49,885 bases of DNA from Carboxylicivirga sediminis (lineage in GTDB: Bacteria > Bacteroidota > Bacteroidia > Bacteroidales > Marinilabiliaceae): the NCBI RefSeq assembly GCF_018156225.1, contig NZ_JAGTAR010000040.1:1-49885 (forward strand), in the 5' to 3' direction. Positions 1 through 49,885 of the stretch are shown here, piece after piece (position 1 is the first letter of the stretch; every line of letters starts with the position of its first letter). The notes under the pieces are model-generated. The model was not told the DNA's origin. It searched no databases and saw nothing but the letters and a program-made list of their open reading frames with translations. The position numbers and the translations under genes were made by a program.

Positions 1-59
1 ACCCACTTACACCTTACTACGCATGAGATTTAAAGATGTACAGCTTTGTTAACAAATCT

Positions 60-330
60 CATTATGCTTCGTTTCGATGAGTGGGTGCCCCATCTACGTT
101 GCTGAGGTCGGGGGCGTGACAACCATTGTATGCACACATCTTCCCCTTGGGGAAGTGCCGCAGGCGATGGGGGATTTTTCCAGCCAGAGATTTGCTTCCT
201 TTGGGGTAATGCCAAAGGAATAGATTGTTTTGTCCTCGAGCCGGACGGGCTTTTACTTCTTCTCTGCAGCCAGAAGAAGTAAACAAGAAGGGCCTTTTGC
301 TGTAGGCAAATGAAGACTAAGAGATGGATA
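60..330. repeat. Structured non-coding element with three perfect hairpins
   Basis: This gene-free stretch contains three consecutive perfect inverted repeats: arms CTTCCCC/GGGGAAG at 140-155, TTCCTTTGG/CCAAAGGAA at 196-220, and ACTTCTTCT/AGAAGAAGT at 255-280. Minus-strand translations give short, composition-biased ORFs with no recognisable domain, which is typical of dispersed Bacteroidota repeats being miscalled as hypothetical proteins. I infer a REP- or MITE-like dispersed element. Its borders are uncertain and copies elsewhere in the genome cannot be checked here. Confidence 0.5.
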
Positions 331-586
331 TTATGTGTTCCAAATCTTTCTTTCTTTCTTTCTTTCACTCAATGAGTGGATCTCATCTGCGCTGCTGATG
401 TTAGGGGCAGACTGCAACACAAAGTGTTATTTTGTTTCTAAATCGAATCATAGTTTCCACGCAATCACTCATTGCCTGAAAGGCATTTACATATGGAACA
501 GGTCGTGGAAAGGATTGCATCTTAAATGACAACTTACACATAATGATGCGATCCTTTCAGAACTATCTGCGTTGCTGATGTCGGGG
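92..586. repeat. Three degenerate copies of a ~22-bp motif
   Basis: A motif close to ATCTGCGTTGCTGATGTCGG occurs at 92-114, 385-407 and 564-586, all in the same orientation, with 2 to 5 differences between copies. In the first two copies the similarity starts about 15 bp earlier, from a shared ATGAGTGG. The copies sit in DNA without a believable gene, between the window start and the first CDS. Their role is unknown; they may be borders of the hairpin element or decayed repeat units. Confidence 0.5.
346..366. repeat. (CTTT)5 microsatellite
   Basis: Five perfect CTTT units plus one C lie in the gene-free left end of the window. Such tracts are slippage-prone and can cause phase variation inside promoters or genes, but no gene starts next to this one, so it is probably neutral. 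Confidence 0.8.
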
Positions 587-611
587 AGAAGACCCTCATC
601 TCACAGCACTT

Positions 612-1412
612 TTACCAGCCCATAGGCACGGCATACACCACGTCCTGCTTAATCAGGTAGTTTCTAAACTCCTCCATGTACCGGTCGGTGTCTTCCTCGT
701 TATAATGCATCGACAGGATGGTTTTGACATCATGCACATGATTGCTATTGATGGGGTCGATAAAATAGATGACTTTGGCATTGCCCTCAGATTCATTAAT
801 GACCTTAAACAGGCGGGCAGTAGCTTTTGATTCGGCAAAATGTTGCTCAAAAGCCGGCAGGAATACCTCGGAGGCAAAGGTGTTGAGGGCCTCCATTTTT
901 TCGGGGGCCACCTCTGTTATAACCATGGCAACAGTATCTTTATCAGTGGCTCTGGGCGGCATGGGCATTGAGCTGTTCCAGATGTCTTTGGCAATTTTCC
1001 AGGTATTATCTGCTTTTTCCCACACCACAATGTATTTGCCTTCATCTACCAGCTTATCATCGGGTGTGTAGTACTTATAAATGCCTGTTTCGTGGGCTAC
1101 AGGGCCATAAGCTGTGGCTTCGGTAGTGGTTAGTTTAAGGTAGCCCATGCCGTAGGCAAAGGCCTCGCTCCACATCTGTCGGATGGCATCTTTACCCTCA
1201 ATCATTCTCTGGTTCGATGGTAACACAAGCGCATCGGCAGTGTGCAGGTTGGTGAGTGTTTCCACATCCTGGTTTTTAATGGCTGTCATATACACGATGT
1301 TCATTTCTTCAATCTCGGCTGTAACATCTTGCTTAACGGGGGTGCAGGCACTGGCGATAATTAATGCAAGCAGCACAAACAAGCTGCTCTTGACTGACAG
1401 TTTTGTTTTCAT
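612..1412 (-). CDS. SnoaL/DUF4440-like lipoprotein with extra C-terminal domain
   Basis: The protein has 266 residues from the start at 1412; an in-frame start 24 codons upstream would put a non-signal stretch before the lipoprotein signal. Residues 1-23 form a hydrophobic signal ending in a lipobox (IASAC), so it should be lipid-anchored in the envelope. Residues of about 35-150 look like a SnoaL/NTF2 fold: a helix with NQDVETLTNLH, then GKDAIRQMW, then a strand-rich part ending in the WEKADNTWKI pattern common in DUF4440 proteins. The last ~100 residues resemble an antibiotic-monooxygenase-like ferredoxin fold, which is less certain. No catalytic role can be assigned. It stands alone, 171 bp downstream of the exporter operon on the same strand. 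Confidence 0.8.
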   Translation of the reverse strand: MKTKLSVKSSLFVLLALIIASACTPVKQDVTAEIEEMNIVYMTAIKNQDVETLTNLHTADALVLPSNQRMIEGKDAIRQMWSEAFAYGMGYLKLTTTEATAYGPVAHETGIYKYYTPDDKLVDEGKYIVVWEKADNTWKIAKDIWNSSMPMPPRATDKDTVAMVITEVAPEKMEALNTFASEVFLPAFEQHFAESKATARLFKVINESEGNAKVIYFIDPINSNHVHDVKTILSMHYNEEDTDRYMEEFRNYLIKQDVVYAVPMGW

Positions 1413-1520
1413 GGCGATACAATTTAATGGTAAGAAACGCGAAGATTGAGCGGGTAATGGCATGCAAGTTACAGTGCCAGGCAACTTTTGTCAATCTCTT
1501 TGCTGCAGGTGGCAGTAACT

Positions 1521-1569
1521 CATAGCTCCATAGGGCTAATATCTTATGTCTTAAGTCTACCTTATCTAC
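1521..1569. repeat. Degenerate 7-bp-period repeat
   Basis: In the gap between two minus-strand genes, units such as TCTTATG (1542), TCTTAAG (1549) and TCTACCT (1556) follow each other at exactly 7 bp, with weaker units on both sides. Elsewhere in the window longer arrays have the same period but other unit sequences. Function unknown. Confidence 0.4.
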
Positions 1570-1583
1570 ATCACGATAAGCCG

Positions 1584-2306
1584 TTATTGCCCGATCACAA
1601 GCATCAGACTTGCCAGTAAAGTGATAACAATATTGATGAGTCTGAAGTTATTGCCGGGAATCAGATGATTAAGTCGCTTGCCAGCTACAGTTCCCAGGAG
1701 CAGGATGGGAACAAACACAGCCACTTGCTTCAGGCTTTCAACCGACAATAAACCAGCCGGTATATAGCCAATAATGGCAATGGAAGCTGTTACCACACTA
1801 AACCAGGCAAACACCTCTCGAAAGGCCATTTTATCCACCTGTGCTTTGTTCAGAAACAGGGCCAAAGGAGGGCCACTCACCGATATGGATCCGGTGATGA
1901 TGCCTATAACAGCGCCGGCAGCCAGGTAGCTCAGATCCCTTAGCTTTTTCAGTGGTTTGCTTTGTGGTTTGAGCGACAGGAGGGTGATAATGATGAATGC
2001 CACACCGGTAACATGAACCAGTAGCTGCTGATTGATTGACTTCAAGAGGATGACACCTGCAATGGTGAAGACACCACCAGCCATAATCAGCATACGCTGC
2101 TGTCTATTCACCAGCCGGCGCTCCTTCTTTTGCAGTATGATAAACACAGAGGCGATGAAATTACAGATCATCAACACCGGTATAATCTCGGCAGGCTGAT
2201 ACCAGAAAAGGAGCAAAGGCAATGATATTAGGGCAAAACCAAAACCGGTGATACCTTTAATAAGGCTCGATGCCACCACAATTAAAAGAATCCAGATATT
2301 AGGCAT
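1584..2306 (-). CDS. Sulfite exporter TauE/SafE family permease
   Basis: This is a 240-residue polytopic membrane protein of the TSUP (TauE/SafE) family, which moves sulfite, sulfoacetate or related small anions across the inner membrane. It starts with the family pattern of a glycine-rich first segment (KGITGFGFALISLPLL) and repeats a similar helix pattern halfway (GAVIGIITGSISVSGPPLALFL), matching the inverted two-repeat layout of the family. Length is normal. It lies only 3 bp downstream of the YeiH-type gene, so the two are surely co-transcribed, with the LysR gene first. Substrate is not visible from sequence; sulfite is a guess from the neighbours. Confidence 0.88.
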   Translation of the reverse strand: MPNIWILLIVVASSLIKGITGFGFALISLPLLLFWYQPAEIIPVLMICNFIASVFIILQKKERRLVNRQQRMLIMAGGVFTIAGVILLKSINQQLLVHVTGVAFIIITLLSLKPQSKPLKKLRDLSYLAAGAVIGIITGSISVSGPPLALFLNKAQVDKMAFREVFAWFSVVTASIAIIGYIPAGLLSVESLKQVAVFVPILLLGTVAGKRLNHLIPGNNFRLINIVITLLASLMLVIGQ

Positions 2307-2309
2307 GAC

Positions 2310-3233
2310 TTAGTGGTTTAAAGCAATTAATGACACAACTCCGGTAATTATCCACAAGGTGAGGCCCAGCACAAAGCTTTTGGTGCCTGATTGTTTAATT
2401 TGTCTGATGGAAATATTCGAACCTATCAGTAGCAGGGCCAGCACCATGCCACGCTTGCCCAGCCAGTTCAGGTGTCCGTAGCTCTGGGTGTAATCCGGGA
2501 ACAGCCAGGCAAAAACAATTGCTGCCACAAACAGCAGAATGAACCAGGGTACAGCTACCTTACGGGTGTTTTGGTTTTTGTTTAGCAGGGCAATCACTAT
2601 GGAGAGAGGGATGATCCACAGGGCGCGTATCAGTTTCACGGTAGTAGCAATCTGTAAGGCTTGCTCGCCATATTCGGCCCCGGCGCCTACCACCGAACTG
2701 GTATCATGTATGGCGATGGCTGCCCAGTTGCCAAATACCTCCTGGCTCAGGTTCAACTGATGGCCAATAAAGGGGAATACCAACAGGGCAACCGCATTGA
2801 GCACAAACACCACAATGAGGGCGAATGAGTTTTGATAATCCTTGCTTTTGAGTATGGGTGATACAGCCGCAATGGCACTACCACCACATATGGCCGTGCC
2901 GGCAGCTATCAGCAGAGTAATGTTTTTTTCTACTTTAAGCAGTCGCCCCAATAACAGGCCCAGCGCCATAACCAGTATCACCGATACGAATGTTTCAATA
3001 AAACCATTTTTGGAGGCGGCTATCACTTCATTCAGGTTCATGCCAAAGCCCATTAAAACAATGGAAGCCTGCAATATGACTGACGTATACTGGTGAGCAT
3101 TTTTGGGGCTATAGCCCAACAGGGAAATAATAATACCTGCGCCCAGCGCCATGGCTGGCGATACAAAGGGTAGGAAGCAGGCACCAGCCAGTGCTATATA
3201 TACCCATCTGAAAGTGTTTTGCTCTGTTTTCAT
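2310..3233 (-). CDS. YeiH/UPF0324 family putative sulfate exporter
   Basis: A 307-residue integral membrane protein with about nine or ten hydrophobic segments. It carries family hallmarks: the GTAICGGSAIAA motif in the middle, a conserved polar HDTSSVVGAGA stretch, and the ATTVKLIRALWIIPL segment. The family (PF03601, YeiH) is annotated as putative sulfate exporter; direct transport data are sparse. It sits 72 bp after a LysR gene and 3 bp before a TauE/SafE gene. The yeiE-yeiH (LysR-exporter) pairing is also seen in enterobacteria, where YeiE has been linked to sulfite stress, so a role in sulfite/sulfate efflux is a reasonable inference. Confidence 0.88.
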   Translation of the reverse strand: MKTEQNTFRWVYIALAGACFLPFVSPAMALGAGIIISLLGYSPKNAHQYTSVILQASIVLMGFGMNLNEVIAASKNGFIETFVSVILVMALGLLLGRLLKVEKNITLLIAAGTAICGGSAIAAVSPILKSKDYQNSFALIVVFVLNAVALLVFPFIGHQLNLSQEVFGNWAAIAIHDTSSVVGAGAEYGEQALQIATTVKLIRALWIIPLSIVIALLNKNQNTRKVAVPWFILLFVAAIVFAWLFPDYTQSYGHLNWLGKRGMVLALLLIGSNISIRQIKQSGTKSFVLGLTLWIITGVVSLIALNH

Positions 3234-3305
3234 ATCTCAAAACTTTCCAACAAAAGTATTGAGTAGTTATAACCAAAGCAAATACTATATATTTATTAAG
3301 GATAA

Positions 3306-4193
3306 CTAAAAGTTATAGCTGCATAGGAAATTCTCGAATAACTCAACCAGCCTGCTTTTGTGTCCCAGTTTAAAAGCTATTCTGAATGTGCGCGGAATGG
3401 TAAAGTCGTTCACTGTCAGTTTAACCAGGCTTTTCATATATAGCTCTGTTAAGGCCGCTTTTTCAGAGATGATGGCAATGCCATCGAAATCGAGCAGGAA
3501 GTTTTTGATGGATTCGGTGCTGCCCAGGTGAATAAAGGTGTTAAGATTATCAAATGGGATACTTTGCCCGGAGAAGGCCTTTTTAATGACTTCTAATGTG
3601 CCGGAGCCTTGTTCCCTCAGTACGATGGGGAAGCGCATCAGGTCTTCTTTGCTGATAGTTTTGCGCTTGCCATACACACTATTGGCCCCTGTTACCACTA
3701 TCAGTTCGTCATTCATAAAGCTTTGATAGCCGATGCCGGCCTGCGACCCCTGGTTTTCGACCAGTGCCAGGTCCACCTGGTTATTCAGCAGCAGCTTTTC
3801 CATATCAAATGAATTGCCGTTGACCAGGTGTATCTGAATTTTGGGATAGCGCTTGTGAAATGAAGCAATCACTTGAGGAATAACATACTGCGATATGGTT
3901 GAGCTGGCACCTATGATGAATTCACCTGCCACCGTATCATGCATCTGGCTCACTTCAAAATCCAGCTCGCGGTATTGGGTGGCTATTTGTTTAAAGGCAT
4001 TGTACACCTTCTTGCCGGCTCTGGTTAAGTATATTTTGTTGCCTTTGCGCTCAAACAGGTTGATGTCGTAGCGGTTTTCCAGCTCTTTAATATGCTTGGT
4101 AACCGCCGGCTGACTGATGTTGAGGTCTTCGGCGGCTTTGGAAAAACTAAGGTGTTCGGCTACGGCAATAAATACTTGATCCCGGTAATCCAT
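3306..4193 (-). CDS. LysR-type transcriptional regulator
   Basis: 295 residues, the normal length for the family. Residues 1-60 form the winged helix-turn-helix (LSFSKAAEDLNISQPAVTKHIKELE) and the rest is the periplasmic-binding-like effector domain (AGEFIIGASSTISQYVIPQV). The overall look is closest to the CysL/CbbR/YeiE branch. It is the first gene of a minus-strand cluster with two anion exporters and probably controls them; the effector may be a sulfur oxyanion, but this is inferred only from context. It is preceded by a terminator for katG, so its own promoter must lie within about 4194-4306. Confidence 0.9.
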   Translation of the reverse strand: MDYRDQVFIAVAEHLSFSKAAEDLNISQPAVTKHIKELENRYDINLFERKGNKIYLTRAGKKVYNAFKQIATQYRELDFEVSQMHDTVAGEFIIGASSTISQYVIPQVIASFHKRYPKIQIHLVNGNSFDMEKLLLNNQVDLALVENQGSQAGIGYQSFMNDELIVVTGANSVYGKRKTISKEDLMRFPIVLREQGSGTLEVIKKAFSGQSIPFDNLNTFIHLGSTESIKNFLLDFDGIAIISEKAALTELYMKSLVKLTVNDFTIPRTFRIAFKLGHKSRLVELFENFLCSYNF

Positions 4194-4306
4194 TGTTCGA
4201 GCATATTGAGTTACTGGTGCTAAAGGTAATTAATTAAGCTGAGTTCAAAGTGGTCATTGAATGCAGATAAGAAGTATGAGCAAAATAGAGTTATTATTCT
4301 TTAAGC

Positions 4307-4341
4307 AAAAAAGGGTTAAGCTCCCTTCGGAACCTAACCCT
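4307..4341 (-). terminator. Rho-independent terminator after katG
   Basis: On the minus strand an AGGGTTA/TAACCCT stem (arms 4335-4341 and 4312-4318) is followed at once by six T. It lies 37 bp past the katG stop and upstream of the LysR gene, separating the two transcripts. Confidence 0.8.
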
Positions 4342-4377
4342 GTGATTTGTACTTGTTGGTTTAAGTAATGCGTTTAT

Positions 4378-6685
<2,308 letters not shown>

Positions 6686-6699
6686 TACAATTAAGCTTA

Positions 6700-6720
6700 A
6701 GTATTTAGTTTTTAAATACT
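6700..6720. promoter_or_regulatory. 21-bp dyad upstream of katG promoter
   Basis: Perfect 8-bp arms AGTATTTA (6700-6707) and TAAATACT (6713-6720) with a 5-bp spacer sit 15 bp upstream of the putative -33 element of katG. The position suits an activator such as OxyR, but the sequence itself does not identify the factor. Confidence 0.4.
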
Positions 6721-6856
6721 AACGCTGATGGAGTATAGGGCTCTTAACGTAATGTTAGTGGGTAGTTGATCGCATAAATGCTTTGAGGATGCTTGAATAA
6801 TGTCGCCTTGATTTCGTGTCAGGAGCCACAATAGAGTGTTGTATAACGCCTTTGAG

Positions 6857-7414
6857 TTAGTGCTTGCTGCTGTGGTATATTATTTGATTGTTTAACCTGA
6901 TGGGCATTGAACGATGAGGAATGTCTCTGAGCAGATAGGTCAGTTCAAAGCAACAATCGCACTCGTAATAAGGGGAGGTAAATTCATAAATGATTTGTCC
7001 ATCCTGATAAAGGGTATCGGTTATTTGTGGCTCCAGCGAGTAAGACAGTTCTATGGTGTCGTTGACGAATTGAGCTTCGGCATAAAGTGGCTCACTGGCA
7101 TAGACACAGTTATCAACCAGCTGAACAATGATTAATATGGTGTCGTTCCTGAATACCAGTTCAGACAACCTGTTGTCAAAATTATCCGTTTCCTGCTCTT
7201 CGTCACAACCGGAGGCATAGCAATCTATCAGGCAGGATGACTGGCCCGATATATGGAGGCTTATTGTTAACAGGGCATATAACAGGACGGCTCTTTGAAT
7301 GTTGATTCTGTTAATTAAGCTCTTCGAGTACTTTGTTAATATGTGAACCAATCTTGTCAATCTCCGAATTGTAGAGGTCTGTTTCTTCTGATATTGCTTT
7401 AATAATAACTTCAT
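6857..7414 (-). CDS. Small exported Cys-rich protein, unknown
   Basis: I do not recognise a family. From the ATG at 7414 it has 185 residues, but this start overlaps the previous gene by 104 bp; TTG codons near 7360 and 7351, or an unusual start near 7316, would cut the overlap and place a hydrophobic signal (RAVLLYALLTISLHISG) close to the N-terminus. After the signal come clustered cysteines (CLIDCYASGC) and an acidic stretch, then a beta-rich part with YYECDCCFEL near the end, which suggests disulfides or metal binding outside the cytoplasm. It is the last gene of a three-gene minus-strand operon. Confidence 0.6.
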   Translation of the reverse strand: MKLLLKQYQKKQTSTIRRLTRLVHILTKYSKSLINRINIQRAVLLYALLTISLHISGQSSCLIDCYASGCDEEQETDNFDNRLSELVFRNDTILIIVQLVDNCVYASEPLYAEAQFVNDTIELSYSLEPQITDTLYQDGQIIYEFTSPYYECDCCFELTYLLRDIPHRSMPIRLNNQIIYHSSKH

Positions 7415-8087
7415 TATAACTAACTCTCAGATCACAATATTCTTTCAGTTTATCGTTTTGCGAGATTAGTTCATCAGGTAAGTTACTGATAGTATCCAGG
7501 TGGCTAATAATCTCCTTATTAAGTTGCCACAATACAACGCCTTTGCTAAGTTCTTTAATACTGTACTGAGGATCGGCTACATCAATCACTTCAAATATGG
7601 CAAGTGCTGTATTCTCATTTTTAATGAATTTATCGAATTCAGTATTATAATAATCAGCATTGTAGTCAGGCTGTGATAAATCACCAGCGATAAAAGCCGT
7701 TCCGCCAACACCAATCAGGATGATAAGTGTAAATATGACCCCAATGCCAGCTGAACGCCACATTGTGTAGAACTCACCATCCGCGGCTCTGTGCTCTTCC
7801 AGCCATTGTCCCTGAAGTTTTTCAACAATGAGATAGATGATACCTATATAAACAGCTGGGATAAGGGCATTAGGTATCTTATCGATGATGTATTCAGGGA
7901 TTGAAAAGATGCCTGCGAATAAAAGAATAGTTGCTATCACCCCAATGGCAAAAGCATTTTTTCCTTTACTCAATTCACCGTATGCATCGTAATTTTTTTT
8001 GATAAGGTAGCCTGCAGCCGCTGGTCCCCCAAAGAATGTTGCCAGAGCGATGGCTTTTTGTGAAAATAGGCGTTCGTTTTCTTCCAT
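7311..8087 (-). CDS. Multi-pass membrane protein with rhomboid-associated C-terminal domain
   Basis: 258 residues with hydrophobic segments at about 13-30, 44-66, 72-88 and 113-134, then a soluble helical C-terminal domain (about 146-258). That domain aligns with the C-terminus of the rhomboid protease at 12356-13690: both run YN-x6-F(I/V)xxE, then LD(T/S)IxxLP, QNxxLKxYCxxR and (A/T)ISEETxxYN. No enzyme motif is visible. The ATG shares one base with the stop of the upstream gene (8087-8722), which indicates translational coupling. Function unknown; the shared domain hints at a common partner or sensing role in the envelope. Confidence 0.8.
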   Translation of the reverse strand: MEENERLFSQKAIALATFFGGPAAAGYLIKKNYDAYGELSKGKNAFAIGVIATILLFAGIFSIPEYIIDKIPNALIPAVYIGIIYLIVEKLQGQWLEEHRAADGEFYTMWRSAGIGVIFTLIILIGVGGTAFIAGDLSQPDYNADYYNTEFDKFIKNENTALAIFEVIDVADPQYSIKELSKGVVLWQLNKEIISHLDTISNLPDELISQNDKLKEYCDLRVSYNEVIIKAISEETDLYNSEIDKIGSHINKVLEELN

Positions 8088-8722
8088 TACAGGTAGGTGA
8101 TATGTTCTACTTCTTTCTTTTGAAATATGGCATGTATTTGTTTCATGGTGCTAAACCACTGCTCAATGGTTTGGGCATCAAGCACCCATTCCTGCGGATT
8201 AATGAGGGCAAAATGGGAGTTGTCCTTTAGCTCGGGTACAAAATCAACCGGTGTTTCGTTAATGGAGAACTTCATGAACATATTAGAGTTGAGCTTCTCA
8301 ATTATTAAGCGTTGCAGCACCGAGTGTTTGAAGTAGCGCTTAATGGTGGACGTATCGTTACCGCTTATGACTACTTTAGAATCGAATAAGCGCTCATCGA
8401 TCTTAAGTGTTTTTTTCGATAAAAAGGGATTCAGCTTGTCAAAAATATTTTTGGGCCTGAAATTTAGCCTGACCGATGCCGGTATGTTGGTTTTAAAGTA
8501 AATGCCGCAAAAGACGGTGTGTTCGCCAGCCTTATAATACGGATCGCTGAAGAGCACAAAAAACAGTTGTCTCTCTTCGTTATAAGGGATGTAAATGGTT
8601 CTTTTATAGCGCGGTATCTGCCGATAGGGAGGGAGTGGGTATTGATCTTCGGTAAAGAATATCTCGCGGCCTGTTCGTTTAGCAAAAACCTGTAGTTTTT
8701 CAATGTTGGTTGCTTGTTCCAT
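8087..8722 (-). CDS. Hypothetical cytosolic protein
   Basis: 211 residues, no signal peptide and no membrane segment; the mix of strands and basic patches suggests a compact alpha/beta protein. I cannot place it in a family. It contains a proline-rich N-terminal stretch (YPLPPYRQIPRYK) and a mid-region with several FxxKxxFDKL-like elements. It is the first gene of the operon that continues with the membrane protein (1-bp overlap) and the Cys-rich exported protein, so the three likely work together. The gdx-like gene follows on its upstream side only 29 bp away on the same strand and could be the true operon head. Confidence 0.75.
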   Translation of the reverse strand: MEQATNIEKLQVFAKRTGREIFFTEDQYPLPPYRQIPRYKRTIYIPYNEERQLFFVLFSDPYYKAGEHTVFCGIYFKTNIPASVRLNFRPKNIFDKLNPFLSKKTLKIDERLFDSKVVISGNDTSTIKRYFKHSVLQRLIIEKLNSNMFMKFSINETPVDFVPELKDNSHFALINPQEWVLDAQTIEQWFSTMKQIHAIFQKKEVEHITYL

Positions 8723-8751
8723 TTTGTTTGGTGTTGGGTTGGTATGATTTT

Positions 8752-9081
8752 TTAATGTTGCGATACTGCTTTGAGGCCAATGATGGAGGCAATAAGTGTG
8801 GTCAGGAAAAACAGACGCAGGAAAGTGGTTGGTTCCTTAAATACAAAGATACCTACCAATACGGTTCCTACTGCCCCTATACCGGTCCATACGGCATAGG
8901 CTGTACCTATGGGCAGAGTTTGTGTGGCTTTAATCAGCAGGGCCATACTCAGGAAAAGAGCCACTATAAAACCCGTGTACCACATTATCATGGGCTGACC
9001 AGTTGTTTCTTTAGCTTTACCCAGGCAAAAGGCAAACGTCACTTCAAATAATCCGGCTATGGTAAGTATGATCCAGTTCAT
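8752..9081 (-). CDS. gdx: SMR family exporter, Gdx/SugE (guanidinium) type
   Basis: 109 residues, four transmembrane helices, the normal size for small multidrug resistance proteins that act as dual-topology dimers in the inner membrane. The essential glutamate is E13 (AGLFEV). The stretch LPIGTAYAVWTGIGAVG is diagnostic of the SugE/Gdx branch, whose members export guanidinium in exchange for protons, rather than of the multidrug EmrE branch. I looked for a guanidine riboswitch in 9082-9185 and saw no convincing one, so regulation is unknown. It lies 29 bp before the three-gene unknown operon. Confidence 0.88.
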   Translation of the reverse strand: MNWIILTIAGLFEVTFAFCLGKAKETTGQPMIMWYTGFIVALFLSMALLIKATQTLPIGTAYAVWTGIGAVGTVLVGIFVFKEPTTFLRLFFLTTLIASIIGLKAVSQH

Positions 9082-9179
9082 TAATTAGAGAGTCTGAATT
9101 TATTGGACTTTAACGAAGATACAAACTTTAGTTAGTTGGTGGATAAGTTTGCAGGATATTAAACACATCAAACAGGTAA

Positions 9180-9220
9180 ATCAAAAGAAATGGGTGATCA
9201 TTTGCTGAACACCCATTTCT
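9180..9220 (-). terminator. Terminator after the beta-barrel gene
   Basis: A perfect 11-bp stem (9186-9196 with 9210-9220, AGAAATGGGTG arms) is followed on the minus strand by a T-rich tract. It sits between the barrel gene at 9295-9891 and the SMR gene and should end the barrel transcript. Confidence 0.7.
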
Positions 9221-9294
9221 GTTAATATTAACCAAATATAATTCGCTGGCAGCCTTGTATGTGAGCAACCAGATAGCCCAATGGAAATTGTGGG

Positions 9295-9891
9295 TTAAAA
9301 TTTAATTCCGGCTGTGAGATAAAAGCCTTGTAATTTAACTTTTTCATCCATATCCTCCAGAAATTCGTTTAGCCCCCACTCATATGATGCATCCAGATAA
9401 AACATGGTTAGGTTGATGCCTGCACCGGCCTGAACACCCCAGTTAATACTCTTGTGATCATCCTTTGAAAGCAGGTCAGTTTCCTTCACATCTAGCACAA
9501 AAGACGCTGTTGGTCCTCCAAAGACGTGTAACGAAAACATGCCATCTTCTTTGCCAAGAATCGAATAACCGACGTTGACTGGTATTCTGAGTGAGGTAAT
9601 CTTGTTGTCGAACTTGAAGTTATCAGGCATCTCACTATCAATGACATCTACTTCCGTTGATTGCTCCACATAAAACAAGCCGGGTTCAAAAAAAAGTTTT
9701 TCGCCAAAAGCTACTGTACCACCAATTTGCCAGCCAACATTTCCACTTGTTGTTGCCCCGCCCGGGTCTTTCGACCAGTTAGTAATGTTAATACCGATTC
9801 CCGGTTTGATAGTAACCTGAGAGTAACCAAAGCTAATAAAGCCCATTAATCCTATAAAGGATAATACCAATGACATTCTCTTCTTTCTCAT
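9295..9891 (-). CDS. Outer-membrane beta-barrel protein (PorT/OMP_b-brl family)
   Basis: 198 residues with a cleavable signal peptide (LVLSFIGLMGFISFGYSQ) followed by alternating polar/apolar strands and a C-terminal aromatic residue (GFYLTAGIKF), as in eight-stranded barrels of the PF13568 type common in Bacteroidota. Motifs such as KPGIGINITNW, FEPGLFYVEQ and LRIPVNVGYSI follow the family order. Function of these small barrels is generally unknown. It is monocistronic: its own terminator follows, and a 224-bp gap lies upstream. Confidence 0.85.
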   Translation of the reverse strand: MRKKRMSLVLSFIGLMGFISFGYSQVTIKPGIGINITNWSKDPGGATTSGNVGWQIGGTVAFGEKLFFEPGLFYVEQSTEVDVIDSEMPDNFKFDNKITSLRIPVNVGYSILGKEDGMFSLHVFGGPTASFVLDVKETDLLSKDDHKSINWGVQAGAGINLTMFYLDASYEWGLNEFLEDMDEKVKLQGFYLTAGIKF

Positions 9892-10115
9892 GTTTACTTG
9901 ATTTAGTTAAATTATTAATCCAGATATAATTGTACAAACTATTAGTTGTAATATAAGTGCTTGTTCGACTGGTTTTTAATAATTTTGCAATTTAAGGGTG
10001 TTGACTGTAGATGTCAAATTACCAAGTGATTAATGAGTGCTGGCGGTTATTATTAGGGCTTCTCTTCGATAGGATGACCAAGGATAATTGCATTAGTAGT
10101 TGATGGGAGTTTAGG

Positions 10116-10484
10116 CTATAAGCTACTTCTCAGAATCTTTTCCATTTTCTTTCCTTTAGCCAGTTCGTCTACCAGTTTATCAAGGTATCTGACTTGTTGT
10201 GTCAAAGGGTTAGTAATCTCTTCAACCCGGTAGCCGCAAATGACCCCCGTGATAAGATGTACATTTTTATTAATAATCGCTTCCCGAAAAAAAGATTCGA
10301 ATGTGACTTTGTCCTCGATTAGTTGCTGTAGTTTGGGGGCATCAAAACCAGTTAGCCATTCTATCACCTGGTGTAGTTCTGCTTCTGTTCTGCCTTTCTT
10401 CTCGATTTTGGCAAGGTAATGCGGATAAACTGAGGCAAATGTCATGCGAGCGATGCGCTCATCTTGCTTGCTGCTGGTATTCAT
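10116..10484 (-). CDS. DUF2200 family protein
   Basis: 122 residues, the usual length of DUF2200, a small soluble family of unknown function. Conserved stretches are all present: [43 protein letters not shown], and [14 protein letters not shown] near the end. No catalytic residues are known for the family. The gene is alone: 236 bp separate it from a divergent lipoprotein gene, and 224 bp separate it from the barrel gene downstream. Confidence 0.92.
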
Positions 10485-10720
10485 TGCTTTTGGTATTATT
10501 GGTTATATCTGGCTTAAAGTACAAATACTTTGTGTATTGTACCTATAAGCTCCTGGATATTTAAAAACTGGCCGTGTACTGCATATGGTTGATTGTTGCT
10601 AAACAGTTGATATGGATGTTTATTAATAGTTGTCAGTAGTGTTTGTCTCTTAATGAGCGAATTGGGTTAGCAGGTATTACGGCACGAATATTGAATTAAA
10701 GTATATTAAAGAACAATCTC

Positions 10721-11251
10721 ATGAAATACGTAGCATTGATACTCCTTACGCTTAGCCTGTTTTTATCGTCATGCGATAATACTATTGGACACCCGCCATC
10801 GCAGGGAGGCGATTTTATTGGAACCACATTTGAATTTACAGGTAGCTTTAACCGTTCAAATGCTTATCAGTTGGTATTTAACTTCAGGCAAAATGGGTTT
10901 ATACCCTACGAATCGGATGTGATATTGGCCTATGTCTTATGGGAGTCAGCAGGTATTGACTATTGGCGCCCTTTGCCGCAAACAGTTTATTTCAATAATG
11001 GAACATCTTTTCAGTATAACTATGATTTTTCGGCCGATATAGCCAGTAACCAGATTATTGATATGTCGGTATTTCTGGATAGTTACCTGGATTTGTCAAC
11101 ACTGCCGCCTGGATACACGCAGAATCAGACCTTCAGGGTGGTGGTAGTACCATCAGACTTTTTAGAGGCAAGTAATGTTGATGTAAATAGCCTGGAAAGT
11201 ATTTTGAATGCCGAACAGTTGCAGCTGAAAGAGCTGGAAATTATGCATTAG
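10721..11251 (+). CDS. Small lipoprotein, Bacteroidota-specific type
   Basis: 176 residues with a clear lipobox (LSLFLSSC, Cys18). The mature part resembles a family of short Bacteroidota lipoproteins that start with a G/P-rich linker, continue with a beta-rich domain that has the pattern ESDVILAYVLWE and a bulky PLPQTVYFNNG, and end with FRVVVVPSDF. Some relatives carry a longer collagen-like GPPG linker, here reduced to HPPSQGG. Function unknown, probably an outer-membrane-anchored structural or binding protein. It converges with the GNAT gene, whose stop lies 17 bp away. Confidence 0.78.
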   Translation: MKYVALILLTLSLFLSSCDNTIGHPPSQGGDFIGTTFEFTGSFNRSNAYQLVFNFRQNGFIPYESDVILAYVLWESAGIDYWRPLPQTVYFNNGTSFQYNYDFSADIASNQIIDMSVFLDSYLDLSTLPPGYTQNQTFRVVVVPSDFLEASNVDVNSLESILNAEQLQLKELEIMH

Positions 11252-11256
11252 TGGAC

Positions 11257-11290
11257 TGTTTAAGAGTTCAGGGTTTAGCGTTCTGAGGGC
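11257..11290. repeat. Short 7-bp-period repeat between convergent stops
   Basis: Three units fit GNGTTYW exactly at 7-bp steps (GAGTTCA at 11264, GGGTTTA at 11271, GCGTTCT at 11278), with weaker units on each side. The tract fills the gap between two convergent stop codons and runs into the last codons of the GNAT gene, which may have gained its C-terminal tail from it. Confidence 0.4.
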
Positions 11291-11798
11291 AGGTGTTATC
11301 AATGGAATAAACGAAATACTCTTTGCCATCATCAGTGTGGCCGCTATTGGTTTTGGCCATCCCGCATTTCTCAGATAGGGCAACAGACGACTTATTGTTG
11401 GCATACATGCGTGCAATAAGTGTTTGGGTGTTCAATGTTTGAAAAGCATATTGAATTAGGCCGGAACAGACTTCTTTACCTAATCCTTTTTTCCAATGGC
11501 CCGAGTCGATGATATAGCCCAGCTCCAACTGATGGAGGTTATCGAAAGAGTTAAACAAACCGGCTTCTCCAATCACTGAATTGTCTGACTTTAATACCAA
11601 CGCAAAAATGCCGATACCAGGATGATTGTTTTGGTTGGACTGCCTGTACTTTTTTGTCAACTCTGTATGCGTCCATTGGTGTTTGCCGCTGGAGATAAAG
11701 CGCATGTTGGCTTCCTTGTTGTAAATCGTAAGCAGCTCATGCATATCTGCCTGGGTGATATGCCTGGCGATGAGTCTGGACGTTTCGAATATTATCAC
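11268..11798 (-). CDS. GNAT family N-acetyltransferase (RimJ/RimL-like)
   Basis: 176 residues of the acetyl-CoA-dependent GNAT fold that acetylates amino groups of proteins or small molecules. It begins with the RimJ/RimL-type pattern IFETSRLIARHITQAD, then GEAGLFN, the strand LELGYIIDSGHWKKGLGKEVC (motif A, the acetyl-CoA pyrophosphate loop is GKGLG-like as KKGLGK) and the later ARMYANNKSSVALSEKCGM, typical of motif B. Substrate unknown. It is 12 bp downstream of the next minus-strand gene, but the products look unrelated. Confidence 0.88.
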   Translation of the reverse strand: MIIFETSRLIARHITQADMHELLTIYNKEANMRFISSGKHQWTHTELTKKYRQSNQNNHPGIGIFALVLKSDNSVIGEAGLFNSFDNLHQLELGYIIDSGHWKKGLGKEVCSGLIQYAFQTLNTQTLIARMYANNKSSVALSEKCGMAKTNSGHTDDGKEYFVYSIDNTCPQNAKP

Positions 11799-11810
11799 GT
11801 TTCTTTAATT

Positions 11811-12323
11811 TTATTTCTCCCAAACTTTATCAATCTGAACCTCTTTTGTCTTCTCCAGCAGAATAATTGGTATACTATTCAGGTTAATTGAATAGGTTTG
11901 TAGCAGATCGCCATTACTTACCATAATTACATCGCCCAATTCAAGTTGTGTATCCAGGAGGCACTGATCATCAGTATCATAAAGTTTACACTGGTAGTAA
12001 CGCCTTTTTTTTGAACCTTCTTTTGGAATATGCTTCTCGCTAATGCCTGAAGTACTAGTAAATTCCAGTCGCCAGGTTTGCATGCCGTAGCCATATCCAT
12101 AGCCCGAGTCGAAGCTGCTACGATAATCATATTTTGAAATTCCCCGTTTAACCATTGCCTGGGCGGTTATTGGCAGTTCAATACCTGAACTGGTGATGGT
12201 AAAACTTGTTTTAACTCCACCAGTCTGTTCCACCAGTGACTGTGCTTGCATGCCTGCCGAAATCAAGACTAATACAATAATTGTAACGGTCTGAATAAGA
12301 GGGAAGGGTAATGTTTTTTTCAT
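11811..12323 (-). CDS. Exported hypothetical protein
   Basis: 170 residues with a signal peptide (TIIVLVLISAGMQAQ) and a beta-rich mature domain that I do not recognise. A short glycine/tyrosine run (SGYGYGYGMQTW) lies in the middle, and a basic KKRRYYQCKLYD stretch follows. It is 32 bp downstream of the rhomboid gene on the same strand and may share its transcript. No function can be proposed beyond a periplasmic or surface location. Confidence 0.65.
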   Translation of the reverse strand: MKKTLPFPLIQTVTIIVLVLISAGMQAQSLVEQTGGVKTSFTITSSGIELPITAQAMVKRGISKYDYRSSFDSGYGYGYGMQTWRLEFTSTSGISEKHIPKEGSKKRRYYQCKLYDTDDQCLLDTQLELGDVIMVSNGDLLQTYSINLNSIPIILLEKTKEVQIDKVWEK

Positions 12324-12355
12324 AGGACTTGTTGTTATAGTTTCAAAGGTATTGA

Positions 12356-13690
12356 CTACAAATCTTCACCAGAAGAATTTGTCAATGGCACTACAAGTAA
12401 ACTATCCGGCACCGATTCGCCCTGAAGTTTCTGAACAATGAATTCAATGGTTTTATTATAGTTTTGGAGCAGCTCATTGTACTGATAGGTTTCTTCCGAG
12501 ATGGTTTTGGCCATTAACTCAAAGCTTTCGAGGCGATACTGGCAATAGCGCTTCAATAGCGCGTTTTGTTCCTTGTAATCTGCCGGTAGGTCATCAATGG
12601 AGTCGAGCTGTTTGACAATGCTTAAACATTTCTTCCAGTTGGGAATGCCTTCTTCGGTAATGACTCTGAAATAGGTGTCGTCGCCGGCATTTGATTGAAG
12701 ATTGCTAAAGCTCAGTGCTTTTTCCTCTGTTTCAACAAATTGATTCATTAATACATTGTATTTCCCCAGTTGATTGGGGATGATAACAGGCAATGCAGCT
12801 ATTAAAAGAACCACAGCCAGGGTGCTGGTGGTCATTACGGCTTTTGTACCATGAGTTTTGTTGTTTGTGACATAATAGGCGGCGCCAATAATTAGTCCGC
12901 TTACAAGTCCACCAATATGAGCAGCATTGTCAATGCCTTCTTTGGTAAAGCCAAACGCCAGGTTATAGCCGACAAAGGAAAATACGCTGGTTACAAAATT
13001 CTTACGAGTCTCCTGTGGTAACTCAATTGCTTTTAGTAACAATAGAGAAATGAGTACGCCATACATACCAAATATGGCTCCGGAAGCCCCAACAGAAACG
13101 ATATTGTCGTTAATAGCCACACTTGCTACGCTGGCTAATACACCAGTGAACAAGTAGGCAAACAGGAATTTAGAACTGCCAATCTGCGTTTCAATTTCCT
13201 TTCCAATAAACAGCAGGGCATACATATTAAGTAAAAGGTGAAAGATACCACCGTGCAAAAAGGTGCTGCTTAGCAAGCGCCATTGCTCATCCACCAGGGT
13301 GAGCTCACGCAGATTGCCGCCCCAGTCGATTAATGCTTCAATGCTTGGTTCTACCGGGTGAACTCCCATCAGCACCATCACTACGTAAATCAGTATATTC
13401 AGGTAAATAATGATAGGTGTAACGTAATAGTTGGTGTCAGGGATCAAAGCCTCCACTACTTCCCTAAAAGATTTTCGTTTATTCGTTTCCTCTTCTTCTT
13501 CAACGGGAGTTTCCACCTCTTGTACTTTGGCAGGAGGTGTGTTCAAGGCTGCTTTTCGTCTTCTTTCAAGCTCATACAGGGCAGCTTCATAGGCTTCTTC
13601 CTGGTAGTTCTCCCTGTTTTCAAGGATGTTTCTTAGCTCAGCATCTGATTTATCAAGCATTTTCTTTGTAAAGATGTTTTCCATTTCCAT
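12356..13690 (-). CDS. Rhomboid intramembrane serine protease with long N- and C-terminal extensions
   Basis: 444 residues, well above the ~200-280 of a bare rhomboid. The core (about 90-275) has the oxyanion-hole region HGGIFHLLLNMYAL (H146, H151, N155), the catalytic serine S203 in GASGAIFG and the partner histidine H258 in NAAHIGG, so it should cleave membrane-spanning substrates. Residues 1-85 are a charged cytoplasmic part with a helical LERRRKAAL segment and a glutamate-rich linker. After the last membrane helix (about 285-303) comes a helical domain (about 310-422) shared with the membrane protein at 7311-8087. The ATG at 13690 has a second Met two codons in; either is possible. Confidence 0.92.
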   Translation of the reverse strand: MEMENIFTKKMLDKSDAELRNILENRENYQEEAYEAALYELERRRKAALNTPPAKVQEVETPVEEEEETNKRKSFREVVEALIPDTNYYVTPIIIYLNILIYVVMVLMGVHPVEPSIEALIDWGGNLRELTLVDEQWRLLSSTFLHGGIFHLLLNMYALLFIGKEIETQIGSSKFLFAYLFTGVLASVASVAINDNIVSVGASGAIFGMYGVLISLLLLKAIELPQETRKNFVTSVFSFVGYNLAFGFTKEGIDNAAHIGGLVSGLIIGAAYYVTNNKTHGTKAVMTTSTLAVVLLIAALPVIIPNQLGKYNVLMNQFVETEEKALSFSNLQSNAGDDTYFRVITEEGIPNWKKCLSIVKQLDSIDDLPADYKEQNALLKRYCQYRLESFELMAKTISEETYQYNELLQNYNKTIEFIVQKLQGESVPDSLLVVPLTNSSGEDL

Positions 13691-13783
13691 GTATTAGTGC
13701 AGGGCAGTGACAGTCAATTGGGGGTTCTTAACCTTCTGCGCTATCGGGTTGTCTAATCCTTTTTCAATTGGTGCTTAGTGTTC

Positions 13784-14485
13784 TTACTTCCTTTTTCCGA
13801 ATATTCTGAGCAGGTATAAAAACAGGTTAATGAAATCGAGGTACAAGGTTAGTGCGCCAATGATGGCTTCTTTCTTATCTTCTTCTGTCCCCTCGTTACC
13901 AATGATGTTCATCTTTTTGATTTTCTGGGTGTCGTAGGCTGTTAGGCCAACAAATAGTAATACACCCACATAGGTGGTAATCCAGTATAGCATCTCGTTA
14001 TTCAGGAACATATTCACCACTGATGCTAATATCAAGCCTATGAGTGCCATAAAAAGCAGGTTGCCAAAGCGGCTTAGGTCCGACTTGGTAAAGTAACCGT
14101 AGAGGCTCATTATGCCAAAGGTACCGGCTGTTACATAGAATGTGGTGGCAATGGATGCCTCTGTAAATACAATGAAAATAGCCGACAAGGTGATCCCGTT
14201 GAGGAAGGCATAGAGTATAAACAGCATGGTGGCCATCTGGGCCGATATTCTCTTAATAACCGAAACCAGGCGGGCAACCAGTATAAATTCAAGCACTATT
14301 ATGCCAATAAATACAAACTGATTGCTGAAAATCAGTTTGATTAGCTGTGGGGTAGAGGCTGTCCACATGGCCACGAGTCCGGTAATGATTAAAGCAAAGG
14401 ACATCCATCCATAAACTTTTGTCATAAATCGTTGCTGTTCGGCTGCGATGGCGGCTTCCTGGGTGAATGAAATTGATTGTTTCAT
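13784..14485 (-). CDS. Bax inhibitor-1/YccA family membrane protein
   Basis: 233 residues from the ATG at 14485; an upstream in-frame ATG (14608) would overlap the preceding gene and add a non-conserved tail, so I reject it. Seven hydrophobic segments follow the N-terminal pattern RFMTKVYGWMSFALIITG of the BI-1/TMBIM family, with the later LTAYDTQKIKKM motif carrying the conserved Asp and the C-terminal LYLDFINLFLYLLRIFG. Bacterial members modulate FtsH or leak calcium/protons; the role here is not known. It is 93 bp from the rhomboid and on the same strand. Confidence 0.92.
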   Translation of the reverse strand: MKQSISFTQEAAIAAEQQRFMTKVYGWMSFALIITGLVAMWTASTPQLIKLIFSNQFVFIGIIVLEFILVARLVSVIKRISAQMATMLFILYAFLNGITLSAIFIVFTEASIATTFYVTAGTFGIMSLYGYFTKSDLSRFGNLLFMALIGLILASVVNMFLNNEMLYWITTYVGVLLFVGLTAYDTQKIKKMNIIGNEGTEEDKKEAIIGALTLYLDFINLFLYLLRIFGKRK

Positions 14486-14549
14486 GAGTTTTTCCGTATT
14501 GATGAGGTGGATTAGATTAATTTGTTGAGTATCAAGTATTTCTTTATTA

Positions 14550-15089
14550 TCATCGTCTTCGTGTTGGTGGATTATAGTCGGTATGGTTAAGAGCAAATGC
14601 ATTTTCAATTTCTCTCACGAGTAGCTCAGCATGTTCCATTCTTTTTGTTGATAGTACAAGTCTTTTCTGGCTATGATTTTCATTAAGAAGAAAAACCTTA
14701 CTTACTCGAATCTTTTCTGCGAAGTTAGGATTGGCTGCAGAGATGAATACCAATCGTTGAGCCATATTATAGTTCAGAATACTAATGTCTTTCATATTTT
14801 GCAGGTCTATTTTCGTTTTAAAATAAGGTTTGCCAAATATGAATTGGGAGTTGTATAATTGGTCTTTGCTTATTAGTATACCCTCTTTGCTTAATAATAA
14901 AATCAGTATGCCTGGTGAAATGATGAATAGAAGCAATGCAATATAATCGCCAGGATATAGATCCAATGAATCAGATATGGCGATTCCAATAACCTCTCCT
15001 GTTCCGACAATAAAGGAGAAAATAAAAAATAGAATGAGCATGAACCTCTGATGTGAAGTGAATCCAGACTTAATAATAACTTTCTTCAT
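14550..15089 (-). CDS. Small membrane protein with PH-like C-terminal part
   Basis: 179 residues. Two hydrophobic segments lie near the N-terminus (about 15-37 and 48-66), followed by a soluble beta-rich domain (GILISKDQLYNSQFIFGKPYFKTKIDLQNMKDISI) that looks like the pleckstrin-like domains of small bacterial membrane proteins. This layout is common, with no defined function. It ends in a basic tail (PPTRRR). It lies just upstream of the BI-1 gene (64 bp) on the same strand. Its base composition seems more AT-rich than the neighbours. Confidence 0.68.
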   Translation of the reverse strand: MKKVIIKSGFTSHQRFMLILFFIFSFIVGTGEVIGIAISDSLDLYPGDYIALLLFIISPGILILLLSKEGILISKDQLYNSQFIFGKPYFKTKIDLQNMKDISILNYNMAQRLVFISAANPNFAEKIRVSKVFLLNENHSQKRLVLSTKRMEHAELLVREIENAFALNHTDYNPPTRRR

Positions 15090-15259
15090 TTGTTGATTTC
15101 TTACTTATTAAGGCAATGGGCCTTATAGATTGTTCGTAATGGCAGGTTGATTATCACCGGCATATTTAGTGATATAACTTTTGAGTGTTGATGGTTTCCA
15201 GCTACTTTATTATTAACTATCGACGAAGTTGTAAACTTAGCCGAGTGGGAGGTAGTATC

Positions 15260-15934
15260 TTATTTTAGTTCAAACTTAAACATGAATTGCCTTTGTATTT
15301 CTTTATTCAAAGTATTCTGAGAGCCTAATAGTCCTAAAGGCATGTTTTTCATCATGGTTTTATATAACTCCATTTGAGAGTCGCTCTCATTGATAATCTC
15401 TGAAATATTGAATAGTTGTCCTACTGTGTTGCCAGATACCAATGCTAATTGCTGTGCTTGTTTAAGAGCTTTTGAATATAAAAGATTAAACTTTTCATCT
15501 TGAGACAAAGATTCAGACTCATAATTGACATTCATTATTTTGCCACTTATTCCTTTTTCGTGTTTTAGTTTATTGTAAAGGCGTTTTAGGTCTTTAAGAT
15601 TATCTAACTCCACTTCAATGGTTGGATGTTTTGTTTGAATTGAGATTGAAAAGTCATTATCATCATTGACAATATATTTGAATTGCTCAGATTTAATCAT
15701 ATTCTCAATGTCGGTAAAAGAAGCCTGTGGAATATCAGTATCGTTGTTCATGGGAATATTCATACCCATAAATTCCATTTGTTGTCCAAAGCTAATCTGG
15801 TAAATAAATGATTTAGGTTTCAAAATGAAGGTTTCGCTACTAATAACTTCAATGTACTTTGTTTCTTGTGCTAAAGATTTGAATTGTATTAATATTAGTA
15901 CAAAAAGAACAAACAGAATTTGTATTTTTCTCAT
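15260..15934 (-). CDS. Exported SIMPL (DUF541)-like protein
   Basis: 224 residues with a signal peptide (ILFVLFVLILIQFKSLAQ). The mature protein begins KYIEVISSETFILKPKSFIYQISF and ends with an A-rich helix (SKALKQAQQLALVSGNTVGQLFNISEI), the two signatures of SIMPL-domain periplasmic proteins (DUF541), in which the helix is usually followed by a strand. The middle is more divergent than usual. SIMPL proteins are stress-linked periplasmic proteins of unclear function. The gene stands alone, AT-rich like its neighbour at 14550-15089, between 170- and 527-bp gaps. Confidence 0.6.
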   Translation of the reverse strand: MRKIQILFVLFVLILIQFKSLAQETKYIEVISSETFILKPKSFIYQISFGQQMEFMGMNIPMNNDTDIPQASFTDIENMIKSEQFKYIVNDDNDFSISIQTKHPTIEVELDNLKDLKRLYNKLKHEKGISGKIMNVNYESESLSQDEKFNLLYSKALKQAQQLALVSGNTVGQLFNISEIINESDSQMELYKTMMKNMPLGLLGSQNTLNKEIQRQFMFKFELK

Positions 15935-16461
15935 ACCTGGTTTACTTATTAATTTAAAATTATCGTTAGTTGATATTGCCCATAACTAATTTATCATCAT
16001 ATCTATGCACGACATCTTTACTATATCATTCATCACCTTGCAAAATCCGCGCACACCTGTGCATCCCTAAAATTATCCCTTATATTTCCACCGCCCCTTA
16101 TTATCAATTCTCGTCCTCACCTGGCAGCGAGGGGCAGCTGTTTTCCGATTAGTGCATGCTAAATTAAAATTTTTAGTTAAACATGCCCTATGCAGTTGAT
16201 AAATTATGTTGGTTTATTGATGAAAGGAGGAAAAGAGAAGGTTAGTAAGTCCGAAGTTTGTGGTCTGAAGTCCGAAGGATTATGAGTTGGAGGTTTCGGG
16301 TTACGAGTTCTGTTTAATGGTTGGGATGAGTGCCTGGTGCTTACTTCTTAGGCCTAGTATCTTTTGCCTGTTATCTGACTAAAAGTTGCCCGGCCATGGA
16401 GGAGAGTAACACGAGGCCAGGGCTTTAAATGCGTTATAAAATATTGGTGCTAACGTTTATC
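15935..16461. other. 527-bp intergenic region with 7-bp-period arrays
   Basis: No credible gene is present. The part next to the SIMPL-like gene (15935-16230) is AT-rich and should carry that gene's promoter. The rest holds two adjacent 7-bp-period arrays (16240-16323 and 16330-16378), described separately. The final stretch (16380-16461) trails into the osmC stop; I see no clear terminator. Confidence 0.6.
16240..16378. repeat. Two abutting degenerate 7-bp-period arrays
   Basis: From 16240 to 16323 about a dozen consecutive 7-mers keep G at the third position in nearly all units; AAGTCCG occurs at 16247 and 16268, with AAGTTTG at 16254. From 16330 to 16378 seven further 7-mers fit NNNCTNN, with C at position 4 in seven of seven and T at position 5 in six of seven (for example GTGCTTA at 16337, TATCTGA at 16372). 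The period is exact though units differ. No ORF explains it, because all frames contain stops. Confidence 0.6.
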
Positions 16462-16911
16462 TCACCCTATTTTTACTTCAACAGGTGTTTTGTTAATGAG
16501 GTTATCCAATACGGGACTGCGCTGTGCCATTATGGTTTTCCATTGCTCAAGTGTTTCGGGAGTGGCACTGGAAACGGGGTGCAGCTCAATGGTGATGCCC
16601 TGGTAGCCGGCCCGGTCATCGGTGGGCATACCAAACAGTTTCATGGGGTTGAGGTCACCGGTAATTTTTATCTTCAGGTCGCTTAGTTCCATATTCAGTT
16701 CCTGTGCTACTTTGAACGCCATAATATGCATGCAGCCGCTTAAACCGCACAAGAGGTATTCTACCGGGTTGGGTGCCTCGTCGGTACCGCCCAACTGGCT
16801 GGGTTCATCAATCAACACCTTAAACTGGCGAACTTGTACTTCTGACTGGGAACCCGATTTGGTTGTTGACTCCACATTGAAATTGATGGTTTGCACTTCC
16901 ATTACTTCCAT
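16462..16911 (-). CDS. OsmC-family protein lacking the second catalytic cysteine
   Basis: 149 residues of the OsmC/Ohr fold, small dimeric peroxidase-like proteins that reduce organic hydroperoxides. The N-terminal beta-hairpin is followed by PNPVEYLLCGLSGCMHIMAFKVA, the central helix with the peroxidatic cysteine (C60; C55 lies one turn before). The usual second-cysteine motif RCPV is here RSPV (S132), so the classic two-cysteine cycle cannot run; many non-peroxidase OsmC relatives show this. A second ATG three codons later (16902) is equally possible as start. Divergent from the Crp-type regulator, with a palindrome between. Confidence 0.88.
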   Translation of the reverse strand: MEVMEVQTINFNVESTTKSGSQSEVQVRQFKVLIDEPSQLGGTDEAPNPVEYLLCGLSGCMHIMAFKVAQELNMELSDLKIKITGDLNPMKLFGMPTDDRAGYQGITIELHPVSSATPETLEQWKTIMAQRSPVLDNLINKTPVEVKIG

Positions 16912-16939
16912 TTGAATAGTTTTTAATTTAATACTTTTG

Positions 16940-16947
16940 CAAAGCTA
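16940..16947 (-). promoter_or_regulatory. Putative -7 box (TAGCTTTG) of the osmC-like gene
   Basis: The minus-strand octamer TAGCTTTG fits the Bacteroidota TAnnTTTG element exactly and lies about 30 bp before the osmC-like start. No convincing -33 TTTG is seen at the expected distance, so activation may be needed. Confidence 0.4.
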
Positions 16948-17001
16948 TGTGTTTAGTAGGAGGCCATGCTCAGGCAGGCTGTGTATTAAACCATGATGAG
17001 G

Positions 17002-17017
17002 GGTGTAATTTTACACC
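17002..17017. promoter_or_regulatory. Perfect palindrome, likely Crp/Fnr-type operator
   Basis: GGTGTAA-TT-TTACACC is a perfect 7+7 bp inverted repeat with a 2-bp centre, in the 125-bp divergent region between the OsmC gene and the Crp/Fnr regulator, 20 bp before the regulator ATG. Size and symmetry fit a homodimer site; autoregulation and control of osmC are the natural reading. Confidence 0.6.
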
Positions 17018-17036
17018 TGTTTAACGATTGGCACAT

Positions 17037-17702
17037 ATGGAAATAATCTATCCAACGGGCAGCAGCTGTATTGAACAGCTTAAGCATGATGAAAAGGATG
17101 AACTGTTTGGTTCGGCCCAAATGCTCAACTTTAAAGCGGGCGAGGTGGTGATACGAAAAGGCTCACCGGTGCACGATCTGTACCTTTTGCAAACGGGTAC
17201 TGTGGAGCTGGCTTTGGACGACACGCACAGCCGGCAGTCGCTTATGCTGCTGTTTTCTGGCGAAATTATAGGCGTTAACTGTGCTTACTCAACCATGCAT
17301 TATCGCTTCTCGGCCCGGGCGCTGAGTGATTGCCAGGTGCTCATCATCAATTATCAGTTGTTTACCCGGTTGCTGGAGAGTAACCCACGCTTTTCCATGT
17401 CTTTTATCCAGTACATATCCATGGTGAATGAAAATTTTCTTAACTGGCACATGAAGCTCACTGAACGTAATTCGGCAGGAGCACTGGCCTTTTTGTTAAG
17501 TGAGTTTGTAAAAAACTATGGGCAACATACTTTTGAAATTCCCCTCACCAGGAGCGATATGGCCAGGGTCATTGGCTTCTCGAAAGAAAGTGTGTTAAAG
17601 AATCTGGCCGACTTCAGAAAGCAAGGCATAGTAGAAAGCGATGGGAAGAAGATAACGATTCTGGACTATAGCCGTCTTCAGGATATTTCTGTGTATGGCT
17701 AA
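17037..17702 (+). CDS. Crp/Fnr family transcriptional regulator
   Basis: 221 residues from the ATG at 17037 (a TTG three codons earlier is less likely). Residues of about 25-120 form the cyclic-nucleotide-binding-like beta roll (FKAGEVVIRKGSPVHDLYLLQTGTVEL as the start), then a long dimer helix, and a winged HTH at about 165-215 (LTRSDMARVIGFSKESVLKNL). No FNR-type cysteine cluster is present and the cAMP-binding arginine/serine pair is not conserved, so its signal is unknown. It faces the OsmC gene across a perfect palindrome, suggesting a redox or peroxide link. Confidence 0.9.
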   Translation: MEIIYPTGSSCIEQLKHDEKDELFGSAQMLNFKAGEVVIRKGSPVHDLYLLQTGTVELALDDTHSRQSLMLLFSGEIIGVNCAYSTMHYRFSARALSDCQVLIINYQLFTRLLESNPRFSMSFIQYISMVNENFLNWHMKLTERNSAGALAFLLSEFVKNYGQHTFEIPLTRSDMARVIGFSKESVLKNLADFRKQGIVESDGKKITILDYSRLQDISVYG

Positions 17703-17775
17703 AGCAAATAATTGTAAGCCTCCGGATGTTAGAAGTTGTAGCCAGGTTTGGTCTGAATAGTATAGTTGACTACGA

Positions 17776-18264
17776 TTAAAAGCCAATACCTACATGCAAG
17801 CCAAGGCTGATATGTATATCTTCCGGATCGTAGGCTACTTCAAACACGGGGCCAATATGTAGATTGTTAATTTCCCACTCATACGAGGTTTCAAAGTGCA
17901 GGGCAAATGCGCTGTGGTCGCTCTCTCCGTCTTCAAAAGTGATGCCTGGTGATAGATTGATAACAAGTCGATCCGTAGGTCGGTACGAACCTACAATGCC
18001 AAAGGTATTGTGTCCATGGTCGTCGAAAATACGCTCATAACCGAGGCCAATGCCAAAGGGAGAGTGAGGCTTCATACGTATGTAATGCAGGTGGAGTCCG
18101 TAAGCCAGCTCTTTTTCATTGATAAAATACACAGGAGCATTTGCTATGCCTAGCTCATTTATATGATGATGGTGATGGTGTGCGTCATGCTCATTACTTT
18201 GGGCGCTGGCCTGCCATAGTATTAAATGTAGTAAAAGTATAAGTACATAGCGGTTATTAATCAT
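17776..18264 (-). CDS. Small outer-membrane barrel with His-rich N-terminus
   Basis: 162 residues. A signal peptide (YVLILLLHLILWQASAQ) is followed by a histidine cluster (HDAHHHHHH) and then short amphipathic strands rich in glycine and aromatics (FGIGLGYERIF, HFETSYEWEINN), ending in LHVGIGF, a barrel-like terminus. The His cluster points to divalent-metal contact at the cell surface or periplasm, such as zinc, copper or nickel; no transporter or sensor lies beside it to support one metal. It converges with the Crp-type gene over a 73-bp gap. Confidence 0.75.
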   Translation of the reverse strand: MINNRYVLILLLHLILWQASAQSNEHDAHHHHHHINELGIANAPVYFINEKELAYGLHLHYIRMKPHSPFGIGLGYERIFDDHGHNTFGIVGSYRPTDRLVINLSPGITFEDGESDHSAFALHFETSYEWEINNLHIGPVFEVAYDPEDIHISLGLHVGIGF

Positions 18265-18471
18265 GTTCAGGTGTTTTAGTTCTGGTTACTCTTATTAACC
18301 ATTCAATCAGGCAATTTGTTGTGTATTGCTATTGTGTTATTACTCATCATATAGCATTGATATTTCTGGAGCTTGTTCATAAGCCTGTTGAAAATTTAAG
18401 GTAAAAATATGAAACCTTTGATCTTTTTTTAACGTTTGCGAAATGATAACATAATTTAAATCTCACAATTT

Positions 18472-19311
18472 ATGGACGGAAAACAATTGATTGCCATCAT
18501 GGCAATTTTACTGTCGGGCTTATTCTATAGCTGCAGCAGTGATGAGGTACCTGCAAACGGAACCTTAAAGGTTCACCTGACGGATGCACCATTCCCAACG
18601 GACTTGGTGACCGAGGCGAACGTAACGATTAACAAAATTGAAATCAGGAAGAAAGATGATTCGCAAGGCAGTCCGTTTATCACTTTAAGCGAAGAGGTGA
18701 TGGACTTTAACATGCTGGATTTGACCAATGGCGTAACAGCCGGACTGGTAGACTTGCCTATTGAGGCTGGTGAATATGATCTGGTACGCCTGTATGTAAG
18801 CGATGCCGGCATCAAGCTGAAAGATGGCAGCGAGTACACCCTCAAAATACCGAGTGGCGCCGATTCTGGTATCAAGGTATTTATTAGCCCTTCATTGGTG
18901 GTAAAAGGAGGCTTAACAACTGAGCTATTACTCGATTTGGATGTTAGCAAATCATTTGTGCTTAATGGCGATGCGAGTTCACTGGAAGGAATTCAGGGTT
19001 TTAACTTCACACCGGTTATTAAGGCTGCTAATCTGTCAACTACTGGTCGTTTGGTAGGGTATGTAAAAGATGCTGAAGATGTACCGGTTGAGGGAGTTCA
19101 GGTAACAGTGAAGTCCGGTGAAGAAGTGTATACCACTACCTTTACTGATGCTGAAGGTAATTACGCTGTATTAGGTGTTGATGCTGGATTGTATACCCTG
19201 GTATTTGAGAAAGAAGGCTATCAGACCATCACCACTGATGAAGCTGAGGTATTTGCAGCAAATAAGACAACTGTAGATGCACAAGTGGCAGCAGTAGAGA
19301 TTACTGAGTAG
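18472..19311 (+). CDS. DUF4382 lipoprotein with C-terminal CarboxypepD_reg-like domain
   Basis: 279 residues. Lipobox LFYSC near residue 21 anchors it. The DUF4382 domain (about 30-190) starts with the typical GTLKVHLTDAPFP and has the VTINKIEIRK strand. It is followed by a carboxypeptidase-regulatory-like beta-sandwich (about 193-275; RLVGYVKDAEDVPVEGVQV, then TFTDAEGNYAVLGVDAGLYTL). Both are surface-protein modules in Bacteroidota; no enzyme is present. It is single, with a terminator right behind. The protein is notably acidic. Confidence 0.88.
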   Translation: MDGKQLIAIMAILLSGLFYSCSSDEVPANGTLKVHLTDAPFPTDLVTEANVTINKIEIRKKDDSQGSPFITLSEEVMDFNMLDLTNGVTAGLVDLPIEAGEYDLVRLYVSDAGIKLKDGSEYTLKIPSGADSGIKVFISPSLVVKGGLTTELLLDLDVSKSFVLNGDASSLEGIQGFNFTPVIKAANLSTTGRLVGYVKDAEDVPVEGVQVTVKSGEEVYTTTFTDAEGNYAVLGVDAGLYTLVFEKEGYQTITTDEAEVFAANKTTVDAQVAAVEITE

Positions 19312-19340
19312 AGATACCATTATTAGGTTTAAAAATTACA

Positions 19341-19370
19341 CGGGGAATCCAACAGGATTCCCTGTTTTGT
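19341..19370 (+). terminator. Terminator of the DUF4382 gene
   Basis: An 8-bp perfect stem GGGAATCC/GGATTCCC (19343-19362) with an AACA loop is followed by TGTTTTGTTG, 30 bp after the stop. Confidence 0.8.
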
Positions 19371-19462
19371 TGTATGAGTACTTTATTTATCTGTAATGGT
19401 TTAGAAAAACCCAGTTGTATTCTCATACTTTTTTGCCAGAGGTATTTAGCTGAACCTTCTGA

Positions 19463-21499
19463 TTAAATATTATCCAACAGGTGCTTACTGTTTAATTGCT
19501 TCTTTAGTTTTTTATGATTTTGCCAGAAGCGAGTATCTATCTCCCGCATGCAGGTTTTAAATTCGGGCATGTACCGGATATTATCAAACAGGGGGTCGTG
19601 AGGCGTAAACAGAGGCACCCATATTTGCAGTTGCTCTTGCTGGGTAAACTGCTGAAGCTGCTCAATAGCCTTGCTGTTCTGGTTCAGATAGGCATAGTAG
19701 CTGGCCCAAAAGAGGTGACGATACACTGACTGGTCCTGTTCAATAAATGCTTTGAAGCGTGTCACTAACTCATCGGCTTTGTCTGTCTGTCCCAGCTGGC
19801 GGTAGGTATAGGCCATGTCAATGTTTTTATGCGGATAGGGGTCCATCCTGAGGTGGTGGCATATCTGCAGGTAGCGATCGAAATAGCTTCGGGCTTCCTC
19901 CCAGTTACGTTGGTAGAAGTTAACGTTGCCCAGCTCAATCAGTATGTCGAAGCGGGTGCTGTCATTACCAAGTGCTTTATGCAGCATGGCCTCTGTTTCC
20001 TTGATGTCCTGGTTTTTAGCATATACAATGTAGGCTTTTACATACTCTGAAATGCTGTTGTCAGGGTTGTAACTCAATGATTTGTTGATGCTTTTAATGG
20101 CTTCATCCACAAAGCCGTTTTGCACCAATGCATTGCTCAGGTGCAGGTAAATATAGCTGGCCGTGTTGGAGTCGTTGGCATGTATATCAAGGTTAATGCC
20201 CATTAGCGCATACTCCAGGTATTTGCCGGTGTTGGGGATATGATTGGTGTAAATGTCCGACAGGGTGTTGATGACAGTAGCCGAATTGGGATTATACTCC
20301 AGTGCCTTTTCGAGGTACTCCAGCGCCTGGTGTACATCGTTGTTTTGCAGGTAATAGAGGGCTTTCCCGGTAAGGGCGGGCGCCAGCTGAGGGTTGAGCA
20401 GCAGGGCTTTGTCGGCGTAATAGATAAGTGAATCGCCCAGTGTTGTGTTGGGCACATAGCGGTCTTTGTAGTAATAGGCAATGGACAACACGCCATGAGC
20501 AAGTGCAAAGTACTCATCCTCATTCACCGCCTTTCGCAGCAGGGCAATGCCATTATTTAATCCATCGTTGGTTTCCTTGTGCAGCTGGTCAAGCCCTTTC
20601 AGGTAATAGTCGTAGGCCACCAGGTTACTGGTGGGTGCCTGGTTCAGTCGTTCCTGTTCCTCAGGACTGATGGTTAGTTCAATGGCTGAGGTGATTTTTT
20701 CGGCTACCTCCAGTTGCAGCGCAAATATGTTGTCCATTTGCTGGTTGTATTGTTCGGCCCATAAATGGTCATCAGTAGTGGCATCAATTAGCTGAACACT
20801 CAGCAGTATCTCGTTCCCCTGCTTCTGTCCGCTGCCTTCCAGTATGTAGCGCACCCCCAGTTCACTGGCTATCTCAGGTAGCGTGAGTTCACTATTACGA
20901 TACTTCTCTACCGAGGTGCGACTCACCACCTTTAAGCCCTGCAATGCCTGCAGCTTATTCAGGATAGACTCCATAAGGCCATTGACAACATACACATTGC
21001 TTGAGTCGTTACTGTCGTTGATAAACGGCAGTACTGCAATGGATTTATCACCGATAAGTTGCTTTTGGCGAGGTGTAAAAAGGATGAATGCCACTGTTAA
21101 CAATGCCACAGTGGCTGTAATCCATATCCAGGTGCGCGATGGTTTAGTTGGAAGAGTGGCTGAGGACCCGGTTTCCACTTGGTGCTGACCGGCTTCACCC
21201 GGTGGATAGCCGTACTGTTCCCTGAAACATTTAATGAAATAGGAAGTGCTGTTGAAGCCAACCATATACGTTACTTCCGAAACGGTTTTGCTCTCTGTCA
21301 GCAAGAGGTTCATGCCCTCTTCCAGGCGTATGTTGCGAATAAACTGACTGGCTGAGCAGCCTTGCTCTTTTTGTATCCGACGAAGCAGATTGGAACGGCT
21401 CATGCCGGCTTCGGCAGCCAGTTCGGATACCCCAAAGTGCTCATCCGACAGGTTGGCCATCACCAGCTCCTTCAGTTGATTGATAAAGGCTTCGTCCAT
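19463..21499 (-). CDS. Membrane-bound AraC regulator with TolB-like and TPR domains
   Basis: 678 residues from the ATG at 21499; the longer ORF from 21622 adds 41 residues with no conservation and is rejected. Order: AraC-type HTH at the N-terminus (about 5-105, FGVSELAAEAGMSRSNLLRRIQ and VSEVTYMVGFNSTSYFIKCF), one membrane helix (122-142), a TolB-like/CadC-like beta-alpha domain (about 150-285, KSIAVLPFINDS), then a long TPR array to the end. The DNA-binding end is inside and the TPR end is outside, a one-component sensor-regulator that binds an unknown envelope signal. It is divergent from the ankyrin lipoprotein and the acyltransferase, its most likely targets. Confidence 0.9.
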   Translation of the reverse strand: MDEAFINQLKELVMANLSDEHFGVSELAAEAGMSRSNLLRRIQKEQGCSASQFIRNIRLEEGMNLLLTESKTVSEVTYMVGFNSTSYFIKCFREQYGYPPGEAGQHQVETGSSATLPTKPSRTWIWITATVALLTVAFILFTPRQKQLIGDKSIAVLPFINDSNDSSNVYVVNGLMESILNKLQALQGLKVVSRTSVEKYRNSELTLPEIASELGVRYILEGSGQKQGNEILLSVQLIDATTDDHLWAEQYNQQMDNIFALQLEVAEKITSAIELTISPEEQERLNQAPTSNLVAYDYYLKGLDQLHKETNDGLNNGIALLRKAVNEDEYFALAHGVLSIAYYYKDRYVPNTTLGDSLIYYADKALLLNPQLAPALTGKALYYLQNNDVHQALEYLEKALEYNPNSATVINTLSDIYTNHIPNTGKYLEYALMGINLDIHANDSNTASYIYLHLSNALVQNGFVDEAIKSINKSLSYNPDNSISEYVKAYIVYAKNQDIKETEAMLHKALGNDSTRFDILIELGNVNFYQRNWEEARSYFDRYLQICHHLRMDPYPHKNIDMAYTYRQLGQTDKADELVTRFKAFIEQDQSVYRHLFWASYYAYLNQNSKAIEQLQQFTQQEQLQIWVPLFTPHDPLFDNIRYMPEFKTCMREIDTRFWQNHKKLKKQLNSKHLLDNI

Positions 21500-21829
21500 T
21501 ATAGGGTGGTGTTTAGTTACAACAGCAGGCAAGATACAAATTAATATGTAGGAGGTGCAGTTCCAAACGGATTGTTTTAAACTGGAGGTAAGCTTTGGTT
21601 GAATCCCACAATTCCTGATCAAAATTCAGGGGCGTATTGTGCAATCTTTTTTAACCCAAATCACTCTTTTGCATCATAATCAATACCCGTGCGTCATAGT
21701 TTACATGTGTGCGGCAAAGCTTATGTAATTGGCTGCATGGCTGATAGGCTTTGCGTCGCATCTTGTGGCAACTTTACATTGTCAAATTGATTTACAAATC
21801 ACCTCCGTTGAGGGATAAAATTTTGAGCT
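21500..21829. other. 330-bp divergent regulatory region
   Basis: No gene is visible between the AraC-TPR regulator and the ankyrin lipoprotein. The stretch must carry promoters for both directions. I could not single out a convincing TAnnTTTG box or a clear dyad. Confidence 0.5.
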
Positions 21830-22408
21830 ATGAAAACGAACAAGAATCTTAATCTATTAATGGTATCAAGGATGATGGTATTAAGTTTTATTTTAATGAG
21901 TGCATGCACTTCAAAAGGACAAAGCAATAAGGTCTCAGAACAAGCTGAAAAACCAGCTAAGGTAATGGATATTCATGCTGCTGCATTTATGGGTGATGTA
22001 AAGGCCATCAACTACCATATTAAAGCAGGAACTGATCTAAATCAAAAGGACGAATATGGTTCAACACCTCTGATTATTGCCACTACCTTCAACAGGGTGG
22101 AGGCAGCAAAAGCACTCATTGATGGTAAGGCTGACCTGAATCTTAAAAGTAAGGATGGATCAACGCCTTTGCATGTGGCCGCTTTCTTTTGCCGTACCGA
22201 AATTGTAGAATATTTACTGGACAATGGAGTCGATAAAAACCTGACTGACAGCTATGGTTCTACGCCATTGCAATCGGTAGCCGGTGCATTCGCTGAGGTT
22301 AAGCCTATCTATGAACAAATCAACCGCGACCTGGGACCTTTGGGGCTGCGACTAGATTACGAGGAGCTGGAAGCCACTCGGCCAAAGATTGCTGAATTAT
22401 TGAAATAG
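21830..22408 (+). CDS. Ankyrin-repeat lipoprotein
   Basis: 192 residues. A lipoprotein signal with LMSAC (Cys near residue 26) is followed by three clear ankyrin repeats: DIHAAAFMGDVKAINYHIKAG, STPLIIATTFNRVEAAKALIDG and STPLHVAAFFCRTEIVEYLLDNG, with a partial fourth. Ankyrin proteins bind other proteins, here outside the inner membrane. It is 26 bp upstream of the acyltransferase gene (operon) and faces the AraC-TPR regulator. Confidence 0.9.
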   Translation: MKTNKNLNLLMVSRMMVLSFILMSACTSKGQSNKVSEQAEKPAKVMDIHAAAFMGDVKAINYHIKAGTDLNQKDEYGSTPLIIATTFNRVEAAKALIDGKADLNLKSKDGSTPLHVAAFFCRTEIVEYLLDNGVDKNLTDSYGSTPLQSVAGAFAEVKPIYEQINRDLGPLGLRLDYEELEATRPKIAELLK

Positions 22409-22433
22409 TGGATTAGTAAAAAACAATATAGCC

Positions 22434-23537
22434 ATGGAAACAACAGCACGAAGATATGATATTGACTGGTTGAGGGTAATTGCGATAGGCTTGCTGCTTA
22501 TTTATCACGCAGCCATTGTGTTTCAGCCCTGGGGTGTATTCATCGGTTTTATTCAAAGCAATGATAGTATGGACAGTTTATGGATACCAATGTCAATGCT
22601 GAATGTATGGCGAATACCGCTTCTGTTTTTTGTATCGGGTATGGGTGTATACTTTTCAATGCGCAAGCGCTCGTGGAAACAGTTGCTCACCGAGCGCAGC
22701 TGGCGCATATTGCTGCCTTTTATATTTGGTATGCTGGCGATAGTGCCCTTGCACCAGTTTATATGGCAGGATTATTACAGTCAGGCTATCAGCTATATGC
22801 CGGGTCGTGGACATTTATGGTTTTTGGGAAATATCTTCTGCTATGTGGTGCTGTTGTTGCCGGTGTTCTATTACCTTCTGCGTAAGCCAGATAGTTTGGC
22901 TGTGCGTTTCATAAGAAAGGTGATGACTCACCCGGCAGGGGCGCTTATGGTGGCGCTGCTTATCATGCTCGAAACCATATTGGTTAGTCCACAATCGTAT
23001 GAGCTCTATGCCCACACCTGGCACGGGTTCTACATGGGTTTATTAGCTTTTTTATTTGGCTTTCTAATGGTTTGGGTGGGGCAGCCATTCTGGGATAGCA
23101 TTCTAAAATGGCGTTGGTTGTACCTGGCATCGGCAGGCATTCTGTTTGGTGTTCGCTGGCTGGTGTTTGAACTACAACCACCACTTTACTTGTTTCCCAT
23201 AGAAACAACGGCCTGGATATATACGGTGTTCGCGTTTGGGTACCGTTATCTGAACCGCCCTGGCCAGGTACTCAAGTATCTCAGTAAGGCCGCTTACCCG
23301 GTTTATATATTGCACATGGTGTTTTTGTATATGGGTGCGACGTTTGTTTTGCCAATGGATGTGCCGCTATTGATAAAATTTTTAGTTGTTACACTTATTA
23401 GTTTATTGGGCAGCCTTTTAGTGTTTGAGTTGTTTATTCGCCGTACCTGGTTAATAGGTGTTCTGTTTGGATGCAGGCGTCGGCCAGTAAATAATTATAA
23501 GGTACCAGCACCCTGCATCAGCTCTGAAGGCAACTAA
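22434..23537 (+). CDS. Acyltransferase 3 family membrane protein
   Basis: 367 residues with about ten transmembrane helices. The start RRYDIDWLRVIAIGLLLIYH is the family's signature, with the catalytic-type histidine in helix 1 (YHAAIVFQPW); the later FFVSGMGVYFSMRKRSW and HLWFLGNIF also fit. Family members move acyl groups (acetyl, succinyl) to sugars, peptidoglycan or glucans at the membrane; OpgC-like members decorate osmoregulated glucans. The stop overlaps the stop of the convergent AraC gene by 4 bp. Acceptor unknown. Confidence 0.9.
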   Translation: METTARRYDIDWLRVIAIGLLLIYHAAIVFQPWGVFIGFIQSNDSMDSLWIPMSMLNVWRIPLLFFVSGMGVYFSMRKRSWKQLLTERSWRILLPFIFGMLAIVPLHQFIWQDYYSQAISYMPGRGHLWFLGNIFCYVVLLLPVFYYLLRKPDSLAVRFIRKVMTHPAGALMVALLIMLETILVSPQSYELYAHTWHGFYMGLLAFLFGFLMVWVGQPFWDSILKWRWLYLASAGILFGVRWLVFELQPPLYLFPIETTAWIYTVFAFGYRYLNRPGQVLKYLSKAAYPVYILHMVFLYMGATFVLPMDVPLLIKFLVVTLISLLGSLLVFELFIRRTWLIGVLFGCRRRPVNNYKVPAPCISSEGN

Positions 23538-24451
23538 TTACTGTGGCGATACTCTGCGGGGCTTACACCTGTTTTCTTCTTAAACACTTTGCTGAAATGC
23601 TGTGGATACTCAAAGCCCAGTGAGTAGGCAATCTGGCTCACCGGCTCGGTGGTGTTTAGGAGGTTTGTTTTGGCCCTGTCAACAATGAAATTATGAATGT
23701 GCTCCTGGGTATTTCTCCCGGTTTCCTTTTTCAGCAGGTCACTGAGGTAATTGGCCGACAGGTTAAGCTCTGCCCCGCAGTATTTGACTGTGGGCAGACC
23801 TGTTTCAAGCGGTTTGTCCGAGGCATAGTATTCTTTTAAGAGCCTTTCGAAACGGCTGATGGTATCCTTATTTAAATTCTCGCGTGTGTAAAACTGTCGG
23901 TCATAGAAGCGGGTGCAGTAATCCAGCATCAGCTCAATGTTGGAGATAATCAGCTTTTGACTGTGCTTATCTATATTGGCCCTGTATTCGTGGATGATTT
24001 TATCCCGTATCTCGCCAATGGTTTGTTTCTCCATATCCGACAGGTGCAAGGCTTCATTTACCTCGTACGAAAAGAAACTGTAATCATCGATGTGCTGCCC
24101 CAGGTGCGAGCGGCGTATCAAATCCGGATGAAAGTTGAGCGACCAGCCACCCTTCATCTCATTCCTGTCCCACTCTTCTTCATGACCAAAATTAACGACC
24201 TGACCCGGTGCCATAAATATTAAAGTTCCCTCATGATAGTCATAGCTGCTGCGGCCATAGGAGAGGGAGCCTGACTTACACATCTTAAACATCACCTGGT
24301 ACAAATTAATCGAAAGATTCTTCCCCGCAAACTCATGGTTGGGCGTTATTTCATCATGTTTATAAATGCTTACCAATGGATGCCTGGGGGCTTCAAGTCC
24401 CATGTGCTGGTGGACTTCGGCGATGCTGTTTATGTGGATAATATCTTTCAT
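23534..24451 (-). CDS. AraC family transcriptional regulator
   Basis: 305 residues. N-terminal part (about 1-170) is a cupin-like sensing domain with HEEEWDRNEMKGGWSLNFHPD, and the C-terminal 100 residues are the double-HTH (AELNLSANYLSDLLKKETG, then VSQIAYSLGFEYPQHFSKVFKKKTGVSPAEYR). Soluble, with no fused enzyme. It lies 53 bp downstream of the frameshifted NAD-binding gene on the same strand; this kind of regulator often sits next to the short-chain oxidoreductase it controls. Convergent with the acyltransferase, with overlapping stop codons. Confidence 0.92.
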   Translation of the reverse strand: MKDIIHINSIAEVHQHMGLEAPRHPLVSIYKHDEITPNHEFAGKNLSINLYQVMFKMCKSGSLSYGRSSYDYHEGTLIFMAPGQVVNFGHEEEWDRNEMKGGWSLNFHPDLIRRSHLGQHIDDYSFFSYEVNEALHLSDMEKQTIGEIRDKIIHEYRANIDKHSQKLIISNIELMLDYCTRFYDRQFYTRENLNKDTISRFERLLKEYYASDKPLETGLPTVKYCGAELNLSANYLSDLLKKETGRNTQEHIHNFIVDRAKTNLLNTTEPVSQIAYSLGFEYPQHFSKVFKKKTGVSPAEYRHSN

Positions 24452-24503
24452 GATGCGTGTAAATAGTCAGTGGTTGATGAGCTTCCAGTCGATAGCCTTT
24501 ATA

Positions 24504-25162
24504 TTATGCAACAATACTATTGATGTCCTTATTCTCCAGTATTTTTTTATCGCTGGCCTGCTGCACAAGCTGAATCATGGCTATTCCGATTTTTGTGGTT
24601 GAAGTTACGGAATTCATCTTTCGGAGCAAGGGGAAAAACGGACGGAAAAACAGGTAGAAAGCATTATACCAACTGGTGCGCGACTAATACCTTTTTCGGG
24701 GAGTATGGCACACGGCCTGAATGCATACGCGTCTTTAAAGCCCTTATTCAGAATCATGTTTTCGGTTTTGCCTTTAACACGGGCCCACATCACCCGGCCC
24801 TTTTCGCTGCTATCGGTACCGGCACCCGATACATAGCTGAAAACCATCTGTGGGTTGAGGCTGTAGAGGGTGTCTGCCAGTTCTTTGGTCATGGTGTAGG
24901 TTATCTCGGTATACTGTGCTTCACTTAGGCCTAATGCCGAAATACCCATGCAATGGAAACAGGCATCATAGCTGGCCAGCCTATCTTTTATTGCCGATAA
25001 ATCGCTGAAATCCTTGTGGATGATTTCTTCCAGTTTAGGGTGATGAATGTAAACACTGCTTCGGTTAATGACCAGTATCTTGTTCACCACAGGGCTGTCG
25101 AGGCACTCCAGTAGGGCACCTTTACCCACCATACCAGTTGAACCGGTTATAATTACTTTCAT
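24504..25162 (-). pseudogene. NAD(P)-binding epimerase-like gene with a frameshift
   Basis: The intact frame runs to 24614 only (182 residues): a Rossmann start (VIITGSTGMVGKGALLECL), the GISALGLSEAQYTEITY region and KGKTENMILNKGFKDAYAFRP, as in the short NAD-binding proteins of Bacteroidota. Those relatives are about 220 residues with a hydrophobic C-terminus. Here the C-terminus is lost after RAPV at about 24675, where the frame moves by one base and the last residues become unrelated. In the neighbouring frame the missing tail follows without a stop: WYNAFYLFF, then a region with TTKIGIAMIQLV and a stop at 24504. A single-base loss near a GTTGG stretch explains this. It may be a real mutation or a sequencing error. 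Confidence 0.85.
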
Positions 25163-25231
25163 TGCTTTTTTAGTTTGATACTGTTCTTAGTTGATTTTTA
25201 AAAACGGGTGTCAGGAACGTTAAAAAGACAA

Positions 25232-25252
25232 TTGTAAACTTGTAATTCGTAA
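25232..25252. repeat. Three 7-bp-period units
   Basis: TTGTAAA, CTTGTAA and TTCGTAA follow each other at exact 7-bp steps, sharing GTAA in a sliding position. Too short to be certain on its own; it gains weight from the other 7-bp arrays in this window. Confidence 0.35.
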
Positions 25253-25262
25253 GAAAACACTC

Positions 25263-25406
25263 CACCTCAATCCTCTCCTACAAGGAGAGGAAGCCGCTAC
25301 TTAACGAAAATATAATCTTACATTAGAGATAGTTGCCTTTTCGATAATGTCACTTTCTCCTTGAGGAGGATTTATTCCGCCAAAGCGGAAAGGCCGGGAT
25401 GAGGTG
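25263..25406. repeat. 144-bp inverted-repeat (MITE/REP-like) element
   Basis: The ends are inverted: CACCTCAATCC at the left and GGGATGAGGTG at the right (25396-25406), with one extra base in the left arm. Inside are small hairpins CTCTCC/GGAGAG (25274-25290), CTCCTTGAGGAG (25358-25369) and TTCCGC/GCGGAA (25375-25390). This pattern of end motif plus internal hairpins resembles dispersed palindromic repeats seen in Bacteroidota genomes. No ORF, and no target duplication that I can see. Confidence 0.6.
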
Positions 25407-25469
25407 ATAATGTTAGTTTTGAAATTGCCTATCTTAATTTTCGGACAAGTTCTTCATAACTAGCAGTGC

Positions 25470-26615
25470 TTAGGCTAGCTCCAATATTTCGGTGATGACT
25501 TGTGTTGTATACTTTTCGCCAACACCCCAGTTGGTAGCCAGTCCATGGGCATTTTCAGCCAAATCGGCAATGGCGTTGCGTGGTATGTTGCCTTCTTCCA
25601 GCTTAACGGGCGTACCAATCTTTTTAAACCAGTCCTCCAGCGCTTGTATACCTGCGTCGGCACCTTCCACGCCAAATACTTCTTTAGCAAAGCGTTCGTA
25701 TTGAGCCACGTTTTGCTGTTTGTGCCACTTCATCCAGGCTGGCAATACAATTGACAAGCCGGCACCGTGGGCAATATTAAACAAGGCCGACATGGCATGC
25801 TCCACAATATGCGTATCGTAAGAGTTGCCCTCAACACCTGTAAAGGTTGAACCGTTTAAGGCCTGTGTGGCCGCCCAGGCAAATTCGCCGCGGGCTTCAT
25901 AATTATCCGGCTCTTCAAGTAATATTTCGGTTGTTCTGATAACGGTCCTTAATATATTCTCGATATGACCTTTTATGAATGTGGGTATATAGGAAGCCGA
26001 GAAATACAGGTCGAGGCAGTGGGCAAATATATCAGCGGCTGAATATACCAGGTACTCACGCGTAACCGTTGATTGCAGTTCAGGACTAATAACCGATACT
26101 TTGGGGAATAAGCTTGGAGCCATCAGGGCAAATTTCTCTTTGGTGGCTTCGTTCATTACCACTCCGCCATTGTTCATTTCGCTACCAGTGGCGGCCAGGG
26201 TAATAATGGAGAAGAGTGGCAGAGCTTCCTGTACAAAAGCCTTAAATACAAAGAAATCCCACACATCGCCATCGTATTTGGCACCGGCCGCAATGGCCTT
26301 AACAGAGTCGAGTACCGAACCACCGCCAACAGCTAGTATGCCATCCACCTGTTTCTCTTTGGCCAGCTGAATGCCCTCGTGCACTTTGCTCAACACCGGA
26401 TTGCTCACAACGCCGCCCAGCTCTTCGTAACTTATGCCTTTTTCTTGTAATGAAGCCACCACACGGTCGAACAAGCCGGATTTTTTAATGCGCTCCGAAC
26501 CGTAAACGATTAATACCTTACTGACGCCATATTCGGCGACATATTGGCCAATGTTATTTTCTTTACCCTGTCCAAACTCTATGCGAGTGGGATTGTAAAA
26601 TGTAAAATCTTTCAT
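25470..26615 (-). CDS. Iron-containing alcohol dehydrogenase (YqhD/BdhA-like)
   Basis: 381 residues of the group III metal-dependent alcohol dehydrogenases, which reduce aldehydes with NAD(P)H. The nucleotide site is GGGSVLDSVKAIA (about 97-109), and the metal ligands are D195, H199, H269 and H283, spaced as in E. coli YqhD. The middle HATGSE-like segment (AATGSEMNNGGVV) is conserved. Substrate unknown; detoxification of aldehydes is the usual role. It stands alone and is preceded, at 26881-26975, by a striking operator-like repeat tract about 265 bp upstream. Confidence 0.93.
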   Translation of the reverse strand: MKDFTFYNPTRIEFGQGKENNIGQYVAEYGVSKVLIVYGSERIKKSGLFDRVVASLQEKGISYEELGGVVSNPVLSKVHEGIQLAKEKQVDGILAVGGGSVLDSVKAIAAGAKYDGDVWDFFVFKAFVQEALPLFSIITLAATGSEMNNGGVVMNEATKEKFALMAPSLFPKVSVISPELQSTVTREYLVYSAADIFAHCLDLYFSASYIPTFIKGHIENILRTVIRTTEILLEEPDNYEARGEFAWAATQALNGSTFTGVEGNSYDTHIVEHAMSALFNIAHGAGLSIVLPAWMKWHKQQNVAQYERFAKEVFGVEGADAGIQALEDWFKKIGTPVKLEEGNIPRNAIADLAENAHGLATNWGVGEKYTTQVITEILELA

Positions 26616-27061
26616 TATTGTGTCTTTTAAGTGTTATGCAATTGATAATTCAAAAGTAGAGCACTGTCAATACAATAATTGAAATATATTACTGATTGAT
26701 GTATACATTTTACTGATGATGTATCTTTCTTGAATTGAGGTGAATAAATATCTTCTGGGCTGGTGGTAAATGATTATCCAACGTATTGAGGTGTTTTTGG
26801 AGGTGATTTATAAGCGGTAAAACAGGAGGATTCTTAATAGTTGCAAGTTATTGATCTTCAATGGTGATTAATAAGCTGGAAAAACATGCCTACGTTTTGA
26901 TCAAAACGTGCTTATGTTTTAAGTAAAACGTCACTACGTTTTTTCACAAACATCAGCATGTTTTAAAAACAGATGCATAAAACAACGAATAAAGGTTAGT
27001 CTATTGAGCAAGTAGCAAGGTGTATTTATCACTAAAGCGATGTTGCGCTTATTTTCATTGT
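26616..27061. other. 446-bp intergenic region
   Basis: No gene is visible. The region should hold the alcohol-dehydrogenase promoter (26616-26880) and ends after the PD40 gene. It contains the 11/22-bp-period tract (26881-26975). I see no clear rho-independent terminator for the PD40 operon. Confidence 0.6.
26881..26975. promoter_or_regulatory. Tandem dyad array with 22-bp period
   Basis: Half-sites AAAACGT and ACGTTTT (or with CAT/ATG ends) alternate every 11 bp. The best dyad, ACGTTTTGATCAAAACGT at 26892-26909, is a perfect 18-bp palindrome. Further dyads start at 26914 and 26936, the latter weaker, a left half at 26958, and a right half AAAACAT sits at 26881-26887, all at 22-bp phase. Two helical turns between dyads puts them on one face of the DNA, so a cooperatively binding repressor or architectural protein is possible. 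Between the PD40 stop and the dehydrogenase start; no CRISPR-like spacers. Confidence 0.55.
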
Positions 27062-28051
27062 TTAGTTATTTATAGCTGTTTTGATGCCCAAGGCTTCGAA
27101 GCTTATTTTATAGATATTGCCAAAGCCATTAAGTGGACTGTTGGCAGAAGACTTTAGTTCAGCTATGCTTTTTATTGGACTTTTCTGGTTGCCGCTTCGT
27201 TCGCTTGTAAAATAAAAATTGCGGGAGGCAGTATCCACAAATGGGCAGAAATCCAGTTTATCTGAGTTGATGGGGCTTCCCAGGTTGCGGGCTTGTGTCC
27301 AGTGGCCTAAGCTGTCCTTCTCGCTGATGTAAATGTCACCACCGCCCAATCCATCACTGCGGCCAAAGGAGCCAAACAGCAGGTAATCCTCATTGGGACT
27401 GATAAAAGCGTTAAACTCATACAGGGCCGAATTGACTTCTGCTGGCAGGGGCTTTGGAGTCTGGTAATGGCCATCAATCAGTTCCGACATAAAAATATCT
27501 TCACGCCCTATGCCATTGGGCCTTGTTGCTGTGAAATACAGGTTGCCATTGCGGCTCAGCGAGGGATAAAACTCATCGGCACGCGTGTTAATAAGCGAAT
27601 CGATCGCCACCGGTGCCGACCAGCCATTATTCAGCCTGTCACTATACCAGATGTTATAATCCTTGCGCGTGGTGTCGTTAAAGATAGGTCTGTTGGATGC
27701 AAAAAACAGGCGCTGACCATCGTGACTGTAGAAGGGTTCAATATCCATGTATTCGCCTGAAATACTCATCAGGGCAGGTTCAGACCACTGTTCGCTCTTT
27801 TTGGTGAGTATTACTAGTCCACGGCGCGTTTGCTTATAATCGCCTAAGGTGTAAATAATTTCATCACCTTGGGGTGATATGGCGATGTCGCGTTCATAAA
27901 GCGACGTGGAGATAATGCCTTCACCCAATAGGCTGAGAGTGTCGGGTGCTGAGTTAATATCGACTATAGTTTGATTGACCGTATCAGACTGTTGCTGGCA
28001 ACTTATGAGGGCCAGGCACAGAAGAAGCAGGAGTTTAATGTGTGAATGCAT
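27062..28051 (-). CDS. PD40 (WD40-like) beta-propeller lipoprotein
   Basis: 329 residues with a lipoprotein signal (LLLLCLALISC, Cys near 19). Several PD40-type blades are seen: DIAISPQGDEIIYT, IEPFYSHDGQRLFFASNRP, FYPSLSRNGNLYFTATRP and FNAFISPNEDYLLFGSFG. TolB-like propellers of this kind bind proteins or peptidoglycan-linked partners and are common in Bacteroidota envelope proteins with and without OmpA domains; none is fused here. Last gene of a five-gene operon (20 bp after the SanA-like gene). Confidence 0.85.
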   Translation of the reverse strand: MHSHIKLLLLLCLALISCQQQSDTVNQTIVDINSAPDTLSLLGEGIISTSLYERDIAISPQGDEIIYTLGDYKQTRRGLVILTKKSEQWSEPALMSISGEYMDIEPFYSHDGQRLFFASNRPIFNDTTRKDYNIWYSDRLNNGWSAPVAIDSLINTRADEFYPSLSRNGNLYFTATRPNGIGREDIFMSELIDGHYQTPKPLPAEVNSALYEFNAFISPNEDYLLFGSFGRSDGLGGGDIYISEKDSLGHWTQARNLGSPINSDKLDFCPFVDTASRNFYFTSERSGNQKSPIKSIAELKSSANSPLNGFGNIYKISFEALGIKTAINN

Positions 28052-28071
28052 GTAATATGGGTTGGTGATTA

Positions 28072-28713
28072 CTATTTTATTTCAATGGGTTCGCCCAGGA
28101 ACTTCGGCTTTTTGCCAAAGGCTAGGTCCAGCAGCAGCTTAACCCGCGCCAAACGCTCTCGCAGCTTGGTTTTAAAACCATATCGCCGGCTGACATCTTT
28201 GGCATTATATCCTACGGCAGTGATGCCATTGTGCTTGGCCAGATAAATGGCGCGTTCGTTATGAAACTGCTGCGAAATGACTGTAATACTGGTTTGCCCA
28301 AATATTTCTTTACAGCGCACCACCGAATCCAGGGTGCGGAAACCGGCGTAATCCAGAATAATTTTATCGGCCGGGATACCTTTGGTAATCAGGTCGTTTT
28401 TAATGGTGGTAGGTTCGTCGTATGTTGAACGCGAGTTGTCACCACTCACCAGAATATAATCTACCTTTTGAGCCTTGTAAAGACGCACGGCCGCCTCAAT
28501 ACGATAGGTGTAGTAAAGGTTGGTGTGGCCATTGGAAAGCACTTTGCCGGTACCCAGCAGTAGTCCCACTTTATTGTGTGGGATTTCGTTGCTTGCGTTG
28601 TACAATTTATCCTTTGCTGAATGCTCCACCAGCCAGTTGGCACCAAAGATGCTTAGGAGACTAAGGATGGCTATGATGATGGCCATTTTGATGACTGTTA
28701 ACAGGTAGGGCAT
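28072..28713 (-). CDS. SanA/YdcF/ElyC family (DUF218) membrane protein
   Basis: 213 residues from the ATG at 28713, which avoids a 16-bp overlap with the previous gene (an ATG at 28740 is the alternative). One N-terminal membrane helix is followed by the DUF218 domain: VGLLLGTGKVLSNG, then YILVSGDNSRSTYDEPTTIKNDLI, then ITVISQQFHNERAIYLAKHNG. The order fits SanA, whose loss affects vancomycin sensitivity and envelope integrity; the biochemical role is unknown. Within the operon it lies 11 bp from the gene upstream. Confidence 0.9.
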   Translation of the reverse strand: MPYLLTVIKMAIIIAILSLLSIFGANWLVEHSAKDKLYNASNEIPHNKVGLLLGTGKVLSNGHTNLYYTYRIEAAVRLYKAQKVDYILVSGDNSRSTYDEPTTIKNDLITKGIPADKIILDYAGFRTLDSVVRCKEIFGQTSITVISQQFHNERAIYLAKHNGITAVGYNAKDVSRRYGFKTKLRERLARVKLLLDLAFGKKPKFLGEPIEIK

Positions 28714-28724
28714 ATTTGTGTATT

Positions 28725-29504
28725 TTAATGATTCCACCATTGCTCATTCTCAATGGCCTGGCTCTGGCTTATTTCTTCTTCGCTGAAGGTAATGGTTTCT
28801 TTAGGATATGCGGATATGTTGCTATTGAAAGATTTGGGTACAACAATGAAGGTGTTGAGGTGAGTCAGTACATATGAGTGCCATCCTTGGTTGATATACT
28901 TGTTATTGAAGAGGTAGAACTCGTTTTCCAGATGCCTGAATAAGTCATTACGAGGGCAGGGGGGGATTTGCAGTCCCCAGCTGCAATATTTAGGTGCTGT
29001 CTTTCCGTATTCCTGCCAGGTGCCCTTAAACACATTTACCCCTTCGTCGCTATACCAGCCAGGAAACTGTTGAAAACCCTCATCGGTTTTGTCAAACATG
29101 CTTTGCAGCGTACCTGTAAATCGTCCCACGTGGTTTTGGGTGGAATCTTCGTTGAGTTCATAAGTGGCCGTTATGATGCCATACGAGTTGTAGGGCTCGT
29201 CGCACGCTGCTTTAACAATCTTAATTTTCGAAAGCTGCAGGTAACCTTTAAAATCACAAATATTTGAGTGTACTTTTGATTTTCCAATGGCCTGATAGGT
29301 GGAGTCATTAAGCTGTGTGATAGCCGTGAAACGCACTTGTATCCGCTGGTTGTTGTCACCTATTGTACCCTGAAAGGTTTTATGGAGCCAGATTTCTGAG
29401 AAATCATGCCTGAGGTACTCTATTGTTTTATCTTCATAACAGTCTTGTGCCTTCAAAGTAGGCCACGCTACCATTAGGATTATCAGTGAAAAGAGCTTTT
29501 TCAT
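28725..29504 (-). CDS. Secreted hypothetical protein
   Basis: 259 residues with a cleavable signal (LFSLIILMVAWPTLKAQ). The mature protein is beta-rich and Cys-poor apart from three or four cysteines (NICDFKGYL, SWGLQIPPCPRN), with aromatic clusters (FQQFPGWYSDEGVNVFKGTWQEYG) that suggest a lipocalin- or sugar-binding-like sheet, but I do not recognise a family. In the operon it lies 6 bp after the deiodinase-like gene and 11 bp before the SanA-like gene, so its partners are envelope proteins. Confidence 0.65.
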   Translation of the reverse strand: MKKLFSLIILMVAWPTLKAQDCYEDKTIEYLRHDFSEIWLHKTFQGTIGDNNQRIQVRFTAITQLNDSTYQAIGKSKVHSNICDFKGYLQLSKIKIVKAACDEPYNSYGIITATYELNEDSTQNHVGRFTGTLQSMFDKTDEGFQQFPGWYSDEGVNVFKGTWQEYGKTAPKYCSWGLQIPPCPRNDLFRHLENEFYLFNNKYINQGWHSYVLTHLNTFIVVPKSFNSNISAYPKETITFSEEEISQSQAIENEQWWNH

Positions 29505-29510
29505 GGTGCT

Positions 29511-30191
29511 TTAAATAGTGTGACTGGTTAGTTGTTGAAGAGTTGCTTCCCACTGGTCAACCTCATGGTCGTCGAAGGGGCCTTGTGAGGACCGGAATCG
29601 GATGATGCCATCGCTGTCAATCACATATAGCCGCTCCGGCGAGCCGGCATAGAGTTCATCCACGGTATTGTGCATATCATCCAAAGCCACTGGCATGTGT
29701 ATGTTTTGTGCTTTAATCCAGTCTCTTGCTACAGCAGCACGCCCGGCAAGTGTGGTTGGTTGGTCATACACCACATCATCCTGCAGATTAATGGGTATGA
29801 ACCAGCTATTGACCGGATGCATTTCGTATACGTAAATGTGCAGAAAGGCCGCCTTGTTATGGTAAGCTTCATAGATGGCGTTTATCCGGCTGTTGTGTCT
29901 GCGAAACACGGGGCAGGTGTAGCTGCCCAAAACCAGTGCCAGGGGACGACCTTTATAGTCGGCCAGTGACACGGTTGACCCGCTTATCTCACCTTCCGTA
30001 TTCATCATTGTCACAGAAAAGGCCGGAGCTTGCGAATTCAGTGTCGCCTTCATGCCGACTTCCCGCTGGTTGAGTCCGTTTTTTATTTGATGCCACTCCT
30101 CTTCGGTAAAACCAATGGCTTCTTCAAAAGCTGCCATGTCTTTCGATAATAACTCTCTTCTCAGTTCCTTTGTTAAATCGTCTTTTTTCAT
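29511..30191 (-). CDS. Iodothyronine deiodinase-like redoxin, Cys form
   Basis: 226 residues, no signal peptide. The thioredoxin-fold core contains LVLGSYTCPVFRRHNSRINAIY, where vertebrate deiodinases have selenocysteine; here it is Cys93. The downstream strand IYVYEMHPVNSW also matches the deiodinase family, in which H and W positions shape the active site. A helical N-terminal region (1-50) precedes it. The bacterial relatives probably act as peroxiredoxin-like thiol enzymes; iodide work is unproven. The ATG overlaps the stop of the esterase gene by 4 bp (ATGA), so the two are translationally coupled. Confidence 0.82.
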   Translation of the reverse strand: MKKDDLTKELRRELLSKDMAAFEEAIGFTEEEWHQIKNGLNQREVGMKATLNSQAPAFSVTMMNTEGEISGSTVSLADYKGRPLALVLGSYTCPVFRRHNSRINAIYEAYHNKAAFLHIYVYEMHPVNSWFIPINLQDDVVYDQPTTLAGRAAVARDWIKAQNIHMPVALDDMHNTVDELYAGSPERLYVIDSDGIIRFRSSQGPFDDHEVDQWEATLQQLTSHTI

Positions 30192-31597
30192 TGCGCCTTG
30201 TTATTGCCCGCCACGAAGTGAAGGATGTTAGCAGCCTGTTTCTTCCAGGCTGTTTCATTGTGTTGCTCGTGCTCGGCTTCTTTATATTGCAATTGCCAAC
30301 CGTTATCAATCAGTAGTTGCTTCATGGCTCTCACATTGCTAACAGTTTCTTCGCCTTCAGCTCCACCAATATATAACCAAATTCTTTGGTGAGAGGAAGG
30401 TTCAATGGTATTCACCCAATCAAACATCATTTTGTTATCCCACCAGAGTGAAGGAGAAAGAATCAGCAAGTTTTGAAATGTTTCGGGATGGCGTAATCCG
30501 GCGTAAAGACTGATGAGACCACCTAGTGAGGAGCCACCCAATGAGGTGTGTTCAGCAGATGGATTGGTGCGATAAGTACTGTCGATATATGGTTTTAGTT
30601 GATTCAGAATAAAGTTTTCGTATAACGGTCCTTTTCCACCCATTGGAGGCTTGCTGGCATGAATAGTGGAGCCTTGTTTATCTTGTTGAAACGTAAAGTG
30701 AATACCGGCTCGCGGCAGGTAATACGATGTGTCAGACCGGGCTTCCAGTCGCTGCCATTCATCACTTCCCGGAATGATAACCAGTAAGGTGTCTGATTGT
30801 GTTTTTACTTGAAGTGCCTCGCCGGTATCAGTCTGGTAATGGCCAGCTACTTCATTCTTATTGTCAACTTTTATGAAGTTATATGACCAGTGCTGACGGG
30901 TTGGCGTGTATTCATCCATGCGATTGGAGGTGTTACCAATACCCACGATGATTAATGGAGCTATCTTGCCAGAAGTTATCAGATCCTCAGCTACTTCATC
31001 TAATCCCCATTCCTGACCAGTGCTGGCGGCATCAAACAGGTTCTGGCCATCGTGCATATACAATACATCGTAATGTTGGTTTGAGCTTTGATAGCCAGGC
31101 GGCAGGTATATAAAAATATCCCGCCTGGCTAGTTCTCCACTATCAAATTGACGCAATATGTCTACATTGCCTGTGATGCTCGAAGAAGGTTGAGGAGCCT
31201 GAGTATCCCATGATAGTTTAACAGTTTGTTGTTGGCCTTTATATAACACTAAACGATGATTGTGGCCGGTTTGCCATCCTTCTTCAGGGTGTCCTGCTCC
31301 TTCAGTTTTTATTTTGTAACTGAGTTCAAGGCTATCGCCCGCTATTGAGAAAGGTATTTTAAGTGAATAGATACCATCTGCATTAGTGGCATTAGCCAGA
31401 TAGGTCTCTGACCAGCTAAGGGGTTGCTGGTCACCTCGTAATCCAACCTGGTCATTATCTGTACTAAACCATCCTTCAGCAATGGCCGGTCGCATATCCA
31501 GTTCAAAGGTGATAACTGTGGACTGACGCTTGCATGATAAGGCTACCATAAGCAGCACTAGTATTAAAATGGGATACTGTTTTAGTCTGATTGTCAT
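30188..31597 (-). CDS. Lipoprotein esterase (Esterase D/enterochelin-like) with nested beta domain
   Basis: 469 residues. Lipobox LLMVALSC near residue 22. Residues 25-135 look like a starch-binding/CBM-type sandwich (VITFELDM start, GHNHRLVLY). The alpha/beta-hydrolase part is PF00756-like: YDVLYMHDGQNLFD, the nucleophile elbow GGSSLGG (Ser357), an acid in WLYIGGAEGEE, and a C-terminal histidine (EHEQHNETAW). Unusually, about residues 240-315 form an extra beta-domain between the DEYTP strand and FILNQLKPYI; its VAGHYQTDTGEALQV and LLVIIPG segments resemble the DUF3471 fold of other serine hydrolases. Secreted esterase of unknown substrate, first of five genes. Confidence 0.85.
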   Translation of the reverse strand: MTIRLKQYPILILVLLMVALSCKRQSTVITFELDMRPAIAEGWFSTDNDQVGLRGDQQPLSWSETYLANATNADGIYSLKIPFSIAGDSLELSYKIKTEGAGHPEEGWQTGHNHRLVLYKGQQQTVKLSWDTQAPQPSSSITGNVDILRQFDSGELARRDIFIYLPPGYQSSNQHYDVLYMHDGQNLFDAASTGQEWGLDEVAEDLITSGKIAPLIIVGIGNTSNRMDEYTPTRQHWSYNFIKVDNKNEVAGHYQTDTGEALQVKTQSDTLLVIIPGSDEWQRLEARSDTSYYLPRAGIHFTFQQDKQGSTIHASKPPMGGKGPLYENFILNQLKPYIDSTYRTNPSAEHTSLGGSSLGGLISLYAGLRHPETFQNLLILSPSLWWDNKMMFDWVNTIEPSSHQRIWLYIGGAEGEETVSNVRAMKQLLIDNGWQLQYKEAEHEQHNETAWKKQAANILHFVAGNNKAQ

Positions 31598-31691
31598 TAT
31601 TCAGTTTTATACTATAACCATCCTGACTGAAAAATAGTTGTGCTGTAAAGCCAGGACAGTCATGAATGTTATTTTTCATTTATTCTTGATT

Positions 31692-32912
31692 CTACTTAAT
31701 GTTAAGTGGTATCTGGATGTTAAATGAGGCGCCGTCCTGGCGTGGGTTGATGTTAACCAGTGAGCAGGCTGCATATAATACCATTGGATTGCCGGCTTCA
31801 TCCAGCAGTAGCTGGGGGCGCTCCAGTCGGTTTACTTTCACCATTTCGCCACTCTTTAGCTGCAATTCCTTTTTCATAAAGAAAGGATTGGCTGGTTGGG
31901 GCCAGTTAATGCCATCCTTCGATTCAAGCATGGCCAGCCCGGGCTCTACACCAGTTATTTGCCCTGAAAAGTCTTTGATAACAGCATAGAAACGTTCGCT
32001 TCTCTGGTGGTACCAAACAAACGGATCTTCGGCTGAGGCAATTTTACCATCGTCCATCATAACTTCAAAAATCACATTGTCGCTGGGTTGAAATGGTCCC
32101 AGGGGACTATCTGCAATAGCTACTCCGTGAACTCCTTTCCAGTGGGGATCAAAGATATTGCCTTTAAAATACAAAAGGTATTTACCGTCGGAGGGACGTT
32201 GCACCACCGATGGGTTCACCACAATAATATTATCAGGTTTAGCCACTGTACCTTCTGGCGATGGATTTACCACATTATCGGCTTTAACGCGGGTGCGAGG
32301 ACTGAGTATCGGGGTGTTTGGGCGTTTGAAATTACTGGCTAACAGGTCTTCGAAACAATCAAACTCAATTACACCAATGCATTGCATCTGTTGAACACGG
32401 TTACGCTGATTGAGGTTTTCCCCTTTCGAGCCCTCGGGCTGTACCCCCGGCTCCTTTGAACCAACATAATACAGGTAGTACTTACCGTTAAACTTTTTGA
32501 GGTGAGGATTGGTCACCATTTGTGCATCCCAGGCATCGGTGTCGCCTCCAAACCGTCTGCCTTGCAGGATGATCTTTTGAAACTCAAAGCCTTTATCTGG
32601 ATAGTCCGAAACTGCATAGCCCAGCTTTGAGTGCAATACCCATGAGTCAGTAAACTGTGGGATGGAGTCACCACATTCCCAGGTGTTATAAATCATATGG
32701 TATCGGCCATCATCACCTTTAAGTACACTGCCTCCCCATATGAAACGGTTGGGATCGTTTAATGCAGATGGCCCCTTAAGGATATCGCCATCAATAAATG
32801 CATCAACAGGCAAAGGGTGTATTTGGATGCTTTGTTGTTCGGGTGTACTACAGCTCCAACATATGCAGGATACTATAGTCATTATAGTTAACGTACTGAT
32901 TTGTTTTAACAT
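31692..32912 (-). CDS. Five-bladed propeller glycoside hydrolase-like lipoprotein
   Basis: 406 residues with a lipoprotein signal (IVSCICWSC). The fold is that of the GH43/GH32/GH130-like propellers: FIWGGSVLKGDDGRYHMIYNTWECG for the first blade, DAWDAQMVTNPHLKKFNGKYYLYYVG for the second, VVNPSVVQRPSDGKYLLYFKG for the third and SAEDPFVWYHQRSERFYAVIKDF for the fourth, where SAEDPFVW carries a conserved acidic pair. Exact GH family cannot be named. Substrate unknown, probably an algal or mucin-type glycan. It is divergent from the TonB receptor/phytase and 94 bp upstream of the esterase operon. Confidence 0.8.
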   Translation of the reverse strand: MLKQISTLTIMTIVSCICWSCSTPEQQSIQIHPLPVDAFIDGDILKGPSALNDPNRFIWGGSVLKGDDGRYHMIYNTWECGDSIPQFTDSWVLHSKLGYAVSDYPDKGFEFQKIILQGRRFGGDTDAWDAQMVTNPHLKKFNGKYYLYYVGSKEPGVQPEGSKGENLNQRNRVQQMQCIGVIEFDCFEDLLASNFKRPNTPILSPRTRVKADNVVNPSPEGTVAKPDNIIVVNPSVVQRPSDGKYLLYFKGNIFDPHWKGVHGVAIADSPLGPFQPSDNVIFEVMMDDGKIASAEDPFVWYHQRSERFYAVIKDFSGQITGVEPGLAMLESKDGINWPQPANPFFMKKELQLKSGEMVKVNRLERPQLLLDEAGNPMVLYAACSLVNINPRQDGASFNIQIPLNIK

Positions 32913-32972
32913 GTAGCTTTGTGGTTAAGTATTTCTTCACCTTCCTTTCTACCAAAATACGACCAAATTTTC

Positions 32973-32987
32973 TGATAGATTCTATCA
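32973..32987. promoter_or_regulatory. 15-bp palindrome upstream of the glycosidase-like gene
   Basis: TGATAGA-T-TCTATCA, a perfect 7+7 repeat, lies 60 bp upstream of the glycosidase-like ATG in the divergent region. Operator-like; the binding factor is unknown. Confidence 0.4.
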
Positions 32988-33027
32988 TCAGATGATTTAA
33001 CTGGTAGAGGGGTGATTTTCTCAACTC

Positions 33028-33064
33028 ATAGTTAACGTTATCTTAATATGATAACATTAACTAT
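33028..33064. promoter_or_regulatory. 37-bp dyad upstream of the TonB receptor/phytase operon
   Basis: Arms ATAGTTAACGTTATC (33028-33042) and GATAACATTAACTAT (33050-33064) are inverted with 14 of 15 matches and a 7-bp spacer. It sits about 57 bp before the predicted -7 box of the TonB receptor gene, a good position for an activator or repressor, for example a phosphate-starvation regulator (inference only). Confidence 0.6.
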
Positions 33065-33120
33065 TGATTTTGGTTATGTAAACTTCACTTGGTGTTAAAG
33101 TCTTCCCCCTGGCGCCACTC

Positions 33121-33128
33121 TATATTTG
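33121..33128 (+). promoter_or_regulatory. -7 element (TATATTTG) of the TonB receptor operon
   Basis: TATATTTG fits the Bacteroidota TAnnTTTG element exactly, 28 bp before the ATG. A good -33 TTTG is missing, so the promoter may need activation, perhaps through the dyad at 33028-33064. Confidence 0.5.
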
Positions 33129-33156
33129 CCATCAAATTTTTTAACCTACAACAATA

Positions 33157-35889
33157 ATGAGAACAATCAAATGGTTCGCCATACTGGCGATATCGCTAAT
33201 CAATCTTTCGGCCTTAGCACAAAGCGGTTATGTTCATGGCCGCATCACCGATTCAAAAAACTACCCCTTACCGGGTGCTGCCGTCTATTTGCATAACCAT
33301 GCGGAAATAGGTACTATAACTGATATTAATGGGTTTTATCGTATCAAGAACCTCAAGGATGGTGATTACACGATTAAAGTCAATTACATTGGTTTTAAAG
33401 AAGCTGTTGCTGCCATAACCATTGCCAATGGAGAGGGGGCCGAAGCCAATTTTATATTGAATGAAGGTATTGAACTACAAGAAATCAAAATTAACGGGCA
33501 GCTGCAAGGACAAACCAAAGCCCTGAATCAGCAAAAGAACAGTATTAAGATTACAAATGTTATTGCATCTGATCAGGTTGAACGGTTTCCCGATTCAAAC
33601 ATAGGAGATGCATTGAAGCGAATACCTGGTATTAATGTGCAGTACGATCAGGGTGAAGCCCGCTTTGGAAATATACGTGGTACAGCACCCGACTTAAATT
33701 CGGTAACTATTAATGGCGAACGAATTCCATCCGCTGAAGCTGAAACACGCTCGGTTCAGCTTGACCTGATTCCTGCCGATATGGTGCAGTCGATTGAAGT
33801 AAGTAAAGTTGTTACAGCGGATATGGAAGGCGATGCCATTGGCGGTTCGGTTAACTTGGTGACCCGTTCAAAGCCCGTCGACAGACGAATTTCCGGAACA
33901 GTTGGTAGTGGCTATAACTTTTTGTCCCAGAAACCCATGGCAGTAGGATCTATTGTGTATGGCGATCGTTTTATTAACAATAAGCTGGGTATGGTTCTTT
34001 CAGGCTCTTATTTTAACCATCAGCTGGGCTCCGACAATATTGAGGCTGAGTGGGAAGATGATGGCAATATGAAAGATTTTCAGATACGCACATACGAGGT
34101 GCAAAGGGAGCGCCAGAGTTACTCTGCTTCGTTTGATTTTAACATTAACGATAAGCATTCGCTAGACCTGAAAGGTATATACAACCGTCGTAAAGACTGG
34201 GAAAACCGTTATCGACTGCGTTATAAGGATATTGAACAGGATGATAATGGTAATTGGGTAAGTGAAATTCGACGTCAGACGAAGGCGGGTACTTCAGATA
34301 ATAAATATGCCCGCCTTGAAGATCAAACGACAATGAACTTTTCATTGGGTGGCGAACACCATTTTGGTATACTAACGGCCGATTGGAAAGCGGCATACTC
34401 CAAAGCCAAGGAGGAGCGGCCCAATGAGCGCTATTTGAGCATGCGTTACAAAGATGCAAGCATTGAACAGGAGCTGGGCGATACTAAAAAGCCTAATGTA
34501 ATGGTGAATACACCTGAAGCCAAAGATTTGAATAGTAACTGGGGATTTAAAGAACTGACGGAGGAGTTTCAGTTCACCGATGATATTGATAAAACATTCA
34601 GTACAAATTTTGAACTACCAACAACCGGTAGCTCCAACCTGAAATTTGGTTTTAAGTATAAGAGTAAGGAGAAGAAGCGCGACAATAAATTTTACGAGTA
34701 CGAGCCTGTTGATGAAGATGCGTTTATTGCCCAGGCTACCAGCGGAGCCAATATAGCTGATGAAACCAGAGATAATTTCAGAGCAGGTGATTATACCGCT
34801 GGCAGCTTTGTTACCAAAGAATTTGTGGGAGGTCTGACTCTGGATGGGGCCGATTTTGAAGGTGAAGAAAACAAGGAAGAAACTGCCGGTAATTTCAATG
34901 CCAAAGAAGACGTATATGCAGGATACTTCCGCTGGGATCAAACCATTACTTCGCAATTAACGGCTGTTGCCGGTATCCGATATGAGTATACCAATGTTGA
35001 ATATGCTGGCTTTATATTTGATCCGGACGGAATTGGTGAAGGCATTCCTACTGGCACTCAAACCAGTGATTATGCCAATCTGCTGCCCAGTGTATTATTG
35101 AAATACGACATTTCTGAGCTAACCAAGCTTAAGGCTGCCTGGACCAATACACTGGCTCGTCCGCGTTATTTCGACCTGGTACCCTATGAAATCTACAACC
35201 GCGAAGACGAAGAGCTGGCTGTTGGTAATTCGAAGCTTAATGCCACCAGTTCAATGAATTTCGACCTGATGCTGGAGCATTATTTCCAATCAATCGGAGT
35301 TGTTTCGGCAGGTTTGTATTACAAAGGAATTTCTGATTACATTGCTAATCAAAGAACCAATGAGATGATTGACGGCAGTGAATGGCGGGTTTACCAGCCT
35401 ATTAATGCCGGGGATGCCGATTTATTTGGCTTCGAAGCTGCTTTTCAGCGCCAGTTTAATTTCTTGCCTGGTTTCTTGAAGAATATAGGATTATATGCCA
35501 ATTATAGCTACAATTATAGCAAGGTGAATAATGTTAAGCTTGAAGACCGTGAAAACGAGGAACTAGAATTACCCGGTACACCAGAGCACACCTTAAATGC
35601 CTCCCTATTCTACGAAAGCAAGAAGTTGACATTGAGGGCATCGTTGAACTATGCCAGTGATTTTCTGGATGAATACGGGAGTGAGGCCTTTGAGGATCGT
35701 TATTACGACAAAGCAACACATGTTGACCTGAGTGGCTCATACGACTTGAGTAAAAACCTGAAAATATTTGCAGAGGTCAATAACTTATTGGATCAACCGT
35801 TACGTTACTATCAGGGCGATGAGCAATACACCATGCAAGCTGAATATTATGGTGTGCGTATGCAGGGAGGTATTCGTTTTAACTTTTAA
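33157..35889 (+). CDS. TonB-dependent receptor, phytase-linked
   Basis: 910 residues. Signal peptide (AILAISLINLSALAQ), a carboxypeptidase-regulatory-like domain at about 22-95 (GYVHGRITDSKNYPLPGAAVYL), plug at about 120-235 (NIGDALKRIPGINVQYDQGEA; VTADMEGDAIGGSVNLVTR) and a 22-strand barrel ending in GGIRFNF with the usual terminal phenylalanine. No SusD partner follows; instead a phytase begins 2 bp after the stop, a pair known from several Bacteroidota and sphingomonads. The receptor should import inositol phosphates or their products, or pass on released phosphate, using TonB energy. Confidence 0.95.
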   Translation: MRTIKWFAILAISLINLSALAQSGYVHGRITDSKNYPLPGAAVYLHNHAEIGTITDINGFYRIKNLKDGDYTIKVNYIGFKEAVAAITIANGEGAEANFILNEGIELQEIKINGQLQGQTKALNQQKNSIKITNVIASDQVERFPDSNIGDALKRIPGINVQYDQGEARFGNIRGTAPDLNSVTINGERIPSAEAETRSVQLDLIPADMVQSIEVSKVVTADMEGDAIGGSVNLVTRSKPVDRRISGTVGSGYNFLSQKPMAVGSIVYGDRFINNKLGMVLSGSYFNHQLGSDNIEAEWEDDGNMKDFQIRTYEVQRERQSYSASFDFNINDKHSLDLKGIYNRRKDWENRYRLRYKDIEQDDNGNWVSEIRRQTKAGTSDNKYARLEDQTTMNFSLGGEHHFGILTADWKAAYSKAKEERPNERYLSMRYKDASIEQELGDTKKPNVMVNTPEAKDLNSNWGFKELTEEFQFTDDIDKTFSTNFELPTTGSSNLKFGFKYKSKEKKRDNKFYEYEPVDEDAFIAQATSGANIADETRDNFRAGDYTAGSFVTKEFVGGLTLDGADFEGEENKEETAGNFNAKEDVYAGYFRWDQTITSQLTAVAGIRYEYTNVEYAGFIFDPDGIGEGIPTGTQTSDYANLLPSVLLKYDISELTKLKAAWTNTLARPRYFDLVPYEIYNREDEELAVGNSKLNATSSMNFDLMLEHYFQSIGVVSAGLYYKGISDYIANQRTNEMIDGSEWRVYQPINAGDADLFGFEAAFQRQFNFLPGFLKNIGLYANYSYNYSKVNNVKLEDRENEELELPGTPEHTLNASLFYESKKLTLRASLNYASDFLDEYGSEAFEDRYYDKATHVDLSGSYDLSKNLKIFAEVNNLLDQPLRYYQGDEQYTMQAEYYGVRMQGGIRFNF

Positions 35890-35891
35890 TT

Positions 35892-37097
35892 ATGAGAAAA
35901 CTAACAATATTACTTGCCATAACAATTGGTTTGGCTGCAGGATGTCGGCATAAAGCAGGCACCTTAACTACCGAAACAAGCATTGCATCGGAAAAGATGG
36001 ATGGTCGTTTGGAAGCGATTGAAGATTCTGCCAAAAAGGCCAATGCCCTGCAACTGCAATCACAGATTACCAGAGTGGTGCACCCCAGTGGCCAAACACA
36101 AGCTGTTGATCAGGAGAGCGGAGTGGATGCCGCTGACGATCCGGCCATCTGGTACAATGCAGATAACCCCGGCGAATCCCGCATTCTGGGTACAGACAAG
36201 CAAGCAGGCCTTGGTTTGTATGATTTGAAGGGCAAACTGGTGTTTTTTCACCCTACCGGCCGTGTCAATAATGTGGATCTGCGCTACAACTTCCCGATGG
36301 GTAATGAAAAGATAGCTTTGGCAGCTGCCACAGAACGTAATGCCAATGCGCTGGTACTTTATCGGGTTACTGCCGATAGCCTGATTGCTTTACAAAAGTC
36401 ACCTGTTCCTTTGGATTCAGCGATTATTGATGATGCCTACGGATGTTGTATGTATTATAGTGCCGTTAAAAATCGTTACTATGCCTTTGTGGGAGGTAAA
36501 AATGGTCAGGTTCAGCAGTGGTTGATTTCTAATGCGAATGATCAGATAGAAGCGTCCGTTGTCAGGCAAATCACCTTTGCTTCGCAATGTGAAGGCATGG
36601 TGGCTGATGATGAAGAAGGGATCTTGTATGTAGCAGAAGAGGGGCATGGTATCTGGAAATTAAGCGCCGAAGAGGATGCAGATAATTCCAGGGTTTTACT
36701 GGCCAATAGCGATAGTCTGAATACTAACATTGCCTATGATCTTGAAGGACTGGATATATTTTATGCTGGAGAAAATAAGGGCTACTTGATTGCTTCGGTA
36801 CAAGGAAACTTTTCCTATGCTATTTTTGAGAAGGAAAAAGACAACCGTTACCTGGGGAATTTTATTATAAAAGCAAGCGAAACCATTGATGGTGTTGAAG
36901 AAACCGATGGATTAGCCGTTACTAACCTGGCACTAGGCGCCGCCTATCCCAGTGGGATGCTGGTGGTACAGGACGGTTTTAATACAGAAGGGGATAGTGA
37001 TCAGCCGCAAAATTTTAAACTGCTTGACTGGAACGCTATTGCCAAGCAATACAATGAACCTTTAAAAGTGGCTCCTTCTCATATTTGGTGGGAATAG
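35892..37097 (+). CDS. Beta-propeller phytase lipoprotein
   Basis: 401 residues. Lipobox near residue 18 (IGLAAGC) and a helical linker (40-65) lead to the phytase propeller. Family motifs are DAADDPAIWYNADNP, where the acidic residues bind calcium and phosphate, GRVNNVDLRYNF, FASQCEGMVADDEEGILYVAEE and DGVEETDGLAV. It hydrolyses phytate (inositol hexakisphosphate) stepwise to release phosphate. Being lipid-anchored it acts at the cell surface or in the periplasm beside the receptor, with which it is translated (2-bp gap). Confidence 0.95.
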   Translation: MRKLTILLAITIGLAAGCRHKAGTLTTETSIASEKMDGRLEAIEDSAKKANALQLQSQITRVVHPSGQTQAVDQESGVDAADDPAIWYNADNPGESRILGTDKQAGLGLYDLKGKLVFFHPTGRVNNVDLRYNFPMGNEKIALAAATERNANALVLYRVTADSLIALQKSPVPLDSAIIDDAYGCCMYYSAVKNRYYAFVGGKNGQVQQWLISNANDQIEASVVRQITFASQCEGMVADDEEGILYVAEEGHGIWKLSAEEDADNSRVLLANSDSLNTNIAYDLEGLDIFYAGENKGYLIASVQGNFSYAIFEKEKDNRYLGNFIIKASETIDGVEETDGLAVTNLALGAAYPSGMLVVQDGFNTEGDSDQPQNFKLLDWNAIAKQYNEPLKVAPSHIWWE

Positions 37098-37120
37098 GCC
37101 AGACCATCAAAACAACTCAA

Positions 37121-37152
37121 AAGAAGCCATTAATATTAAAAGATGGCTTCTT
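37121..37152. terminator. Bidirectional terminator
   Basis: Arms AAGAAGCCAT (37121-37130) and ATGGCTTCTT (37143-37152) form a 10-bp perfect stem between the convergent phytase and M64 peptidase genes, with T-rich tracts on both sides (TTTATAGCTTTT on plus, TTTTGAGTTGTTTT on minus). Confidence 0.85.
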
Positions 37153-37187
37153 TATAGCTTTTATAAACAATGGTTTACTAGCTGTTT

Positions 37188-38597
37188 TTACCTGGTATAC
37201 TGATCAATAATGAGTTTAATACCACGCTGGCAGGCCGGACAGAAATGGTCGTGGCGCGTAAACATGATGCAGTTGGCCGCACTGCGGTACATGCCGGTGG
37301 CTTTGTATTGAGCACCCTCAAAAGCACCTACTTTCCCGCTGTATTTCATATTAGCCAGTAGCTTATCATCCCAGGCTTTTTTATCCAGGAAGAAATCTTC
37401 CATCACCTTTTCATCTACCTTGGCTTTGCGCATTTCCACGCGCTTCTTTTGTACTTCAATGCTATGCTTGTCATACTTCTCTTTCTCCCAGGGTGTTGGG
37501 ATAGGAGTGCCCGGTGTTACAATGTCTTTCCACTTAATAGTTTCCGAATCGGGATTGGCTGTTACATTTAATTCCCATGGCTCCAGGTGTTCAGCATCCA
37601 TCTCATAAGCCGTGGCTGAGGTGTAGTATTCATCGGCCAGGTCGGCAAAGTGATGGCCAAACTCATGCACAAACAGGTACTCCTGGAAAGCATTGTTAAC
37701 AGCTGCTGTGATATACAGGTTATAAATACCGCCACCACCATAGATAGAGTCGTTCATCAGAATGGCAGTAAACTCATAGGGTACTGCAGCTGAGGCATTG
37801 CGTATGGTTTTGTTATCATACCCTAAAGCATAGCGCTCAGAGTCGAAGGCACCGTAAGTAACCGATATGGCCGAGCGCGTGTGAATATCCTGGTGAGGAT
37901 GGTTGACACCCGAATGGGGCGAGGGCGTTTCAACGGCACGGATGGAGAATTTCTCTTTGAAAGACGCAAATGGCTCAGTATTCAGCAGTACGTCGGCAAA
38001 GCGTTGCGCATCTTGATGGAACTTATCCATATCCTCTTTGGCATAGCCTTCGCCTAATACCACTATATCCACCTGCTTTTCAGGTGCACCATTCACAACA
38101 ACATCAAAGGTATTGTAGTGCTGTTCAACAGGTGCTGTAAATGCCCGGTGGTGTTTCGGATTAACACGGTAGGTCCATACCGGATCGAAACCATTCAGGC
38201 GGTTGCGTTTATAAATAGTCACATCCACTTCAGCTTTAGGCCATGGGAAGCGAACCGATTCATGGAAACTGCCCCAGTTGTCCTTAGCATCAGGTGTGGT
38301 CTCCCACTCGCCATAAATGCTGGAGTAGCCTCTTGAGTAAAGTACTTTTTGAGTTTCGGGCTCCTTCACTTCAAAGAAGTATTTACCCAGTCGAAGCTCA
38401 TCGATAAGTACTGTTTTACTACCGGCCCAGTGGCCATCGTTCACCATCTGGTCAAAGGCAAAATGTTCTTCACTGGCAGTACCAACATGGTTGTAGTCGA
38501 GGCGCATGGTGGCAGTTGTGAAGTATTGTTCGTACTGTGCCGAAGCTATAATGGATGACAGCAGTGCTACAAGTGATAATAGATATTTACGATGCAT
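37188..38597 (-). CDS. Secreted M64 (IgA-type) metallopeptidase
   Basis: 469 residues. Signal peptide (LLSLVALLSSIIASAQ), an N-terminal M64_N beta-domain (about 20-150), then the catalytic domain with the zinc motif HEFGHHFADLADEYY, in which two His and the later Asp/Glu are the ligands and base. Preceding stretches VDIVVLGEGYAKEDMDKF and HSGVNHP also match the family. M64 enzymes cleave IgA in a few pathogens, but most environmental members have unknown substrates. Cysteines in CIMFTRHDHFCPAC near the end may form disulfides. It is monocistronic. Confidence 0.93.
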   Translation of the reverse strand: MHRKYLLSLVALLSSIIASAQYEQYFTTATMRLDYNHVGTASEEHFAFDQMVNDGHWAGSKTVLIDELRLGKYFFEVKEPETQKVLYSRGYSSIYGEWETTPDAKDNWGSFHESVRFPWPKAEVDVTIYKRNRLNGFDPVWTYRVNPKHHRAFTAPVEQHYNTFDVVVNGAPEKQVDIVVLGEGYAKEDMDKFHQDAQRFADVLLNTEPFASFKEKFSIRAVETPSPHSGVNHPHQDIHTRSAISVTYGAFDSERYALGYDNKTIRNASAAVPYEFTAILMNDSIYGGGGIYNLYITAAVNNAFQEYLFVHEFGHHFADLADEYYTSATAYEMDAEHLEPWELNVTANPDSETIKWKDIVTPGTPIPTPWEKEKYDKHSIEVQKKRVEMRKAKVDEKVMEDFFLDKKAWDDKLLANMKYSGKVGAFEGAQYKATGMYRSAANCIMFTRHDHFCPACQRGIKLIIDQYTR

Positions 38598-38694
38598 ACG
38601 ATTATAGTTTTGAGTTTAATGGTATGCAAGTTAATGAATCTACGGGAGGGAAAAAGTGTTTTTTGTCATTACCAGTTTGGCGGGGTTGGTGCAG

Positions 38695-38732
38695 AAAAAA
38701 CTCCCTAAGCTCATAGCAGATACTTAGGGAGT
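38695..38732 (-). terminator. Terminator of asnA
   Basis: Arms ACTCCCTAAG (38700-38709) and CTTAGGGAGT (38723-38732) form a perfect 10-bp stem followed on the minus strand by six T, 11 bp after the asnA stop. Confidence 0.9.
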
Positions 38733-38742
38733 GATGGGTTGT

Positions 38743-39780
38743 TTATACCAGAATGATTTTGTTTTCCTTACATGTTTGTCGCATATCGGCCGGCCATATG
38801 CTCGACTGGATTTCACCAATGTGTGCTTTACGCAGGAAGAACATACACAGGCGCGATTGGCCAATACCACCACCAATAGATAATGGTAATTCGCCATCTA
38901 ACAGGCGCTGGTGAAACAGCAGTTCTTTGCGTTCCGGACAACCTTCCATGTCGAGCTGTTTGCTCAGTACCTCAGGGCTCACACGGATACCCATTGATGA
39001 TATTTCGAATGAGCGTTCAAGGATGGGATTCCATACCACGATATCACCATTTAAACCTTTGTAGCTATCCGCGGTTGGAGTACTCCAGTCATCGTAGTCA
39101 GGCGCCCTGCCATCATGTTTTTCGCCATTGGACAGCTTACTGCCGATGCCAATAATAAAGATAGCTCCGTGCTCTTTAGCAGCTGCATCCTCACGTTCCT
39201 TAGATGTTAGATCCGGGTATTTGTCTAACAGATCTTGTGCCTGAATAAAGGTTATTTCCTCTGGTAAAATAGGCTGAATAGATGGGTAGCGCTCAAATAC
39301 CACAAACTCAGTACGCTTCATCACTTCGTAAATTTTTCGAACAATGTGCTTCAAATAGTCCAGATTATATTCCTCTTTACCAATGTGACGTTCCCAGTCC
39401 CATTGATCAACATACAGCGAGTGAATATTTGAAAGCTCTTCATCTGGGCGAATGGCGTTCATATCGGTATACAGTCCGTAGCCCTGCTCAATTTCGTAGT
39501 CTGCCAGCATCATGCGTTTCCACTTGGCCAGCGAATGTACCACTTCAGCCTGCTCATCGTTGAACTCTTTAATAGGAAAAGCTACCGGGCGTTCAGTACC
39601 GTTCAGGTCGTCGTTAATTCCAGTACCTTTCATTACAAATAAAGGGGCTGTTACTCTGCGCAGGCGCAGCTCAGCAGAAAGAGCTGTTTGAAAATGATCT
39701 TTAACGGTTTTAATTGCATGTTCCGTTTGTTTCAGATCAAGTTGTGGTTCGTAGTTTTTAGGTATAAATAGTTTTGCCAT
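38743..39780 (-). CDS. asnA: Aspartate-ammonia ligase (asparagine synthetase A)
   Basis: 345 residues, like the ~330 of E. coli AsnA; the start is at 39780 (MAKLFIPKNYEPQ) because the ten extra residues upstream are not conserved. AsnA makes asparagine from aspartate, ammonia and ATP. Class-II tRNA-synthetase-like motifs are visible: RRVTAPLFVMKGTGINDDLNG, HSLAKWKR, then YVDQWDWER, and GGGIGQSRLCMFFL near the end for ATP binding. Cytosolic, single gene with its own promoter and terminator. The promoter area carries a pair of inverted 11-mers (39819-39890). Confidence 0.97.
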   Translation of the reverse strand: MAKLFIPKNYEPQLDLKQTEHAIKTVKDHFQTALSAELRLRRVTAPLFVMKGTGINDDLNGTERPVAFPIKEFNDEQAEVVHSLAKWKRMMLADYEIEQGYGLYTDMNAIRPDEELSNIHSLYVDQWDWERHIGKEEYNLDYLKHIVRKIYEVMKRTEFVVFERYPSIQPILPEEITFIQAQDLLDKYPDLTSKEREDAAAKEHGAIFIIGIGSKLSNGEKHDGRAPDYDDWSTPTADSYKGLNGDIVVWNPILERSFEISSMGIRVSPEVLSKQLDMEGCPERKELLFHQRLLDGELPLSIGGGIGQSRLCMFFLRKAHIGEIQSSIWPADMRQTCKENKIILV

Positions 39781-39807
39781 CTCAAATTTAATTAGTGATT
39801 TGTTAGG

Positions 39808-39815
39808 CAAATGTA
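39808..39815 (-). promoter_or_regulatory. -7 element (TACATTTG) of asnA
   Basis: The minus-strand octamer TACATTTG fits TAnnTTTG exactly, 28 bp before the asnA ATG. The -33 element is weak. Its position just downstream of the proximal inverted 11-mer suggests control by a bound protein. Confidence 0.5.
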
Positions 39816-39818
39816 GTA

Positions 39819-39890
39819 AAAACTATCAAATAGAAACTTTATGAGTTGTTAAAATATTAAAACAATAAAAAATATCCACTTGATAGTTTT
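39819..39890. promoter_or_regulatory. Inverted pair of 11-bp sites upstream of asnA
   Basis: AAAACTATCAA (39819-39829) and its exact reverse complement TTGATAGTTTT (39880-39890) flank a 50-bp AT-rich stretch, centre to centre 61 bp, close to six helical turns. One site overlaps the region just behind the asnA -7 box. Pairs like this can support looping by an AsnC/Lrp-type regulator (inference). Confidence 0.5.
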
Positions 39891-39971
39891 AAATTGAAAT
39901 AGTTCTATATCTTTTTCAGCTTTAATGATAGTAACATTTGACCGGTGAACTAACCGAATTGTGTCAAAGAA

Positions 39972-42272
39972 TTACTCAATTACTACTTCATCAATAAACA
40001 GGAATACCCCCATGCCTTTAATCTTTGGATAGCTTGCTTTTACCCTGATAAACTGTGTTGTTAATGGTTCAAACGTAACAGGAAACTGGGTGTTGCTAAC
40101 TGCTGATGACCAGGGGGGCTGATAATTAACCTTATTATCCCAGGTTCCAACTGGCTTATAGTCTTCACCATTGTCTGAAACCGATACTTCAATGGATGAA
40201 GGGTAAAAGATGCCCGCGCCATTCTCTTCAATACAGCTCAATTTGAGAGAGTTAATCTGTTTTGGTTCGCTCAGTTGGATACTTGCTTCAAAGTCTTTAT
40301 CCAATATGCCCAGCCATTTGCCATTGCCCCATTTGTCGCCACCAAAGTCGGTGTCAGTGAGTGTGGCAGGGCCATTGGATGCGTATTTAGCTTCGGGTGC
40401 TGAGTGCAGCGTTACTTCGGCTCCAGCTGCTTTGTGCAGAATGGCTTCCCGGCTCTCTGCTTTACCTGTTGCTTGGCCATCTTTGTAGGCAATGGTTTTG
40501 ATAGTGGCTGACTCGCTGAGCATAAATGGTTGTTTGTATAAAGTAGCACTCTCCGAATTGGGTTCAGTGCCATCTGTGGTGTAATAGATATCAGCCTCCA
40601 ATTCGGTACTAAGGCTTACTTTTAGTTGCTGCGCATTAAGCAGCTCAACCTGAACAGTTGGTCGCAAAGCGCTATACGCATAGTTAATATCCATGGCCTC
40701 ATAGTGCTTCAGCATTTGGTTCATTTTGTACCTGAAATGCTCCCAGTTTTTTGTGCCCTTTTTTTGCCAGGCTACTTCTGATAAAGCCGCGATGCGTGGA
40801 AACAGCATGTACTCCACATGTTTTTCGTTGGGCATGTATTCTGTCCATATGTTAGCCTGAACACCCAACAGCTGGTTAAGATGTTTCTGGTCCAGCCCAT
40901 CAGGAACAGGCTCGTAATCATACACTTTTTTGAGTGGAGCATAACCGCCAAAGGCTTTAGGCTCCTGTTTGCTCAGGCTCTGATAATGATCGAAATACAG
41001 GTGCGAGCCGGTGGTTAAAACAGTTGGGTGCCCTTCTTTTAAACAGTCTGTCACACCGGTTTCGGCTCCCCAGTACATAACTGTAGCGGTGGGCGATAAT
41101 TCGCCTTCCAATATTTCGTGCCAGCCTATAAGTTGACGACCTTTGCTTTTCAGGTAGGTATCAAAGTGATTGATAAAATGGCTCTGAAGCTCATAGGCAT
41201 CATAAGCTTTGCGTTGCATCAACTGTTGGCAGTCGGGACAATTGTTCCAGTTGGTTTTGCTTACTTCGTCGCCACCAATGTGTATGTAATTGGAAGGAAA
41301 CAGCTCAATGACTTCATCCAATACATCTTCAAGCAATTGGTAGGCAGCCGGGTTGCTGGCACAATACACGCCACTGTTTTTAATAAATTTACCAGTTGCA
41401 TCTTTACAACATAAGTGTGGGTAACACTGGAAAACCACCTCAGAATGACCGGGAAGTTCTATTTCCGGTACCACTGTAATAAAGCGTTCGGCAGCATAAG
41501 CCACTATTTCCCGTATTTCATCCTGGGTGTAGTAGCCACCATATTTGGGTGCTTCGTCGCCATCGCGCCAAACTTCAAATTCCTGCCAGGGTTGAAGATT
41601 GGGTTTTACTTTACGCCAGGCTCCAATATCTGTCAGCTCGGGGTGCGATTTGATTTCGATGCGCCACCCGATACCGTCCACCAGGTGCCAGTGAAACACG
41701 TTAAGTTTGTGCATGGCCAGGTAATCGATGTATTTCTTAATAAATGCCGTGGGCATAAAGTGGCGTGATACATCCAGGTGCATGCCGCGCCACTCAAATC
41801 GTGGACGATCAATAATATGACCCGCTGGCAGGGCCAATTCACTGCCCGAATTAGCAACATCAGCAGGCAGCAGTTGCCTGATGGTTTCAACGGCATAAAA
41901 CAGACCTTGTGGCCCGGCAGCTTTAATTGTTAGTGTTTGCTGGTTGATGTCCAGTACATAACCTTCCTGGCTTAAGCTGTCAAGGCGATGGTCGAAAGCC
42001 AGTACAATGGCCGGATGTGAGGTGCCTTTCGGATCTCCAAAGCTAAGGTTAAAGTCAATATGGCTTATCTCGCTAAGTAAAGTAACGGCTGGCAGCATAC
42101 TCGAATCCTCAATAACAACCGGTGTTGACGGTTTTATTAGAAAAGAACTATTGCCACTCAATGCTACATGCAGAGGTTCAGGAATAACAGATGGGGATAT
42201 TGTTTCTTTTTGATGACAGCCTGCGGTCAGTAAAATAATTAGAAACGGTACAAGTGTTCTTAGTTGAATCAT
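39972..42272 (-). CDS. GH20 beta-N-acetylhexosaminidase lipoprotein
   Basis: 766 residues from the ATG at 42272; a TTG six codons earlier is not preferred. Lipobox LLTAGC (Cys19). Residues about 30-150 are the GH20b alpha/beta domain; the barrel follows with HWHLVDGIGWRIEIKSHP, and the catalytic pair is D335-E336 in HIGGDEVSK (substrate-assisted catalysis). The C-terminus has a short chitobiase-like sandwich (DIYYTTDGTEPN), then a discoidin/F5-8C-like carbohydrate-binding domain (about 630-766). It trims terminal GlcNAc/GalNAc from chitin, mucin-type glycans or peptidoglycan fragments, at the cell surface or in the periplasm. Confidence 0.95.
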   Translation of the reverse strand: MIQLRTLVPFLIILLTAGCHQKETISPSVIPEPLHVALSGNSSFLIKPSTPVVIEDSSMLPAVTLLSEISHIDFNLSFGDPKGTSHPAIVLAFDHRLDSLSQEGYVLDINQQTLTIKAAGPQGLFYAVETIRQLLPADVANSGSELALPAGHIIDRPRFEWRGMHLDVSRHFMPTAFIKKYIDYLAMHKLNVFHWHLVDGIGWRIEIKSHPELTDIGAWRKVKPNLQPWQEFEVWRDGDEAPKYGGYYTQDEIREIVAYAAERFITVVPEIELPGHSEVVFQCYPHLCCKDATGKFIKNSGVYCASNPAAYQLLEDVLDEVIELFPSNYIHIGGDEVSKTNWNNCPDCQQLMQRKAYDAYELQSHFINHFDTYLKSKGRQLIGWHEILEGELSPTATVMYWGAETGVTDCLKEGHPTVLTTGSHLYFDHYQSLSKQEPKAFGGYAPLKKVYDYEPVPDGLDQKHLNQLLGVQANIWTEYMPNEKHVEYMLFPRIAALSEVAWQKKGTKNWEHFRYKMNQMLKHYEAMDINYAYSALRPTVQVELLNAQQLKVSLSTELEADIYYTTDGTEPNSESATLYKQPFMLSESATIKTIAYKDGQATGKAESREAILHKAAGAEVTLHSAPEAKYASNGPATLTDTDFGGDKWGNGKWLGILDKDFEASIQLSEPKQINSLKLSCIEENGAGIFYPSSIEVSVSDNGEDYKPVGTWDNKVNYQPPWSSAVSNTQFPVTFEPLTTQFIRVKASYPKIKGMGVFLFIDEVVIE

Positions 42273-42384
42273 AACTGAGTTTGTTTGCAACTAAATTAGA
42301 GTAAACCAGTCTGATTATCTGGACAGGAGTGGGGGATAATTGTTCAATTATTGTGGCAGACGTTAAGCGGAATAAGTATGACAT

Positions 42385-42415
42385 AAAAAAACGACCACCG
42401 GTTAACCGGCAGTCG
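42385..42415 (-). terminator. Terminator of the barrel gene
   Basis: CGACTGCCGG and CCGGTGGTCG (42392-42415) form a stem with one mismatch and a TTAA loop, followed on the minus strand by seven T. It lies 26 bp past the stop of the barrel gene. Confidence 0.88.
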
Positions 42416-42440
42416 CTATAATATTAGGTGATATGCTTGC

Positions 42441-42941
42441 TTAGAACATATACTGTAAGCTGGCACCAATTCTGAAGTAAGTATCTTCAACAATGGTGAA
42501 ACGGGCTTCAGGAGCCAGGTTTAATTTATCAGATAGCTTGTAGTTCATACCAACACCCAGGTTAATGCCAACACTTGAATCAGAGGCAGAACCGCCAATG
42601 CCAAATCCTAAATCAGGAATATCAACCTTTACTGATGTGATGTTTAATCCACCAATACCATAGAAGTTCATTTTATCATCCTGCTGATGAAATACATAGT
42701 GCGCATCAAAATCGAAGATGTTGTAGCTAACATAGTCTTTTTCAAAAATGTGAGAGTAGCCAAATGCACCTTCCCACTTGTCTGTAAAAGAATATACACC
42801 ATTAAGTGTGATACCAATATTGCCAATTTCACTTGCATATACTAATCCTGCTCCGGCTCTGATTTTTGAAGAGTCAAACGATTGTGCAAACAGGTTGCAA
42901 GAAAGGATCAAGGCAAAAACTAATACAATGCTCTTTTTCAT
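42441..42941 (-). CDS. Small outer-membrane beta-barrel protein
   Basis: 166 residues. Signal peptide (IVLVFALILSCNLFAQ) and then eight or so amphipathic strands, with FGYSHIFEKDYVSYN, NFYGIGGLNITS, SVGINLGVGMNYKL and the barrel terminus GASLQYMF. It fits the outer membrane protein beta-barrel family (PF13505/13568). The cysteine in the signal is not in a good lipobox, so a soluble signal peptide is preferred. Monocistronic with its own terminator; function unknown. Confidence 0.85.
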   Translation of the reverse strand: MKKSIVLVFALILSCNLFAQSFDSSKIRAGAGLVYASEIGNIGITLNGVYSFTDKWEGAFGYSHIFEKDYVSYNIFDFDAHYVFHQQDDKMNFYGIGGLNITSVKVDIPDLGFGIGGSASDSSVGINLGVGMNYKLSDKLNLAPEARFTIVEDTYFRIGASLQYMF

Positions 42942-43089
42942 GTTAATTAATTTTATTGTTTAGGTTTATTTATAACAAGTCAAATGTAAATAATTATATT
43001 GATTTCTCCTTACTACGGCCTTAGACATGTGTGGTGTAGGCATTAATACCCCTTGTATTAAATAAGCTTTGAAGCAATGATAAACGAGG

Positions 43090-43128
43090 GTTCAAAAGAA
43101 ACGGTTACCTGCAAGCAAGTAACCGTTT
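43090..43128 (-). terminator. Terminator of the SprB-repeat gene
   Basis: A perfect 10-bp stem AAACGGTTAC/GTAACCGTTT (43099-43108 with 43119-43128), followed on the minus strand by CTTTTGAA. It lies 27 bp past the stop. Confidence 0.75.
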
Positions 43129-43154
43129 GGTATAATGTTACAATTATGAGTTTA

Positions 43155-45953
43155 TCAGTAGCCCGTTTGTATTAGCTTACCATTGATAATTTGGTTGCCA
43201 CATTTCAGTTGATAGAAATAGATGTTGCTGCCAGTTGAACGGCTTCTGAAATCAAAGTTGTATTTGGTATCGGCATTCACAGGCCCTTCATAAATGCAAT
43301 CAATCAGCTCGCCACCAACGCCATAGATGTTAAGGATGGCGTGGGCATCCTCTGCGGGTGTGAAGGTAATGCTGGTTTGATCCACAAAGGGGTTGGGATA
43401 GCTTAACGATGATAGCGATTGAGCCGGCGCATTGTATTGCAAAGTGTCGCGCATAATGCACTGTGCGGCTTTGTAGGCTACTATAAAGGCTAGCTGTGGT
43501 TCGTTGCTGTTGCAAATGGTAAATTCAAGCTCAAATGCATCAGTCGAATGGCCAAAGCCAGTGATATCATCCACCTTAAAACCGTAAAGACCAGTTGTAG
43601 GATCTGTTAAATTAAGCTCTGTAGTCCAGTTGCTGGAGTTATTCACCGTTTGTACATAGCCGTTATCAACCTGAATGGTTAAATGCGATAGATCATGCTG
43701 ACAGCTACCGTCTGTGCTAACTTTCGCCTTGTAGGTATAGCAACCATTGTCGTTTTTAGTCCATTCAACAGCTTGTATGTCAAAGCAGGTGTTTTCGCAG
43801 TCTGTTGTCTCTTCGTTGCCATTATCCTCTTCGCCGCCATCTGTTGGTGCTTCAGTACAGCTTAAAATAATCATATCCTGTGCCTGACAGCCTTCAGCGT
43901 TCTCAACCAACAGGCTGATGCTGACCTGTCCTTCGCCGGCACTGTATAGCAGCTCTTCCATCTGCTCTTGCTGAATGGTCCAGGTGTTGCTGGCGTCAGT
44001 GATTGACCAGGTGTATTGCGTTGCTCCCTCTACTACAGCCCATAAGGTATTATCAGTGCTGTTGCATACCGGTTGCTGTTGTGGTGCCACAATGGTGACA
44101 CTTGGCTGATTAACTTTGTTAATGGTTATTGCTTTGCTGACAGAGCAACCCGCAGCATCTTCTATGGTAATGATGTATTCACCCGGTTTCAGCTCAGTAC
44201 GTTGCAGCCCGCTGTATCCATCCGACCATAGGGCATTGAATGGCTCGGTGCCCTGTTCAACGCTAATGCTAACACTTCCTAAGGCATCGCTACAGCTTGG
44301 TTGCTGAATATTGACAGTAGCATCCAGTCCGGTATCCGGACGTTCGATTAGGATTTGTTGAGTGACGCTACAGCCATTGGCATCCACTGCTGTAAACTCA
44401 TAGTAGCCTGCTTTGTCAACCACAAATTCGTCCACCAACTCGTTGTTGTGGTAAATTTGGTATGGTGGTGTGCCACCCGATGCCGTAAGGCTAACGCTCA
44501 TTGATGAATCGGCTTCATCACAGCTTACGCGATTCACCTGTGCGCTTAAGTTTATCTGAGCAGGCTCGCTCACCTTGATGTATTTACTGCGCGTGCATCC
44601 CATGGCATCGGTAACCGTTACCGAATACCAATCACCAGCCAGGCCATCAATGGTGGCCGTTGTTTCGCCATTATCCCAAACAATGTCATAGGGTTCGGTA
44701 CCATTGGTGATGTCAATGCTGATAGAGCCACTGTTATCGCCGTAGCATACCGGGTTATTAACGTTTGAGATAATATTCAGTTTCTTGATAACCACATATC
44801 CTTTTTGTGTGATGGAACAGCCATTGGCATCTGTAATGGTTACCTGGTGAGTACCACTGTTCAGTTCGCTGATGGTGGCCGTTGTTTCGCCATTGTCCCA
44901 CAGGTATGAATAGGGAGGTGTTCCGCCACTCACTTCTACTGTAAGAGTGCCTTTTCCTTCCTCGTAGCACTCAAGATAGCTGGAACTGATGTTGGCCCTT
45001 AAATCTGTTTCTGCTGCAATGGTGTAGTTGAATGTCTTTATACAGCCGCTGGCATCTGTCAGTGTCAGCGTGTAACTGCCTTCACTAAGGTTTTCGATAG
45101 ATGCTGTTGTGGCTCCTGTATTCCATGAGAAGCTATAGGGCTCAATGCCGCCGCTGACCTCCGTGCTAATGGCGCCATCAGCCTGACCGCAGGTCGTATT
45201 AATCACTTGGGCAGTGGCCTTGAGGGATTCTGGTTGTGTAATAATGGCCTCCAGTGTGACTGTTTCATTATTCGCATCGCTAATGGTGACTGTGTAAGCA
45301 CCTGGCGACAGGTTGCTGATTGTTTCAGTTGTTGCCCCATTGCTCCAGACGCACTCATAAGGCGGTGTGCCATTGGTAACGGTCACTGTTGCCTGTCCAT
45401 CATTACTGCCATAACAAATAATCGGCGATGCATCAATGCTGGCTTGCAGCTTGTTGCTGACCAGTTCTTCTTCGTCAATAGCTATGCAGGTACCTGCTTT
45501 GTAAGCTACCTTAAACAGCTTACTTTTTAATTGCTCCAGGCAGGCATCATCATCGTACTGAATGGTGTACTTCAGTGTGAATGCTGCGGCCTGCCCATCC
45601 TCACCAAAACCTTGTATATCATCCACCTTCAGGCCATAAATGTTGGTAGTAGGATCAGTGCTGTTAATTTCCATCGGCCAGTTGCCCGAATTGGTTGCTT
45701 CAGTCACTGTGCCACAAGGTATCTCAACGGTGAAGTGCGATAGAGCAGCAGAGCAGCCATCGGCATTTACTTGCAGCTCAACAGTCAGGTAATTGTCAGA
45801 CTCATTAAAGGAAATGATTTCAGTATTGAAACACTCGTCGCAATTGGCGTCAGCCGATTGTCCGTATGCTACTGACAGAGGGGTGTGTAGGTATATGGCT
45901 AATAAAAACAGTAGCAATGTACTGTGTTTTCTTTTGATGTAACCAGATTTCAT
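43155..45953 (-). CDS. T9SS-exported SprB-repeat surface protein
   Basis: 932 residues. Signal peptide (LLLFLLAIYLHTPLSVAYG), then a domain with LTVELQVNADGCSAALSHFTVE and TDPTTNIYGLKVDDIQGFG (about 45-160), six SprB repeats of about 75 residues (pattern GGTPPYxxxWxxGxTTxxIxxLxxGxYxVTITDAxGC), a PKD-like part (SITDASNTWTIQ), a second copy of the first domain (about 725-835: TDPTTGLYGFKVDDITGFG), and a type IX sorting domain (YPNPFVDQTSITF to GKLIQTGY). SprB proteins form gliding or adhesion fibres; this one is small. The repeated outer domain is unusual. Confidence 0.93.
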   Translation of the reverse strand: MKSGYIKRKHSTLLLFLLAIYLHTPLSVAYGQSADANCDECFNTEIISFNESDNYLTVELQVNADGCSAALSHFTVEIPCGTVTEATNSGNWPMEINSTDPTTNIYGLKVDDIQGFGEDGQAAAFTLKYTIQYDDDACLEQLKSKLFKVAYKAGTCIAIDEEELVSNKLQASIDASPIICYGSNDGQATVTVTNGTPPYECVWSNGATTETISNLSPGAYTVTISDANNETVTLEAIITQPESLKATAQVINTTCGQADGAISTEVSGGIEPYSFSWNTGATTASIENLSEGSYTLTLTDASGCIKTFNYTIAAETDLRANISSSYLECYEEGKGTLTVEVSGGTPPYSYLWDNGETTATISELNSGTHQVTITDANGCSITQKGYVVIKKLNIISNVNNPVCYGDNSGSISIDITNGTEPYDIVWDNGETTATIDGLAGDWYSVTVTDAMGCTRSKYIKVSEPAQINLSAQVNRVSCDEADSSMSVSLTASGGTPPYQIYHNNELVDEFVVDKAGYYEFTAVDANGCSVTQQILIERPDTGLDATVNIQQPSCSDALGSVSISVEQGTEPFNALWSDGYSGLQRTELKPGEYIITIEDAAGCSVSKAITINKVNQPSVTIVAPQQQPVCNSTDNTLWAVVEGATQYTWSITDASNTWTIQQEQMEELLYSAGEGQVSISLLVENAEGCQAQDMIILSCTEAPTDGGEEDNGNEETTDCENTCFDIQAVEWTKNDNGCYTYKAKVSTDGSCQHDLSHLTIQVDNGYVQTVNNSSNWTTELNLTDPTTGLYGFKVDDITGFGHSTDAFELEFTICNSNEPQLAFIVAYKAAQCIMRDTLQYNAPAQSLSSLSYPNPFVDQTSITFTPAEDAHAILNIYGVGGELIDCIYEGPVNADTKYNFDFRSRSTGSNIYFYQLKCGNQIINGKLIQTGY

Positions 45954-46097
45954 GTGTAACGTGTTTGGGTGTATGGCTTATACTTTTTATCAGGCCAAAT
46001 GTTGCGTTTATCATGAAATATTTAGGCTTAATCAAAAAATGGTTGAAGCCTGAGAAAAGAGGTCATTTAGAAAGAACGGGGAACCACGGATACAGGC

Positions 46098-46132
46098 AAA
46101 AAAAACGGCCACTAATATAATTAGCAGCCGTT
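46098..46132 (-). terminator. Terminator of the small exported gene
   Basis: CAACGGC/GCCGTT arms with a paired inner part (TGCTAAT, ATTAGTG) are followed on the minus strand by eight T, 22 bp past the gene stop. Confidence 0.85.
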
Positions 46133-46153
46133 GGTTTTTGTTTTATTGTAAGC

Positions 46154-46507
46154 TTACAATAACTCTTTTGAGCTGATGGCCTCGTTAATGTCCACAGTAA
46201 GGTACTTATGGCTCATAAAGAATTTTTTGTCAGAAGCCAGTTTGATAGTGGCTACCAGCATACCATCTTTCTTTTCTTTAAGCGATGTGATTTCAACCTT
46301 TTCGCCTACCAGCGCCTGGTAATCAGCCACGCCCCCTTTTTTAACAATGAAATTGTTCTTAGGGAAGTTAATGTGTTCGTAGTGGTTATTTTCTACTTCA
46401 CCAATGGTGAAAACGTCACCCACACCAACCTTTGAATCTGAACTCTGGGCGAAAGTAACACTCGTAAATAAGCTCACACAAAGAGCTATTAAAAATAAAT
46501 GTTTCAT
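46154..46507 (-). CDS. Small exported protein, unknown
   Basis: 117 residues. Signal peptide (LIALCVSLFTSVTFAQ) and a mature part of only about 95 residues, mostly beta (VGVGDVFTIGEVENNHYEHINFPKNNF, then VGEKVEITSLKEKKDGMLVATIKL), which looks like a single small barrel or sandwich. I do not recognise the family. It is monocistronic, with a terminator behind it and a 136-bp gap to the ftcD stop. Confidence 0.7.
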   Translation of the reverse strand: MKHLFLIALCVSLFTSVTFAQSSDSKVGVGDVFTIGEVENNHYEHINFPKNNFIVKKGGVADYQALVGEKVEITSLKEKKDGMLVATIKLASDKKFFMSHKYLTVDINEAISSKELL

Positions 46508-46582
46508 ACTGATTTGTTTTTAAATAGTTAATTGTTGATTCTTTACCTATCGTGTTATGTTCCGTCTGTTCACCTGAGTTAT

Positions 46583-46612
46583 AAACGACTACCGCAAAGG
46601 TAGCCGTTTTTT
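46583..46612. terminator. Hairpin downstream of ftcD
   Basis: AAACGACTACC (46583-46593) and GGTAGCCGTTT (46599-46609) form a stem with one mismatch and a GCAAA loop. The T-run is strong on plus (no plus gene) and weak on minus, where ftcD ends 35 bp before. It may still end ftcD transcripts. Confidence 0.5.
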
Positions 46613-46643
46613 TATGTCCTGTAAATAGTAGTCAGCTTTCAGC

Positions 46644-48332
46644 TTAAATTTTGCCATTTACAATCTCCAGAATCTCTTTTTCTTCCTGAATAGCTTTGTC
46701 TTCAATGGCTTTACCTTCGGCCAGGATGCCTTCAACAAAGGCTTTATCGTCCAGTCCGGCAGCATTGATTTTCACATTCAGGAATGCACCCATTACAGCT
46801 GTACGTGCACATAAAGCACCCACACCAGCGTCGGTTACCGAGTTAGGGTTACCCACCTCAGCCATGGCACGAATCACTTCAAAACCTTTGAAAGCCACTT
46901 TCATCACGCGGAAAGGCACTTCAATGGCATATTTAGTAGCATCGTCAATGGCTTGTTTACGGGCTGCTTTCTCAGCATCGGTTGATTTTGGCAGGCCAAA
47001 GGCATCCATAATGCGGTTGAAGGCATTGGTATCTTCATCCACCAGGCTCAACAGCTCTTTTTCCACAGCCATGCCTTTCTCGGCCCAGTTGCTGAACTCT
47101 TCCCAACGCTCGTCCCAGCCACGCTTGTGCGCCGACAGGTTAGCCACCATGGTACCCAGGGCAGCGCCCAATGAGCCCACGTAAGCCGAGATAGAACCAC
47201 CACCCGGAGCCGGAGACTCAGAAGCCGTCTCATCGGCAAACTCAGTCAGGTTCATGTCAATCAGCTGCTTCTTGTCCTCTTTCAGGATGTACTCAATAAT
47301 TTTCTTATCAGGATCGAATGGATACAACTCATCCAGACCCATCGATTTAACCGCAATCTTGATGATCTCACGCTCAGGAATACCTGTTGAACGCTCTTGC
47401 TTGCGCAGGAAGTATTTACCGGCATCCAGCATGGCCTGCAATGGCACCACGCCCACCATTTCCGAACCGGTTACACGAATACCACGTGCATTGGCACGCT
47501 CGTAAACCGCCTCATATGCTTTGTGTAACGATGTTACTGTAATATCAGTCAGGTTCATGGAGATCTGCGCCACACCATACTCTTCAATGTACCAGCCAAT
47601 ACCTTTCACCGACTTCAGCATACCTGGTACATTCACCGGGTTGCCGTTTTCGTCTTTCACAATTTTACCGGTAACAGGGTTGCCTTCACGCTTCACACGG
47701 CCACGCTCGCGCACGTCAAATGCAATGGCGTTGGCACGACGGGTAGAAGTGGTGTTCAGGTTCACGTTATAAGCAATCAGGAAATTACGGGCACCAACGG
47801 CTGTTACACCTGATTTAGCCACGCTCTCGTTCCACTCAGCAGGACCAAAATCCGGTTTCCATTCGGCGGTACCAATACGCTTAGGTATGGCTTCGTATTC
47901 ACCTTCGCGACAAGTAGCCAGGTTCTTGCGCTTATCTTCTTTAGCAGCAAATTCGTAGCAGTAGATAGGAATGTTCAGCTCCGTACCAATGCGCTCAGCC
48001 AGTTTATGAGCATACTCAACCGTTTCTTCCATGGTGATGTTGGCAACAGGTACCAGCGGACACACATCGGTAGCACCAAAGCGTGGGTGCGCTCCTTTGT
48101 GGTGACGCATGTCAATCAGCTCCTGGGCTTTCTTCACGGCCTGGAAAGCTGCCTCACATACCTCGTCGGGTGTACCCACAATGGTTACTACCGTGCGGTT
48201 AGTGGCTTTGCCCGGGTCCACATCAATCAGCTTAACGCCGTCTACCTTCTTTATCTCATCGGTAATCTTATCGATGATGGTCATATCGCATCCCTCACTG
48301 AAATTAGGAACGCATTCGATTAGTTGTTGCAT
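46644..48332 (-). CDS. ftcD: Bifunctional glutamate formimidoyltransferase/cyclodeaminase
   Basis: 562 residues, close to the ~541 of vertebrate FTCD. The N-terminal half transfers the formimino group from formiminoglutamate to tetrahydrofolate: IECVPNFSEGCD, VDPGKATNRTVV, and the catalytic H82 in MRHHKGAHPRFG. The C-terminal half (about 375-560) is the cyclodeaminase, SPAPGGGSISAYVGSLGAALGTMVANLS, that releases ammonia and makes methenyl-THF. Together they complete histidine degradation with HutH, HutU and HutI. It is just downstream (101 bp) of hutI on the same strand; the rest of the hut genes must lie outside the window. Confidence 0.96.
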   Translation of the reverse strand: MQQLIECVPNFSEGCDMTIIDKITDEIKKVDGVKLIDVDPGKATNRTVVTIVGTPDEVCEAAFQAVKKAQELIDMRHHKGAHPRFGATDVCPLVPVANITMEETVEYAHKLAERIGTELNIPIYCYEFAAKEDKRKNLATCREGEYEAIPKRIGTAEWKPDFGPAEWNESVAKSGVTAVGARNFLIAYNVNLNTTSTRRANAIAFDVRERGRVKREGNPVTGKIVKDENGNPVNVPGMLKSVKGIGWYIEEYGVAQISMNLTDITVTSLHKAYEAVYERANARGIRVTGSEMVGVVPLQAMLDAGKYFLRKQERSTGIPEREIIKIAVKSMGLDELYPFDPDKKIIEYILKEDKKQLIDMNLTEFADETASESPAPGGGSISAYVGSLGAALGTMVANLSAHKRGWDERWEEFSNWAEKGMAVEKELLSLVDEDTNAFNRIMDAFGLPKSTDAEKAARKQAIDDATKYAIEVPFRVMKVAFKGFEVIRAMAEVGNPNSVTDAGVGALCARTAVMGAFLNVKINAAGLDDKAFVEGILAEGKAIEDKAIQEEKEILEIVNGKI

Positions 48333-48360
48333 GTTATTTAGTTTTTGTCGATTTAATATA

Positions 48361-48449
48361 TAGTGCTCAGTGCCTTGTGCACCGTGCTTGTTTTATTTAT
48401 TAAGTCCGGAAGAAAGCTAATGGCCAACAGCTATCAGCTAACAGCTCCA
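48361..48449. repeat. 7-bp-period repeats between ftcD and hutI
   Basis: First block: four consecutive 7-mers with NNGTGCN (48361, 48368, 48375, 48382). Second block, in one phase from 48402: AAGTCCG, then units such as GCTAATG (48416), GCTATCA (48430) and GCTAACA (48437). The second block runs over the hutI stop codon. Period is exact; unit sequence differs between the blocks. No gene or terminator is apparent in it. Confidence 0.5.
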
Positions 48450-49681
48450 TTCAATATCGTCGTCTCCACCTTGTTCTCGCCATAGGCATAAGGCAGGTAC
48501 TCAATGCCCGGGATAGGCTTGGTGATTACCACATTGGCTTTCTTACCCACGCAGATAGAACCCAGCTCTTTATCAACTCCCATGGCATAGGCCGTGTTTT
48601 TGGTAACGGCATGAATCACCTCTTCGGGCAGCATGCGGTACAATACGCTTCCCATGGCCATAATCAGCTGCATATTACCCGAGGGCGACGAGCCCGGGTT
48701 AAAGTCGGACGCCAGTGCTACTGGCAGGCCGGCTGCCATCATCTGACGCGCTGGTGCATAGGCCATGTTCAGGAAGAAAGCCGCACCCGGCAATATGGTA
48801 GGCATGGTACCTGAGTCTTTCAGGGCTTTCATCTCTTCTTCGCCGGTAAACTCAAGGTGATCCACCGAAAGAGCGTTGTATTTAACGCCCACCTGTATGC
48901 CGCCGGAGTAGTCCAGCTCATTGGCATGTATCTTAGGCGTGAGGCCATATTTAGCAGCCGCATTCAGTATGCGGTCGGTATCTTCCACCGTGAAGAAACC
49001 CACATCGCAGAACACATCCACGTAGTCGGCCAGCTTTTCTTTGGCCACGGCAGGCAGCATCTCGTTAATCACCAAATCCACATATTTCTCTTGCTGGCCA
49101 CGGTACTCCATAGGAATAGAGTGCGCCCCCAGGAAGGTTGATTTAATGGTCAGCGGGCTGGCTTCCTTCAAACGTTTAATCACGCGCAGCATCTTCAGCT
49201 CACTATCCAGTGTAAGGCCATAACCGCTTTTGATTTCCACCGCACCCGTTCCCCAGGTAATGATTTCCTGCAGGCGCACCATGGCATCGTCAAACAGCTG
49301 GTCCTCGCTGGCCGTCTGCATCAGCTTGGCCGAATTAAGGATACCACCACCACGGGCAGCAATCTCTTCGTAGCTCAGGCCTTTAATCTTATCCACATAC
49401 TCCACATCGCGGCTCTTGGGATACACCAGGTGGGTGTGCGAGTCGCACCAGGCCGGCAGCACCAGGCGGTCGGTGGCGTCTATCACCTCTACATCGGCAG
49501 GCAAAGCCGCTTCGTTGAGTTCACTCATGGGCCCATACGCACTGATGTAAGCCCCTTTAATCAGCAGGTAGGCATTATCAATGGATGGTAGCTGGGCCAT
49601 TTGTGCACCGGCAATATAGGGCTGGTTCTCCTTTTCAACCTGAACCAGTTGTTTTATATTCTTGATTAGTAGCTGTTTCAT
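48434..49681 (-). CDS. hutI: Imidazolonepropionase
   Basis: 415 residues, the normal size. It hydrolyses imidazolone-propionate to N-formimino-glutamate, the third step of histidine degradation. Amidohydrolase features are visible: the metal pair H82/H84 in CDSHTHLVYPKS, the substrate-binding SYEEIAARGGGI, the later ligand region KIHANELDYSGG, and ASDFNPGSSPSGNM near the C-terminus. The product is the substrate of the neighbouring ftcD. It starts at the ATG at 49681; the upstream 200 bp are gene-free. Confidence 0.96.
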   Translation of the reverse strand: MKQLLIKNIKQLVQVEKENQPYIAGAQMAQLPSIDNAYLLIKGAYISAYGPMSELNEAALPADVEVIDATDRLVLPAWCDSHTHLVYPKSRDVEYVDKIKGLSYEEIAARGGGILNSAKLMQTASEDQLFDDAMVRLQEIITWGTGAVEIKSGYGLTLDSELKMLRVIKRLKEASPLTIKSTFLGAHSIPMEYRGQQEKYVDLVINEMLPAVAKEKLADYVDVFCDVGFFTVEDTDRILNAAAKYGLTPKIHANELDYSGGIQVGVKYNALSVDHLEFTGEEEMKALKDSGTMPTILPGAAFFLNMAYAPARQMMAAGLPVALASDFNPGSSPSGNMQLIMAMGSVLYRMLPEEVIHAVTKNTAYAMGVDKELGSICVGKKANVVITKPIPGIEYLPYAYGENKVETTILNGAVS

Positions 49682-49768
49682 GTAAAACGATTTATCTGCT
49701 TTTTACGGATTTAAAAGTAGAATAATTGTGCCATGCATGTCTATGATTTTAATCAATTGGTTTTTTTA

Positions 49769-49885
49769 AGTCAGTAGTGATTAGTCAGTGGTCAGTAGTT
49801 AGGCAGAAGAAAAAAGAGAAAAGCGATGAGAAGTGAGAGGTAAGAAGACCGGGGACGGATGGCCGAGTCCGTAGTCCGAAGTTCG
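49769..49885. repeat. 7-bp-period arrays upstream of hutI, cut by window end
   Basis: Block one: AGTCAGT (49769 and 49783), AGTGATT (49776), GGTCAGT (49790), AGTTAGG (49797). Block two, from about 49823 to the window end in one phase, finishes with GAGTCCG (49865), TAGTCCG (49872) and AAGTTCG (49879). The unit AGTCCG is shared with the array at 16240-16323. The array continues past the window. Confidence 0.6.

Follow-up and report, generated by a model that had tools for sequence, protein, structure and literature searches.

The array and its surroundings

The window analyzed here, 49,885 nucleotides in length, is the entire contig C68 of the genome of Carboxylicivirga sediminis (G000; 5.8 Mb, 133 contigs). 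A faint array of 7-bp units, referred to as the window array, is flanked on its left by a dispersed element, the head, with an ORF beyond it, and on its right by an OsmC-like gene (Table 1). The window array is intergenic, as it is overlapped by no ORF of at least 60 aa. A search for known RNA gave no match in the window at gathering scores and none at an E value of 1 across positions 15900-16460. The sequence was compared with that of G011, a sister species and close relative of G000 with approximately 92-95% identity over aligned stretches.

Table 1. Positions of the features discussed (window coordinates unless a contig is named)
Feature	Position	Strand	Description	Basis
Left ORF of the window head	15260..15934	-	224 aa; without a local counterpart in G011
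Head	~16051..16231	.	Dispersed, non-coding, ~200 bp; left end not sharp
Head hairpin arms	16091-16097/16131-16137 and 16149-16153/16158-16162
Other heads in G000	contigs C38, C45, C50, C51, C52, C54, C79, C84, C95, C96
Window array	16240..16378		Blocks 1 to 3
Block 1	16248..16282	+	AGTCCGA AGTTTGT GGTCTGA AGTCCGA AGGATTA; decayed AGTCCGA heptads	Sequence
Block 2	16285..16312	+	AGTTGGA GGTTTCG GGTTACG AGTTCTG; RGTTNNN heptads	Sequence
Block 3	16329..16377	+	AGTGCCT GGTGCTT ACTTCTT AGGCCTA GTATCTT TTGCCTG TTATCTG; decayed, RGTGCYT-like	Sequence, column count
OsmC-like gene right of the array	16462..16911	-	Common to G000 and G011	Pfam PF02566; alignment
Second, faint heptad stretch	48362..48446	.	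RGTGCYT-like, then AGCTAAC units
Third heptad array	49764..49885	+	Runs off the contig end

An earlier note on this DNA had described a 7-bp step kept by changing units, with G at the third position of nearly all units in one part and C at position 4 in seven of seven units of a second block. All of this was recovered. Shifted by 7 bases, the window array agrees with itself at 63 of 132 positions. None of 20000 dinucleotide-preserving shuffles attained this value, and the z scores from 500 shuffles were -0.1, 5.8 and -0.6 for lags 6, 7 and 8, respectively, confirming that the periodicity is real. Position 3 is G in 10 of the 12 heptads counted from 16240 and position 4 is C in all 7 counted from 16330. 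The step is kept within the blocks; counted by reading, the start of the RG word shifts by two bases at both block borders.

The array is nevertheless faint, being unlisted by Tandem Repeats Finder at a minimum score of 30; furthermore, 23 is the highest score that it attains at lag 7 in 42-base windows, and the best of seven other lags is just as high. In its period, its intergenic place and the whole-unit length change that separates it from its counterpart in G011 (21 bp), the window array agrees with heptanucleotide simple sequence repeats, although the blank from Tandem Repeats Finder and the three word types make it a decayed descendant of one and not a present-day simple repeat. The description of the array in the earlier note as no plain tandem repeat fits its present state only: each block can be understood as what is left of tandem repeats, with several words involved. 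TAACTGA and TCAGTTA are both absent from 16240-16378, and the units do not each carry the run of at least three G that marks quadruplex-forming heptads.

G011 carries the window array at the orthologous locus, with point changes that lead away from AGTCCGA in G000 at some sites and in G011 at others. At the place of block 1, G011 has AGGTTCG and GGTCCGA-like units; block 2, whose word type is also found in other arrays, is identical in the two species, and a net gap of 21 bp between the two arrays is located in block 3.

Heptads in the rest of the genome and in other genomes

The analysis covered 1,208,033 of the 5,808,478 bases of G000. Besides the window and C45, which entered the sample through a sequence match at its end, the contigs were mostly picked for holding arrays or heads, so that the density of arrays in them is biased. 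In the window itself, similar heptads occur at two further places, as the earlier note had remarked (Table 1). The array at the contig end has 91 bp in common, at 96.7%, with the end of C45 (C45:453530-453766), and a single stretch of G011 (L177) matches both contig ends; the two contigs therefore probably adjoin, the assembly having probably broken inside the heptads between them. Words of the window array types recur in G000 arrays beside AGTCAGT, AGGCAGA, AGTGARA, AGCTGAT and others.

A count of clusters reaching 29 of 49 matches was made at each lag in 1,144,995 bases, where most contigs had been chosen for arrays and lag 21 is also raised by codons: there were 26, 19 and 30 clusters at lags 7, 14 and 21, respectively, and 0 to 8 at each of the remaining lags between 4 and 29. 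When restricted to C45 and the window (413,651 bases), the counts were 7, 5 and 9, with 0 to 4 elsewhere. Excess lag-7 autocorrelation in intergenic DNA, which the earlier note had led one to expect, was found in the sampled part of G000. The z scores at lags 7, 14 and 21 were 4.2, 3.0 and 1.0 for the window and 6.2, 8.0 and 5.5 for 363 kb of C45 (4.3, 6.0 and 5.0 minus its last 5 kb). Among the relatives, with 120-270 kb sampled per genome, they were 2.4, 3.1 and 1.1 in G011, 2.9, 4.4 and 4.0 in G035, 3.9, -0.1 and 4.0 in G002, and 1.4, 1.8 and 2.0 in G005. Lag 4 was raised too in all intergenic sets (z 2.8 to 6.2).

Length and sequence change were followed in the G000 arrays with at least 28 of 49 matches, 43 in all, 14 of which fall inside a single alignment with G011 and are comparable. 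Length is unchanged in 4 of the 14 and differs in 10, by 21, 28, 21, 7, -31, 26, -13, 42, -1 and 32 bp; five of these differences are exact multiples of 7 and five are not. Where a gap falls inside a repeat is uncertain. In random control windows of 120 columns, a length that some arrays exceed and a sample that takes in coding DNA, length differs in 1856 of 18231. Of the indels of at least 4 bp, 11 of 25 within arrays are divisible by 7 vs. 7 of 58 outside them (Fisher p 0.0027). Additionally, adjacent units within arrays have a similarity of 4.12 of 7, whereas units nine apart have 1.99 and units twelve apart 1.84.

A register common to 29 arrays, 28 that passed the threshold and the window array added by hand, gave 1.512 bits per heptad, compared with 1.313 +/- 0.039 (maximum 1.409) for 100 sets in which the seven columns were permuted within each array; the figure overstates independence because some of the 29 share descent or one locus. 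The shared core is C followed by a pyrimidine, or RG on the opposite strand. As to gene context, 16 of the 29 arrays lie between co-directional genes, 3 between divergent and 1 between convergent genes, 1 is in an ORF and 8 are undetermined. Against a baseline of 274, 96 and 43 this is no preference, and a link to gene orientation was rejected. A fixed orientation of arrays along the chromosome was likewise rejected, the strands being mixed within one contig (e.g. C73, 20970 and 21192). Nor do the arrays qualify as hairpins or terminators, as inverted arms of at least 18 bp are present in 0 of the 29.

The words extend well beyond this genome. AGTCAGTAGTCAGTAGTCAG with up to two mismatches was found in 16 of 60 genomes, including G000, and 5 of 45 genera, vs. 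6 of 60 genomes, with 1 to 3 places each, for its reversed control. Across the phylum, with one mismatch, matches came from 21 of 395 genomes and 14 of 171 genera, vs. 6 of 395 genomes for the control pattern, with up to 19 places in one. An exact search with AGTCAGTAGTCAGTAGTCAGTAG returned at least 119 stretches of genome_contigs from many phyla, and 80 loci among the matches listed were examined. Inverted arms of at least 18 bp occur in 16 of these 80 arrays among the matches listed and in 0 of 80 single shuffles; in L298, L242, L277, L303 and L276, heptad arrays are followed by complementary heptad arrays, forming long inverted repeats. Exact 20-mers of AGTCAGT were present in 39 stretches of viral_contigs, vs. 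7, 6, 4 and 1 for four other words of identical composition; AGGCAGA was present in 34 and AGTCCGA in 12. Tandem GGAACAG, the control for AGGCAGA, was found in at least 120 viral_contigs stretches, far above the other words tried. A universal vocabulary, in which the words of G000 are specially favored across bacteria, was rejected on the figures for AGTCCGA and GGAACAG: words differ greatly in how often they are used, and those of G000 are not special. TTTAGGG-like words resemble plant telomere repeats, presumably by chance.

The head element and the genes to its left

With the window head as query, 10 places were matched in G000, the window among them, and one further copy lies at C50:80917. 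Another head copy used as query matched 7 of 14 genomes of the genus at E 0.001. At E 0.0001, a 151-base head core matched 6 of these 14 genomes but none of the 57 others examined from the family; judged by these matches, the element is genus-limited. Eleven copies fit two hairpins with 12 pairs, 2 of which have changed on both strands of the stem; pairing is lost in several cells, and covariation contributes little (-0.24 kcal/mol). No plasmid match for the head was obtained, and in a literature search no published description of a head-like element was recognised by title. Like integron attachment sites the head has hairpins, but it is the start of a gene, not the end, that lies near it.

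Of the testable head copies, 7 of 9 in G000 and 6 of 7 in G011 have an array with at least 24 of 42 matches on their right; the G000 heads without one are the window copy, which scores 23, and that in C50. The background is 212 intergenic gaps of at least 200 bp, 12 of which hold arrays. Left out of this test were L125, L126 and L136, which have no right side, L137, L140 and the C41 head, as well as the left-side values for L127 and L128, which are artifacts of slicing.

The left ORFs chosen at the head copies read away from the head; at L142 a shorter ORF on the opposite strand is nearer. The left ORF of G000 is without a local counterpart in G011 at 7 of 8 comparable loci, vs. 14 of 203 ORFs from three syntenic stretches, the third including the C45 head; counterparts were judged locally and may be present elsewhere in G011. 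The head core is covered in G011 at 7 of the 8 loci, the exception being C96. The head is regarded as a putative exchange or insertion border.

PADLOC models (E 0.001) were matched by 11 of 22 distinct left proteins, including SIR2, PDC-S06, AriAB, ThsB and AbiU, names that denote sequence similarities to defense models and not function. The matches are 6 of 8 proteins in G000, 3 of 7 in G011 and 2 of 7 in other genomes. The left protein of the window had no Pfam match above the cut-off, no NCBIfam match and no PADLOC match; of 12 other window proteins one has a PADLOC match, a weak one. The proteins scanned first had been picked partly for their defense-like looks, and 7 of 8 matched; the rest were then scanned, giving the 11 of 22, with the C50 left protein excluded.

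It is conceivable, but improbable, that the window array forms the stationary shoulder of an exchange site confined to the genus, a dispersed, folded element of some 200 bp where single genes, often for phage defense, would be swapped between species as the head, the array and the gene beyond stay in place, the heptads being the scar of repeated cutting and resynthesis. The picking bias in the first-scanned proteins, and the count of 11 of 22 that followed, lower the odds of this reading. If the head is an exchange site, it would give this genus a compact way to rotate accessory and defense genes.

Origin of the window array

The window array is very probably an old, decayed mosaic of several heptanucleotide microsatellite blocks, made by slippage and drift. 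Slipped-strand mispairing or unequal exchange would have copied short heptads locally, each time by whole 7-bp units. Amplification of different words next to one another would have given the blocks, and point mutations would afterwards have blurred each of them. Since substitutions leave the spacing untouched, the 7-bp step would outlive the unit. Slippage, rather than recombination or unequal exchange, is the step-making process favored here, and the array itself presumably has no function. The suggestion of slippage plus drift in the earlier note is borne out by the whole-unit length changes, the point changes in the array shared with G011 and the fall in unit similarity from 4.12 to about 1.9 over nine units.

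That the periodicity arose by chance and was picked out by eye is extremely unlikely. The array is missing from the Tandem Repeats Finder list and its 42-base lag-7 score ties with the best of seven other lags, as chance would allow, but no shuffle scored as high; choice by eye inflates that figure and leaves the other evidence unaffected, namely the intergenic lag excess and the clear arrays with like words in the genome. It is very unlikely, too, that selection keeps the heptads in phase as putative protein or RNA binding sites, phased or in tandem. The RG (CY) core shared by the 29 arrays exceeds the 100 column-permuted sets, and in the fitted register, albeit one fitted on the same data, the mean similarity between arrays (2.31 of 7) is higher than that of distant units within arrays. 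Yet unit similarity drops along the arrays, a decay predicted by local duplication and drift and not by a fixed binding motif; moreover, array lengths vary freely and gene context is without preference. The common register is not predicted by slippage of random local words alone; it may stem from the common descent of some arrays. A helically phased protein, also raised in the earlier note, finds no support, as no motif is constant along the arrays, array lengths change, and 7 bp is not a helical repeat.

The remaining alternative ties the array to the head: the array would be the right shoulder of a single-gene exchange site, where breakage and resynthesis make and feed the heptads. Arrays to the right of 13 of the 16 testable copies in G000 and G011, vs. 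12 of 212 long intergenic gaps, and the frequent lack of a local counterpart for the left ORF (7 of 8 loci vs. 14 of 203 ORFs) speak for such a site. On the other hand, the testable heads of G006, G009 and G010 have arrays in 0 of 6 cases, the window copy falls below the threshold of 24, many arrays are distant from any detected head, and the 16 copies, which include orthologous pairs, are not independent. As an account of the heptads it is judged quite unlikely.

Read as a mosaic of decayed microsatellites, the window array has several known counterparts. Cyanobacterial STRR sequences are 7-bp tandem units between genes that are said to keep one unit. The window array shares with them the intergenic tandem heptads but has three words in 130 bp. 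Heptameric repeats of Xanthomonas (GGGAATC, GGGANTN) and Nostoc (GGGGA(C/T)T) are heterogeneous and vary among close relatives, according to PMC4692102. As described there, they resemble the present arrays in being intergenic 7-bp units with some positions conserved, inverted forms and variation in length and sequence. They differ in having one word family per genome and G-runs capable of forming quadruplexes, whereas several families side by side and no G-run per unit were found here. TAACTGA direct repeats are known from Beggiatoaceae, cyanobacteria and five Bacteroidetes and, according to PMC4679880, are likewise intergenic heptamers mixed with others, with 7-nt indels and contigs ending in repeats; what sets them apart from the present arrays is a definition through a single unit and, in BOGUAY, a position just before start codons. 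The long simple sequence repeats described by Mrazek et al. 2007, as cited in PMC4679880 and PMC4692102, include a heptanucleotide class attributed to polymerase slippage. The window array is of the same class but too decayed for a simple repeat; it is a decayed member of this published kind. The contrast that the earlier note drew with unit-keeping repeats was therefore too sharp, as heterogeneous heptad arrays are in print (PMC4692102, PMC4679880).

The array shows a microsatellite that keeps its period after the unit has been lost. Such remains are missed by repeat finders; lag scans would recover decayed arrays and with them a record of past slippage.

Other features of the window were observed in passing. 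Another dispersed repeat, of about 200-265 bp with 80-86% identity among copies, lies at 25202-25408 and also in C85, C44 and C45. A stretch of about 4.2 kb with three larger ORFs (19372-23533) is missing at the counterpart site in G011, where there are 83 bp, and a 22-bp tandem repeat (AAAACGTGCCTACGTTTTAAGC) at 26881-26942 borders a stretch that differs from G011. A T9SS sorting domain, which points to Bacteroidota, is encoded in the ORF at 43155-45953.
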